From PVC group bacterium (lineage in GTDB: Bacteria > Verrucomicrobiota > Verrucomicrobiia > Chthoniobacterales > SZAS-18), in NCBI GenBank assembly GCA_903642295.1, contig CAHJWO010000002.1, positions 1-51,615 on the forward strand: a DNA stretch of 51,615 bases. Reading direction: 5' to 3'. The notes under the pieces were generated by a model. It searched no databases, was not told the DNA's origin, and saw nothing but the letters and a program-made list of their open reading frames with translations. A program made the position numbers and the translations under genes. Positions 1 through 51,615 of the stretch are shown here, in pieces; position 1 is the first letter of the stretch, and each line of letters begins with the position of its first letter.

Positions 1-72
1 GCCAGGGTAGCTCAGCGGTAGAGCAGGGGACTCATAAGCCCTTGGTCGGGAGTTCGATTCTCCCCTCTGGCA
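1..72 (+). tRNA. tRNA-Met (anticodon CAT)
   Basis: The full cloverleaf is visible. A 7-bp acceptor stem pairs GCCAGGG with CTCTGGC. The D arm is GCTC/GAGC, and the anticodon loop CTCATAA puts CAT at the anticodon. The T arm is GGGAG-TTCGATT-CTCCC, and the discriminator base is A. CCA is not encoded. The anticodon stem has one A/G mismatch next to the loop. CAT could also belong to a lysidine-modified tRNA-Ile, which cannot be separated here with certainty. The integrase gene begins 77 bases downstream in the same direction, so the 3' half of this tRNA is the likely attachment site of the element. Confidence 0.93.
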
Positions 73-123
73 AACCTCTCTTCCCTAGGGGAATAGATTT
101 CTACGACGTCAATTTTACTCGGC

Positions 124-152
124 GTTATTGTGAGGTTATTGTGAGGTTATGG
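124..152. repeat. Tandem 11-bp repeat before the integrase gene
   Basis: GTTATTGTGAG occurs at 124-134 and again at 135-145, and a third partial copy (GTTATGG) runs into the integrase start codon. Short direct repeats between an attachment site and an integrase gene are typical of arm-type integrase or excisionase binding sites. That role is inferred. Confidence 0.5.
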
Positions 153-1396
153 CCTCGCTCCGCAAAGACCCTCGGGGGTTCTCAAAGTATTGGTACGCCT
201 GCATCACGGTCCCGGGAAAAGGGCAGACGCAACGCTGCACCAAGGTCCTTGCAACTGAGCGGAATCGAGGGGAGGCCCTGACTGTCGCGGAGCGATGGGA
301 ACGCGAAGCCAAGCACCTTGGTCCGGCCATCCATCTGGAGAATCGTGCCGCCGTATTCGAAGCCATCGTTAGTTTTACGCAGAAAACGATCGCCGGTGAG
401 GCCACCGAGGCCGATGGGCGCGACGTGGTGGACCGCCTCCTCGAATCGACGGGGCAGAGTGCGGTCAAGAATGAATCCGCACGAGTTTTCTCTGAGCGTT
501 GGCTGAGAGCGCAGATCGTAGGGCTAGCGGAGACTTCTATCCTTTCCTACAATCTCGCCGTCCGCCTCTTTCTGGAACATTTAGGACCGATGGCGGACAA
601 GCCACTGCGGGCAGTACGCCCGGAGCAGATCGAGACGTTTAAAACGGCGCGGATTGGGACGGGTTTGGCTGCCAAAACGGTTGATCGCGATCTCAAGGTG
701 ATCCGGGCAATCTTTCGCTCTGCAATCAAACAGGGGCATCTGAACTTCGATCCTTCTCAGACGGTGTCCCTCGTCTCGAAAAAGAAAAAGGCAGAAACCC
801 AGACGATCTCGCGCGAAGTCTTCCGACCGAAGGAACTCGACGCAATATTAAATACTGCAACTGGCGACTGGCGGACTGCGACCTTCATCGGACGGTACAC
901 AGGAGCAAGGTTGAGCGACTGTGTAAGCATGTGTTGGAAAAATTTCGACTTTTCCGCCGAAGTTGTCGATTACGTCGACGGAAAAACGGGGAAAAGGCAT
1001 ATTGTGCCCATCCACCGTCGTCTACGCGATCATCTCTCCACCCTCCCAAACAAAGAGAATAGAGACCAATGTCTATGCCCAGCACTGAAAGGGAAAGGAA
1101 CCGGAGGAAAGACGGGGCTATCCAAACAATTTCTAGCGATCATGGCTGAAGCGGGCGTGGAGGACAGGCGAGTCGAAAGCAAAGTCATGCAGAAAGTTGA
1201 CGGGAAAAAAGCTCGCACCCTAGCCCGCCGGTCGTTTCATGCAATTCGACACAGTTTTGTCAGCGAACTTGCCAACGCGGATGTGGCGCAAGACGTGCGC
1301 CGCGATTTGACCGGCCACAGCGATGATCGGATGGACGATCATTACACCCATCGAGAGACCCGCGTGAAGAAGAAGGCGATCAACAAATTGAGCTAA
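149..1396 (+). CDS. Tyrosine recombinase (integrase) of an integrative element
   Basis: This 415-residue site-specific recombinase would integrate and excise the element at the adjacent tRNA-Met. The N-terminal half (about 1-215) holds the arm-binding and SAM-like core-binding regions. The catalytic half shows the family residues: Arg254 in TGARLSD, His364 and Arg367 in HAIRH, His390 in LTGH, and the nucleophile Tyr399 in DDHYTH. Length and domain order are normal for element integrases, and nothing indicates truncation. The ATG at 149 follows a GAGG element. The gene reads away from the tRNA. No excisionase was recognised beside it. Confidence 0.93.
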   Translation: MASLRKDPRGFSKYWYACITVPGKGQTQRCTKVLATERNRGEALTVAERWEREAKHLGPAIHLENRAAVFEAIVSFTQKTIAGEATEADGRDVVDRLLESTGQSAVKNESARVFSERWLRAQIVGLAETSILSYNLAVRLFLEHLGPMADKPLRAVRPEQIETFKTARIGTGLAAKTVDRDLKVIRAIFRSAIKQGHLNFDPSQTVSLVSKKKKAETQTISREVFRPKELDAILNTATGDWRTATFIGRYTGARLSDCVSMCWKNFDFSAEVVDYVDGKTGKRHIVPIHRRLRDHLSTLPNKENRDQCLCPALKGKGTGGKTGLSKQFLAIMAEAGVEDRRVESKVMQKVDGKKARTLARRSFHAIRHSFVSELANADVAQDVRRDLTGHSDDRMDDHYTHRETRVKKKAINKLS

Positions 1397-1468
1397 TTAA
1401 TCGAAGTTCAAGCAGATGTCGCCGACGCGCTCTGTTGTACGGTTGCGAGGTGCCGAACGATTGTATCT

Positions 1469-2386
1469 ATGACGAAGCCGCTAGAGCGATACGAATGGGA
1501 CTTTTCGAAGTGCTTGGATGAAGACCGGAGTGCTTGTATGCACTACGAATATGCACGCGAGTTTCTGAACGCGCGACCAGTTCTGAAGGAAAGATTAAAA
1601 GGTATAGGCCGGAAGCAATTTGTAATCCGTTTATTATCGACGCAGTCCACCAAGTGCGAGCAACTATCAGATGGCTTTCCGATCCTTTCAGACCACTTCC
1701 CAATTACGCCGTGGCTCAAACTGCCGCGTGATGAGCGAACTCGATTGTTAAAGTTACGGGAAACTCTGCTCGCGCGCCAGCCGGATTCGGAGCTGTTAGC
1801 TCCCGAGACATGGGAACTCCGAAATCTTGAGAACTTTGCTGAAATGCGGCAAAGGCAATTCGAAGCATGGCGGGCAGAAGCTGTTCGATGGATGGAAACG
1901 GACGGATACGTAGCCGGAATCGAAGTGTCTCCCGCAGATATATTGGCGTCGCTCCCGGTCGCCGCGCTTACCCCAATCCACTTTTATAAGTATTTTGGGC
2001 CGGTTAATTACGCATTAATTAAGCTCGACTGGCGAAAAGGAAAGAACGCGTTGATCCATGCATTCGAGAAACTTCTGGAGAGGAGGCCTTCAGATTTTCC
2101 TGGGCCAGCCGAGCCTGCAAAACAAAAGGCAAAAAGCTTCAAAAGTACGCCCCGAGTTAGCGGTGGACGCGGTGGACCTGCCGATAAGTTGCGGCAACTG
2201 GCTGCCATGCGCCTGCTGCGGCACTACGAGAAGACAGACGATCTCGTCGATTTTTTGGACGATCAGAAGGCATATCGGCTCTACAAGAACGCAGTAACTA
2301 TCGAGAGGGCGGATCAAAGAGCTCGGGCAGTGCTCGGTAACATGGAAGTAGATGGCCGCTTCTGGGCTTTTTCAGAGCATGCGTAA
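1469..2386 (+). CDS. Hypothetical protein, 305 aa
   Basis: I do not recognise a family. The protein is soluble, with no signal peptide or membrane segment. It opens with an aromatic, acidic stretch (YEWDFSKCLDEDRSACMHYEYARE) and has a basic, Ser/Gly-rich hinge around residues 220-240 followed by a helical C-terminus. Proteins with a similar W-D...C...YEYARE opening occur on mobile elements, in my recollection, but I cannot assign a function. It starts at ATG 1469, 72 bases after the integrase stop, in the same direction, and is probably element cargo. Confidence 0.7.
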   Translation: MTKPLERYEWDFSKCLDEDRSACMHYEYAREFLNARPVLKERLKGIGRKQFVIRLLSTQSTKCEQLSDGFPILSDHFPITPWLKLPRDERTRLLKLRETLLARQPDSELLAPETWELRNLENFAEMRQRQFEAWRAEAVRWMETDGYVAGIEVSPADILASLPVAALTPIHFYKYFGPVNYALIKLDWRKGKNALIHAFEKLLERRPSDFPGPAEPAKQKAKSFKSTPRVSGGRGGPADKLRQLAAMRLLRHYEKTDDLVDFLDDQKAYRLYKNAVTIERADQRARAVLGNMEVDGRFWAFSEHA

Positions 2387-2816
2387 GTCTCTCGACGAGA
2401 GATATATTCGATAGAGAGACTGACATGGATAGCTGAACCACCTAGCAGGGTGGTCCGTGAAGGCAGAGCGGCCACAGTACCGTATATGCCAAACACGCAC
2501 GTCCATTTTTCGCTTTCCAAGCTCCCGGCGGAAACCCCGGTTTGGCTTCGCCTTCCGGCACCTCGGGAGCGATGCCGGTACACCGGGCTCTGTCGTACCA
2601 GCCTCCTTGAGCTTTGCGCGCCCTGCGAACGTAACTCGTTCAAGCCGCCGGTCGTAAGCAAGGTGCTCCGCAAACGTGGCGCAATTCGGGGCATCCGGCT
2701 GATCTGTTATCACAGCCTGATGACTTATCTGAGTGCGTTAACCGATTAATACAGCGTAAGCCGTACTTTAAGGGCTCAACAGGCAAACCAGTTTCCTACA
2801 GCAACCAGTTAACAAC
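2387..2816. other. Intergenic, no gene supported
   Basis: This 430-base stretch has no convincing coding region; the short open frames on both strands are low-quality overlaps. A 6-bp hairpin (ACCACC-TAGCAG-GGTGGT, 2437-2454) lies about 50 bases after the preceding stop, without a T-run. It is at most a weak terminator. Confidence 0.4.
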
Positions 2817-3581
2817 ATGCCAACCAAACAAGAGAGAATCCAAAAACTCAAAAATCAGGCGGCTGAGGCTCGCCAAATCGCGGAAGCCAAGGAAGAACAA
2901 GCACGCGAACTCGAAATCGAGCATCGCAAAGTTCAGGCGGACCGTAATCGGAAAGACGACACAAGAGCAAAGATCAACCTGGGAGTAGCGTTGTTGCTGC
3001 TCCGCAATCGTGTTCCCGTTCCCAGTCTAAGCACAATGCTGTCGGTCTTGACACCGCGTGACCAAGAGTTTCTTGCTCAGTGGTGCAAGTCGCAAGAGAT
3101 CGACTTCAATCAATCAGGCGGTGGCGCAGGTCCGGCTGAGGAGCTACCGAAACCGAAATCCAAGGTCGAATCTGCTGACACCAAGGTGGGAGATGCTTTA
3201 AAGAATATCCTCGAAGGGCTTGATGAAGGCGCACTCGGTTTGCTTGCTCCAGACATCCTGAATCATGCTTCGACGGATCAGCGAGCGGTAATTGAACCGT
3301 GGCTCGCAGCGCGAAACGGTGTTCAGCCTGCCGCGAGTGATTCGCAAAGCAATGCCCCGTCCGATCATCCCGAGAGCGGCTCCCCCCATGACTCCAGCGA
3401 GCAAACCGAGGGCAGTTCCCCCCATCACTCCCGCAATCAGCCCGCGAGTGATTCGTTACTCCAAGACTCGGACAAGAAGCCCATTGGCGAGAACGCCGAG
3501 GTCGACCTGAACGGGGACCTCAACGAGGAGGAGAAATTGGATTCTGGCGCGCCCATCGCTGGCGGGGACAAAAACCCTTGA
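2817..3581 (+). CDS. Hypothetical coiled-coil protein, possible mobilisation accessory factor
   Basis: This is a 254-residue protein. Residues 1-50 form a charged coiled coil (repeating E/A/K/R). A short helical block follows (RAKINLGVALLLL near residues 50-65, then a TPRDQEFLAQW segment). The long C-terminus is Ser/Asp/Glu/Pro-rich and looks disordered. The coiled coil plus R-x-K-I-x-LG motif resembles small accessory proteins that accompany MobA/MobL relaxases (TraD/MobC-like). The resemblance is weak, and the relaxase is 9 kb away. Its 3' end overlaps the convergent membrane-protein gene by 126 bases. Confidence 0.6.
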   Translation: MPTKQERIQKLKNQAAEARQIAEAKEEQARELEIEHRKVQADRNRKDDTRAKINLGVALLLLRNRVPVPSLSTMLSVLTPRDQEFLAQWCKSQEIDFNQSGGGAGPAEELPKPKSKVESADTKVGDALKNILEGLDEGALGLLAPDILNHASTDQRAVIEPWLAARNGVQPAASDSQSNAPSDHPESGSPHDSSEQTEGSSPHHSRNQPASDSLLQDSDKKPIGENAEVDLNGDLNEEEKLDSGAPIAGGDKNP

Positions 3582-4646
3582 TACACCCCCAGAACTTCTG
3601 ACGGGCAGGATCAGACGCTGCGAGCCATTATCGACATCCGTGATTGAAAACGCATACCCATCTAGGATGGGTGTATTTAGGATCGAAAGTTCAGCAGAAT
3701 ATTTGCTTGTAGATGAGCCGGGAGCTTCTGTTTCGACGAGCAGCGTCTTCAACATTGCCCCGGCACGAGCGTGATGGGTTGAAAGTAGCGTCGCGGTTAA
3801 CGATCCTAATACACTATCGTTAGGGCGATTGCCGTCTTGCGTCGAAATGATCTTCAAACGCTCTGGCCGGCTTGCGGGCCAAGTAAACGCATTAGAAACT
3901 TTTCCGGTCGTTATTCCCGCACCGAAAGTTGTGATCACAATTCCCCCGATAATCAGAAGACTTTTTACCGGCAAAGCCATAAAAAGCTGGCACAATTGCC
4001 GAACGCTGAGCTTGTCACTCAGTTTTTCGATGCCTTCAATTAACTGTGGAAATGTCTGAACGATTGACGGCTTCCTGTCGATAATTATCAGCTCGAAGGC
4101 TCGCACCGCGAGTAGTGAGATGAATGGCGACATATCATCGAAAAATTTTGGGCCGATTAGACTTTTATAGATTTTAACGGCAGTGTCAGTGTCTAATGAT
4201 AACTCGTTTCGCAGGTGATTATAGACCACTTTGATAAAGGCGAACTCTTCGATCATTGCATATTCTCCACGGCTCAATGAACGAAGAACTTCATTCACTC
4301 GCCGGGGGATCGTATTGCGATTCTGCTCGCGAGCGTCCAGTATTACTTTAACAACTGGGCTGCTGATCTGGAACATTTCGCATCCAAGGAGCAGACAGAA
4401 AACGAGGCAATCATTATCGCACCATGTTGTTTCAGAAGAAATGCGGCGCTTTTCCAACTCGGTTACTTGCTCACGGAAGGTCGCCGCATCTTTGCGACTG
4501 ATAGCGGATAAAAGCACTAAATCAGGAGTGCGACTGGAAGCAGGGATGTCTGGCGTTTCCCCGAAGATGAATGCCAAGAACGGGCGCAGTTCGCTGTCTT
4601 CGAGTGCTCTCCGAACGATTATCTCCCTTTCGCTCAAAGAAACCAC
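3456..4646 (-). CDS. Membrane protein downstream of pAgo, candidate effector
   Basis: The family is not recognised. The protein is mostly helical and polar, with one clear membrane segment (LLIIGGIVITTFGAGITTG) in its middle; the final 130 residues look beta-rich. It directly follows the Argonaute gene on the same strand. Catalytically dead long pAgos are known to work with adjacent effectors (nuclease, SIR2 or membrane protein), so a membrane-disrupting effector is the natural guess. The start is uncertain. The frame is open up to an ATG at 4781, but that would overlap pAgo by 148 bases. GTG at 4646, or TTG at 4637 overlapping the pAgo stop as TTGA, fits translational coupling better. Confidence 0.72.
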   Translation of the reverse strand: MVSLSEREIIVRRALEDSELRPFLAFIFGETPDIPASSRTPDLVLLSAISRKDAATFREQVTELEKRRISSETTWCDNDCLVFCLLLGCEMFQISSPVVKVILDAREQNRNTIPRRVNEVLRSLSRGEYAMIEEFAFIKVVYNHLRNELSLDTDTAVKIYKSLIGPKFFDDMSPFISLLAVRAFELIIIDRKPSIVQTFPQLIEGIEKLSDKLSVRQLCQLFMALPVKSLLIIGGIVITTFGAGITTGKVSNAFTWPASRPERLKIISTQDGNRPNDSVLGSLTATLLSTHHARAGAMLKTLLVETEAPGSSTSKYSAELSILNTPILDGYAFSITDVDNGSQRLILPVRSSGGVSRVFVPASDGRARIQFLLLVEVPVQVDLGVLANGLLVRVLE

Positions 4647-6874
4647 TTCTTGCGACGAAAGTGAGTGTTGAGGGTCACCGGATTCCAATTGCGGACTTTG
4701 GCCAAGGCTGCTGTTAGCTCGGCCATGATTTCTGAGTAAAACACGGTCACTGGGATTTCGCTTGGGAAAAAACTTCGCCATGACATGTATGAGAAATCAA
4801 GGACTTGCTGTGCGATGAAAGGCAGGTCTTTGTAGGTGGATTTTTCGTGGATACGGACTAACACCGGTGTTGGAAGAGGTTGACGCTTGTCTGGCCGATC
4901 ATTGGGTCCGCGCATCTGCAAGAGGCAACTCCATTCATCGAGAACCAAGTTCGCACAGCGTTCACAAGGGGTAATCTCCCAAACTCCCTGCTTGTGTTGC
5001 GCGTCAGCATACATCATCCAGGGGTGCTCGGTCGAGATCGTAACAAAAGCAAAGAGGATGTTGTAATCTGGGTAACGTTTGATTAGTTCTGCAACAACGT
5101 CTGCTTCCAAGTGCTTGATGGGTTTGAACACATGAAAAACGATGCGAACCGTCGAATTCTTCTTCCAAGCGTAATCAGCAGATACCGTGTTGAGCGAACT
5201 CTCGAGATTTTTAAGGAGAGTATCAAAATATTCGGCGTAGGGAACACTCTGCAATTCCTCGCTAAATAGATAGCGCCCGTCGCCCAGAAAAAATGTCGTT
5301 AGCCCCACAATCCGACTTTGCTCAGCACCCGCGTATGAGTTTGAGCGACGCAGAGAGTGTCCAATACCAATGATCACTTCGTGGTCGACACTCTGGCTGC
5401 TCGGAAGATACCATAGCTGGCCGCCAAGTTTTGCGTAGATTTGAAGAGCGGTCGGTCCGAGCGAATATCCCAACGCTTTCTTCGGGGCACGCAGTTGCAT
5501 CTCGGTGACGCACTGAACCGGGATGCCAAAAGTCATCAACCGAGCCTTTGCGCGGTAGTACGGGTTCTCAGCTTCGGGAAAAGACTTCGATTCTGTTGGA
5601 CACTCAACCAAGGCAAGATCGAAGCCGCGAGTTCCAGCATTGTTGAGTGCCAGATCGATGGCCTTCTCGTAGTCCTCGGCAAAGTGCGCCGCAATCGGCT
5701 CTAACACAGTGTCGACTTTGTGCAGTCGAAACAGACTTTGGAGTCCTTTCTCGAATAAAGATTCCGGGATGCCTTTTATCAAGCTGCCAACGTACTCTGT
5801 GGCCGAGCCCCGGTTTTTCTCATGAAAGATCACCAACAGGCGCAGGTTCTTTCGGTCGAACTGCCCAACGTCGTATGGACCGTGTTTTGACAAGCCTTTC
5901 AGCGGGGAAAACTCGGAAGCACCGGGGGTGGGGCTGAAAACCAAGCGAGTTGGCTCCAGCGGCATCCCGACAACAGGCAACTCGGAATCTTTAGTGACGA
6001 CGAAACTGAAGCCATCGTCATTCGCATAAGTTTGTTTGGCAAACCAAGTCGCCAGCTTGCGGACTTCTCCGAACGTGTAGCTGGGGTGCGCCTGCTTTCG
6101 CTGTGATTCACGAACATTGCGGAAGATGAAATCCGCTTTCGGTGGTCCCAGCTTGAATGCCAAATACTGACCGATCTGATGCCGTGACCGCTGGAGCGAC
6201 AGACTGGCGAGCGGCCAAACCTTTGTTCCTTCGTTGGTTCCAACGGACGCATTATCGCCGTCAATGCTCTCGACTGCGCCCAGAAGTGTCTCGTCCGGGG
6301 CGAGCACATTTTCGAGGCCGGGTATCGGCACTGAGCCAATGACCGTGCATCCGAGCAATTTGTATCCCTCACGGTACAATTGAGCCAACGAAACGGGGAA
6401 TCGCCAGCGATGACGGACGTGGATTAGAAGACCGAACTGCGTTTTTCCGTCGACTGTCATCGAGCGGACTTGTGTTTCGGTGATTCGCGGGAAACCAAGG
6501 TGACCTTGCAGGTTCTCCGGCAGGTGCTCACGGACCGGGTCGTGCTCCGGCTGCCGCGAGGCGAATCGCAACGGGACAAAACTTTCGGGAACTAAATCAC
6601 CTACTTCAGAGCGGAAGGTGCGGAACAGCAGGTGCCGAATCAGCGACCCGAAAAGATCGGGGTGCTGTTCCACTTTCACGGGGACACGTTCACCAATCTC
6701 TATCGCTTCGCCGTCAGTTTGCGGTGAGACGTAGATGAAATTGCCATAGCGCGCGAAGGAGGCCACATGGTTGTAGTCGGCCCGCAACTCCCGCAAACGG
6801 TCCTCGGTGTACGGCACACGCTGGATCGTGAAGCGATCCGCTGGCAGTTCGATCTTGAAGAAATTCGTGATCAT
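4634..6874 (-). CDS. Long prokaryotic Argonaute (PIWI protein), catalytically inactive
   Basis: This 746-residue protein has a MID-PIWI half from roughly residue 360 on. Recognisable landmarks are the MID segment YYRAKARLMTFGIPVQCV with its Tyr/Lys/Gln, the AKLGGQLWYL motif with the conserved Lys, and the terminal PFIAQQVLDFSYMSW...PVTVFYSE block. It should bind guide and target nucleic acid. The first PIWI catalytic Asp (usually G-x-D) is replaced in VIIGIGHSL, and the HR-D strand reads VFHVFKP, so the DEDX tetrad is missing. This fits the long-B class, which signals through an effector rather than cutting. It lies 19 bases after the methyltransferase gene and is followed by the membrane protein. 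ATG 6874 has an AGAGG just upstream. Confidence 0.88.
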   Translation of the reverse strand: MITNFFKIELPADRFTIQRVPYTEDRLRELRADYNHVASFARYGNFIYVSPQTDGEAIEIGERVPVKVEQHPDLFGSLIRHLLFRTFRSEVGDLVPESFVPLRFASRQPEHDPVREHLPENLQGHLGFPRITETQVRSMTVDGKTQFGLLIHVRHRWRFPVSLAQLYREGYKLLGCTVIGSVPIPGLENVLAPDETLLGAVESIDGDNASVGTNEGTKVWPLASLSLQRSRHQIGQYLAFKLGPPKADFIFRNVRESQRKQAHPSYTFGEVRKLATWFAKQTYANDDGFSFVVTKDSELPVVGMPLEPTRLVFSPTPGASEFSPLKGLSKHGPYDVGQFDRKNLRLLVIFHEKNRGSATEYVGSLIKGIPESLFEKGLQSLFRLHKVDTVLEPIAAHFAEDYEKAIDLALNNAGTRGFDLALVECPTESKSFPEAENPYYRAKARLMTFGIPVQCVTEMQLRAPKKALGYSLGPTALQIYAKLGGQLWYLPSSQSVDHEVIIGIGHSLRRSNSYAGAEQSRIVGLTTFFLGDGRYLFSEELQSVPYAEYFDTLLKNLESSLNTVSADYAWKKNSTVRIVFHVFKPIKHLEADVVAELIKRYPDYNILFAFVTISTEHPWMMYADAQHKQGVWEITPCERCANLVLDEWSCLLQMRGPNDRPDKRQPLPTPVLVRIHEKSTYKDLPFIAQQVLDFSYMSWRSFFPSEIPVTVFYSEIMAELTAALAKVRNWNPVTLNTHFRRKKWFL

Positions 6875-6893
6875 TTCCTCTTCCCAACGAAGT

Positions 6894-9110
6894 TTATCCG
6901 ACGTTTACCGGCATCAAAGTCATGGTGTCGTTGCCGAAGATGTCGATGACTTTCACCGCCACCGTGTACCGACCAGGCTTTGGGTAGCGATGCGAGACGC
7001 TTTTTAGCTCCAGCTTCCGATCCTGCCGGGTGCGGAAGCTCTGCCATTCGTTCTCGAAGATGTATGCGCCCGTCCAGCGTTCCTCGAACTCCAAGAACTC
7101 CTCGCCAGCCACCGCCACTCCGGGGAGGCCGCCTTCCACACCTAAATTCTTCGCCACTTTAATGATTTCCTTGCGGCTCTCATAGTCAAAATCGATGGCC
7201 CAGTAATCCACCCAATCTGTCCAGTGCCGCGTCAACGGCTCGCGGGTGACAACGTTCTCCTTGTTCTTGCTGATCTTGAGAAGCTGGCCACCCTCGCAAA
7301 CTACGTCGCTCTTGCCGGGTTTCATGGCGGCAATGGCAGCTTCCACCGCGCCCTGCGTGTAATATACGGAGAAATCCGTAAGTTCTATAATCACAGCCAG
7401 CCGGTCCTGTGCATCGTAGCGTGGCTGAACCTCAATGAAACTCACATCGTGGAAGGCAACTTGGCCACGGTCCACCGCGCGCCGATCAAAAACCTCGGGC
7501 GGGATGTACTTGGGTGAAAGGTCGATTCCCTTGCCGCGTGCCTCTTCCAACACGGCAGGGAAAAGGCCCATCTCGAACTCAAAAGCCAGGATGTCGACGC
7601 GCGATGCCTCACGTCGACGGCATTCAAGTATGACTTCTTCGACGAATAGGCGGCCCACCGGCAGATTGATAGGTCCAACGACAACCAGCCGCCCGCCAAG
7701 TTTACCGTGGAAGAATCCGTCCTGCGCAGTGGCCGATGCTCCGGTCCCCGCGCCCAACGGTTCAGCCTTGTAGGCCCGCAGGATCAGATCGCGGAATTCC
7801 TGTTCCTTGCGCGCAAGTGCATCGGCTTTCTTCTTGCCCGAAAGCCGCCCGCCCACGTTGAGATAAGCCTGCCGCTCATAACGACCCAGATTAAGCACTT
7901 CAAAGGCGCGGAAGGGTTTGCCGGACGACTTGAGTTCGCGTTGGACTTGGATGAGCCGCTTGCGCGTGGTGTGCACACCGAATTTGCCCAAATCGCTGGC
8001 AATCCACTTACGTCCCAATTTCTCTGCAACGGCAGCGGTCGTACCGCTACCTACAAAGAAATCCGCAATGAGATCACCTTCGTCACTGCTAGCTTTGATT
8101 ATACGTTCTAGTAACGCTTCAGGCTTTTGCGTAGGAAAGTCCAAACGCTCCGAACCATTTGGATTAACCATCGCAATGTCCCAGACGCTCCCACAAATCT
8201 TCTCGGTGCTATCTTGGTAAATGATGTTACCCGATGCATCCCGCGCAGAGACTCGCCTTTTAAGAGCCGAGTCCCATACGACTACGTTCTGTTTTCTCGC
8301 TTCCTTAACGGGCACGCTTTGGTGGTGAAAAACATGGCTGCCCTCTCGCTTTGCAAACATGAAAATCGAATTGTAATCGTGCGGAAAGTGGCGAATGAAA
8401 CTGAACAGAGGTTTGTTCGCGAAATACCAAATAACTTCTGTAAGGAAGTTGTCTTTCCCAAACACTTCGTCTAGAGCGGATCGAATAAGCCCGCTGGTTT
8501 TCCAATCGCAATGCACATAAACCGTTCCATCCTGGTGCATCAAATCCCGCATCAGAATTAATCGCTCATAGATCATGGCGATGAACGAATCCGCACCCCT
8601 GCCCCAAGTGTCACGGTATGCAATCTGTTCAAGCAGGTTCGGCTCTTTGTGAAAGGTTTCGCCGCCAATCTCGATGTCCATGCTGAAATCCGCACCCACA
8701 TCAAACGGCGGATCAATGTAGATGAGCTTCAGCCCGCCGGCGTCTTCAATCTGCCGCCGCAGGGCACCGCTCTTAAGCGAAGACAAGATCAGTTTGTTGT
8801 CTCCCCATATCAGCTTGTTCGTCCAGCCCTGCATTTGCCGACCACGAACATCCAGGGCCAATTCCTCGGAGTCCTTTTGTTCACGACGTGGTTCGTCGAT
8901 ATGTTCCAGCGTTTGAAAAGGCAGGACGACGTTGCACACGTCGCGCGTCTTCCCGTTCCAGACGAGTTCCACCTCCCGCTTATCCTCAAACAGAAGGAAG
9001 CGGTATCGCTCCGGCAGCGGCTTACCCGCTTGGATCAGCGCGATAATGTCGCGCTTCTCGGCATCAGAGAGTTCGTACTTTTCGGCGTCGGAAGAAGAAG
9101 GGCGGGGCAT
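6894..9110 (-). CDS. mod: Type III restriction-modification methyltransferase (Mod), N6-adenine type
   Basis: This 738-residue protein would methylate adenine in a short asymmetric site and give sequence specificity to the Res subunit. Motif IV (DPPF, residues 133-136) precedes the AdoMet motif I (FFVGSGTT, about 351-358), the beta-class order of type III Mod proteins. The region between and after them should contain the target recognition domain; the C-terminal 300 residues look like a specificity or interaction module. Its start is 3 bases from the PIN gene stop and shows no separate ribosome site, so it is probably translationally coupled. Res lies upstream in the same cluster, which differs from the common mod-res order. 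Confidence 0.92.
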
Positions 9111-9113
9111 GGA

Positions 9114-9494
9114 TCAGGCGAAAATAAGACCGAAGGGAACGAAACGTTCGAAATGGTCCCGGTTGAATGTTGCCAGAGGTGCCTTCTCACGGATGGCAGT
9201 GGCCGCGATGATGCAGTCTTGGAGAGAACGCGAACGCCGACCCGTCTCATTGAAGAGGTCTGCGGCATGTTCAGCCAAGGCTCGATCCATCGGGAGGATT
9301 GCCCCACCCAGTAATAGCTCCCAACTCCCCCGCAGATCGGAGGAAAGAGGACCGCAGACGAACTCCGACCAGGCGATTGCTGAAACGGCAAAGGTATCCC
9401 CATTTGCGCGCCACGATTGAATCTGCGGCTGAGCGGGATGCCCCGGTTCCCCGGAGCAGATGAGATAGTTGGCGTCGAGGTGAATGGCAGCCAT
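9114..9494 (-). CDS. PIN-domain protein (VapC-like putative ribonuclease)
   Basis: This protein of about 126 residues has the PIN acidic set: Asp in IHLDANYLI, Glu in WSEFVCG, Asp in LQDCIIAATA and Asp in FNRDHF. PIN proteins cut RNA, often tRNA or rRNA, and VapC toxins are normally paired with a small antitoxin. No antitoxin gene lies beside it: res ends 7 bases upstream and mod starts 3 bases downstream. It may be an orphan toxin kept in check in another way, or an RNase component of the cluster. The ATG at 9494 is preferred over a TTG two codons earlier. Confidence 0.85.
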   Translation of the reverse strand: MAAIHLDANYLICSGEPGHPAQPQIQSWRANGDTFAVSAIAWSEFVCGPLSSDLRGSWELLLGGAILPMDRALAEHAADLFNETGRRSRSLQDCIIAATAIREKAPLATFNRDHFERFVPFGLIFA

Positions 9495-9500
9495 AGACAA

Positions 9501-12341
9501 TTAGCGCCAAACGTCCCCGGATGTTTTCTTCCACTCCTCGAAATTTACCCCGGCCTTCTCCATTTCCGCGCCCGCCGCGAAGAGAGCGGCAAGTTCTGGG
9601 TCGGGCGGAGGTGAATCGTCTTTATACTCCCGGAAGGCGGTGACCAGACCGGCAAAACTCGTTGGCGGATGCCTATGGAAGCTGGTCTCATCGACGTAAA
9701 CGAAGTCGTAACAGCGTGCGGGATTGCCGGTCTCCTTTTCAGCGGCAGTCGCGTCGGCGCACCATTGACGCAGGCGCGCCATCTTTCGTGGAAGATCGAG
9801 TTCCTCGCGGCCCTTGGTTTCCACGATCCACACGGTTTCATCGCCTTTTGTGCGGACGAGAAAATCGGGAACGTAATTTGCCAGATCACCGTCGGTTTTG
9901 ACGTAATCGAGCTTGAATCCCACAGCGAGGTAATTCTTGGCGAAAGCCTGCACGTCGGGAGCGGTATCTTCCAGGAAGTAGGCAAACTTTAGCTCGAAGC
10001 CGCCCGCGCTGGGCTCACCGACAATCTTCGAGAAAATCGAACGGGTTGCCGTCATGTACGAGCGGCTTTCAGTACGGAAGGGCCTCGTATCACGCAACCG
10101 GATGCGGTCCTCAATGCGGGCACTCCCGGTGTCCTGCACCGTGAGGGCATTTATCGCGGATTTGAACGTGTCGAAGACGGTCTTGCCAACTTCCGGTTCG
10201 GAGAGGTTTCGGAGAACGACCGGGTCTTCCAAGTCCACCGGTTCGCCTGCAAAGAGGTTCCCTTTCAGGAAATCACGCACTTTGGGATACAGCGTCTCGT
10301 AACCCGTAACCAAACGCAGTTCCTTGAGGATGTGGCGCGCGAAGAAGGCGACCACCGAGCGGTAGTCAGCCACGCCGGCTCCATCGAGTTGGATCGTATG
10401 ATGCACATCGCCGTCGAGCATCGTTTTGAAGACAATCTCGCGGGTTTCCTCCGGTGTGAAGGATTTCAGTGGCAGCTTTGGATTGCCAAAGCTGGTGGGG
10501 TCCAACGCAGCCAGATCTTTGAAATCTCGCTGAAAACGGCGTGAAAGTCGTGGCAGGTCGATGTCGAGACTCTCCACGTCTTTGCCGGAGGCGGGGGTAT
10601 CGACTTCCACGACCAGCGAATCTTTGCGTGGTGTGCCCGCACCCATCGGAACGTGCTCCAGCGTCACGCCCTCGCTCTGGATGGATTCCACAAAATCCAT
10701 AAAGGCGGGCGTGCCAAGGACCGACACGATCTCGGGGGTGGAACTGCCGAAATACATCCGTCGCAAACCACGACCAAGCGTCTGCTCTGGCAAGATATTA
10801 GACTGTGCCGCATAGGCGCGTAGGCCGGCGATCACGGTGACATTGCGAACGTCCCATCCCTCCTTGAGCACCAAAACGGAAACGATGGCTTTGTACGGGC
10901 TATTCCACGAGTCGATGGAATTGGCGGCAGCACGTAGTTTGTCTAATTCATCCTTATCTTTGCTACCGCTGGCTTCGGAAATGTCTCCGTTCTTTTTGGT
11001 GTGGATGACCAGAACCGCATCCTGCAACTCGGGGCAAATCTTTTCGAGGTACTTGCCGACTTCGTCACAATTACGGGTGTCGTCCACCATCACGAAAAGG
11101 AGCGCCTTTTTGCCGGAGACTTGATGTTCGGCGTAGCTCTTTCGCCATTCTTCGACCGCGAGCGCGAGGTAGTCCGCGTACTTCTCGGTGAAAATTGCGC
11201 TCTTGTGTTCGTGGAGTTTCGCTCGGCTCGCGGCGTCAGGCAAAACAGGATGTTTCACGACTTCCTGGTGAATTGCCTCGACGAGCGGATAGTCAGAAAC
11301 GGTTTGCACAAACATGGCCCCGTTATTGTGGCGGGGGGTGGCCGTTACGTCGATTTGCAAGGCCAAACGGCGATCCTTCTGGAGCATTCGGTGGTGGATG
11401 TCCTGGATGCTTTTGAACCATGCCATCCGTTCATCGTGGATGTGATGGGCCTCGTCGTCGAACACAGCCAATTCTTCGACCTCGCGAATGATCTCGCCTA
11501 AATCGGCACGATTATCGTTCGTTCCGCCGGCGGGTCGGTTGCCGAAAGGATCAAGAAAATAGTCACTCAGGTCGTCGTCTGTTGCGGACGGTTCGCGTAC
11601 TTCGCCCAGATAGACCCTGTGAATGTTGGTCAGAAATAGATTGCCGGTTTTCCGCAGCACCCGCACATCATCCTGCAAATGGAGGGTGACTTGGAAATCA
11701 TCGTGCCAATCCCGGCCCTCATAGCCGTTTTCCGGCAGGATCGGATCGTTAAAAAAGATGCGAAGCCCATCGAAGTCCGTCCGTAAACGGTCCAAGACAA
11801 TGATGTTGGGAGCCACCAGCAGAAAATTACGCGCTAAAGTCGAATCGGGCTCATAGAGCTTGTGAAAAAAGCTCCAAGCAATGAGCAAGGAAATCACCTT
11901 TGTCTTGCCAGCGCCGGTCGCCATTTTCAGCACGTAACGCGGCCAGTCTTCGGGGAACATCCCATGTGAGACAGAACCGGAGGCATCGAAGCGAAGAAGG
12001 TCGAATTTATCCCGTACCTTCCGAACCTCGTGTAGCCAGATGACGGTTTCGACCGCTTCACGTTGTGCGTAGTAGTAGCGAAACGGTGATAATGAACCGT
12101 CTGAGTTTTCGGTGAGATGTTCGGTCTCAAACCACCAATGCAACAAGGCGCGCGACGTGGGAGATACGCCGAGATAACCGCCAGCACGCCAAGTTTCCAC
12201 ATCCTGCCGAATTTTTGCGACCAGTGGTGGCAGCAGTTTTTCGTAGGCTGTGCTTCGGAGTTCTTCGGCAGCCGGTATCCATCTTTGCTTCCAGAGCAAT
12301 GGCGCGTAGGGCGACGTTGGAAATTCTGGATGGAGGGACAT
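9501..12341 (-). CDS. res: Type III restriction enzyme Res subunit (helicase-nuclease)
   Basis: This 946-residue SF2 helicase-endonuclease has Walker A ATGAGKT at 141-147 and the DEAH box (FDDEAHH) at 296-299. The motif V/VI region reads LKEGWDVRNV...LPEQTLGRGLRRM. A C-terminal PD-(D/E)XK nuclease is seen as VPDFLVRT...WIVETKG (about 822-844). It would translocate on and cut DNA lacking methylation by its partner Mod. Length is normal for Res. It is the first gene of the minus-strand cluster res-PIN-mod-pAgo-membrane protein. Its start faces the relaxase gene divergently across 284 bases. No frameshift is visible. Confidence 0.93.
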   Translation of the reverse strand: MSLHPEFPTSPYAPLLWKQRWIPAAEELRSTAYEKLLPPLVAKIRQDVETWRAGGYLGVSPTSRALLHWWFETEHLTENSDGSLSPFRYYYAQREAVETVIWLHEVRKVRDKFDLLRFDASGSVSHGMFPEDWPRYVLKMATGAGKTKVISLLIAWSFFHKLYEPDSTLARNFLLVAPNIIVLDRLRTDFDGLRIFFNDPILPENGYEGRDWHDDFQVTLHLQDDVRVLRKTGNLFLTNIHRVYLGEVREPSATDDDLSDYFLDPFGNRPAGGTNDNRADLGEIIREVEELAVFDDEAHHIHDERMAWFKSIQDIHHRMLQKDRRLALQIDVTATPRHNNGAMFVQTVSDYPLVEAIHQEVVKHPVLPDAASRAKLHEHKSAIFTEKYADYLALAVEEWRKSYAEHQVSGKKALLFVMVDDTRNCDEVGKYLEKICPELQDAVLVIHTKKNGDISEASGSKDKDELDKLRAAANSIDSWNSPYKAIVSVLVLKEGWDVRNVTVIAGLRAYAAQSNILPEQTLGRGLRRMYFGSSTPEIVSVLGTPAFMDFVESIQSEGVTLEHVPMGAGTPRKDSLVVEVDTPASGKDVESLDIDLPRLSRRFQRDFKDLAALDPTSFGNPKLPLKSFTPEETREIVFKTMLDGDVHHTIQLDGAGVADYRSVVAFFARHILKELRLVTGYETLYPKVRDFLKGNLFAGEPVDLEDPVVLRNLSEPEVGKTVFDTFKSAINALTVQDTGSARIEDRIRLRDTRPFRTESRSYMTATRSIFSKIVGEPSAGGFELKFAYFLEDTAPDVQAFAKNYLAVGFKLDYVKTDGDLANYVPDFLVRTKGDETVWIVETKGREELDLPRKMARLRQWCADATAAEKETGNPARCYDFVYVDETSFHRHPPTSFAGLVTAFREYKDDSPPPDPELAALFAAGAEMEKAGVNFEEWKKTSGDVWR

Positions 12342-12625
12342 CGCTTAGGAAGTAAAGGTTTGCTTGGAGGCTCCGGGGCGTGAGATCGTCTGAGCGTATC
12401 GGGTTTTTCCGACAGACCAGGGTAAAAGTATCTGTCAGCCGTCTCGGATACAAGCGCGCAAGGAGCAACTCGACACGGTATGGGCGATTCCTGCACCACG
12501 CGTGTGGCGCACTTAAAGCATTTTTCGGTCGTTCCTCCCAAAAAATGCCCGCGCGCCGGTGGGAAACCCCCCGGAACCCCCGCCGCTGGCGCGGCTTTTG
12601 CTCCCTTGAAGGGAGCTTTCATCGT
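12342..12625. promoter_or_regulatory. Divergent intergenic region between res and the relaxase gene
   Basis: This region should hold promoters for the minus-strand restriction/pAgo cluster and for the relaxase. A perfect 8-1-8 palindrome (GCTCCCTT-G-AAGGGAGC, 12600-12616) contains the likely ribosome site of the relaxase and could sequester it. GC-rich inverted stretches at 12540-12600 would be the place to look for an origin of transfer, but no nic-site motif could be identified. Confidence 0.4.
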
Positions 12626-14476
12626 ATGGTCGCATTGGCCCGATCCGTCAGTTTTAATGTCGCTATGCTCGGCAGGCAGAAGCGGCTTGGTGCGGTCGCT
12701 GGAGGCGCGTATCTGGCCGGTGAACTTCGTGGAACGCACGACTTGGCACTGGCATGGGATTGCCGCCGGAAGCGGTACGATGTCGTTGCCCACAGTGTGC
12801 ATGGCCCGCGAGGATGGGATGGGGAAAGGCTCTGGGCCGAATGCGAAAAACGGGAGGCGCGTGCGGATGCAATCTATGGGCGGCGCATCATCGCCGATTT
12901 ACCGCACCAACTTAGCCACAGAGGCCGGGTCACGTTGGCTCTCAAGACCGCTCGAAAGCTCCGAAAGCGGTACGGTGTGGCTGTGGAGTGGTCGATCCAT
13001 CGACCGCCACTAGGAGGCGATGAACGGAATTGGCATCTCCATTTGCAATTTTCATCGCGCCCTATTTCCGACGACGGAGTGTGGGCTAAAAAGAAGGTGC
13101 GCGAATGGGACACGGGCATCACGAAGCGGCAAGCGGTGTTCACTTGGCGAGCCGAATGGGAAACTGCTTGCAATGCTGCTTTGGCAGCCGCAGGGCTGGA
13201 GGATCGTGTGACTTTGGCAAGTTTCGCCTCGCGCGGAATTACAGATGCGCCTCAGCGTCACAAAGGAATGAAAGAGACCGATCAAAACCGACGCACAAAT
13301 GCCAGAAACAAACGAATCGCAAGTGAACGAATTGCTCGAATGCGCGGAACAGTTGGAGACGCAAGTCGGGCAATTGCGGACGCAGGTAGAGCAATTGCAA
13401 CTAGCCAACTCGCAGTTAGCAGCAGCCAACAAGGACTTGCTCGCGCAGGTGCGGCAGTACGCCGAACCGCTGATCTCCTACGGCGCGGGCGTTCTTCGGG
13501 TAATTCTCAACGCGCGGAGCATAAAGGGCATGTCACTGCGCCAAGAGATCGAAGTGGACGCGCACGGGGCGGAGCAGCACAAGGGGACATACCGCGTGAT
13601 GATCGACGACCTTCCGGTGACACCTTACCTGCCGCCCGAGCAGGCGGAACGGGATTTGATGCAGGCGGAGAAGATATGGCTACAGGCTCTCCAGCCGCCC
13701 GACTGATGCCAAACGCACCAGTCGATTTGGCCGTTGAATCGTTGCCTGCCGCCGAATCAGCGTCACAACCAATCATGCCGTCTTCGATTGTGGCTGAGCT
13801 GCAAACGAATCTCGGAATTGGTGAAAGCGGGAAGGAGGATCAGACTGAACCCGTCAAACGCGAACCAGCGGTGAAACAGCAGACCGGTGCGGTCCGCCGC
13901 GACCAAGTTCCTCCGAAGCCAGAAGTGGAGAAGGTCAGCTTTATCCGTCGCATCCTTCGTTTCGTTTTCGGCAAAACTAGCCCGGCGGATCGTCCCCCTG
14001 ACATTCCGAAAAGTTTGTCCCCCGAGCAAGTCGCTTCATCGAATGAAGCCGTAAATGCGGCCAAGAGGCGAATCCTTGCACGAGAGATGCGGGCTAAAGA
14101 ATCTGTCGATACCGTCGCTGCCCCTCAGACGGAGCCTCCTCAGGGCTTAAACAGCGGGACCCGCATTGAAGAGGTGCTACGTGTCACGCTGGTTGGTGGT
14201 GAGATGTATCACGTTCTGGCAAGCGATTTGGCGCGAGCCGAAACTGACCAGTCGTTATGGGTTCCGCTTTGTGATGCCGCTGGAAACCACCTCCCTAGAG
14301 ATGGATCGAACTCGCCACCAAGCCTACTTCTGTCTAGTGTCCGGTCTGGACGGATTGACGCTATGCCTGATCTGTTGCCTCCCGTCGTCTCGGTCGATGA
14401 CTCAGCAGCGCAAAGATTGTACCTTGCGGTGGAAGATCCGAATCAAAAGCCCACTGAGCAAGGGCAGAAACTTTAG
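12626..14476 (+). CDS. MobA/MobL-family relaxase
   Basis: This is a 616-residue reading from ATG 12626, which follows AAGGGAG. The relaxase domain occupies about 1-230 and shows the histidine cluster NWHLHLQF (His137 and His139) with an upstream SIHRPP. It would nick the element at oriT, bind covalently through a Tyr and mobilise the DNA. After about residue 230 the sequence becomes Arg/Ala/Gly/Ser-rich and low in complexity, exactly where another good reading frame overlaps. It then regains normal composition from MPNAPVDL onward. The last part could be a separate gene starting at ATG 13706, overlapping the nested gene's TGA. The open frame may therefore be one long relaxase or two proteins. 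Confidence 0.8.
   Translation: MVALARSVSFNVAMLGRQKRLGAVAGGAYLAGELRGTHDLALAWDCRRKRYDVVAHSVHGPRGWDGERLWAECEKREARADAIYGRRIIADLPHQLSHRGRVTLALKTARKLRKRYGVAVEWSIHRPPLGGDERNWHLHLQFSSRPISDDGVWAKKKVREWDTGITKRQAVFTWRAEWETACNAALAAAGLEDRVTLASFASRGITDAPQRHKGMKETDQNRRTNARNKRIASERIARMRGTVGDASRAIADAGRAIATSQLAVSSSQQGLARAGAAVRRTADLLRRGRSSGNSQRAEHKGHVTAPRDRSGRARGGAAQGDIPRDDRRPSGDTLPAARAGGTGFDAGGEDMATGSPAARLMPNAPVDLAVESLPAAESASQPIMPSSIVAELQTNLGIGESGKEDQTEPVKREPAVKQQTGAVRRDQVPPKPEVEKVSFIRRILRFVFGKTSPADRPPDIPKSLSPEQVASSNEAVNAAKRRILAREMRAKESVDTVAAPQTEPPQGLNSGTRIEEVLRVTLVGGEMYHVLASDLARAETDQSLWVPLCDAAGNHLPRDGSNSPPSLLLSSVRSGRIDAMPDLLPPVVSVDDSAAQRLYLAVEDPNQKPTEQGQKL
13299..13706 (+). CDS. Nested coiled-coil protein inside the relaxase frame
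   Basis: This 135-residue reading lies wholly within the relaxase gene in another frame. It has heptad-like repeats of Gln/Leu (QLETQVGQLRTQVEQLQL) forming a coiled coil at about 8-50. A folded-looking tail follows (YRVMIDDLPVTPYLPPEQ). The relaxase frame over the same bases is low-complexity, so this frame looks like the one under selection. Its TGA overlaps an ATG (13706) that would restart translation in the relaxase frame. Function is unknown; a mobilisation or DNA-binding accessory role is a guess from position. Confidence 0.65.
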   Translation: MPETNESQVNELLECAEQLETQVGQLRTQVEQLQLANSQLAAANKDLLAQVRQYAEPLISYGAGVLRVILNARSIKGMSLRQEIEVDAHGAEQHKGTYRVMIDDLPVTPYLPPEQAERDLMQAEKIWLQALQPPD

Positions 14477-14764
14477 GCGAGGTCGGGCTGTCGCGTTCTG
14501 AAATGGCATCGCTCGGCACCAACAGTATCAACAGAACTTTTCTCGGGATCGGAGCATCTGACAGCAAATCCCTGCGCTCGGCGTGAGGCTCTGCTTTTGC
14601 GCGCTGCTGAAAAGTACCCGCGATTCAATCCTTCACTGCCTCGGCAACGAGGATGAGTCCACTGGTGTAGCGGGAGAAAAGCAGCGGCGGAAAACAGGGC
14701 GTAATTTGGTCATTTCATGCACCCGCTCGATGAATCGGTCACTATCTGGTGTTACCGTGCCAGG

Positions 14765-15334
14765 ATGATGAGCTATGTCGCTGTTGACTTGGAAGCCACC
14801 TGCTGGGAGGGCATCCGCTCACCGGACATGGAAACCATTGAAACCGGTGCCGTCAGGCTGGCGAGCAGCAGCGGACCAGCGACGGCTGAGTTCACGGCTT
14901 TCATCCGGCCCGTGGTCCAGCCGCGCCTGAATGACTTCTGCCGACAACTCACTTCCATCCGGCAGGAAGACGTGGACGGTGCGGACTTCTTCCCCGTCGT
15001 GTTCCGGCGGCTGAGTGCATGGATCGGCTCCGAGCCGTTCGCCTTTTGTTCATGGGGTGGATACGACCTCAATCAGCTACGGCACGACTGCCAGCGGCAC
15101 GGGCTGACACTACCTCTGACTTTCGAGCGCAATCACGTCAACCTGAAGAAAGAGTTTGCGCGTGCGTTCCGCGTCAAAAGCTGCGGTATGGCGCGGGCGT
15201 TGGAGACCGCAGGGTTGCCGCTCGAAGGCACGCACCACCGGGGCTTCGACGATGCGCGTAATATTGCGCGTTTGGCCACGCTCGTAATGCCGCGTTTGGA
15301 AGCGGAGCGGACACGCTCAGCATACGTCCAGTAG
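14765..15334 (+). CDS. DEDDh 3'-5' exonuclease (ERI-1/KapD-like)
   Basis: This protein of about 189 residues has all exonuclease motifs: Exo I VDLEAT (Asp8 and Glu10), Exo II WGGYDLNQL (Asp), and Exo III HHRGFDDARNIARL (His and Asp four residues apart). This DEDDh subclass includes ERI-1/KapD-type enzymes that trim RNA or DNA 3' ends. I chose the ATG at 14765 because the domain begins immediately after it, although the frame is open further upstream. No obvious operon partner exists. It lies downstream of the relaxase in the same direction and upstream of a convergent XRE gene. Confidence 0.85.
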   Translation: MMSYVAVDLEATCWEGIRSPDMETIETGAVRLASSSGPATAEFTAFIRPVVQPRLNDFCRQLTSIRQEDVDGADFFPVVFRRLSAWIGSEPFAFCSWGGYDLNQLRHDCQRHGLTLPLTFERNHVNLKKEFARAFRVKSCGMARALETAGLPLEGTHHRGFDDARNIARLATLVMPRLEAERTRSAYVQ

Positions 15335-15427
15335 CCATTTTCGGCTGGGTGTCAGAATGGTCTGTGCAGAGTCAACTGGCAGCGACCAAAGCTCGATCAT
15401 GCGCTGGATACGGGGCACGATCTTGCC

Positions 15428-15718
15428 TTATGATGGCTTCGGTTTGCGGGCTGCTTTGCGCGGCTTGTGCGGAGCGGACGAAACAGTTCGACGCATTACT
15501 GTGTCCGGCAAATCCGCAGCCAAGAACTGAGTTACGGTCAGGTTAAATACTGCCGCCAGACGGTCAATGCTGCTCGCACGCAGGTCCTTATCGCACCATT
15601 CGACGCGCTGGTACCACTTCACGTCGGTGTCCAGCAGATGAGCCATTTGTTCCTGGGTCAAATCGTGGCGTGCGCATAGTTCCCGTAATCGGGCAGAAAC
15701 AAACTCGACCAGAGACAT
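15428..15718 (-). CDS. XRE-family helix-turn-helix regulator
   Basis: This protein of about 96 residues has a lambda-Cro-type HTH (LRELCARHDLTQEQMAHLLDTDVKWYQRVEW...SSIDRLAAVFNLTVTQFL) and a short basic tail rich in Lys/Arg/Pro. It probably binds DNA as a dimer and may regulate the adjacent lipoprotein gene, which starts 117 bases away in the opposite direction. A purine-rich TGGAGGG lies right against the chosen ATG, unusually close for a ribosome site. A longer N-terminus, up to position 15805, is possible. Confidence 0.75.
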   Translation of the reverse strand: MSLVEFVSARLRELCARHDLTQEQMAHLLDTDVKWYQRVEWCDKDLRASSIDRLAAVFNLTVTQFLAADLPDTVMRRTVSSAPHKPRKAARKPKPS

Positions 15719-15835
15719 CCCTCCAGCTTTGTGAATCCGTATGTGATGAACAGTGTCTGATCGGACACCTTTTGCATTGATGCCAAAAGGCGGATCGAAC
15801 ACCATTCAGAACCCGTTTCACACCAATCCACAGCT

Positions 15836-17041
15836 ATGCCAATCGTCCCACGACCGTTCTCCTGCCACCTCGCACTACTTGCCACCGTCGTTTTCACCGC
15901 CCTCTCCGGTTGCAAACCTACTCCCACGACCACGGCCCAGCAAACGCCGCTGCCTGATGGCAATGCGCCGCGTCAACCGACCGCCAATGACTTTCAGACG
16001 TTTTTCCAAGGCATGTTGCCCGCGACCGTGAAGGTGTCGGAGGTCAAGATGGACGCACCCACGAAGATGCCCAACGCCTCGCCAGCCAGCAACATCTGGC
16101 TCTTGAGTCTTAAGATCACGGTGACGCCACTCGAAGACCTGTTTTCTTTGCCTCCGCCCCAGGACACGCAGCCCATCGACAACCTCGTGGCCGAACTCAA
16201 CGCGCTCGTCGCGTGGCGAAACGCTTACGTCAATTCCCCCTACGCCAAGGCTTGCGGAGCGTTCGAGGTCAAGGTGCCCGCCGCCCCCCTGCCGCAACTG
16301 CTCGTCGTGGCGCACCCCAAGGACCATCCTCTGCCGCCCATCTACGCCAAAGTGACCGCCGAGTGGCAGGTGGATCATTGGCGGTTCGAGCCGGTGGAGG
16401 GGAACACGAGCAATGGATTGCTCAATGCGGGTAAACTGCGCTCCGAGTTCACCGGCCCGACGATGGTCAAAGGCAGCCCCGAGGCTGAGAAGGCGTTCCG
16501 CGAGATGCGTGACGCCATCAATCAGGATCGAAAGGAGATCGGCGCGATCCGAGGCCGCTACACCGAACAGGTTGTCAGCGGCACGAAGCCGGGCACCGTT
16601 TACACTGGCAAGGTCAGTTACGGATCGAATGTCACGCCTTGCGAGTTGCGCTTCCTGGACCCATCGCCCGGCGCGGATGCGCGCTTTGCGAACTTTCAGA
16701 TCACGCTGTCGGGCCAGAACCCGCCCTGCTGGTACGTTTACAAAGCGCGTGTGACCACCGAGCTACCTATTCCCGTGCCGGGCACGCAACCATCGTCCGC
16801 CAGCCAAAATTCCGAGTTCGACTTCGATCCGTCCTCCAAACAGGTGCCCAACCGCAACGTCTTTCAAAACCTCGTCCGCAACAGCAACTACAAAGTGGGC
16901 AGAGAGACAGTGGCGAATTATTTGTCCTCCAACGAGCACGGCGGGCAAGCTCTGCTGCTGCTCGACGGGCGTATCGAGGGAACCATCAACGATTTTGGTG
17001 CCCTTCCCGGCGTCCAACTTTCTGTGCAGCTAAAACCCTGA
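15836..17041 (+). CDS. Putative lipoprotein, 401 aa
   Basis: The N-terminus has a basic start, a hydrophobic stretch (LALLATVVFTALSG) and a lipobox LSGC with Cys at about residue 26, so it should be exported and lipid-anchored. A Pro/Thr-rich linker follows. The rest is a soluble, mixed alpha/beta protein with no family I recognise. The C-terminal part (NYKVGRETVANYLSS...LLLLDGRIEGTI) may be a separate domain. Start ATG 15836. It is likely surface or periplasmic cargo and is not obviously linked to the nucleic-acid systems around it. Confidence 0.75.
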   Translation: MPIVPRPFSCHLALLATVVFTALSGCKPTPTTTAQQTPLPDGNAPRQPTANDFQTFFQGMLPATVKVSEVKMDAPTKMPNASPASNIWLLSLKITVTPLEDLFSLPPPQDTQPIDNLVAELNALVAWRNAYVNSPYAKACGAFEVKVPAAPLPQLLVVAHPKDHPLPPIYAKVTAEWQVDHWRFEPVEGNTSNGLLNAGKLRSEFTGPTMVKGSPEAEKAFREMRDAINQDRKEIGAIRGRYTEQVVSGTKPGTVYTGKVSYGSNVTPCELRFLDPSPGADARFANFQITLSGQNPPCWYVYKARVTTELPIPVPGTQPSSASQNSEFDFDPSSKQVPNRNVFQNLVRNSNYKVGRETVANYLSSNEHGGQALLLLDGRIEGTINDFGALPGVQLSVQLKP

Positions 17042-17422
17042 TCAGTGTGGCTCCCCGATCTACACCTTTGATGGTTTCCGCCGCTTCACGGCTGGTGCAT
17101 ACCTTCACGGCACGAGCGGAGCGCAAATCGGCGCAATCGCAGCAGTGGTCGGTTCGACCCAGCACACGTTCAGCGATCCTTGACAGCGAACGCGATGGAA
17201 AACTTTCGCGGAAATCCATCGGCCTGCGGGTGAATCTGGCTGCTAGAGAGCGAGGGCGATGACCGTTCGGACGGCATCCCGTCCAGCATTCGCATCCGTT
17301 CTTGGCCCAGACAAAAAACCATTTGAGCAAACCGTTCGCCGTGGCATATTAGAGCCGAGCCAAGTTGGCGGTTGCTTGCTGCTCCCAATTACAGGGGGCT
17401 GAGTCCTGCAACCACACTTGGC
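17042..17422. other. Intergenic, no gene supported
   Basis: This is about 380 bases between convergent genes. Open frames crossing it have no recognisable product. No strong hairpin followed by T-run was seen. Confidence 0.4.
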
Positions 17423-17887
17423 TCATTCTTTTTTCCAGGTCCGGCACTTTGCTGGTTCCACGAAGCGCAAAAGTCTCTGCTCTTCCCAGCGACGCAACTG
17501 CGTCGCGTCACGGGCGTGAACACTCACCACGACCCAGTGAGTACCGGAGTCGCGGTTTTGCGCGGGAGCAACCACCACGACGACAGGCCCCCCGTCCGAG
17601 ATCAGGTCGGTGACGATGACAAAGCGACCCGGTTGATCCTTGGACTCGAAGATGGCGGCGGGCTTTTGCACGCGCGAGGGCAAGCCCTGGAAACCGTCCA
17701 AATCGAGAAGATGTTTCTCCTTGGCTTTCCCGAGCATCTTTTGCGGCATTAGCACCGGGACCCTGGACAACCAACGATCAATCGATTGAAAAGGCATCCG
17801 CCCCAAGTCGAGAATTTTGTACGCGGGCAAGGTGCCTGCGCGGTACTTGTGCAAGGCTTCGTTGAACCATTCATCAGGCGTCGGCAT
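17423..17887 (-). CDS. Hypothetical protein, possible phage-type nuclease fold
   Basis: This 154-residue protein starts at ATG 17887 (MPTPDEWFNEALHKY). The block HLLDLDGFQGLPSRVQKPAAIFESKDQPGRFVIVTDLI with the following beta-rich segment and a terminal WVVVSVHARD stretch faintly resembles the PBECR/MuF C-terminal domains of phage proteins, which are RNase-like. This is a pattern impression only. No membrane segment or signal peptide is present. The bases just upstream of the ATG are pyrimidine-rich, so the start is not firm. Confidence 0.55.
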   Translation of the reverse strand: MPTPDEWFNEALHKYRAGTLPAYKILDLGRMPFQSIDRWLSRVPVLMPQKMLGKAKEKHLLDLDGFQGLPSRVQKPAAIFESKDQPGRFVIVTDLISDGGPVVVVVAPAQNRDSGTHWVVVSVHARDATQLRRWEEQRLLRFVEPAKCRTWKKE

Positions 17888-17978
17888 AAGGAGGGGTCGT
17901 CCCAAACGGGTAAGGAACGTCAAGTGTAGGGTTACAGCAGCATTGAGAAGCAATTAACAACTGACACGGCGGGCAAGA

Positions 17979-19475
17979 TCAACGTGGAGAAGTAGAAAGC
18001 ACGCGGCGGATCGCCTCATCTGGCATCACTCCGGGAGCGAGGGCGGGGTTGGTTCTGATTGATGGCAACATGCACACCAGATCGCGCCAGCAGCGGTGCT
18101 GCGGATGGAGTGCCGCCCCGATCCAGACGACATGGCGAACTACCAGTTCGCCCCGTGCGCGGCGTGCCTCGTACACGATGGATTCTGGCGCGACGGCTGG
18201 CACGAGCACGGAGAGCATCAAGGCACCGCGGCAGATCACCCGCTCGTGCGACTCCAGGCACGGCGAAAGCAGGGTAGCAACCAGTTCTGTGTCGGAGAAC
18301 TCGTGGCGACCGACGCGCTCTACAACAGCCGCTTGGCCCATGTCTTCGCCGGACAACAGGTAGCCGCGCACAGCAGCCAACCATTCGACGTGCCAAACCG
18401 TTCGCAATCCGAGCCGCCGCGCCTTGGCGATCAAGCGCGACCGGTTCGCAGGAAGCCCGAGCCGCAGGCCCAGCGGGGCAGGCGGTAAACCAAGTTCGAG
18501 TCCGGGTAGCTCCGGCGCAACCGGAGCGACCTGTTCCGGTTCGATGGACGGCTCCTCTGTTTGTGCCGGAGGAAGCGACGGCTCGTCTGCCGCCGCCAAG
18601 ATCAACGGTTCGTGACCTGCCACCCAAGCCTGCTCGACGACGGCGGCGACCGCCCGCCAGCCGGATGAGCTTTGCAAGGCTCGGCTGAACTCGTCCGCCC
18701 CCAGGCCATCCAGTGACGAAGGCAGGCGGTCACGCAGACGCTCCGCGAGCCGGTCGGCCTCTGCACGGTCGAGGGATCGCAAGACCAGCGGCTCGGGGGC
18801 GAGCCGACGCAGGATGCCCGCTGGCAGAGAAGAATCATTCCAGAGCCATTGCGCCACGGCGTGACCATCCGCCAAAGGATCGGCGTCCGCGTGCCGCCAC
18901 GCCTCCCGGTGATCCGGTCCACCGACGCTCGTCTCTCCCCACAAGGCGGCGAAGCAGCCGCCCACGACCACGAGTACCTGTGCCGGGACCACGCTCCCGT
19001 CGCGTCCTGGAAAACTCGCGGGACGCGCGGTCGCTTGGGTCAAGAAGTGCGCGATCTCGCCTGCGACTGCTAAAGCATAGCTCGCGTGATGTTCGCTTGC
19101 GGCGGCCAAGGTGTCGATCCCGGCCAGATAGACGATGCAGCCGCCCGGATTGCCCGCGACGTAAGCCTGGAGTTGCTCGAAAGTCCCCTGGTTGGTGCGG
19201 TTGGAAGCAAGCGTCCAACTGCTCACCTCCCAACGGCAGCAGGGATTGTCTCCCCACCGACGCGCAGCCTCGGCGCAAACGAACGCTTTGCCGGATGCTG
19301 ACGGCCCCACCAACAGCGGCACGCTCCAATGGGACAGCACGCCGACTGGCAGCGTCTCTAACGTGGTCATCGCCCGGACGCGGGCGAGCGCAAGCAACCG
19401 CTCGCAGGCATTCTCTTGGTCAACCGCGAGGATCGGTCCCTGTTGGTCGGGCATATTGTTAACGGCAGTGCTCAT
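17979..19475 (-). CDS. P-loop ATPase, 498 aa, function unknown
   Basis: A Walker A motif (LVGPSASGKAFV) sits near residue 55. A candidate Walker B hydrophobic strand (GGCIVYLAGID) follows, then a further strand reading AQVLVVVGGCFAALWGE; the layout is that of an AAA+-like domain. A Pro/Glu-rich linker (about 310-350) leads to a helical C-terminal domain with several hydrophobic segments (LVATLLSPCLESHERVICRGALMLSVLVPAV) that look buried rather than membrane-spanning. It could remodel proteins or nucleic acids, but no partner is obvious. The DUF2130 gene lies upstream on the same strand, 161 bases away, so they may form an operon. ATG at 19475. Confidence 0.72.
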   Translation of the reverse strand: MSTAVNNMPDQQGPILAVDQENACERLLALARVRAMTTLETLPVGVLSHWSVPLLVGPSASGKAFVCAEAARRWGDNPCCRWEVSSWTLASNRTNQGTFEQLQAYVAGNPGGCIVYLAGIDTLAAASEHHASYALAVAGEIAHFLTQATARPASFPGRDGSVVPAQVLVVVGGCFAALWGETSVGGPDHREAWRHADADPLADGHAVAQWLWNDSSLPAGILRRLAPEPLVLRSLDRAEADRLAERLRDRLPSSLDGLGADEFSRALQSSSGWRAVAAVVEQAWVAGHEPLILAAADEPSLPPAQTEEPSIEPEQVAPVAPELPGLELGLPPAPLGLRLGLPANRSRLIAKARRLGLRTVWHVEWLAAVRGYLLSGEDMGQAAVVERVGRHEFSDTELVATLLSPCLESHERVICRGALMLSVLVPAVAPESIVYEARRARGELVVRHVVWIGAALHPQHRCWRDLVCMLPSIRTNPALAPGVMPDEAIRRVLSTSPR

Positions 19476-19636
19476 GAAGAAAAGTGATGGGGAGAACGAG
19501 ATACGAACAAGGTGGTTACAGACCGATTTGAGAAGGCGGCTCTCCACTGCCTGACGGATCACGCCCGCTAACCCGAACCAGTAACGTGGTTCGTCTTCGC
19601 GGAACGTGATCAGTCGCGGCGGCTGACGGAACCGCG

Positions 19637-21010
19637 CTACACCAGCGCGGGTTGCTGATGCTGCGCGCAGTGGGCCTCATTGCCGTCCCTGTCCGCGTCA
19701 GCGGCGAAGTCGAGCGAAGCAAATTCCGGCGATGCGTGGCCGCCGGTGATGGCTTCAAACTCGTAGAAGGCGTCGGTGACCACTTCCATGAGGTCCTTCA
19801 ATTGGTTGTCACGCCGCTTCCAGATTTTGGTCATCGCGTGCTTCTCTTTCTCCAAGTCACTGTCCAACCCTTGGATGAGGAGAACCGCGCTCTCAATCCG
19901 CTCGGCGAACTGCGCGCTGGTCACGTAGTGGAACAACGCCTCCCCCTTCTCTTCCCGGTTGACCGCCGCCTGCCGGTGCGAGGCCAATTGGAGCAGACTC
20001 AGGCGCAAAGCGAGCGCGAGACTCGGCAGGCAGGCGACGCTCGTCACCCACACGCCGTCCACCAGCGCGAAGGTCGTCACGGCCTTGGGCAAAACCGCCG
20101 TGACGAGCACGGCAACGTCGGCCTGCTCGCGCCGCAGGTCGTCGCGCAACTTGCCCGGCCACTGCGCGTTCCAGGTCGCGGTGAGCTTGGATTCGTAAAG
20201 GATGGTGCCACAGGGCTTGGCCGCAGGCGTGCAAACGCGCTGGCGCACGTCGGCTCCATTCACGCCGCGCTGGATCGCCTCGATGGTGTCCGCCGGGAAC
20301 GACTCGCGCAGCACCGCTTCGAGACGCAGTTCGCCCGCTTCGCCGCGCCGCTGCTCGCCCCCCGCGTCCAGGCGACGGCGCAGGTCTTCGACCGTCCGAC
20401 GCAGCGCGTCGGTCTGCTGGGCGTGCTCGACTTCACGCAGCCGTTGAGCCTCGGTGTGGACGGATTCGCTCTCCTGCCGCACGCGGACGCGCTCGGCGTC
20501 CGCCATCCGGGTAAACTCGTCGCGCAGGCGCAGGCGGTCGGCTTCGAGCGCACGGGTTGCCTGAACTTCGAGTTCCTGCTTGGCCGCTTCCAGACGCGCC
20601 TTCTCTTGACGCAGTTCGATCTCGTGCTTGCGGAGATCGGACAGGGCCACGCGCTGGCGGCTGATCTCCTCCTCCAATGCCTTGCGCTCAGCAACGGATT
20701 CCTCACGGGCGCGCTGGCCCGCTTCGCGACGGGTGGTTTCAAGCTGAACCTGGGCACGCTTGAGGGCGGCCTCGCGCTCAGTCGCAGCCGTCTCGTACTC
20801 CGCTAACTTGGCGGCGTTGGTGCGCGCGGCTTCGGCTTGGGCCGAGCGGGTCAACTCGCGGGCGAGCGACTCGCGCTCTTCAGTGAGACGAGCGTCGTAG
20901 CTCGCACGCAGTTCGGTGTTGATCTTCGCGTGCAGTTGGCTGGTGAGAGCAACCCCGATGGGGAAGACGTGCTCGCAAGAGGGACATTGGATGGTGTTCT
21001 CAGTCATCAT
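19637..21010 (-). CDS. DUF2130 family protein with nuclease-like fold
   Basis: This protein of about 457 residues has a N-terminal CPSC zinc-ribbon-like start and a long Arg/Glu/Ala-rich coiled coil (about 40-225). The DUF2130 core follows: GEAGELRLEAVLRESFPADTIE...GADVRQRV...GTILYESKLTATWNAQW...LRRDDLRREQADVAVLVT. The E...D...ESK arrangement resembles the PD-(D/E)XK fold of RmuC-like proteins. The cellular role is unknown. ATG codons at 21010 and 21007 are both possible. It is divergent from the XRE gene that follows and shares a 140-base control region with it. Confidence 0.82.
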   Translation of the reverse strand: MMTENTIQCPSCEHVFPIGVALTSQLHAKINTELRASYDARLTEERESLARELTRSAQAEAARTNAAKLAEYETAATEREAALKRAQVQLETTRREAGQRAREESVAERKALEEEISRQRVALSDLRKHEIELRQEKARLEAAKQELEVQATRALEADRLRLRDEFTRMADAERVRVRQESESVHTEAQRLREVEHAQQTDALRRTVEDLRRRLDAGGEQRRGEAGELRLEAVLRESFPADTIEAIQRGVNGADVRQRVCTPAAKPCGTILYESKLTATWNAQWPGKLRDDLRREQADVAVLVTAVLPKAVTTFALVDGVWVTSVACLPSLALALRLSLLQLASHRQAAVNREEKGEALFHYVTSAQFAERIESAVLLIQGLDSDLEKEKHAMTKIWKRRDNQLKDLMEVVTDAFYEFEAITGGHASPEFASLDFAADADRDGNEAHCAQHQQPALV

Positions 21011-21135
21011 GGTATCAGTGGATTTCAACCGTTGGTGTTTTGTTTGCAGATGAGAGTTAGCGATTGCCTTGGCGCGACAGAATTGACGCGACAGGTTTCA
21101 AGGTTCGTTGTAGGCTCATCTGCACCACTGGTAAC

Positions 21136-21148
21136 TACAAACTTTGTA
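21136..21148. promoter_or_regulatory. Palindromic operator in front of the XRE gene
   Basis: TACAAA-C-TTTGTA is a perfect 6-1-6 palindrome ending two bases before the GTG start of the XRE gene, in the region shared with the divergent DUF2130 gene. It is likely the regulator's own binding site. Its position suggests direct autorepression with a very short leader. Confidence 0.5.
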
Positions 21149-21150
21149 TA

Positions 21151-21531
21151 GTGCAAGAAAAAAATCAAATTTCGTCGTTATTTCGTGCTCGGCTACAAAT
21201 TTTGTTGTCAGAACGCGGTGTTTCGCAGCGACAAGTTGCTCTGGCGACGGGGCTTAGCCAGCAGACCGTCAATAACTATCTGCGGGCGGTATCGAAGCTG
21301 CCGGGCGCGCACGAGTTGCTCGTGCTCTCCCGATACTTCGGCGTGTCGATGGAATATTTTGTCGTTGGCGACGAAGGCCCGCACTCTGATTCCACTGGGA
21401 AAAAACCACCCAAGTTGCCGCCAGTCGTTCCCGCGTCTGAAGTGCGGAGGGCGGCGGAGCGAATGGGTCGTTGCGCCGAAGAGTTACGCACAGAAGCCGA
21501 GCGGCTGAAAAAACTCGGTGGAAACTCGTAA
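21151..21531 (+). CDS. XRE-family helix-turn-helix regulator
   Basis: This protein of about 126 residues has a clear HTH (FRARLQILLSERGVSQRQVALATGLSQQTVNNYLRAVSKLPGAHELLVLSRYFGVSMEYFVVG) and a helical charged tail. GTG 21151 is chosen because it begins just before the domain and follows the TACAAA/TTTGTA palindrome. It is probably an autoregulated repressor that also controls the divergent DUF2130/ATPase genes. Confidence 0.82.
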   Translation: MQEKNQISSLFRARLQILLSERGVSQRQVALATGLSQQTVNNYLRAVSKLPGAHELLVLSRYFGVSMEYFVVGDEGPHSDSTGKKPPKLPPVVPASEVRRAAERMGRCAEELRTEAERLKKLGGNS

Positions 21532-21902
21532 GCAGCCATCCGTCAACGATTCAGGATCGTCGTGGAACCAAGACGACTTGTTTCCCACCAGTTTCGCTTT
21601 GGCGTTGCGGCAACGCCAATCGCACAAGCTCCTTCCCTTCGGGGCTGTGCGACCGCTCAACCGCTCCCGCGACATGGTGGGAACAAGTCTGTGATGTCGC
21701 TTAATCTTCTCTTGAAGGACGGCATTACTCCTGCCAACAAATCTTACGAGGCGACCAAATGGATGGGTTACCCAGACGAAGGTCAAGCTAACCGCATCGG
21801 TTCTTTTTGACGCCGGTTTCTTCCATGTTCCAAATAAAGCCGATGGCTTCGAGCCGTTTTTGCCTCTCAGACCGGATTTTCCTCATACGTCAAAGAGACG
21901 TT
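21532..21902. other. Intergenic, no gene supported
   Basis: This 370-base stretch follows the XRE gene. A short frame ending at 21810 has a plausible tail (KSYEATKWMGYPDEGQ), but nothing recognisable and no good start. It may be the remnant of a broken gene. Confidence 0.35.
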
Positions 21903-22432
21903 GGTCCGCTCCAGGATGGGGCGCAGCCGCTCGTCGTAGTAGGTCGGCTTCTCCCTGCCGGTGCGACGCGCGAGGTAGGGATGGACGAGTTTGCCCTGGA
22001 TGGGTCCAGGCCGGATGATGGCGACTTCGATGGCCACGTCGTAAAAGCAGCGCGGCTGCATCCGGGGCAAGGTCGCCATCTGAGCGCGGCTCTCGATCTG
22101 GAAGACTCTGATGGTGTCTGCCGCGCGCATGGCGTCGAAAGTGGCCGCGTCGTCCTTGGGGATCGTCGCCAAGTCCACGGGTTGGCCACGCGCTCGGCAG
22201 AGTTCGACCGTGTCTTGCAACACGGACATCATCCCCAGGCCCAACAGATCAACCTTGATGATCCCGAGGTCCGCGCAGTCCTCTTTGTCCCACTGGGCGA
22301 CCACCCTGCCCGGCATGGAAGCGTTCTCTAGCGGCATGATCGAATCAAGCTGACCCTTACAGATAATCATGCCCCCGGAGTGCTGGCCCAGGTGCCGGGG
22401 CAGGCCGTAGAGGCGCGGTTAAAGCGAAAGCA
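21903..22432 (-). pseudogene. Fragment of an error-prone DNA polymerase gene (dnaE2)
   Basis: About 530 bases align without a gap to positions 34299-34828 of the intact dnaE2 in this window. They encode the palm/finger part (VDLLGLGMMSVLQDT...FQIESRAQMATLPRMQPR...PGPIQGKLVHPYL). Differences are spread along the copy and mostly silent, with a few residue changes (for example GVFQIES to RVFQIES), so it is not a very recent copy. Both ends break off inside conserved domains. It is the remnant of a second mutagenesis cassette, or was captured by recombination. Confidence 0.88.
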
Positions 22433-22443
22433 ACGCCCCCGGC

Positions 22444-22541
22444 CCACCGATCATGAAAGCGCAATCAGAACATTCGACGGATCACTTTCGTGTGAGCGGC
22501 AACGCGCGCGACCGCATCAAACTGCCGGGCGTCTTCTGGGC
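22444..22541. repeat. 98-bp repeat, second copy at 43273-43370
   Basis: The sequence around ATGAAAGCGCAATCAG is repeated in the same orientation at 43273-43370 with about nine differences by eye. In both places it would encode MKAQS-HSTDHFRV...IKLPGVFWA. Here the frame continues only briefly to a stop. It directly abuts the dnaE2 fragment and seems to be debris of one rearrangement. Confidence 0.8.
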
Positions 22542-22616
22542 TGATCGCTCTGTGGGTGGCGAGTCACCGGGCGTGTTTGAGTCGTAATGGACGCCGACTT
22601 CGCGTCGTGAACGGCA

Positions 22617-24251
22617 CTACGGTGGCGAATGATTAGCGCACGGCCAAGTCAGGCCAAAACGTGTAAGATACTTTCGCAGTCGGTCAGCATCGTTGGCCGT
22701 TTTTCGCTTGCCACGAGTTACCGCGAACAGTCGCCTGCCTGCTTCGCTCAAACTTTTGCTGTCGCGGCAGACGCGGATGACGCAGGCGAGTTGTGCGCGG
22801 TCGAAGAGATCGAGGGCTGCCGCACCTTCGGCGTCCAGGGCGCTCATCAGCAGCGCGTTTTCATCGCCGTTCTCGCCGACCACTGTTCCCGGCGCAGTTT
22901 TCCAGCCGGTCCGTAGGCGTCCCAACTCTCCACTGAGGACTTCGTGAGTGATGCGCCCACCCCGCGCGAGCGTTGTCATGCGCGTCACCGCAGCATTCAG
23001 GTCGCGGAAGTTCGCGCTCCACTTTGCCTCGCCTGAACGAGCGAAATCCAGAAAGGCAGCCCGCACGTCTTTCGCCATGCCCACGCGCCGTCCAAGCAGA
23101 CGTGCGGCGTTTTCCAATTCGTGATCGAGGTTGGGCGCGATGTCCTCCGTGCGCTGTGCCAGTCCAGGCAGCACGAACGTCCACAGATTGATGCGCGCTA
23201 ACAGGTCTTCGCGGAACTCGCCCTTTGCCACCGCGCCCGAGAGGTCGGAGTTGGTTCCGGCAATTAGTTGGAAGTCGCTCTTCGCTTCTTGGTCCGCGCC
23301 GACCGGCAGGAAGCGTTTTTCCTCCAGGGCGCGCAGGAGCATCGCCTGTTCATCGGCCCCGAGTTCGCCGATCTCATCGAGGAAGAGCAGGCCACTGTCC
23401 GCCGAGCGTAATAGTCCTGGGCGGTCGCGTTGCGCCCCAGTGAAAGCTCCCCGGACATGTCCGAAGAGGGTGCTCGCCGCCGTGTCGCCACGCAGGGTGG
23501 CACAGTTGACCTCCACGAACTGCCCGGCGAGTTGGTGCCGCCCGCGCTTCAACTCGAACACCTTGCGCGCCAGGGAGGATTTGCCTGCTCCGGTCGGCCC
23601 CATGAAGAGCATCGGTTCGCGCGACGCTACAGCGACGTGCTCGATCTCCTCGATCATGCGGTTGAATGCGGCGTTGCGCGTGGCGATGCCATTCTTGAGG
23701 AACGTCAACGCCTCCTTCTGCTCCTGGGCAAACCGCGCCGCGATGCGGTCGTAGCGCGACAGGTCCAGGTCGATGATGGAATACTGTCCCGCTTCCGCGA
23801 GGTGCCGGGGTTGGCGTTCGCGGGGTGGCGAGGTCTGTATGAGCCGCCCGGGGAGGTGCCGCGATTCCGTGAGCAGGAACAGGCAAATTTGGGCGACATG
23901 CGTGCCGGTGGTGATGTGGACGAGGTACTCCTCGTTTTCCATGTCGAAAGAATACCCGCGCGCGAAATCTGCGAGCGCGCCATAAACCTCTTCAAAGTCC
24001 CAGGGGTCGCCGAACTCCACGACGTGTCGGCGCACCTCTGTTTCCGGCGACACACCGGTAATATCCGTCGTGATGGTTTCGGCAAGGCCGGTGTAGCGGC
24101 GGTCATGAAGCAGTTCGAGTCGCCCAACGAGCAGATCGTCGTGTTGGCAGAGTGAGACGGTGGGTCGCCAGCTTTTCCAACGGTGAGCGTGCTTGCCCGT
24201 GTCTAGTTGGGTGCCGAGTAAACCGAGGACAACGAGCTTCTTAGAGGACAT
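22617..24251 (-). CDS. rtcR: RtcR, sigma-54-dependent activator of the RNA repair operon
   Basis: This 544-residue bacterial enhancer-binding protein has an N-terminal CARF-type sensor domain (about 1-180, with the nucleotide-pocket-like HITTGTHVAQ). The AAA+ domain has Walker A GPTGAGKS (218-225), the sigma-54 contact loop GAFTGA (268-273) and Walker B LLFLDEIGE (288-296). The C-terminus is a helical DNA-binding region. In enteric bacteria RtcR senses RNA fragments from damage through its CARF domain and switches on rsr-Y RNA-rtcBA. Here it is divergent from exactly that set, 213 bases from rsr, with a sigma-54 promoter between them. ATG 24251. All key motifs are intact. Confidence 0.95.
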   Translation of the reverse strand: MSSKKLVVLGLLGTQLDTGKHAHRWKSWRPTVSLCQHDDLLVGRLELLHDRRYTGLAETITTDITGVSPETEVRRHVVEFGDPWDFEEVYGALADFARGYSFDMENEEYLVHITTGTHVAQICLFLLTESRHLPGRLIQTSPPRERQPRHLAEAGQYSIIDLDLSRYDRIAARFAQEQKEALTFLKNGIATRNAAFNRMIEEIEHVAVASREPMLFMGPTGAGKSSLARKVFELKRGRHQLAGQFVEVNCATLRGDTAASTLFGHVRGAFTGAQRDRPGLLRSADSGLLFLDEIGELGADEQAMLLRALEEKRFLPVGADQEAKSDFQLIAGTNSDLSGAVAKGEFREDLLARINLWTFVLPGLAQRTEDIAPNLDHELENAARLLGRRVGMAKDVRAAFLDFARSGEAKWSANFRDLNAAVTRMTTLARGGRITHEVLSGELGRLRTGWKTAPGTVVGENGDENALLMSALDAEGAAALDLFDRAQLACVIRVCRDSKSLSEAGRRLFAVTRGKRKTANDADRLRKYLTRFGLTWPCANHSPP

Positions 24252-24333
24252 AGCAAATAAAATAAACCCGTAGCGAATAAGCTAAATTTGCACCAGCAGA
24301 AATTATGGTCCCGGCGGGCAGTCACCATCCAAA

Positions 24334-24365
24334 AAATATTTCTTGTATCTGCGTAAGAGATATTT
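24334..24365. promoter_or_regulatory. Inverted repeat, candidate RtcR upstream activating site
   Basis: AAATATTTCTT and AAGAGATATTT form an inverted repeat with 10 of 11 matching positions and a 10-base spacer. It lies 31 bases upstream of the sigma-54 promoter and between the divergent rtcR and rsr genes. AT-rich dyads in this place are expected for enhancer-binding proteins. The assignment to RtcR is inferred. Confidence 0.45.
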
Positions 24366-24396
24366 ACATCAAGACGACATCGGAAAGGTCATTTGG

Positions 24397-24413
24397 TTGG
24401 CACGCGACAAGCA
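24397..24413 (+). promoter_or_regulatory. Sigma-54 (-24/-12) promoter of rsr-Y RNA-rtcBA
   Basis: TTGGCACG-CGACA-AGCA has the invariant GG-N10-GC spacing and a perfect -24 element (TTGGCACG); the -12 box has AAGC in place of TTGC. Initiation would fall near 24425, about 40 bases before the rsr start. The match fits activation by the divergent RtcR. Confidence 0.82.
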
Positions 24414-24464
24414 GATGGGAGGTTCATCGTTCGGTGACATTCCGGTACTCACAACCGGCTCGGA

Positions 24465-26054
24465 ATGAACGAACTCGATCCTCAAACCGCACTTCCCATG
24501 GCTAACAAGACTCTCTTCCAGACCGTTGCTGGGGCCATCCTGCCCAAGACCGATGTTCGCAACGAGGCCGGTGGTCCGGCCTTCGCCCTGCCGCCCCGGC
24601 ACGCCCTGGCCCAATACGCGGTCACCGGCTGCCTGAACTCAACGTTCTACGCCGGTGCCGAGGCTCAGCTTGAGCGCATCCTCGCTTTGGCGGGACAGGT
24701 GGACCCGGCATTCGTCGCCAAGACGGCGATCTACTGCCGCACACGGGGCTACATGAAAGACACGCCCGCGCTGCTCTGCGCCGCGCTGGCCACGCTCGAC
24801 GTGCCCATCTTGGAAACGGTTTTCGACCGTGTGATCGACGATGGCCGCACGCTGCGCAACTTCGTGCAGATCATCCGCAGCGGCGTCACGGGCCGCAAGT
24901 CGCTCGGGTCCGCCCCGCGCCGGTTGGTGCGCCGCTGGCTGGAACGCCGCGACGACGAGGGCGTGTTCCGCGCTTCGGTCGGGCAGTCGCCTTCGTTGGC
25001 GGACGTGGTCAAGATGGTGCATCCGCGCCCCGCTAACGCGCAGCGCGAGGCTTTGTACGGCTGGCTGATCGGACGCACGCACGACGGCGCGCTTCTGCCC
25101 CCGCTGGTGCGGCAGTTCGAGGCGTTCAAGAGCGGCCACATCAAGACCGTGCCCGACGTGCCGTTCCAAATGCTGACCGCGCTCGACCTCGACCGCGCCG
25201 GATGGCTGGCCGTCGCCGAAAACGCCTCGTGGCAGACCACGCGCATGAACCTGAACACCTTTGCTCGCCACGGCGTGTTCGACGACAAGGACCTGACCCG
25301 CCGCATCGCCTACCGCCTGCGCGACCCGCAGAAGGTGCGCCGTGCCCGGTGCTTTCCCTACCAACTCCTGACCGCGTTCCACGCCGCCGACCAGGCGGTG
25401 CCTGCTACCGTGAGGGACGCGCTCCAGGACGCGATGGAGATCGCCACGGAGAACGTCCCGGCCATCGACGGACAGGTGTTCGTCTGCCCGGACGTGTCGG
25501 GGTCCATGCAGTCGCCCGTGACCGGCCACCGCGCCGGGTCCACGACCAAGACGCGCTGCATCGACGTGGCTGCCTTGGTGGCCGCGAGCGTACTGCGCAA
25601 GAACCCGATGGCGGAAGTCATTGCGTTCAGTGACAACGTGGTGCCGTGTGACCCGAACACCCGCGACAGCGTGATGACCAACGCGCAAAAGCTCGCCTCG
25701 CTGCCCAGCGGCGGAACGAACTGCTCGGCTCCGCTGGCGCACCTGAACAAGGTGCGCGCGGTGGGCGATCTCGTGATCGTGGTGTCCGACAATATGTCGT
25801 GGGTCGATTCAAACGGTGGAGGCCGTAGCACGGCGACGATGGCCGAATGGTCGGCGTTCCGTGCCCGCAATCCCCGCGCCCGGCTGGTGTGCCTGGACAT
25901 CCAGCCATCCGCGACGACGCAGGCTGCGGAACGCGGGGACATTCTCAACGTCGGAGGTTTCTCCGACGCGGTGTTCGAGATCGTGTCGGCCTTCGCGCAG
26001 GGCAACTTGCGCCCGGGGCACTGGGTCGAGCAGATCGACCAGATCGAGTTGTAA
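24465..26054 (+). CDS. rsr: Ro60 homologue (Rsr), TROVE-domain RNA-binding protein
   Basis: This 529-residue protein has a HEAT-like TROVE ring (about 12-325; for example FALPPRHALAQYAVTGCLNSTFY and CRTRGYMKDTPALLCAALA). A von Willebrand A domain follows, with the metal site DVSGS (343-347) intact. Ro60 proteins bind misfolded RNA ends in the central hole and Y RNAs on the outer surface, and bacterial forms work with exonucleases such as PNPase. It is the first gene after the sigma-54 promoter and is followed by five Y RNA genes and rtcBA. A second ATG at 24498 (MANKTLFQT) matches the usual family N-terminus equally well; the first ATG is given here. Confidence 0.95.
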   Translation: MNELDPQTALPMANKTLFQTVAGAILPKTDVRNEAGGPAFALPPRHALAQYAVTGCLNSTFYAGAEAQLERILALAGQVDPAFVAKTAIYCRTRGYMKDTPALLCAALATLDVPILETVFDRVIDDGRTLRNFVQIIRSGVTGRKSLGSAPRRLVRRWLERRDDEGVFRASVGQSPSLADVVKMVHPRPANAQREALYGWLIGRTHDGALLPPLVRQFEAFKSGHIKTVPDVPFQMLTALDLDRAGWLAVAENASWQTTRMNLNTFARHGVFDDKDLTRRIAYRLRDPQKVRRARCFPYQLLTAFHAADQAVPATVRDALQDAMEIATENVPAIDGQVFVCPDVSGSMQSPVTGHRAGSTTKTRCIDVAALVAASVLRKNPMAEVIAFSDNVVPCDPNTRDSVMTNAQKLASLPSGGTNCSAPLAHLNKVRAVGDLVIVVSDNMSWVDSNGGGRSTATMAEWSAFRARNPRARLVCLDIQPSATTQAAERGDILNVGGFSDAVFEIVSAFAQGNLRPGHWVEQIDQIEL

Positions 26055-26056
26055 CC

Positions 26057-26124
26057 GATTTCGCCGAATGCCGGTGGGACTACATTTTCCATGTGAGTGT
26101 CTCACCAGAAACTTGTCGGCGATC
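26057..26124 (+). ncRNA. Y RNA copy 1, short form without tRNA-like module
   Basis: It begins two bases after the rsr stop. The outer helix pairs GAT-CGCCGA (two-base bulge) with TCGGCGATC. The conserved motif CGAATGCC...GACTACAT lies on the 5' side and CTTGTCGGCG on the 3' side, as in the other four copies. An inner helix GGTGGGA/TCTCACC is capped by a small hairpin (ACAT...ATGT). At about 68 nt it has only the Ro60-binding part, like a minimal Y RNA. Confidence 0.78.
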
Positions 26125-26147
26125 AACCCTTAACCACACAAAGATTT

Positions 26148-26295
26148 GAGCGTGCCGAATGCAGGTACGGACTACATGGTAGAGCGTCCGCGCGGGTGAA
26201 AGCTCGCGCGAAAGGTCCCGGGTTCATCTCCCGGTCCCGCCTCAAAACGGGATAGCTCAGTAAAAAATGTCCTGCCGCCGGTTGTCGGCACGCTC
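26148..26295 (+). ncRNA. Y RNA copy 2, tRNA-like module opened in the D loop, with an anticodon-like arm
   Basis: The outer helix is 11 perfect base pairs (GAGCGTGCCGA / TCGGCACGCTC). The inner helix pairs GGTA-GGAC (one C bulged) with GTCCTGCC. Inside, in order: GGTA plus GAGC (3' half of the D arm, 26178-26185); an 8-bp hairpin at 26189-26210 where the anticodon arm would be; a T arm at 26218-26234 (CCGGG-TTCATCT-CCCGG); acceptor strands TCCCG and CGGGA joined by an 8-base loop; TA; then GCTC-AGT, the 5' half of the D arm. So this is a circularly permuted tRNA cut in the D loop. The T loop has T in place of the conserved A58. Confidence 0.88.
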
Positions 26296-26317
26296 GCAAA
26301 ATCCATGCAGAAAATTT

Positions 26318-26429
26318 GAGCGTGCCGAATGCAGGCACGGACTACATTGGCAGAGCGCGGGTTCGACTCCCGGCCCCGTCGTAAAAAGCGGGGTAGCTCA
26401 GTGTCCTGCCGCCGGTTGTCGGCACGCTC
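26318..26429 (+). ncRNA. Y RNA copy 3, D-loop-opened module without anticodon arm
   Basis: It has the same 11-bp outer helix and nearly the same inner helix as copy 2 (GGCA-GGAC with GTCCTGCC), so the two are recent relatives. The module runs GGCA-GAGC (D arm 3' half, 26349-26356), directly followed by a T arm with a canonical TTCGACT loop (26358-26372). CCCCG/CGGGG acceptor strands closed by a 10-base loop follow, then TA and GCTC-AGT (D arm 5' half, 26396-26402). The anticodon arm of copy 2 is absent, giving 112 nt. Confidence 0.88.
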
Positions 26430-26445
26430 TCAAACCTGATCGGCT

Positions 26446-26576
26446 TTCGTGACGAATGCCGCGTGGAACTACATTACTTCGCCGGTCCCGGGTTCGAGTC
26501 CCGGTCCAGCCGCAAGGTTGGATAGCTCAGTCGGTAGAGCATCGAAAATGTTTCACCAATTCCTTGTCGTCATGAA
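26446..26576 (+). ncRNA. Y RNA copy 4, module opened at the anticodon side, GCAA-capped acceptor stem
   Basis: The 10-bp outer helix pairs TTCGTGACGA with TCGTCATGAA. The inner helix is GTGGAAC/GTTTCAC. The module has a T arm at 26488-26504 with TTCGAGT loop, then a full 7-bp acceptor stem (TCCAGCC/GGTTGGA, one G-U) capped by a GCAA tetraloop at 26512-26515. TA follows at the U8-A9 position, then a complete D arm GCTC-AGTCGGTA-GAGC (26525-26540). Flanking TTCG/CGAA may be a remnant of an anticodon stem. The order T arm, acceptor, D arm is a tRNA circularly permuted at the anticodon. Confidence 0.9.
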
Positions 26577-26609
26577 CTGGCCGGTCTCCAACACTTTCAC
26601 CTTCCCAAT

Positions 26610-26746
26610 TTTGCGGCGAATGCCGATGTGACTACACCCTAAACACGGACGCGGTCGCGGGTTCGAGTCCCGCCGGTTCCTCTTAAACGGAGCCGTAGCT
26701 CAGTGGTAGAGCACGTAAAACGTCACCTCAAATTTGTCGCTGCAAA
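26610..26746 (+). ncRNA. Y RNA copy 5, module opened at the anticodon side
   Basis: The 10-bp outer helix pairs TTTGCGGCGA with TCGCTGCAAA (one G-U). The inner helix pairs GATGTGAC with GTCACCTC. The T arm at 26657-26673 is GCGGG-TTCGAGT-CCCGC. A 7-bp acceptor stem (CGGTTCC/GGAGCCG) is closed by the 8-base loop TCTTAAAC. TA follows, then a full D arm GCTC-AGTGGTA-GAGC (26698-26712). The RNA ends 32 bases before the rtcB start codon, so processing of the operon transcript here would separate it from the rtcB message. Confidence 0.9.
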
Positions 26747-26778
26747 CTTCTTTTCTCCGCTCTCAAACTACTACCGCC

Positions 26779-28290
26779 ATGATCTCTGAATTTACTGCTC
26801 CAATCATCACTTCGACCGGCGAAGCCACGGGCTTCCTGCCCATGCGTGGCTCGCAAGGCAAGCCGATCACCATCATCGGCACCGACCCTATTCGCCAAGG
26901 TTTCGACACGCGCTGCATTGAACAAGCCCTCAACTCTCGCGGCGCGCCGGGCGTGACGGACCTGATCCTCAACCCGGACGCCCACGCCGGATACGGCGCG
27001 CCGGTCGGGTGCGTGCTGGTTTCACCCACCCACATCTATCCTGGCCCGGTAGGAGTGGACATCAAATGCTCCATGAGCCTGTTGGCTCTCGATCTGACTG
27101 CGGATACTGTGGCGGAGCGCACCGTCCGCCGTGCCTTGATCGAAGCGATCTGCGAACGAACGCCCACCGGGGCCGGGCGTGGCCAACGGTCCGCCCGGAA
27201 GTCACGCTGCGTTACGCCCGAACTGGGTCGTCGCGTGGCGACCGAAGGAGCATCCGCCGAAGTGTGCGAAGCCTTGGGTATCCCACCGGAGTGGGCGACC
27301 CGTTGCGAGAACTCGGCGCACGTCGGTTATGACGGCACGGCGGATGCGTTGCGCACCCGGCTGGATCGTCTCATCAACAGCGGGGCTTTTCCCAAATTCG
27401 CCGATAAGATGACACAACTTGGTTCCTACGGCGGCGGCAACCACTTCGGCGAGTGTGAGGCGGTCCAACTGTCATCCGACGAGCGTCTGCGCGGCGTGGC
27501 GGAAAGTTTTGGCCTGCGGGATGGCGGCCTCGCCTTCCTATCGCACTGCGGTTCGCGCGGGTTCGGGTTCAACTTGGCGATGGGCCAATTCCGGGCGTTG
27601 CAGGAGTTCTTTCTGCGCTGGGGATTGCCGTTGCCCGGCCAGGACAAGGAACTCGTGTACGCGCCGCTCGGTACGCCCGAAGCGGACGCCTACCTGGACG
27701 ACATGGCCCTTGGTGCGAACTTCGCCACGGTCAATCACCTGCTCATCAACGCCCTGGTGCTGGAAGCGTTTCAGGAGGTCATTCCGGGTACGACTGGCAG
27801 CCTCGTGTACTTTATCAGCCACAACATCGCCCAGCGCGAGATCGTCGATAACCGCCCGACCTGGGTGCATCGCAAGGGAGCCACCCGTGCGTTTCCCTCC
27901 GGGCACCACGCGCTGGCCGGGACACCCTTCGCCGCGACGGGTCACCCTATCCTGCTGCCGGGAAACCCGGCGGCAGGCAGCAGCGTCATGGTTGCGGAGC
28001 CGGGGGCAGCCTTGAGTTGCTACTCGGTCAACCATGGTGCGGGTCGGGCCAAGGGTCGCAAGGCCGCCATCCGCGAACTCGACCAGAAGACCGTGGACCA
28101 ACAGTTCACCGACCTCGACATCCTGACCAACTGCCGCTTCTATCCCAAGGATGAAGCTCCAGCAGCGTACAAGGATTTCGACGAGGTGCTGCGCAGCGTG
28201 AAGTCCGCTGGGCTGGCCTCGGAGGTCGCCCGTTTGCGCGCCCGCTTCGTCATCAAGGACTCGGACGAAAGTCTGCGGGGTGCGGCATGA
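26779..28290 (+). CDS. rtcB: RtcB, 3'-phosphate RNA ligase
   Basis: This protein of about 503 residues seals RNA 2',3'-cyclic phosphate or 3'-phosphate ends to 5'-OH ends using GTP and Mn2+. The metal and guanylate sites are present: DAHAGYG (67-73), GVDIKC with the metal Cys (92-97), YGGGNHFGE, SHCGSRG, ISHNIAQ, HRKGATRAF, and the nucleophile His419 in HGAGR. It is longer than the 408-residue E. coli enzyme, as in some other lineages. ATG 26779 is used because upstream in-frame codons fall inside Y RNA copy 5. It overlaps rtcA by ATGA, so the two are translationally coupled. Confidence 0.96.
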   Translation: MISEFTAPIITSTGEATGFLPMRGSQGKPITIIGTDPIRQGFDTRCIEQALNSRGAPGVTDLILNPDAHAGYGAPVGCVLVSPTHIYPGPVGVDIKCSMSLLALDLTADTVAERTVRRALIEAICERTPTGAGRGQRSARKSRCVTPELGRRVATEGASAEVCEALGIPPEWATRCENSAHVGYDGTADALRTRLDRLINSGAFPKFADKMTQLGSYGGGNHFGECEAVQLSSDERLRGVAESFGLRDGGLAFLSHCGSRGFGFNLAMGQFRALQEFFLRWGLPLPGQDKELVYAPLGTPEADAYLDDMALGANFATVNHLLINALVLEAFQEVIPGTTGSLVYFISHNIAQREIVDNRPTWVHRKGATRAFPSGHHALAGTPFAATGHPILLPGNPAAGSSVMVAEPGAALSCYSVNHGAGRAKGRKAAIRELDQKTVDQQFTDLDILTNCRFYPKDEAPAAYKDFDEVLRSVKSAGLASEVARLRARFVIKDSDESLRGAA

Positions 28291-29345
28291 AAGCTCGTGT
28301 GAAAACGACAACGTCTACCCCTGTCGTCATCGACGGCGCGGCAGGCGAAGGCGGCGGGCAAATCCTACGCACTTCGCTCGCGTTATCGCTCGTGACAGGT
28401 CGCGCGTTTCGGATGGTGAACATTCGTGCAAAGCGTGCCAAACCGGGGTTGTTGAGGCAACACCTGACGGCGGTGCGTGCCGCCGTGGAAATCAGCGATG
28501 CGGCGTGCGACGGGGCAGAAATTGGCTCGGGAGAGTTGGTGTTCCGTCCCGAGGCCGTTCGCGCCGGTGACTACCATTTTGCCATCGGTACGGCAGGCAG
28601 TACGACGCTCGTGTTGCAGACGATCCTGCCCGGGCTGGCGTTGGCGAGCGGGCCATCGCAGATCGTGCTCGAAGGAGGGACGCACAACCCGTTGGCACCG
28701 CCGTTCGACTACCTCGCCCACACGTTCTTGCCGATCTTCAACCGCTTCGGACCAACGGTCGAGGCGACGCTGGTACGCGCAGGTTTTTACCCGGCGGGCG
28801 GTGGTCAGATCGAGGTGAAAATTACGCCGACAGACCGACTTCGTGCCGTGGAACTGCTCACGCGGGGTACAGATAGTGGGCGGCGCGTCGTGGCTCACGT
28901 CGCGGGCGTACCGGCGAACGCGGCAGAGCGCGCTTTCGAGCAGGCTGACAAGCGTCTGCGCTGGGGGCGCGGGGTGTGTGAGATCATCGAGCATCCCACC
29001 GAGAGGGGACAAGGCTTCGTTCTCGTCGGTGAGGTTGCCTCGGAGGGCCATACCGAAGTGTTCACCAGTTTCGGTGAACGCGGTCTACGCGCGGAGGCTG
29101 TCGCAGACCGGATGGTAGAGCAGGTCCGTTCTTACCTCGCCGGTGGGCTACCCGCAGGCGAACACATGGCCGATCAATTCCTGTTGCCGATGGCTCTGTC
29201 CGGCGGCGGTGCGTTCCGAACTGCTGGCTTGTCGCCGCACGCGCGGACGAACATGGATGTCATCCAAGCATTTTTGTCGGTTCGTTTCCAGGTAACGGAA
29301 CTTAAAAACGGCGGTGTAGAGGTTCGCGTTCCGTGTGGGAATTAA
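28287..29345 (+). CDS. rtcA: RtcA, RNA 3'-terminal phosphate cyclase
   Basis: This 352-residue enzyme uses ATP to convert RNA 3'-phosphates into 2',3'-cyclic phosphates. Diagnostic segments are EGGGQILRTSLALS near the start, PAGGGQIEVKI in the middle, and GEHMADQFLLPMAL, where His293 matches the adenylated histidine. Full length and intact. It is the last gene of the sigma-54 operon, starting inside the rtcB stop (ATGA). Together RtcA and RtcB prepare and rejoin RNA ends, for example of cleaved tRNAs. Confidence 0.95.
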   Translation: MKARVKTTTSTPVVIDGAAGEGGGQILRTSLALSLVTGRAFRMVNIRAKRAKPGLLRQHLTAVRAAVEISDAACDGAEIGSGELVFRPEAVRAGDYHFAIGTAGSTTLVLQTILPGLALASGPSQIVLEGGTHNPLAPPFDYLAHTFLPIFNRFGPTVEATLVRAGFYPAGGGQIEVKITPTDRLRAVELLTRGTDSGRRVVAHVAGVPANAAERAFEQADKRLRWGRGVCEIIEHPTERGQGFVLVGEVASEGHTEVFTSFGERGLRAEAVADRMVEQVRSYLAGGLPAGEHMADQFLLPMALSGGGAFRTAGLSPHARTNMDVIQAFLSVRFQVTELKNGGVEVRVPCGN

Positions 29346-29367
29346 CCGTCCTCGACGGACATGAAAC

Positions 29368-29403
29368 TTGACAGGCGTCTTCTGTAAGCTATCGTTAGCT
29401 TAC
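29368..29403 (+). promoter_or_regulatory. Promoter and palindromic operator of the XRE-ImmA operon
   Basis: TTGACA (29368-29373) and TATCGT (29390-29395) with 16-base spacing form a sigma-70-type promoter. A perfect 8-4-8 palindrome, GTAAGCTA and TAGCTTAC around TCGT (29384-29403), covers the -10 box and ends at the base before the ATG. Transcription would begin at or next to the start codon, so the message is probably leaderless, and the XRE protein likely represses itself here. Confidence 0.68.
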
Positions 29404-29769
29404 ATGGATGATGCTTTGACTGCTACGATGGGACAACGTCTCCGCGAATTGCGAGAGCGTGCTGGGCTTTCACTCCGCGAGGTTGCGAAATTCGCGGAAA
29501 TTTCCGCACCGTTCCTGTCGGATGTCGAACTCGGACGACGTTTTCCAACCAACGAAAAGCTGGCTCTGATTGCGCAGAAGTTGCGGGCCTCCGCCGACGA
29601 TTTGAAGAAGCACGACCACCGTTCGGCTCTGATCGACTTGAAGCGTATGGCGGACGGTAGTCCTAGCCTCGGGGCGGCAGTGCAAGCCTTGGTGAATCAG
29701 GTCCAGTCCGGTGACCTTACGCCCGATGAACTCGCCGCAAAACTCCGCCGCGCCAGCAACGCCGAATAA
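29404..29769 (+). CDS. XRE-family helix-turn-helix regulator (ImmR-like)
   Basis: This 121-residue protein has an HTH (LRELRERAGLSLREVAKFAEISAPFLSDVELGRRFPTNEKLALIAQKL) and a helical tail. It is the first gene of a four-gene operon with a GNAT-like protein, an ImmA-type metallopeptidase and a beta-family protein. XRE repressors paired with ImmA/IrrE peptidases are relieved by proteolysis, so the peptidase two genes downstream probably cuts this repressor. ATG 29404 directly follows its predicted operator. Confidence 0.88.
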   Translation: MDDALTATMGQRLRELRERAGLSLREVAKFAEISAPFLSDVELGRRFPTNEKLALIAQKLRASADDLKKHDHRSALIDLKRMADGSPSLGAAVQALVNQVQSGDLTPDELAAKLRRASNAE

Positions 29770-29799
29770 ACGATCTGGCTGAATCTTGTCTTTTCGCCG

Positions 29800-30462
29800 A
29801 TGAACAATCCCGCCATCAGGACGGTCGGTACGTTGCAGGAGATTGAACAAGGCGAACTCGTACACGTCAGCAAGAACAAAGTTCCCTACAAGATCATTCA
29901 CGGTTGGAGCCTGAAATCCTCCTTGGAGTGTGACGCCGTGTGGAAGCAGGACTGGCTTGCACTCTTTAAGCAGATTCAGCAGGCACAGCCCGACGAGACG
30001 AAGCAGAACGAAATTCTCGCGTCGATCTCTACCGAGGACATCCACTGGGATTGGTTCACGAAGGCAGTCGAATCGAGTACCGACGAATACGAGTGGTTCC
30101 ACCTCTACGCCGATGGTAAGCCGCAAGCTGCTTGTCTAATCTACCACCCGGAGGCGAGTGCTCTGGAACCGGGCGACATTTTCTATGTGAAATTCGTCGC
30201 GGTGGCTCCGTGGAATCGGACGTGTGAAATCCGTCCACGCGAATTTAGCCGCTTGGGCGAGATCATCCTGCGGGCCGCGCAACGGTTTGCCGTGAAAGAA
30301 CTCGGCCTCCGGCCAGGATTCTGTCTCCACTCACTCCCGAAGGCGGAAGGTTTTTACACAAAACTCAAAATGTTGAAGGTGGCAGGCAAGGAGGACTCGC
30401 AGTCGCTTGCGTATTATGAGCTTCCGCAGGTCCATGCGGTCGAACTGATGGAGGCCGTCTAA
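29800..30462 (+). CDS. GNAT-like acetyltransferase domain protein
   Basis: In this 220-residue protein, residues 100-200 read like a GNAT fold: IFYVKFVAVAPWNR, then a long helix LGEIILRAAQRFAVKELGL, then LHSLPKAEGFYTKLKML, the typical strand plus FY-x-K near the acceptor site. The usual acetyl-CoA pyrophosphate loop (Q/RxxGxG/A) is not obvious, so activity is uncertain. In the operon it sits between the XRE repressor and the ImmA peptidase, one base before the latter, so they are co-translated. It may modify a target of the module or be a sensor. Confidence 0.7.
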   Translation: MNNPAIRTVGTLQEIEQGELVHVSKNKVPYKIIHGWSLKSSLECDAVWKQDWLALFKQIQQAQPDETKQNEILASISTEDIHWDWFTKAVESSTDEYEWFHLYADGKPQAACLIYHPEASALEPGDIFYVKFVAVAPWNRTCEIRPREFSRLGEIILRAAQRFAVKELGLRPGFCLHSLPKAEGFYTKLKMLKVAGKEDSQSLAYYELPQVHAVELMEAV

Positions 30463-30463
30463 T

Positions 30464-31342
30464 ATGAGCACCCCCGACGACGGATGGGCCGATTTCACAC
30501 ACACGCCGCAGACCTCTAAGGTATCCGCCCACGAGTTGTTTGAACGCTACCGGGAGTTTCAGCGTTTTACCACCGCCCTTTCAAAGAGGGATTTGGTTGC
30601 GCGCGGCTGGTTGAAAGACGCGAACGACGATTCGCCTCTCGCGGCGATTTTCTTTGATCTCCCTCTCTCCAAACAGCCGACGCTCTTTCGTAAATCTGCC
30701 AAGGCCGATGAAAACCTGCTGGCGGTCTGGCAGGCCCGCGCCCGGCTGCAAGCGCAACACTTTTATCTCGGTGGGGAATGCGCATCCTTTACCGGCCTGA
30801 CCAGGGAGTACCTGCGGAATCTCGCTTTATTGAGCGTGAACCCGCAAGTCGTTCGTGATCTCCCCGATTTGCTCGCGAAATCGGGTGTCATCCTCGTCTA
30901 TGTTTACGCGCTCCCCGGAATGAGCGCAGACGGCGCGGTATTCCATTTGAGCACCGGCCATCCTGTCATTGCGATGAGCCTCCGCTTCCCGCGCCTCGAT
31001 TACTTTTGGTTCACGCTTCTGCACGAGCTTGCGCACCTCGTCCTCCACAACGATCAACTTGTGGCTCCCTTGTTCTTCGATGTGGAGGCTGGTGAGGAGC
31101 AAGATCGGATCGAGAAGGCTGCCAATCGTCTCGCGAAAGACTCCATCGTTGACCGCGAGTCCTGGCGCAATTGTCCGCCCAAATACGATCCTCGCGACCA
31201 AGCCGTGCGCACCTATGCTGCTGCGCAGGGCGTCCACCCAAGCTTGATCGCTGGCCTCCTCCGCAAGGAGTTCGGCAACTACACGCGCTACAACTCGATT
31301 ATCAACGAGCACGACATCCGCACCATCATCATCAAGCCATGA
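30464..31342 (+). CDS. ImmA/IrrE-family metallopeptidase
   Basis: This 292-residue protein has the zinc motif HELAH in FTLLHELAHLVLHND (about residue 187), with the following acidic helix EEQDRIEKAANRLAKDSI that supplies the third ligand region. The N-terminal 100 residues form a separate helical domain. ImmA peptidases inactivate partner XRE repressors after a signal, which here would release the operon starting at 29404. It overlaps the next gene by ATGA. Confidence 0.88.
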   Translation: MSTPDDGWADFTHTPQTSKVSAHELFERYREFQRFTTALSKRDLVARGWLKDANDDSPLAAIFFDLPLSKQPTLFRKSAKADENLLAVWQARARLQAQHFYLGGECASFTGLTREYLRNLALLSVNPQVVRDLPDLLAKSGVILVYVYALPGMSADGAVFHLSTGHPVIAMSLRFPRLDYFWFTLLHELAHLVLHNDQLVAPLFFDVEAGEEQDRIEKAANRLAKDSIVDRESWRNCPPKYDPRDQAVRTYAAAQGVHPSLIAGLLRKEFGNYTRYNSIINEHDIRTIIIKP

Positions 31343-32406
31343 TTCGATACGTTCCTTTCCTCAAGGCGAAGCGCGGCGAACTCAACGCAGTCGGCGAATT
31401 GAGTCCCGAAATCAAGCAAGCCATTTGCCCCCTGTTTGATTTTCCGCGCAAGAAGGAGGAGTACGACGTAGGGACCTACACTGCGACTACCCACAACATC
31501 GTGACGGGCTTGAAGAAACACTGGGGTGCCGATGCTGAGTTCTACTTCGATGACCTCGACATCAGCCAAACACTCACTCTGGAGGGAGAGCATCGATATG
31601 CCTACGGGCTCAAGGCCCTTGGCGGACTGCAAGTCATTCCCGTCGTTGCCCTTGACCGAATCAGCCATAACGCCGCCGTCGCCCGCCTCAAACGAGAGGG
31701 CGAGATTGCCTCCGGTATCGTGGCCTTCCGCGCAGAACCGGGCGACTTCGAGGATTTCGACAAGGACCGAATTGACTACGATTTGGGGAACGCTTTTGTA
31801 GAATTCGAGGCAATTGACTTGATCCTCGATTGCCGTCTCTGCACTGGTCTTAATGTCTCTCAGGCCGCGCAGCAGATCGCCACGTTCGCGAAAAAGTTTT
31901 GTAACGCTTACGACAACGTCCGCCGTGTGATCGTCACAGGCTCTTCCATTCCTGCTTCTCTAGGTGATATCGTAAAGTCGACCACCACTAAAGTTCTTGA
32001 GCGGTGCGAACTCGCCATCCTTGCCAAAGCACGCGACTTGACCGACATCGACTTGGTATGTGGCGACTATGCAACTGTCAGCCCGTTCTACTCAGATGCA
32101 GAATTTGAGCCGGAACTCTTTCCAAAGGTGACGAGTCCACGGTTAATCTACTCGTTTGATCATTCCCATTATATCAGCCGGGGACGTTCCTTGGCAACAG
32201 GTGGCCCAGGTCAATACCTGGGTCTCACCGGAGCCCTCTGTCGGCAAGGATTTTTCCGCTTGAGGTATTCGACTGGCGACAACTATTTCTATGAAAAAAG
32301 CCGGGGAATCGGCAGATATGCCACCAACGGCACGGTGGTGAAGCCGTCCGTGGTGGCTCACATCACCTACATGGTCACGGACATGGTCCTGGACGCAAAA
32401 TCCTGA
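31339..32406 (+). CDS. Beta-family protein (T4 beta / sce7725-like)
   Basis: This 355-residue protein has the typical opening MIRYVPFLKAKRGELNAVGELSPEIKQAICPLFDFPR and end segment (FDHSHYISRGRS...YLTG) of the T4 beta-protein family, also called sce7725-type. Such proteins are found in phages and in bacterial defence-type operons; the molecular role is unknown. Members are often next to an sce7726-type gene, and one lies here, convergent and overlapping by 40 bases. It is the last gene of the XRE-GNAT-ImmA operon and starts within the peptidase stop. Confidence 0.82.
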   Translation: MIRYVPFLKAKRGELNAVGELSPEIKQAICPLFDFPRKKEEYDVGTYTATTHNIVTGLKKHWGADAEFYFDDLDISQTLTLEGEHRYAYGLKALGGLQVIPVVALDRISHNAAVARLKREGEIASGIVAFRAEPGDFEDFDKDRIDYDLGNAFVEFEAIDLILDCRLCTGLNVSQAAQQIATFAKKFCNAYDNVRRVIVTGSSIPASLGDIVKSTTTKVLERCELAILAKARDLTDIDLVCGDYATVSPFYSDAEFEPELFPKVTSPRLIYSFDHSHYISRGRSLATGGPGQYLGLTGALCRQGFFRLRYSTGDNYFYEKSRGIGRYATNGTVVKPSVVAHITYMVTDMVLDAKS

Positions 32407-32954
32407 GCCCGCGTGCGGCGGCTGAGCAGCAGATCGCAGATGCTCATGCTGAGTTCAAGATCGCGCCGCGTCTCGGCGATTAACTGCGCCAACAGCCTCC
32501 GTGGTTTGCGCTCTGCGCCCGCCTCCGACACCAATTCGAGCATTTCGCTCTTCCACAGGGTCATGGCCGCCGAGTGCCGTTGAAAGTGGGGGTTAACCTG
32601 CGCAGCCCTACGATGACGAAATCGGATGTTGTCCCCATCTTCCATTGCCACCAGGATACCCCAGAAAAGAGGTGCCAGTTCCAATGCACGTCGAAGTTTG
32701 CACTCAGTGGTTACCAACGTAATCCGCCGGAACGCCGTGTTGTAGTATGCGCCCTGCACACCAATTCGTTCGACGCGGTCGGTCGCGCCCTTGATCTCAT
32801 AGCAATGCGCCTCTGAGTGCAGAGTAACAACATCGGCGATTGCGCTGCCGTTATGGACGTGCAGTTCCTCTAGCACGGCGCGTGGACGGACCTTCTGTCG
32901 GTCCAACCTACGCAGCAAAGCCTCACGGATACGGGCGTCATTCAAATCCATCAT
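32367..32954 (-). CDS. sce7726-family protein, nuclease-like
   Basis: This protein of about 195 residues has the family core VRPRAVLEELHVHNGSAIADVVTLHSEAHCYEIKGATDRVERIGVQGAYYNTAFRRITLVTT. The spaced E...D...E-x-K arrangement (ELHVHNGSAIAD, CYEIKG) resembles a PD-(D/E)XK active site, so DNA or RNA cleavage is possible. The partner type, sce7725/beta, is convergent with it. I chose ATG 32954 (32951 also possible) because upstream sequence has no family match and lacks an ATG. Confidence 0.85.
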   Translation of the reverse strand: MMDLNDARIREALLRRLDRQKVRPRAVLEELHVHNGSAIADVVTLHSEAHCYEIKGATDRVERIGVQGAYYNTAFRRITLVTTECKLRRALELAPLFWGILVAMEDGDNIRFRHRRAAQVNPHFQRHSAAMTLWKSEMLELVSEAGAERKPRRLLAQLIAETRRDLELSMSICDLLLSRRTRAQDFASRTMSVTM

Positions 32955-33143
32955 TCTTGTCGAATGTGATACCGGGAAGATTGCCCCAAAATCAACCTGA
33001 ACTTGCGCGGACGAGCGCAGAGAGTCGATTTTGACGAGTACCCCGGTCACTGGGTGGTGGGCACCAGATGGCGGCGGGGCATTCCAGTCTGAGCAACGAC
33101 GAAAAATCGGGACTTGCCCGGATTCGACTGGCAATCTGCGAGT

Positions 33144-36100
33144 TCAGCAAAAATCGTGCGACTCGGCGTGCGCCTTGCCAGTGTGACACAGACCCTCGAT
33201 CTGCTCGGCCTTGATGTGGATGGTGCCCTCGGAAATCTGCACCGGGCCTTCGATCAGCAGGTAGGCTTCCTGGGTGATGGTCAGGCGCAATTTCTCGAAC
33301 AGGTCGGGTGCCACGATGGCGTTGGCGATCCCGGTCTCGTCTTCGAGGCTGATAAACACGAAGCCCTTGGCCGTGCCCGGACGCTGGCGACAGATCACGT
33401 TACCAGCGATGCGCACCGCCTGCCCGTCCTCGGCGTCGAGCAGATCGGTTGCGCTCCAGACACCCTCCGGCAGATGGGGCCGCAGCAGGGCCATCGCGTG
33501 CGGCCCCGTGGTCAGGTTCATGCCGTCGTAGTCGGCCTGTAACCGTTCGTCCGCGTCCATCGGAACCAAGGGCGAAGAGGTAGCATCCAGAGCAACGACT
33601 TGGTCGAAGAGGTCTGGTTCCTCCGCGCGGGGCGTTTCCACCGACCAGAGCGCGTCGCGCCGGTGACCTCCCAACGCATTCAACGCGCCCAGGGCTGCCA
33701 GTGTGCGCAGTTCGTCCCGGTCCAAGCTCACCCGAGTTAAGAAATCCTGCCGCGACCGGAACGGTTGGTTCCCGCGCACTTCGAGCAGAATCTCCGCGTG
33801 CTGCCGATTCAAGCCGTTGACCACGCAGAACCCCAGCCGTACCGCGTCATCCGAGGCTTCGATGGTGCAGGCCCACTCCGAGCGCACGACGCACACGGGC
33901 CGCGTCTTGATGCCGTGTCGGCGCGCGTCCTTGACCAGAGTCGCCGAGGAGTAGAATCCCATCGGTTGGTTGTTCAACAGACTCGCAAAGAACTCAGGAC
34001 CCCGGTGAACCTTCAACCACGCGCTGCCATACGCCAGGAGGGCAAAACTGAGCGCGTGCGACTCGGGGAAACCGTACAGGGCGAAGCCCTTGGTGGATTG
34101 GATGATGGCATCGACCGTCTCGGGCCGTATGCCCCGCTCCGCCATCCGCTCGCGCAGCTTAGCTTCCACCCGCGCCATGCGGTCGGGGCTGCGGTGAAAG
34201 CTCATGGCCCGGCGCAATTCCTCGGCCTCATCGCCGGAGAAGTCCGCCATGACCATGGCGATCTTGAGCACCTGCTCCTGGAAAAGCGGCACGCCAAGGG
34301 TCCGCTCCAGGATGGGGCGTAGCCGCTCGTCGTAGTACATGGGTTTCTCCTTGCCTGTGCGCCGTGCAAGGTAGGGATGGACGAGCTTTCCCTGGATCGG
34401 CCCCGGACGGATGATGGCGACCTCGATGGCTACATCGTAGAAGCAGCGCGGCTGCATCCGGGGCAAAGTGGCCATCTGCGCGCGGCTCTCGATTTGGAAG
34501 ACCCCGATGGTGTCGGCCCGGCACATGGCGTCGAAGGTCGCGGTGTCGTCCTTCGGGATCGTCGCCAAGTCCACCGGCTTCCCGCGTTCCCTGCACAGTT
34601 CGACCGTGTCCTGCAACACCGACATCATCCCGAGACCTAGCAGATCAACCTTGATGATCCCGAGGTCCGCGCAGTCCTCCTTGTCCCACTGGGCGACCAC
34701 CCTGCCCGGCATGGAAGCGTTCTCCAACGGCACGATGGAGTCGAGTTGGCCCTCGCAGATGATCATGCCCCCAGAGTGCTGGCCCAGGTGCCGGGGCAAG
34801 CCGTAGAGACGTGGGTAAAGCGAGAGCAAAGCTCCGGTGCGGGGATGACCGTTGGACAACCCCGCCTGGGCCACCTGTTCCTCCAGGTCCAGGGTGTGCG
34901 GAAAGTCTCCGCCCGCGAACAGGCGGGAGAATCGGTCCATGACCTCGCCCGGCAGGTTGAGCGCCTTGCCGATCTCGCGCATGGCGCTCTTGCCCCGGTA
35001 GGTAATCACATTCGCCGTCATAGCGGCCCCGTGGTGACCGTAGCGACGGTACACCTCCTGGATGACCTGTTCGCGCCGTTCGCCGGAGGGCAGGTCCAGG
35101 TCGATGTCCGGCCAGTCCTTGCGTCCTTCGGAGAGAAACCGCTCGAAGAGCAGGTTGCCGCCTACGGGATCAACGGCAGTGATGCCCAGGCTGTAGCACA
35201 CCGCACTGTTCGCCGCACTGCCCCGACCCTGGACCAGGATGCGGCTTTCCCGGGCGTAGTTGACCAAGTCCCAGACGATCAGGAAGTAGCCCGCGAACCC
35301 CAGCTTGTTGATAAGGTCGAGTTCGTGTCGAAGTTGCAGGAGCACCTTGCGGGTCAGCTTTCCGTAGCGTTCCCTGGCACCAGCAAGGGTCACGCGACGC
35401 AGACACTCGCCCATGTTCTCGCCCTCGGGCGTGCGGTAGCGGGGGAACTCGTAGCCCAGGTTGTCGAGGGAGAACTCCAACCGTTCTGCCAGACGCAACG
35501 TGTTCGTAATGGCATCTGGCCACTGGGCAAAGAGCCGCTGCATTTGCCGAGCACTTTTCAGGCAGCGCGCCCCGTTGAGACTGAGCAGTTGGCCCGCCAC
35601 GTCTAGAGGCGTGTGGAAGCGGGCGCAGGTCAGTACGTCGAGTACCTGCTGGCCTTCCGGCTCCGCGTAGAGCACCCCGTTAGTTGCCAGAATCGGCAAG
35701 CCAAATTCCCGGGCCAGCGCGACCGATGCTGCGAGGATGCGGTCTTCGATGCGCCAGAGGTGCCGCTGTAGCTCTACGAACAGATGACGGTGACCGAAGA
35801 TGCCCCGCAGGCAACGCAAGACTTCGCGACCGCCGTCCAGGTCGTCAAAGAGCAGGGCACGGAAAAGCGGGCCTTCCTCGTCGCCGGTCAGGCAGACCAA
35901 GCCCTCGGCGAACTCAGCCAATTCATCCCAGCGTACCGGGTGCTCGGCCTTGGTGCCACGGAGCTGGGCGCGCGTGATTAACCGGCACAGATTTCGGTAA
36001 CCCGTCCGGTTCTCGACTAGGACCGGCAGCACGCTATCGTCTTCCATCGTCAACTCGGCTCCGACGATGGGACGGATGCCATGCTCGCGAGCGGCGGCGA

Positions 36101-36260
36101 AGAATCGGGGCGCGCCGTAGACACCGTCCCGGTCCAGTACGGCCAGAGCAGGCAGGCCCAACTCCGCAGCACGCCAGGCAAGGTCTTCGGGCGCGGACGC
36201 CCCGCGCAGAAACGAAAACGCGCTGCGGGCGTGAAGTTCGACATATTCCATGAGCGGCAT
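33144..36260 (-). CDS. dnaE2: DnaE2, error-prone DNA polymerase III alpha subunit
   Basis: This 1038-residue C-family polymerase has a PHP domain (YVELHARSAFSFLRGASAPEDL at the N-terminus), palm motifs (RGSAANSAVCYSLGITAVDPV, WPDIDLDLPSGERREQV), the finger region and a C-terminal OB fold (AVRIAGNVICRQRPGTAKGFVFISLEDETG). DnaE2 (ImuC) copies damaged DNA with ImuB. It lies 9 bases after imuB in a lexA-controlled operon. Two ATGs are possible: 36260, or 36251 preceded at 9 bases by GAGAAGG. Residues 470-650 are duplicated as the fragment at 21903-22432. Confidence 0.96.
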   Translation of the reverse strand: MPLMEYVELHARSAFSFLRGASAPEDLAWRAAELGLPALAVLDRDGVYGAPRFFAAAREHGIRPIVGAELTMEDDSVLPVLVENRTGYRNLCRLITRAQLRGTKAEHPVRWDELAEFAEGLVCLTGDEEGPLFRALLFDDLDGGREVLRCLRGIFGHRHLFVELQRHLWRIEDRILAASVALAREFGLPILATNGVLYAEPEGQQVLDVLTCARFHTPLDVAGQLLSLNGARCLKSARQMQRLFAQWPDAITNTLRLAERLEFSLDNLGYEFPRYRTPEGENMGECLRRVTLAGARERYGKLTRKVLLQLRHELDLINKLGFAGYFLIVWDLVNYARESRILVQGRGSAANSAVCYSLGITAVDPVGGNLLFERFLSEGRKDWPDIDLDLPSGERREQVIQEVYRRYGHHGAAMTANVITYRGKSAMREIGKALNLPGEVMDRFSRLFAGGDFPHTLDLEEQVAQAGLSNGHPRTGALLSLYPRLYGLPRHLGQHSGGMIICEGQLDSIVPLENASMPGRVVAQWDKEDCADLGIIKVDLLGLGMMSVLQDTVELCRERGKPVDLATIPKDDTATFDAMCRADTIGVFQIESRAQMATLPRMQPRCFYDVAIEVAIIRPGPIQGKLVHPYLARRTGKEKPMYYDERLRPILERTLGVPLFQEQVLKIAMVMADFSGDEAEELRRAMSFHRSPDRMARVEAKLRERMAERGIRPETVDAIIQSTKGFALYGFPESHALSFALLAYGSAWLKVHRGPEFFASLLNNQPMGFYSSATLVKDARRHGIKTRPVCVVRSEWACTIEASDDAVRLGFCVVNGLNRQHAEILLEVRGNQPFRSRQDFLTRVSLDRDELRTLAALGALNALGGHRRDALWSVETPRAEEPDLFDQVVALDATSSPLVPMDADERLQADYDGMNLTTGPHAMALLRPHLPEGVWSATDLLDAEDGQAVRIAGNVICRQRPGTAKGFVFISLEDETGIANAIVAPDLFEKLRLTITQEAYLLIEGPVQISEGTIHIKAEQIEGLCHTGKAHAESHDFC

Positions 36261-36269
36261 CCTTCTCGA

Positions 36270-37730
36270 TCAGTCGTAGGTTCCCTCCAGGAACCAGCCC
36301 TCTGCCTGTCGGGATAGGCGGTAGAGACCGCCCTGGACGAGTTCCACGTCCCATTCCTCGCAGGTCCACCTGTCCGTTCCCCACCAGCCTCCCAGAAGCT
36401 GGTACGGTCCGCGCGCGGCGCGCACCGAACCTTTGATTACTCCTGACGTGACTTGGACCGGCGTGCGGCGGCTGACCTCCACGTAGATCGGTAACGGCGG
36501 ACGCAAGCGGCGCAGGGGCAGACCAAACGTCGGAGGTTCCCGGGAGGTCCCAGACTCCGGGAGGTGGAGAAAGTCCGGGGGGTCTAACCGAAAGGCGTTG
36601 GGTCGGTGGGTATCTTCCGGATAGCCGATCCCCGCACCCTGGACACCGAGCAGGGCATGTAGCCGCGCCAAGGTCTCACTAAAGCGGTTGGGATCGCGCA
36701 GGGCCGTCTCGAAAAGACCAAACTGTTCCCGCGAGGCCGGGGCAGGCGTCGCGGCAAGGTAGAGAGACTGGATCGACGCCGGGGCAGCAAAATTCTCCAG
36801 GTGGGTGTGCAGCACTCGAAAGAGCGTCTCGACGTTGTTCGTCGGTGCGGGGATTGTGAAGTGGCGGTGGTACTCCTTGCTGTCCTCGAAGCGCAACTTC
36901 AACGTCAGCGCGGCGGGTACCCGATAGATGGTTTCCAGGCGTAGGACCAGTTGGTCGAGGAAACGCCGGAGCACGAAGAGCAACGGCTCCAAGGTCTGGA
37001 CCTCGTACTCGAACTCCAAGCTCTCCTCGTACGACACGGGCAAGACCGCCAACCGCAGCAGTCGTTGCGAACGACCCGAGGCGCGTTCCCAAAGGGCGCG
37101 TCCTTCAGATCCGAGCCGCCGGGTCAACTCCTGCGGGGGGAGCGCGCCCAAAGCTCCGAGCGTCCCGATGCCCCACTTTTGGAGGACGGCCGCCGCGTGC
37201 GGGCTGAGGTCGAGAACCGTGACCGGCAAGTCGGCCAAGAAGGCCCGGGCATCGTGGACTACGAGCGACGGCTCTGCCGCGTGGGCAGCCAGCAGCGCGA
37301 GGTCCGGGTTGGCGGCGAAACCGATCTGCGCTTCCAGGTCGAGCCGGGCCAAGTGTTCGAGCAGGATTCCGGCCAGGGTTTCCGGGTCCGACCGGGCGTG
37401 GCGGATTTCAAAAGTGCTAACCCCATCGGCCGTCGCTTCAACCCAGGGTGAACACGAGAAAGCACTTTCCAGCAACGCCGTGGCAACCGTGGTTTCCTGC
37501 TCCAAAGAGCGCGTCAGCAAGCGCAGGGTGCCGCAACGGCCCAGGCCCTGGCTGGAAGTCATGCCGACTTGTACCCCGGCGGTCCGGGCGGCGGCGTTGC
37601 ACTGGAGGACGAAGGTCTTCCCTCCAGCGTCACCACCGAGCAACGCAACCGGGCCGGTGAGGCGAATCTCGGGTTGGTGACGAAGCACCGTTTGCAGGCC
37701 GAAATTCGGCAACAGGATGACTCCAAACAT
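36270..37730 (-). CDS. imuB: ImuB, Y-family-like polymerase subunit of the mutasome
   Basis: This 486-residue protein carries a Y-family palm/finger/little-finger layout (helix-hairpin-helix region LQKWGIGTLGALGALPPQELTRRLG). It lacks the complete acidic catalytic set at the N-terminus (FGVILLPNFGLQTV where active enzymes have D-x-D-x-F), as in other ImuB proteins. ImuB bridges ImuA, DnaE2 and the sliding clamp. It lies between imuA (39 bases upstream) and dnaE2 (9 bases downstream). Confidence 0.93.
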   Translation of the reverse strand: MFGVILLPNFGLQTVLRHQPEIRLTGPVALLGGDAGGKTFVLQCNAAARTAGVQVGMTSSQGLGRCGTLRLLTRSLEQETTVATALLESAFSCSPWVEATADGVSTFEIRHARSDPETLAGILLEHLARLDLEAQIGFAANPDLALLAAHAAEPSLVVHDARAFLADLPVTVLDLSPHAAAVLQKWGIGTLGALGALPPQELTRRLGSEGRALWERASGRSQRLLRLAVLPVSYEESLEFEYEVQTLEPLLFVLRRFLDQLVLRLETIYRVPAALTLKLRFEDSKEYHRHFTIPAPTNNVETLFRVLHTHLENFAAPASIQSLYLAATPAPASREQFGLFETALRDPNRFSETLARLHALLGVQGAGIGYPEDTHRPNAFRLDPPDFLHLPESGTSREPPTFGLPLRRLRPPLPIYVEVSRRTPVQVTSGVIKGSVRAARGPYQLLGGWWGTDRWTCEEWDVELVQGGLYRLSRQAEGWFLEGTYD

Positions 37731-37769
37731 CGGTGCTTCCTAGGTTTGTAATCCGTTGGTCTTCTTGTC

Positions 37770-38417
37770 CTAAGCGATCCGCTGGATGTGTTCTTCCTGG
37801 CCCCGGACGAGTTCGACATGCAGTCGCCCGAGCAGGTCCTGTTGGCGGCAATCGAAGGCGTTCAGACCAAATCGCGCCGTGAGCATCAAACGTGGACGCG
37901 CGCCCCTGACCAGAGGCTGGCGGGTCAGGACGACGAAAGCCGTGGTGGTCGGTTCAACGACACGTTGGAGACGGTACCAACTACTCGCTGAGATTCTACG
38001 GGTCTCGTCGGTAGAAACCGACCGCAGGTCCAGCACGACGAGATTCAGGTTGCCATCGCGCAAGATCAGGTCGGCGGCCTGGACCGTCTTGGCCGCCGTT
38101 GGGCTGCGGACCCACAGGAGCCGAGATAAAGCAGATCTGGGCACTCCAGCAATGTCGAAGGCGTCGCCCCCATCAATCAAGGCGAGGAGTCCACGCCGTT
38201 GGTGCGTCGCGCGAATCAAGGTCGCCAACAACAGGCCGCTACCCGCCTGCCCGACGACCTCGGTCATGCCGCCCAAAGGCAACCCCCCCTGCAACGCCAC
38301 GTCTAGCGGCGCAACTTCGGTCGGCAAATAGCCCGTGGTTTTTTGTGGGATCGCCGGGTATTTCGCCGCAAGTAGCTCCCTTAGCTCAATGATTTTGGAC
38401 GAGGAAGGCGACGGCAT
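37770..38417 (-). CDS. imuA: ImuA, RecA-like accessory protein of the mutasome
   Basis: This 215-residue protein of the ImuA/SulA-RecA-like family has GLPLGGMTEVVGQAGSGLLLATLIRATHQ near a Walker-A-like loop and a RecA-like strand (LNLVVLDLRSV). ImuA is required with ImuB and DnaE2 for damage-induced mutagenesis. It is the first gene of imuA-imuB-dnaE2, with a LexA operator 30 bases upstream of the ATG. Confidence 0.9.
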   Translation of the reverse strand: MPSPSSSKIIELRELLAAKYPAIPQKTTGYLPTEVAPLDVALQGGLPLGGMTEVVGQAGSGLLLATLIRATHQRRGLLALIDGGDAFDIAGVPRSALSRLLWVRSPTAAKTVQAADLILRDGNLNLVVLDLRSVSTDETRRISASSWYRLQRVVEPTTTAFVVLTRQPLVRGARPRLMLTARFGLNAFDCRQQDLLGRLHVELVRGQEEHIQRIA

Positions 38418-38446
38418 TTACGACCGCCGATACCACACGTTCAACA

Positions 38447-38465
38447 ACTGTTCAAGTTGAACAGT
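38447..38465. promoter_or_regulatory. LexA operator of imuA-imuB-dnaE2
   Basis: ACTGTTC-AAGTT-GAACAGT is a perfect palindrome (7-5-7) located between the lexA stop and the imuA start. The same ACTGTTC-N5-GAACAGT occurs in front of lexA. Two matching copies upstream of lexA and a mutasome operon identify it as the local SOS box. Confidence 0.9.
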
Positions 38466-38471
38466 ATGGAA

Positions 38472-39104
38472 CTATTCTTCGTTCCGGTCCGGCTCGCAGC
38501 CCGAAAAATTGCGCTGCAAATGCACGAGCACGCCCTGAATCAGAAGTTCCTGGACTGGGAGCAGATCGGAGTACCGGGGGTTCGCCGCCCGCAGAAAACG
38601 CTTGCCCCCACGCTCCACGAGCCGTTTGAGGGTGGTCTCGCCGTCGATCAAGGCCGCCACCACTTTGCCCAGTTGCGGCTCGCAGTTAGCGTGTAGGACG
38701 GCTAGGTCGCCATCTAAGATATTGGCCTCGATCATAGAGTCGCCACGCACATGGGTGGCGAAGAGGTGGGCGTCCTCGGACACCCCAATGGCAAGGCGAT
38801 CCACCGCTACGTACCCGTTAGGCTGCTGCTCGATCAGTTCAGGGATGCCTGCCGGTATCGTGCCGAAAACCGGCACATGAACAATTTCCAGCCGGGGAGG
38901 CGATGTGGTGACCGCCCGCGCCTTGCGCGGTTTTTTGCCGAGCGCACCCTTGCGTTCCAGAGCGTTGATATGGTCCACCGCCGCCGTCTGGCTCTTGAAA
39001 CCGAAGTGCTGCTGGACTTCACGGGTAGTCGGTCCCACGCCGCGCTTAAGCTCCGTGCGGCGAATGAAATCGAGAACGTCCTGCTGGCGGGAGGTGAGGG
39101 CCAT
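38472..39104 (-). CDS. lexA: LexA repressor
   Basis: This 210-residue SOS repressor has a N-terminal winged helix (ALTSRQQDVLDFIRRTELKRGVGPTTREVQQHFGFKSQTAAVDHINALERKGAL). The self-cleavage site Ala85-Gly86 (TIPAGIP) and the Ser123 (GDSM) / Lys160 (TTLK) dyad are intact, so RecA-triggered autocleavage should work. ATG 39104 is chosen because the operator begins at the next base; an upstream open stretch has no family match. It sits directly upstream of, and co-directional with, imuA-imuB-dnaE2. Confidence 0.95.
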   Translation of the reverse strand: MALTSRQQDVLDFIRRTELKRGVGPTTREVQQHFGFKSQTAAVDHINALERKGALGKKPRKARAVTTSPPRLEIVHVPVFGTIPAGIPELIEQQPNGYVAVDRLAIGVSEDAHLFATHVRGDSMIEANILDGDLAVLHANCEPQLGKVVAALIDGETTLKRLVERGGKRFLRAANPRYSDLLPVQELLIQGVLVHLQRNFSGCEPDRNEE

Positions 39105-39123
39105 ACTGTTCAAAAGGAACAGT
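39105..39123. promoter_or_regulatory. LexA operator of lexA, abutting the start codon
   Basis: ACTGTTC-AAAAG-GAACAGT has the same arms and spacing as the box at 38447. Its inner edge touches the lexA ATG, so repression would block initiation very close to the start codon and the transcript would have almost no leader. Confidence 0.9.
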
Positions 39124-39281
39124 CTATCAACCGGCATAATTTCACAAATGGAATCAGAGACAAATTGTCATCAGGACCTGCGGGAAGCCCATCCATCACG
39201 CGTGTACACCAAGGCAGAGTCGGGAATCTCATCAAAACAGGGGCATTTTTCGTTCGCCGACAGCAGTAAAATTCGGACATC

Positions 39282-40331
39282 ATGCGGCAAATGAGCATTG
39301 GCTTGGCAAGCATACTTCCAAATATCGCGGTGGGAGGGTTGAATGGTACGGGCTTCCTGTTCGGTGCTGGAACCTCTTGCGAAGCTGGTTATCCCATGAT
39401 GCCGCAGCTTACGCGCGAAGTGATCACGGGACTTGATGCCAACCAACGAAAACTGCTCGATGATTCGCTTGTAAGCGCAGGCCAACCGTACAATCCGCTG
39501 AAATCTGAGCCGAATATAGAGCAAATTGCAGATTTGGTGATTGCTCACCTGACGAATACCGGAGACCCACGTTTCGGACTATTAGAGGCCCGTATCAGGG
39601 AACTAATCTTGGAGCGTATTCTCGCTGTTGCATCTCCAAACATAAACCATCATTGCCGCTTTTTTGAGGCACTGAAAAAACGAGCGTTTGGGCAGCCTTG
39701 TTGTATTTGGATTTTCACCACGAATTACGATTTACTGTTTGAAACGGCTGCTGCACGGTGCGGAGTCAGAGTCGAAAATGGATTTTGTGGAACTATTGAG
39801 AGGTTTTTTAACCCCGAGCATCTCAAAAGCTGTTCGGGATCACACGATGGGAAGCGGTTTCATGAAGGGGCTGAACTCACAGTTAAACTTGTGAAGTTGC
39901 ATGGATCTATCTCGTGGACTGTGGAAAATGCAAAATTCTACGAAAGACACCCCGCCGCTCTTCTCCCGACCGAAAAGCGTGTGATCATTTTGCCACGTCG
40001 GAAAAAGGTCATGGATACGCTTGCGCCACCGTATGATTCTCTTTTTACGCAAACTAGCAAGGTGCTGGGGGCTGAATGTAAATATCTCGTTAGTTGTGGA
40101 TTTAGCTTCGGAGACGAACATATCAACTCACAAATATTGCTCCCGATCATGGAAGCGAAAGCCTGTCGGCTTTTCGCGCTTAGCCAATATGAAACGGATG
40201 GGTTAGCGCCATTTAAACCGATGCCGAACTTTTTTGGTGGCTTTGAAACACACTTACATCATTCCAGAAATAAAGTTCTAGGGACAACAGATTACTGGAA
40301 GTTCAGCAGATTTGTAAGCCTCTTCGATTAA
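39282..40331 (+). CDS. SIR2-family NADase of a SIR2-HerA defence system
   Basis: This 349-residue SIR2-like protein has the NAD-binding motifs FGAGTSCEAG (28-32 region), IFTTNYDLLFE (TTNYD 146-150) and KLHGSISW (His207). In defence systems such proteins deplete NAD+ on phage infection. The HerA ATPase gene follows after 8 bases, the classic two-gene arrangement. ATG 39282 or 39291. Codon use and AT content are somewhat higher than in the neighbouring SOS cassette, consistent with separate acquisition. Confidence 0.9.
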   Translation: MRQMSIGLASILPNIAVGGLNGTGFLFGAGTSCEAGYPMMPQLTREVITGLDANQRKLLDDSLVSAGQPYNPLKSEPNIEQIADLVIAHLTNTGDPRFGLLEARIRELILERILAVASPNINHHCRFFEALKKRAFGQPCCIWIFTTNYDLLFETAAARCGVRVENGFCGTIERFFNPEHLKSCSGSHDGKRFHEGAELTVKLVKLHGSISWTVENAKFYERHPAALLPTEKRVIILPRRKKVMDTLAPPYDSLFTQTSKVLGAECKYLVSCGFSFGDEHINSQILLPIMEAKACRLFALSQYETDGLAPFKPMPNFFGGFETHLHHSRNKVLGTTDYWKFSRFVSLFD

Positions 40332-40339
40332 AAAATACT

Positions 40340-42067
40340 ATGGACGACTATATTATTGGAAAAGTCGTGGGAGTTACAGGTGACGAAATCGTCGTCACCC
40401 TTATTGACCACGAACGATCGGTGGAGACTGAACGCGGCGTACCCGATTCAATGGCTGTAAACTTGTCCACCGATGAGGGGCCAACGCCAATACTGATCGG
40501 ACAACCGGGGAGCTTCGTCGCCATTGCGCTACCAGTGGGCAAGCTCTTATGTATGGTAACGGGTATTGAAATGAAAGAGAGTAAGATTGCTCAGGCGGAA
40601 TCACGCGATGCTCAAGCGGACGGTATAATTTTTCTCGACCGCACCTCGCGCGGCCTTTTGACTATCCCGGTGGGTACGATTGGCATGAACGGCAGGTTCG
40701 AGAGAGGAACCGATGTTCTCCCGACAGTTAATGCGCCCGTTTCGGCAGTCACACCTTCCTTAATTAATGACGTGTATGCCAGTTATGCCGAAGGCGAATT
40801 TGCAATTGGTAGGCTGTCTCTACTGCCAACACAACAAGCAAAAATCAATCTTGACGCGTTTCTCACACGCCATGCAGCTATCCTTGGACAAACTGGGGGA
40901 GGAAAATCTTGGACTGTGGCGTCGCTGATCCAAAAGATGTGCGCTTTTCCTCAGGCGACCATTGTGCTTTTTGATTTGCACGGCGAATACACGACCGCCT
41001 TTGGTGACACTGCGGACGTGATTTCCGCCAGCAACCTTGAACTGCCATATTGGCTCATGAACTCCGAAGAAATACTCGGACTGATGGTTGATAGGAGCGA
41101 GGCAGCCGCGCCAAACCAGATCGCTCAGTTCAAAGAGATATTGCAGAATGTAAAAGAACACCACGCGGAGAATAAGGCTCTCGGGTTGAAGAAAATCACC
41201 ATTGATACGCCAGTGTACTTTGACTTTGCCGAAATCTTGGCAAGGTTCAGAGCACTTGATACGCAAATGGTTTCAGGTGAAAAGGGTAAGGATAAGCAAG
41301 GACCTCTGTTTGGTCAGTTCACCCGTCTCCTTATGCGAGTCGATTCGCGTCTTAATGACCGACGGTACGATTTAATTTTCAAACCGAAGACATACAATAC
41401 GAGCGCATCTATGGAAGACCTGTTCCGCCGCTTGCTTGGCGAAACAGCGTCGGCAAGAAAGAAAGCTGTTGTAATTGATTTAAGTCCCGTACCTTTTGAT
41501 GTACGCTCCTCTGTAATCTCCTTGATCCTACGATGCCTGTTCGATTTTGCGTACTGGCATCGTCGGGTTCACACCACGCGATTCCCAATCGCTGTGTTTG
41601 CAGATGAAGCACACATTTACTTGAGCGATGGGGACCGGACCACCGAGGCTGCAAAGCACTCTGCTGAGAGAATCGCCAAAGAGGGTCGTAAGTACGGGAT
41701 TAGCTTGACGGTGATTAGTCAACGCCCGAGGGAAGTATCCGCAACAATTCTGTCCCAGTGCAACAGCTTCCTCTGCCTTCGGATTTCTAACCCTGACGAT
41801 CAATCGTACGTCAAGAACTTACTGCCGGATTCCGTACGTGGAATTGCCAGCATGTTTTCAACTTTGCGCCGAGGCGAAAGTATCCTTCTCGGCGATTCGG
41901 TAATGATGCCAACTCGGATTCGGATTGACCCGCCGAATCCTGCTCCTCTCAGCGACGACGCATCGTTCTACAAAAGTTGGAACGAGGCTCCGAAGGATGT
42001 GGATTTTGCCAAGGTACTCCATGCATGGCGTTCACAGGAGGTATCTGCCACGCCCACGACTTGCTAA
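40340..42067 (+). CDS. herA: HerA-family hexameric ATPase of a SIR2-HerA defence system
   Basis: This 575-residue protein begins with a HAS-barrel-like domain (IIGKVVGVTGDEIVVTL). The FtsK/HerA core has Walker A GQTGGGKS (183-190), the DLHGEY strand, and Walker B VFADEAHIYL followed by EGRKYGISLTVISQRPREVS. Together with SIR2 it forms a complex that senses phage DNA and controls NAD+ or DNA degradation. It is intact and full length. Confidence 0.93.
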   Translation: MDDYIIGKVVGVTGDEIVVTLIDHERSVETERGVPDSMAVNLSTDEGPTPILIGQPGSFVAIALPVGKLLCMVTGIEMKESKIAQAESRDAQADGIIFLDRTSRGLLTIPVGTIGMNGRFERGTDVLPTVNAPVSAVTPSLINDVYASYAEGEFAIGRLSLLPTQQAKINLDAFLTRHAAILGQTGGGKSWTVASLIQKMCAFPQATIVLFDLHGEYTTAFGDTADVISASNLELPYWLMNSEEILGLMVDRSEAAAPNQIAQFKEILQNVKEHHAENKALGLKKITIDTPVYFDFAEILARFRALDTQMVSGEKGKDKQGPLFGQFTRLLMRVDSRLNDRRYDLIFKPKTYNTSASMEDLFRRLLGETASARKKAVVIDLSPVPFDVRSSVISLILRCLFDFAYWHRRVHTTRFPIAVFADEAHIYLSDGDRTTEAAKHSAERIAKEGRKYGISLTVISQRPREVSATILSQCNSFLCLRISNPDDQSYVKNLLPDSVRGIASMFSTLRRGESILLGDSVMMPTRIRIDPPNPAPLSDDASFYKSWNEAPKDVDFAKVLHAWRSQEVSATPTTC

Positions 42068-42152
42068 GCACAGCTTTGAGGAGAGTAGCAAAAAATTCGC
42101 TTCTCTAGAACAGTGTCCCCTGCTTGCGTGGTTCCTCCGGGAGTTTGCTGCC

Positions 42153-42949
42153 CTAACCGAGCTTGCGGCGGAGCCTTTCGGCAGCCACCGGGGCAAAATC
42201 GCGGGCGTTGTTGTTAAAAACGACATGGACTTCGTCGGCCTCCCTAGCGAGGCCGAGCGCACGTTCAGACACCTCGGCGATCTCCGCGTCGCTGTATTCG
42301 TAGTGGAACCGCTCGGCCACCGTCCTACCGGTCAGGTATGCCTTCGCGTCGCGCCCGTGGAGACGCAGGTACGCCAGCCGCCCGTCCGTGATCTCGTCCA
42401 CGGCAGGCATGATGGTGAAATGCTTACCGTCTGCCGGTGGGCGGTCCGTGCTCGCCAGCGTCACGCCGAGATCGCGCAGAAAGCCTGTGGTTTCCCCCAG
42501 GTGCCGGACGTTGAGCCAGTCGTGGTGGCGGAGTTCAAGCACAACCCGGCGTGGATTTCCTCCCTTGCCCCTTAGCTGACGGAGCAACGGTTCGAGTGCG
42601 GTTAGGTCCGCTGTTCGTGGCGCGAAGCCCGGCGTCATCTGCAAGAGCAACGCTCCGAGTTTGCCCGCTTGCTCCAAGGGCTTGAGTTCGTCCAGAAAAC
42701 GGGCGGCGAGTGCATGTTCCAACTCCGGGGTGAGGATCACATTGCCACGGTCGGTTACCTCGATCTCCTCGCGGAGATCAGCGGGCAGGGCTTCCACCTT
42801 CGTGGCGTGACGCGAAAGCAGCTTGTGACATTTCACGGCAACTGCTGCGCGACGGGCAAGCCTTTTGGATACCACTCAGCTTTGACGAACTCCGGCTCGC
42901 TCCAGGAAGCGGTGCCCACGCGAATCGTGGCAGGGGGAGATTTTCTCAT
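42153..42949 (-). pseudogene. DUF72 (YecE-like) gene with internal deletion
   Basis: The C-terminal 240 residues are a good DUF72 protein (KCHKLLSRHATK...LELRHHDWL...YLRLHGRD...VFNNNARDFAP). The true N-terminus is also present upstream in another frame (RVGTASWSEPEFVKAEWYPKGLPVAQQLP, from ATG 42949). The roughly 35 residues that should join the two are missing, with a frame change. The gene is therefore broken. Confidence 0.82.
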
Positions 42950-42993
42950 GTTGACGAAATCTATCAATAACGTACTTCATCCCCTCATGATTC

Positions 42994-43088
42994 TACAATC
43001 TGACGAGGTAGCCGATTTGCCGACGCCCCAACCGTGGTAACAGGTAGGTCCCGATGTGTCCGCTTGCGCCGATGATCACAACTCGCAT
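42994..43088 (-). pseudogene. N-terminal stub of a NAD-dependent epimerase/reductase
   Basis: Only 31 codons remain: a Rossmann start MRVVIIGASGHIGTYLLPRL followed by a stop. It is typical of an NAD(P)-binding sugar epimerase gene cut short, lying right before the broken DUF72 gene. Confidence 0.7.
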
Positions 43089-43141
43089 GAGAACCTCACG
43101 GTTCGCAGGCTTAACAAAATGGAGAAGGGACACCCCTGCGT

Positions 43142-43158
43142 CGTCAGGTTGGTCACAA
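43142..43158. repeat. 17-bp direct repeat, left copy
   Basis: CGTCAGGTTGGTCACAA matches 49275-49291 (CGTCAGGCTGGTCACAA) with a single difference and the same orientation. The two bracket the tract of broken genes and may be remains of insertion-sequence ends. Next to it, AATGACGCCTTCTGC occurs twice. Confidence 0.5.
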
Positions 43159-43272
43159 TTAGCTGTTTGGCGTCAATAATGACGCCTTCTGCAAGTCGAA
43201 TGACGCCTTCTGCCACTTACCGACGCCGGTTCTGGCCGTAGGTTGCTTGCCATCGCCGGTTCGTCTGGCGTA

Positions 43273-43370
43273 CCACCAATCATGAAAGCGCAATCAGACC
43301 ATTCGACGGATCACTTTCGTGTGGGAGGCAACGCGCAGAACCGCATCAAGTTGCCGGGCGTCTTCTGGGC
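43273..43370. repeat. 98-bp repeat, second copy of 22444-22541
   Basis: About 91 percent identical by eye to the copy beside the dnaE2 fragment. Here it leads into the start of the broken helicase-like gene. Confidence 0.8.
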
Positions 43371-44120
43371 AGGGGTGAAGGCCATCGATCTGCAGCCCGA
43401 CGTGCTCCTGCGCCACAGCGGTTTGCCACTCACCGTCTACAGCGGGGAAAGCCTCGTCACCACCGCACAACACTTCGCGCACTGGCGTTCTATCCGTGCG
43501 TTGTCCAGCGAACAGATCCGCGAGGTGAAACTCGCCATCCGCCAGCAATGCGCCGAGAGCTGGGGCACCCGGTTGGTCAAAGAACTTGAGCGCATGAAAA
43601 AGAAACTCAGCGTCAAACTTGCAACGCTCTCCGCCAATCATCGCAAAGACAACACACTTATTTTCTAGGAACTGGGTATCGACCGGCTCTTTGTGGACGA
43701 GGCCCACAAGTTCAAGAACCTTTTCTATATCACCAAGATGAACTGCGTGGCGGGCTTACCGCAGACGGCCAATGAGCGCGCGTTCGACCTGTTCCTAAAA
43801 GTGCAGTTCATCCAGGAACGCAACTAGGGCGGAGGGATGGTGTTTGCTACCAGCATGCCGATCTCCAACACGATGGCGGAGATGTTCACCATGCAACGCT
43901 CCCTGCACACGCACACCCTGCGCCGCAACCAGATGCACCACTTTGACTCGTGGGCAGTCACGTTGGGCGAGGCGGTGAGTTCTATAGAACCGAGCCCCTA
44001 TGGAAAGGGCTACAGGCTCCAGACCCGCTTCGCGCGCTTCGTCAATGTGCCGAACTCATGGGCCAGTTCAGACAAGTGGCCGACGTGCACACAGCAGAGA
44101 TGCTTAAACACCAAATCGAG
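43282..44120 (+). pseudogene. Broken SNF2/N12-methylase-type helicase fragment
   Basis: The remains read ELERMKKKLSVKLATL, then after a stop ELGIDRLFVDEAHKFKNLFYITKM, then after another stop GGGMVFATSMPISNTMAEMFTMQRSLH, and in a shifted frame ELMGQFRQVADVHTAEMLKHQIE. These blocks are characteristic of the large helicase/N12-class methylase proteins of conjugative elements. There are two in-frame TAG codons (43666 and 43825) and one frameshift near 44050. Both ends are missing. Confidence 0.82.
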
Positions 44121-45623
44121 TCATGCCGGCGCGTAATCACCTGCATGAACAATCCTTTCGGGGAGCTTGCATTGCTCGGCGTAATGGTATGCGTCGTCGA
44201 TCTCGAAAGTATCCGCAAAACGGTGCAGAGAGAATTCTTCCGCTACCTTGGCAATATGAATTTTTGTCGGGCCACATCCGGCGGACTCGTCTTTTGGGAG
44301 CGGTCTGTTTTCGACAGCAGTGCGGATATGATCGACCGCCATCAACGCAACGAGTTCGGCGTTTGTCCATTTCGGAGCCGACCAAGCAGTAATGCGTTTG
44401 TCTGCTGTGATGAAAGCAACGTCCTCTGAAATTGCTCTAATCGGACGCTTTCTCCCATGGTCGCTATCTTTGGTTGCAGGATTAAACACCGAGCGACACC
44501 TCGTCCTAGCAACCTGCGCGTATCCTCTCAAGAACGGATAGAGCTTGCATACTTGGCGGAACGTTCGATGAACATGCTCATCGGTATTTTCCAAACCTTC
44601 CGAAATGAGGTCCTGCCATTCGTCCGGCGTTGGTCCGCAACGGACATCGGTGTAAACATGTTGACGCAACTGGCTCCCATGCGGCGAAGGATAGTAGACA
44701 GCAGCATAACCATCTTCGTCGGACGTGGGTGGAACAAGACACGCAAACATCCCGCCATGTTCCTGCTGCAACGCAAAGTTGATCCGACGAGCCTGTGCTA
44801 ACAAGTCGCGGTCGGAAGTCGCAGGCAGAGTGACGTATGTCATGCTGTTCAAATAAAACGTGCCTGCGAATTTATCGATGCATTCCTCATTTTCGATTAA
44901 TTCCGTCACTGCAGGAATCTGATTAGCAGTGCATAACATCACATGATCCGCAGCATATGAATACCCACCCGCATGAACTTGATAGCAATTTCCAACCTTT
45001 TCGATTGAATCAATATTTGTTCCCAACTGGGAGTTGATCCGACTTGCGCGGAGTGCAGCTTTGACCAATGCATAGTAGTTCGGCATATTGATGCCAAAGC
45101 TTGATCCTGCATACATCGCTACGAACTCGGAGTCGTTATCAAGCTCTGACACCGGTAAAGCGCGACAGAAATTTTCCGGCTTCCTGAGGAAATGATTTTC
45201 GGCTGTGCTTTCGTCCCAACCCCGGAAAGATTTTATCGCATTGAAGCGACGCGTGAAATGAGCCTTCATCGCCGCAACATTCTCATGAAAATCGTCCACG
45301 ACGATTTTCGACGAGTGGACCGTTCCTTTTGTCAATACAAACCGAATTGGATGCTGTTGATCACAAATATCTGTATGCAATTTTTTTAGTGGATACACGA
45401 ACGACTTGGCTAATGATCCATCAATACAATCAAACCCGGTTGTTTGGTGACCTTTTGCATAATATTCAAACCCATCGCCATGATTTACGCACGTCACTCT
45501 TGCGGCACCCGCGAGAATGTCGTGGTCATTATCAAGCAGAGTTACTTCATATTTATATTCATCCAAAGCGAGAGCGATGTTCACGCCTACGCTGCCTGCA
45601 CCGACGATGATAATCCGATTCAT
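44121..45623 (-). CDS. FAD-dependent oxidoreductase (DAO-like)
   Basis: This protein of about 500 residues starts with a dinucleotide-binding fold (MNRIIIVGAGSVGVNIALAL, G8-x-G-x-x-G13, acidic end LLDND). The second FAD-contact region is YSYAADHVMLCTAN. It looks like an amine/amino-acid or D-amino-acid oxidase relative; the substrate is unknown. It follows a two-helix membrane protein on the same strand after 43 bases, so the two likely form an operon. Base composition is more AT-rich than in the rest of the window. ATG 45623. Confidence 0.85.
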   Translation of the reverse strand: MNRIIIVGAGSVGVNIALALDEYKYEVTLLDNDHDILAGAARVTCVNHGDGFEYYAKGHQTTGFDCIDGSLAKSFVYPLKKLHTDICDQQHPIRFVLTKGTVHSSKIVVDDFHENVAAMKAHFTRRFNAIKSFRGWDESTAENHFLRKPENFCRALPVSELDNDSEFVAMYAGSSFGINMPNYYALVKAALRASRINSQLGTNIDSIEKVGNCYQVHAGGYSYAADHVMLCTANQIPAVTELIENEECIDKFAGTFYLNSMTYVTLPATSDRDLLAQARRINFALQQEHGGMFACLVPPTSDEDGYAAVYYPSPHGSQLRQHVYTDVRCGPTPDEWQDLISEGLENTDEHVHRTFRQVCKLYPFLRGYAQVARTRCRSVFNPATKDSDHGRKRPIRAISEDVAFITADKRITAWSAPKWTNAELVALMAVDHIRTAVENRPLPKDESAGCGPTKIHIAKVAEEFSLHRFADTFEIDDAYHYAEQCKLPERIVHAGDYAPA

Positions 45624-45666
45624 TTGTTTAATTTCACCGTCATACCGTACACCAGAATTTGCGTTT

Positions 45667-46860
45667 TTAAAGAGGCCCAAGGGACAAATAACCATCGATA
45701 GCAACGTCAACACCGTACTTCCTTATGAATTCCGTTTTTAAGTCCGAAAGCTCAAGGTCGGGGACCGGCCCTACCGCTCCTTGGTGTAGTGTCTGTCGAT
45801 CAAATTGCCCCCTCTTACTACAAGCAATCACGCGGTACGGAAATATTCGGTGATCTTTTTTGCACTTATCGTAATATTCTTTTGATTCGTGATGCTCAAT
45901 CCAAGCAGCGTAGCCTATTTTATGTGTTAGCTTATTCCTTTCTGTTGGTGAGATCACAACATAGGGAAATGCCCTTTCCACATATTCAAGAGATTGCGCG
46001 GCGGGATTTTGGAAAGCCAACCATACTTCATCAAACCATTCGAGCGCATTCTTATCGCCGGCTGCAGAGCAAGTATCTGAATCAATGTCTTCCACAATTC
46101 TTTGAATGAATTTTCCCAACGAGCTGTCTTCGTGCGCATTGAACCTGTCCGTCAGGTGCAGCGGTCGAAGCTCATACGGCGCAATAGAATACGCCGCATC
46201 CGCTTGAAGAATAGAAAGAATGGGCGTGCGGCTGTATTTACAGACAACGATATTTACAAACCCTTCATATCTCGATAAGCAATACAAGGTCCATAGGTTT
46301 TGCTTGATCATTTTCTCGACATCTATTCGACTCTCGTCCGCTTCGTCCGCCCACTCGTTCAAATCATCCTGCCGTATTTCAACGGCACGTCTAGCGACAA
46401 GATTCTCTGGATCGGGGTCCAGAAACGAGAATTTTATTTCTGGTGGTTGGCGTCGCTGACTAGCGGCACGCAATGCCTCCAACCAACTTTTTCGTTCGTC
46501 AGGATGCTTGGACTCACAGCAAAGCGAACGCAAAAAGGTAGTGTAAACAAACACCTTCGACTTGGCGTTTCTAATCTCTTCTGGATATTGGAGATATTCG
46601 ATAGGCTGTCGAGGGCCTTCGACATTTTTCCTGGATTGCAGGAGTAACCCCAGCAAATACACCGTTAGTGACGAAATCGCGCCAACAAACGCCGTCTGAA
46701 GTTGATCTCGATTAACAAATATGTAACCAAGACATGTTACGAATAATAAAAGAATGAATATCCAGTCTCTGGGAGCCAATTCGTAACTGAACTGCTCAAT
46801 GATTCCTTTCGCTTCACTTCGTCTTCTTCCAAATTTATCTCTCCAAGATTTATTGCTCAT
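45667..46860 (-). CDS. Two-helix membrane protein with cytoplasmic domain, unknown function
   Basis: This 397-residue protein has two membrane helices near the N-terminus (WIFILLLFVTCLGYIFV, about 33-49; AFVGAISSLTVYLLGLLLQ, about 57-75). A large soluble domain follows, with the block AKSKVFVYTTFLRSLC...IKFSFLDPDPENLVARRA. This resembles phospholipase-D-like or DUF5919-type signalling proteins, but no HKD motif is visible. It is the first gene of an apparent operon with the FAD oxidoreductase. The arrangement of membrane helices plus a cytoplasmic sensor-like domain is common in defence effectors; this is a suggestion, not an assignment. Confidence 0.75.
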   Translation of the reverse strand: MSNKSWRDKFGRRRSEAKGIIEQFSYELAPRDWIFILLLFVTCLGYIFVNRDQLQTAFVGAISSLTVYLLGLLLQSRKNVEGPRQPIEYLQYPEEIRNAKSKVFVYTTFLRSLCCESKHPDERKSWLEALRAASQRRQPPEIKFSFLDPDPENLVARRAVEIRQDDLNEWADEADESRIDVEKMIKQNLWTLYCLSRYEGFVNIVVCKYSRTPILSILQADAAYSIAPYELRPLHLTDRFNAHEDSSLGKFIQRIVEDIDSDTCSAAGDKNALEWFDEVWLAFQNPAAQSLEYVERAFPYVVISPTERNKLTHKIGYAAWIEHHESKEYYDKCKKDHRIFPYRVIACSKRGQFDRQTLHQGAVGPVPDLELSDLKTEFIRKYGVDVAIDGYLSLGPL

Positions 46861-47544
46861 AATACTAAAAAGCAGCGGATTAAATCGTAACGATTATATG
46901 TATCATCGAAACCACATTCCGATCGCGGCGCAGTTTTCGGCCCGGCGATATCGGGCGCGCCGGTGATGCCCCGGCTGCCTTCGACGTGGACACGTACGCT
47001 TACCGATGCGCCGCTCGTTATCCCGGTGATTTCGCCGCTGCTCTTGGTGGACGTGCGGCCCGGCAGCCATTTGGTTGTCGGTGACAAGGGGGCGAGTGTG
47101 TATTCGACCACGTGGAAATACACCCAACCTGGGATCGCAATGCCAGTCCAACACGCCGTGCGTGTCGCTGGCGGTCACCGAAAGGTTTGTTACCGCCTCT
47201 AACGAAGTCACGCGCACTGGCGCGCTTTGCGCTTTCATGCCCGCGCTTTCGATTGCGGCTTCCTTCTGATCGTCGGGCAGGGTGTTGATCGTGTCTTCGT
47301 CGGTCAACCCGGCGCGCAGGGAGTCGAGCGCGTTGTGCTTGGCGGTGACGGCCATCGTCAATGCCTGCCACGCGGCAGTCACGGCATCGACACCCGCTTG
47401 CACCGCATCGCACAGCGTGGTCAACGCGGGCAGCGGCGGCTTGGGCGTGAACTTGGCATTGCCGATTAGGTCGGTGATGACCGTGCTTGCCAAGGTGATC
47501 GTCCGGGCGTCGTTGAGGTCTTTGGGATTGAGCGCAACTTTCAT
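46857..47544 (-). pseudogene. Frameshifted fibronectin-III-like protein gene
   Basis: The first 140 codons (MKVALNPKDLNDARTITLAS...PPLPALTTLCDAVQAGVDAVTAAW...GVLDWHCDP) give way to another frame that continues sensibly (HVVEYTLAPLSPTTKWLPG...SSGEITGITSGASVSVRVHVEGSRGITG). The join is near 47130, so the gene is broken by at least one frameshift. Proteins of this build, with a helical start then an Fn3-like domain, are in my recollection frequent in Verrucomicrobiota. Confidence 0.75.
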
Positions 47545-47656
47545 AAGTGCGTGGTGGATGATGGGATAGGAAGGGACGGTTCCAGCGAAAAATCAGGAAT
47601 GTTTATCACACAACTGGTATAGATGGCGAGTCGAATTAAATAGCCGACGTACTTTC

Positions 47657-48274
47657 TTGCGAAGATGTACGGGAGAATGCCGCACGGATGTCCTCATCGA
47701 GTACCAGAACGACTTCGTCGAAGACGGGGGTGCCCTGCACGAGGGAGTACAAACCGTGATGAAGAGCTCCGATATGCTGGCCAACAGCCTGCGGTTGGTG
47801 AAGGGCCCGCGTGCGCAAGGTGTGACGATCCTGCGCGTTCCGATCTCGTTTGCCGAAGGCTGAGCCCGAGCTGTCGCCGGAACCTGATGGCATCCTGGCT
47901 GGCGTGGTGGCTCCGAGCGCGTTTCGCAAAGGAACCTGGCGAGGGGAAATCATCCCCGAAATGCAGCCTGCCAGAGGGGACATCGTCGTTGAAGGCAAGC
48001 GGGGGCTGGATTGTTTTGCGAACACGAACCTCGACTTTATCCTGCGCTCACGCGGCATCACCGATGTCGCGCTGGCAGGGTTCCTGACGAACTGCTGCGT
48101 CGAATCCACGATGCGCTCGGCCTACGAGCGCAGCTACCGGGTGGTGACGCTGACGGACTACACAGCCACACTCAGTGAGGAGGAGTAGTGCATGGCCACA
48201 GAGAGAAGGATTTTGCGATGTTCTCCCGACCGATTACGCACCAAGCGTTTCTCGAAGCGTTGGTCCCCGCTTGA
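47657..48274 (+). pseudogene. Isochorismatase-family hydrolase gene with two frameshifts
   Basis: Segments are found in successive frames: DVLIEYQNDFVEDGGALHEG, then from 47862 GTWRGEIIPEMQPARGDIVVEGKRGLDCFANTNLDFILRSRGITDVALAGFLTNCCVESTMRSAYERSY with the nucleophilic Cys, then after about 48185 HGHREKDFAMFSRPITHQAFLEAL. Together they make a normal cysteine-hydrolase body interrupted at two points. Confidence 0.8.
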
Positions 48275-48445
48275 AATTTTAATCTTGCCGCTTTCCCGCA
48301 GTCTCCCTGTGTAGTCGAACTCAAACCTGATCGCCTGTTAGGACCATCCGCCGATTGCCAAGCGACGGACATGTCTACACTCAAGGAGATTTAGCTTCTA
48401 TCCCAGAAACTTTCCCAAAGCCTAGGAATCTGACTATGTTTTGGC

Positions 48446-48838
48446 ATGCCGAAACTCGACGCCATTGCTCCGATCCTCTGGGCCAAGTGGGGCACCGTTT
48501 TTCTGGAAACTTTGCGTCAGGAAGCCTTGGAAGCTGCCGACGGTCTCGCGTTCCGAGCGATGAACACGGAGGCAGGCATCCGCACGCTGCTGATCGTTTG
48601 TACGACGGATCGCGCGCGGATTCACACCGCTGAAGAAGCTTTGGGTCTCAATGTGGTCAGACAGCCTGCTGACTGGGACACCTACAGTGGCGCAGAGATG
48701 GTCTTCAAGACAGAGAAAGGCAGTGGCCTCGGCCACCAGGAGTTGCGAGATGAAAGCAGCAGATCCGCCCTCGTCCTGTGTGCGACTCGCTCCGAGTCAG
48801 TACGGACACTCGAAGAATTCTTCGACCTCCCTGAATGA
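48446..48838 (+). CDS. Hypothetical protein, 130 aa
   Basis: I do not recognise a family. It is a soluble alpha/beta protein of mixed composition (LFLETLRQEALEAADGLAFRAMN...TLLIVCTTDRARIHTAEEALGL). No membrane segments are present. It overlaps the next short frame by ATGA, so they are coupled or both are remains of one locus. It sits among broken genes, so whether it is functional is open. Confidence 0.5.
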   Translation: MPKLDAIAPILWAKWGTVFLETLRQEALEAADGLAFRAMNTEAGIRTLLIVCTTDRARIHTAEEALGLNVVRQPADWDTYSGAEMVFKTEKGSGLGHQELRDESSRSALVLCATRSESVRTLEEFFDLPE

Positions 48839-49047
48839 ATTCGGGAAAAGAGTTGGTTCTGCTCCAACGGCAACTGGGCCAAGCGCGTGAGGCTATGACC
48901 AGCGACATGCACATGGACAACCTTGGGAGCGCACTGGGCCAAGCAGGGTTCACCGGCGTGCGGATTAAGCCAAAGGGCGAGAGTCGCGAATTTATCAAGG
49001 AGTGGGCACCGGGGCTTCAACTTGAAGATGCGGTGGTGTCGCATTGA
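48835..49047 (+). pseudogene. C-terminal remnant of an ArsM-like methyltransferase
   Basis: The last 45 residues (LGQAGFTGVRIKPKGESREFIKEWAPGLQLEDAVVS) match the tail of arsenite methyltransferases (AGF...I.PK..SR.FI..W.PG...E..VVSA). The AdoMet-binding part is missing and the first 25 residues are unrelated. It is most likely a gene fragment. Confidence 0.6.
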
Positions 49048-49383
49048 TCGTGGCAGTGAAACCTTGAAAATTTCCCCACAAAATCGTTTTCAACTGTTTG
49101 AGTTATCGCTGTGTTTCTGCGACTTTATTGTAAAAACAAAATTGCCGTAGAAAAATATATGTAAATATCTCAAAACAAATGGATAATAAATTTCAGAGAA
49201 CGGAATTAATAATTCAATTCTGCCCTTTATAAAATCCGTTCAGGCGCAACGGTTTACGCATTAGCGGGTGGATGCGTCAGGCTGGTCACAAGCTACTTGT
49301 CACAGCAATCGCGTAGATGTGCGTGCATAACGCAGATTGCTTGCTTGCTATACCTATAATCGGTCAGGTAAACTCGCAATTTC
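49048..49383. other. AT-rich intergenic region
   Basis: No gene was found in 336 bases. The middle (49080-49250) is clearly richer in A and T than the surroundings, and the right end holds the second copy of the 17-bp repeat. Confidence 0.5.
49275..49291. repeat. 17-bp direct repeat, right copy
   Basis: CGTCAGGCTGGTCACAA is the counterpart of 43142-43158, with one difference and the same orientation. It is followed by AGCTACTTGTCAC, which may form a short imperfect dyad with GGTCACAAGCT. Confidence 0.5.
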
Positions 49384-49509
49384 ATGGACCCTATGATCGA
49401 GCTCGCGCTCGCTGCTGGTGCGTTTGCCGGTCTCGTTGTTGGAGCGAAGACTCATCCGCTGCTCGGCTTGGTCATCGGTGCCGAGATGCTGCAATGGGCA
49501 ACGTGGTAA
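49384..49509 (+). CDS. Small hydrophobic protein, 41 aa
   Basis: ATG 49384 opens a 41-codon frame (MDPMIELALAAGAFAGLVVGAKTHPLLGLVIGAEMLQWATW) that is almost entirely hydrophobic with Gly/Ala-rich helices, so one or two short membrane passes. It lies 15 bases before the next membrane protein gene. Small membrane proteins of this type can be holin- or toxin-like, but no family is recognised. Confidence 0.5.
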   Translation: MDPMIELALAAGAFAGLVVGAKTHPLLGLVIGAEMLQWATW

Positions 49510-49524
49510 TCCGACCTGCTCTGC

Positions 49525-50238
49525 ATGTCACCGGTTTTGCCATCTCTGATCGCCGTCTTGGCGGGCAACGGCAGCAATGCTGGCTGGTTGCACGAGAACA
49601 TTCCCTGGATTTTTAGTGGCGCGGGCGTAGCTGTTCTCGGCGCGCTGTACGCGCTGTACCAAAACTGGAATAAGAGGAGGCGCAATCCATTAAAGCAAAT
49701 CAAGGTACAACCCATTCATGAGTTAACTCATGTACCAGACGCAGGCGAAGGGAAAGCCGTTTTTCAATTCGGATTACGGTTTACGAACGCTGAAGAAGCC
49801 ACCGTCATGATCAGTGCTCTACAGGTGCGTCACTATGTCGGTCAAGCAGGCGTCGAGGGAATATGGCCAGTGCAAATTTGTACGTTCAATCCCATCACCC
49901 TCGTTGCCTTTCCAGCAACCTTTCCCGGGCACAGTGTCGCGGATCTAATCTTTTCCTTTCCCGAGGTCGATAACACAGCCCGCTCTCTTTGCTGGAATCT
50001 GGACCTTTACGCATTCGGAAAACGAAGTTCTTCAATTACTATCGAACTGTTTCGAGATGGACCTTCTGAATGCGAGGTAAGCGTCGATTGGCAAGGTGTG
50101 CGCGCTCTTATGGGCATGATGAACATTCCACCTGGTCAGCAAACGGTAGATGTGAAATTCAGAAAGAAGATGAAGAATGCGGATTACCTCATTCAAACCA
50201 AAGTGTTCCCTCCTTCGTCAACACCGCCAGAGCAGTGA
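49525..50238 (+). CDS. Single-pass membrane protein, 237 aa
   Basis: One membrane helix near residues 28-46 (IPWIFSGAGVAVLGALYALY) is followed by a basic stop-transfer segment (NWNKRRRNPLK). A soluble beta-rich domain of about 185 residues comes next (VFQFGLRFTNAEEATVMISALQVRHYV...). Its pattern resembles an immunoglobulin-like sandwich. Function is unknown. It may be co-transcribed with the preceding 41-residue membrane protein. Confidence 0.68.
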   Translation: MSPVLPSLIAVLAGNGSNAGWLHENIPWIFSGAGVAVLGALYALYQNWNKRRRNPLKQIKVQPIHELTHVPDAGEGKAVFQFGLRFTNAEEATVMISALQVRHYVGQAGVEGIWPVQICTFNPITLVAFPATFPGHSVADLIFSFPEVDNTARSLCWNLDLYAFGKRSSSITIELFRDGPSECEVSVDWQGVRALMGMMNIPPGQQTVDVKFRKKMKNADYLIQTKVFPPSSTPPEQ

Positions 50239-50538
50239 GATTTTTTGCTCAAGCGTATCACTCTCCCTCCATTGCACGCCTACGACCGTGAATGCCTTAG
50301 AATGGTCTCTTGGTATGGTGCGGGATGGTTGGCTGATGACCCTGATGTATTTCATCCGACTTTGAGGACCACCACTGAACCGGGCGTGACGAAGTCGCAG
50401 CAGATGAATTACCACCGCACCATTGCGTGGCGCTCAAATGCTTATGGACGGAAAGGCGCGTGTGGGGACATGGGCACATGCAGCGCAACTGGTAGGTAGA
50501 AAGGGTAATGGCGGCAAGATCAACCGACCAGTACGCGC
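50239..50538. other. Intergenic, no gene supported
   Basis: Three hundred bases between the membrane protein and the XRE gene. Open frames here lack good starts and recognisable products. Confidence 0.35.
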
Positions 50539-51186
50539 ATGAATCAGACCCTCGGCCAATATTTTGCGGAACTGCGTAGGGCGGTGGTGCCGTTCCCACG
50601 CGTGACCCGCGAGATGGTCGAGGCGACGGGTGATACAGAATTGTCGTGCGAACTCGTGCACCGTCGCTGGAGGACGTCGCGCAAGGCCCGCAAGGTCGCG
50701 CGGAACACCCGCGACGAATGGAGCGCGTACTTTCTGCGCAAGCAGCAGGCACGCTGCGGGCTCTCGATGGACAAGGTGGCCGAACGCGCCGGCTGCGACA
50801 CGGTGACAGTTTCCAAGATCGAGCGGGACCGGAGCGTGAAGGCTGCTACGGTGTGCCAGGTGATGGAGCGCGGCCTGGGCTTCGCGCCGGACAGTCCGGA
50901 AACTCGGCGGGCGCTGGTACTTTTGACGGCACGCTCGGTCGGTGGCAAGATGGAGATGGGTGACCTGCAAAAGGAGATCGCCAGCGTGCAAAACCGCCAG
51001 AGCTTCAACCAGTTCCTCGAACGAGTCGTGCCGATCCTAGCCACGATCCCAGCCAAGGACTACAACGCAGTGCTAGAAGCACCGAGTAACCCGGCTACAG
51101 TAAAGACCTTGGGTACATTCAATAAGCTGGCGGCGACGACGGAAAAATCGAAGCTTCACGTGATGTCAAAAATCGAACCGTCGTAG
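50539..51186 (+). CDS. XRE-family helix-turn-helix protein
   Basis: This 215-residue protein has a central HTH (LRKQQARCGLSMDKVAERAGCDTVTVSKIERDRSVKAATVCQVMERGLGF). The N-terminal domain (MNQTLGQYFAELRRAVVPFPRVTREMV) is Arg-rich, and the helical C-terminus may dimerise. ATG 50539. It is transcribed toward a short gene 8 bases downstream. Confidence 0.8.
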   Translation: MNQTLGQYFAELRRAVVPFPRVTREMVEATGDTELSCELVHRRWRTSRKARKVARNTRDEWSAYFLRKQQARCGLSMDKVAERAGCDTVTVSKIERDRSVKAATVCQVMERGLGFAPDSPETRRALVLLTARSVGGKMEMGDLQKEIASVQNRQSFNQFLERVVPILATIPAKDYNAVLEAPSNPATVKTLGTFNKLAATTEKSKLHVMSKIEPS

Positions 51187-51194
51187 ATACTACA

Positions 51195-51551
51195 ATGGCG
51201 CGAAGAATACACCGGCGGGTTGAGCATAGTCGTCTCTATGGCTTTGTCAGATCAAGACAGCTCGAAGATACGCTTCACAATAATGGGCCTAAGACTGGGT
51301 GTTTCATTCAGACAGCTCGCCGCGTTTTGGCAGAATATGGCAACGTCGCCGAGTGGAGATGGCCCTATCCGCGCACCAATAATGTTATTTGGCCGCCGCC
51401 GGAACCAATCGGCATCGATGAAGTCGCGAAGTTTTGGCGAAGTCTGTACCATTTTCGCATCAGAACGTTGGATGAGTGCCGCCTATTGATTCACACCCAG
51501 AGAATTGGCTTTCAGGTAAACCTGCCGATATCGCTCACGGGTGGTGGTTAA
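51195..51551 (+). CDS. Short protein, possibly a papain-like peptidase fragment
   Basis: This 118-residue protein contains a segment (CFIQTARRVLAEYGNVAEWRWPYPRTNNVIWPPPEPIGIDEVAKFWRSLYHFRIRTLDECRLLI) reminiscent of the middle of C1 papain-like peptidases. There a conserved WPY...WPP region precedes the catalytic His. The expected Cys and His domains are not complete, so it would be a fragment. It starts 8 bases after the XRE gene. Low certainty. Confidence 0.45.
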   Translation: MARRIHRRVEHSRLYGFVRSRQLEDTLHNNGPKTGCFIQTARRVLAEYGNVAEWRWPYPRTNNVIWPPPEPIGIDEVAKFWRSLYHFRIRTLDECRLLIHTQRIGFQVNLPISLTGGG

Positions 51552-51615
51552 CTTACTGTTGATTGCTTGATGGTAAGGTTGTAGCCGACGATGAAGAAGT
51601 GGATGGCGTCGAGGT

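Follow-up and report, generated by a model that had tools for sequence, protein, structure and literature searches.

In this work, the interval between the Ro60 gene (rsr) and rtcBA of a Verrucomicrobiota genome was found to hold, as judged from its sequence, a genuine cluster of five bacterial Y RNA genes, and four of the five inserts mimic tRNA, by predicted fold and motif order, with the tRNA circularly permuted in two different ways. Copies 4 and 5 have the canonical YrlA arrangement, and the modules of copies 2 and 3 appear to be tRNAs opened in the D loop. We provisionally regard this permuted form as a variant not described so far that could already be known; no description of a D-loop-permuted YrlA was found in the literature searched, outside which the main primary Y RNA papers and reviews lie.

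Operon context

A profile search of the open reading frames (ORFs) in the window (the whole stretch of DNA analysed, 51,615 nt) gave the operon order rtcR–rsr–Y–rtcB–rtcA. The divergent rtcR (22617..24251, minus strand) encodes a sigma54 activator with a CARF-like sensor domain (PF06956, E 3.6e-85; PF00158, E 2e-47). On the plus strand, rsr (24465..26054) encodes a Ro60 orthologue (PF25045, E 9.4e-19; PF05731; Rsr of PDB 2nvo, E 2.5e-21), the single Rsr detected in the genome, whose true start is likely the ATG at 24498 (MANKTLF), where alignment A1 begins (MANK). It is followed on the same strand by the RNA ligase gene rtcB (26779..28290; PF01139, E 5.4e-94) and the RNA 3'-terminal phosphate cyclase gene rtcA (28287..29345; PF01137, E 2.2e-79). 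A candidate sigma54-type promoter, TGGCACGCGACAAGCA, lies upstream of rsr (24398..24413, plus strand; GG-N10-GC match). On its own this site is not significant within the window; across loci, sigma54-type matches within 250 nt upstream of rsr occurred in 61 of 77 cases versus 18 of 77 shuffled sequences. The gene content is that of an RtcR-type RNA repair operon (divergent rtcR, sigma54 site, rtcB and rtcA), and the regulation is predicted. The genome also contains a PNPase gene. The closest same-genus relative is an uncultured Verrucomicrobia MAG, with an Rsr identity of 91%.

Two further observations concern the neighbouring genes. The short ORF at 21867-22370 (minus strand) duplicates a stretch of a 1038-aa DnaE-type polymerase ORF (33144-36260, minus strand), and thus appears to be a partial copy of the polymerase gene near rtcR. 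The region 3' of rtcA (29368-32406) holds an HTH regulator, an unknown ORF, an IrrE/M78 peptidase and a gene of the Beta_protein family, which may form a stress or defence module of their own.

The five Y RNA copies

The original prediction of five tandem Y RNA genes filling the whole space between the rsr stop (26054) and the rtcB ATG (26779) was borne out, with motifs, helices and gene matches in agreement. The shared motifs were located in all five copies, CGAATGC starting at 26065, 26156, 26326, 26453 and 26617, and TTGTCG at 26113, 26282, 26416, 26564 and 26734. Every copy has the Y motifs GAAUGC/ACUACA and UUGUC in its stem, and these are kept in the sister species. The copies are delimited by their closing helices, all on the plus strand, at 26061..26122 (copy 1), 26147..26296 (copy 2), 26318..26429 (copy 3), 26446..26576 (copy 4) and 26607..26749 (copy 5), with 16-30 nt between neighbours. 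A closing helix of 9-11 bp had been expected throughout; each copy is indeed closed by a helix, but its length is 10-12 bp in four copies and just 7 bp in copy 1. The folding z-scores against shuffles were -3.1 (-3.05), -4.5, -3.8, -2.4 and -2.2 for copies 1-5. Furthermore, a motif-plus-helix scan of 137 rsr loci (80 bacterial and 57 viral, obtained from Rsr relatives) gave 325 candidates in the orientation of rsr, as against 12 on the opposite strand. Intrinsic terminators between the copies were not found above chance, so production as one transcript with processing seems the likelier arrangement for the five Y RNAs.

The suggested covariance search with the Rfam models of YrlA (RF02553, cut-off 69 bits) and YrlB (RF02565, cut-off 97 bits) supported part of the array. 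Copies 4 and 5 matched RF02553 significantly yet under the curated cut-off (E ~1e-13; 63.3 bits, E 5.8e-14, and 62.5 bits, E 9.8e-14, respectively), copy 3 matched it weakly (32 bits), and copies 1 and 2 had no match to this model. Copy 1 resembles YrlB in being short, without a tRNA module and with the same motifs, but it scored only 18.7 bits (E 0.79) with RF02565, far under the cut-off, and is therefore called merely YrlB-like. The locus as a whole is similar to the Salmonella rsr-yrlBA-rtcBA operon in its genes, in the Y stem and in the YrlA mimic of copies 4 and 5, but it has five Y RNAs where Salmonella has two.

tRNA-like heads in two permutations

The inserts differ across the five copies, as had been proposed, and so do the types of head. 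The canonical YrlA mimic, present in copies 4 and 5 only, has the order T arm, capped acceptor, D arm, with the Y stem replacing the anticodon stem. In the alignment to RF02553 (plus strand), the T arm, acceptor hairpin and D arm fall at 26488-26504, 26505-26522 and 26525-26540 in copy 4, and at 26657-26673, 26674-26695 and 26698-26712 in copy 5. The D arm is split in copies 2 and 3: its 3' half (GGUAGAGC or GGCAGAGC) comes ahead of the T arm, and its 5' half (UAGCUCAG) comes after the acceptor hairpin. Because these halves flank the module, the D stem closes it, and the tRNA is opened in the D loop and not at the anticodon stem as in YrlA. In both copies, the D stem connects to the Y stem; each of the four mimics has its acceptor end capped by a loop.

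The module of copy 2 (26178..26258, plus strand; sequence, fold and alignment table) comprises GG (26178-26179), the D stem (26182-26185/26255-26258), a hairpin with a GAAA loop (26189-26210), the T arm (26218-26234), an acceptor-like hairpin (26235-26252) and TA (26253-26254). Its unconstrained fold (z -4.48) recovered every arm, including a 9-bp GAAA-capped hairpin in the anticodon-arm position, a hairpin retained here unlike in YrlA. The module of copy 3 (26349..26399, plus strand; sequence and fold) comprises GG (26349-26350), the D stem (26353-26356/26396-26399), the T arm (26358-26372) and an acceptor-like hairpin (26374-26393), without the anticodon-arm hairpin. Since copy 3 has no such hairpin and the T loop of copy 2 (UUCAUCU) departs from the usual form, some permuted modules may be decaying. 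A by-eye comparison with the 33 tRNAs listed from this genome gave no clear parent, and the idea that the modules are copies of particular host tRNAs was dropped.

Occurrence of the permuted form

The permuted form was first spotted in other loci by pattern, and a covariance model (R1) was then built from 11 sequences; copy 3 was omitted from training because the first MAFFT alignment had misplaced it. R1 scored 115 bits for copy 2, a training member, and 72 bits for copy 3, one of the ten members outside training that it recovered with 59-87 bits and E ~1e-14 or lower. Altogether, the permuted form was found in 20 loci, namely 19 of the 76 cellular loci with Y RNAs and the phage contig L124. 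By record title, most records being metagenome bins, the cellular loci fall into about six phyla: eight in Verrucomicrobiota, five in Acidobacteriota, three in Planctomycetota and one each in Bacteroidota, Gemmatimonadota and Pseudomonadota. At six test loci, the Rfam YrlA model returned nothing for the permuted members of four and 36.8 and 32.6 bits in the other two, against up to 85.6 bits for the other Y RNAs there; a class spread over about six phyla escapes this model. With R1 at E 1e-12 and stricter filters, this genome was the sole match among 388 genomes of the phylum, a sample mostly without known permuted members, whose outcome says little beyond patchiness.

The pairing within the permuted form was well kept. 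In the 24 aligned R1 matches, an alignment fitted to the model in which three rows are not clear members, 91.2% of cells were paired versus 66.1% in shuffled ones, 33 of 35 pairs had two-sided change, and sliding the partners lowered the paired cells to 37-46%. Independently of this alignment, the D stems vary yet pair, as GAGC/GCUC, GAGU/ACUC (L060), GCGC/GCGC (L098) or GGGC/GCCC (L072). L098 comes from a cultured bacterium, Scleromatobacter humisilvae BS-T2-15, and its permuted Y RNA lies at 7096-7227. The tRNA core letters U8 A9, A14 G15, G18 G19 and T-loop UUC are kept in most members. The anticodon-position stem had 74.8% pairing in A4, with a one-column misregister between groups, and its reading by eye is stronger. 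The loops in this position, some read by eye, are shorter than seven nucleotides in 18 of 20 members (mostly 3-6 nt), those of L026 and L124 having seven. A third, minimal mimic, with GG near the 5' side, a T arm and a capped acceptor and without a D stem, was seen 3' of rsr in L032, L034, L039, L084, L096 and others.

These data bear on the possibility that the tRNA-like heads are interchangeable, serving to stabilise the Y RNA or add bulk, with the permutation point a result of neutral drift after captures of tRNA sequence. Such an explanation would fit the head types differing from locus to locus, and copy 3, which has no hairpin in the anticodon position and is missing from the sister species, points to fast turnover of heads. 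On the other hand, in about six phyla the permuted form has preserved the letters of the tRNA core as well as stems that covary, and it is accompanied by the canonical form (called by sequence pattern) in 17 of 20 loci, which looks more like two maintained types than drift. We consider neutral heads unlikely.

Copy number and the sister species

A census was made of the 71 bacterial rsr loci for which 1.5 kb or more of downstream sequence was available; the bacterial loci are the best 80 matches to this Rsr, so the counts describe this Rsr type only. No Y RNA was counted in 5 loci, one in 7, two in 15, three in 17, four in 19, five in 4 and six in 4, by a scan that overlooks some copies (e.g., the first of L025) and in which a few distant candidates may be false. 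The number per locus was thus most often 3–4 (range 0–6, n=71), and the earlier view of a five-member set as an unusual expansion had to be given up, five copies as a rarity being ruled out.

Y RNAs, some with tRNA-like heads, were also seen on the viral rsr contigs L103, L118, L124, L130, L150 and L153, and none were seen by the motif-plus-helix scan at many other viral rsr loci. Four rsr loci titled Acidobacteriota (L036, L043, L047 and L062) have 27-30 tRNA genes within the 5 kb upstream of rsr, a near-full tRNA set adjoining an RNA repair system, and in some of these arrays Y RNAs are interspersed among the tRNA genes. Dense tRNA gene arrays likewise occur at the Acidobacteriota-titled loci L038, L040, L049, L067 and L075.

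The array of the sister species (G002, locus L023) has four members in all, which correspond to copies 1, 2, 4 and 5. Aligning this homologous rsr–rtcB interval confirmed that the helices are conserved and the outer helices remain paired: all 130 predicted helix pairs are intact, 11 of them despite a change on one side, and 34 of 231 unpaired positions differ. Copy 3 is absent there. As its stems are shared with copy 2, it probably arose by recent tandem duplication and is a relative of copy 2; the alternative is its loss in the sister species.

Proposed role of the Y RNAs

We consider it probable, by analogy with known systems, that this RtcR/sigma54 operon provides an Rsr ring, five Y RNAs and RtcB/RtcA, with the Y RNAs serving as stress-induced adaptors and decoys on Rsr. 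Gene content, RNA architecture and conservation are the observed part of this explanation. In Salmonella, cleaved tRNA induces the RNA repair operon (PMC7790460); RtcR would similarly sense tRNA cleavage under stress and induce the whole set. The two-part stem common to the Y RNAs (closing helix, AAUGC/UUG internal loop and upper helix ending in ACUACA) would by analogy hold Rsr, while the heads differ. With one Rsr in the genome, differing inserts and conserved helices, several adaptors for one Ro60 would be a fair reading.

Tethering of Rsr to PNPase by a Y RNA is known from Deinococcus (PMC4726728), and both this tethering and the tRNA-like nature of YrlA, on which the tRNA-modifying enzymes DusA and TruB act as on a substrate, have been covered (PMC8394870). 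The present genome shares the Rsr orthologue (2nvo) and a PNPase gene with this Rsr-PNPase assembly (RYPER); it differs in its rtcBA linkage and several Y RNAs, and the tethering shown in Deinococcus is a possibility here. We infer that the Y RNAs are expressed and bind Rsr, and that, while tRNAs are repaired and degraded, tRNA-binding factors and/or PNPase would be recruited or kept occupied by their heads. The canonical head would expose the acceptor and the elbow. In the permuted copies 2 and 3, the Y stem would enter the tRNA mimic at the elbow side, exposing the acceptor and the anticodon side, and in copy 2 the 4-nt-capped hairpin would occupy the anticodon-arm position. The Y RNAs on Rsr would then be adaptors and decoys presenting opposite faces of a tRNA core that is unchargeable, uncuttable in an anticodon loop and mostly anticodon-less; by the geometry of the two heads, these faces may be shown to different partners.

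It is rather improbable that the copies act mainly as decoys, keeping anticodon nucleases occupied as tRNA look-alikes that cannot be cut, and do not serve Rsr as adaptors. For YrlA of Salmonella, with its tRNA-like domain, competitive inhibition of the anticodon nuclease has been put forward as a possibility, and the RecA-dependent nuclease leaves this RNA uncut (PMC7790460); caps stand in place of the anticodon loop here. However, the canonical copies have no anticodon arm at all, and the common Y stem and the operon linkage to rsr indicate a role with Rsr. A reading of copies 2 and 3 as genuine circularly permuted tRNA genes whose products mature into working tRNAs, as in red algae, can practically be dismissed: they share with permuted tRNA genes and permuted tmRNA a tRNA fold in rotated order, with a junction in the D loop of a type known among permuted tRNA genes (PMC3978253), but the ends created by the rotation continue into a Y RNA stem, the 7-nt anticodon loop and the free CCA-bearing acceptor of a working tRNA are absent, which marks a mimic and not a tRNA, copy 2 has a GAAA cap for an anticodon loop and copy 3 no anticodon arm, and most relatives have 3-6 nt loops, all inside Y RNA stems.

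Returning to adaptors and decoys on Rsr, we tentatively hypothesize, as a possible if somewhat doubtful generalisation, that two circular-permutation isomers of a tRNA, opened at the anticodon stem and in the D loop, respectively, and each borne on the same Ro60-binding stem, are encoded next to each other in many bacteria. While RNA is being repaired, Ro60 would thereby offer different partners opposite sides of a tRNA that cannot be cut. A second mimic, in which the Y stem is attached elsewhere on the same fold and the anticodon loop is mostly trimmed to 3-6 nt, makes the reason for tRNA mimicry by a Ro60 partner directly testable. If the partners differ between the two forms, the tRNA face that matters would be revealed.
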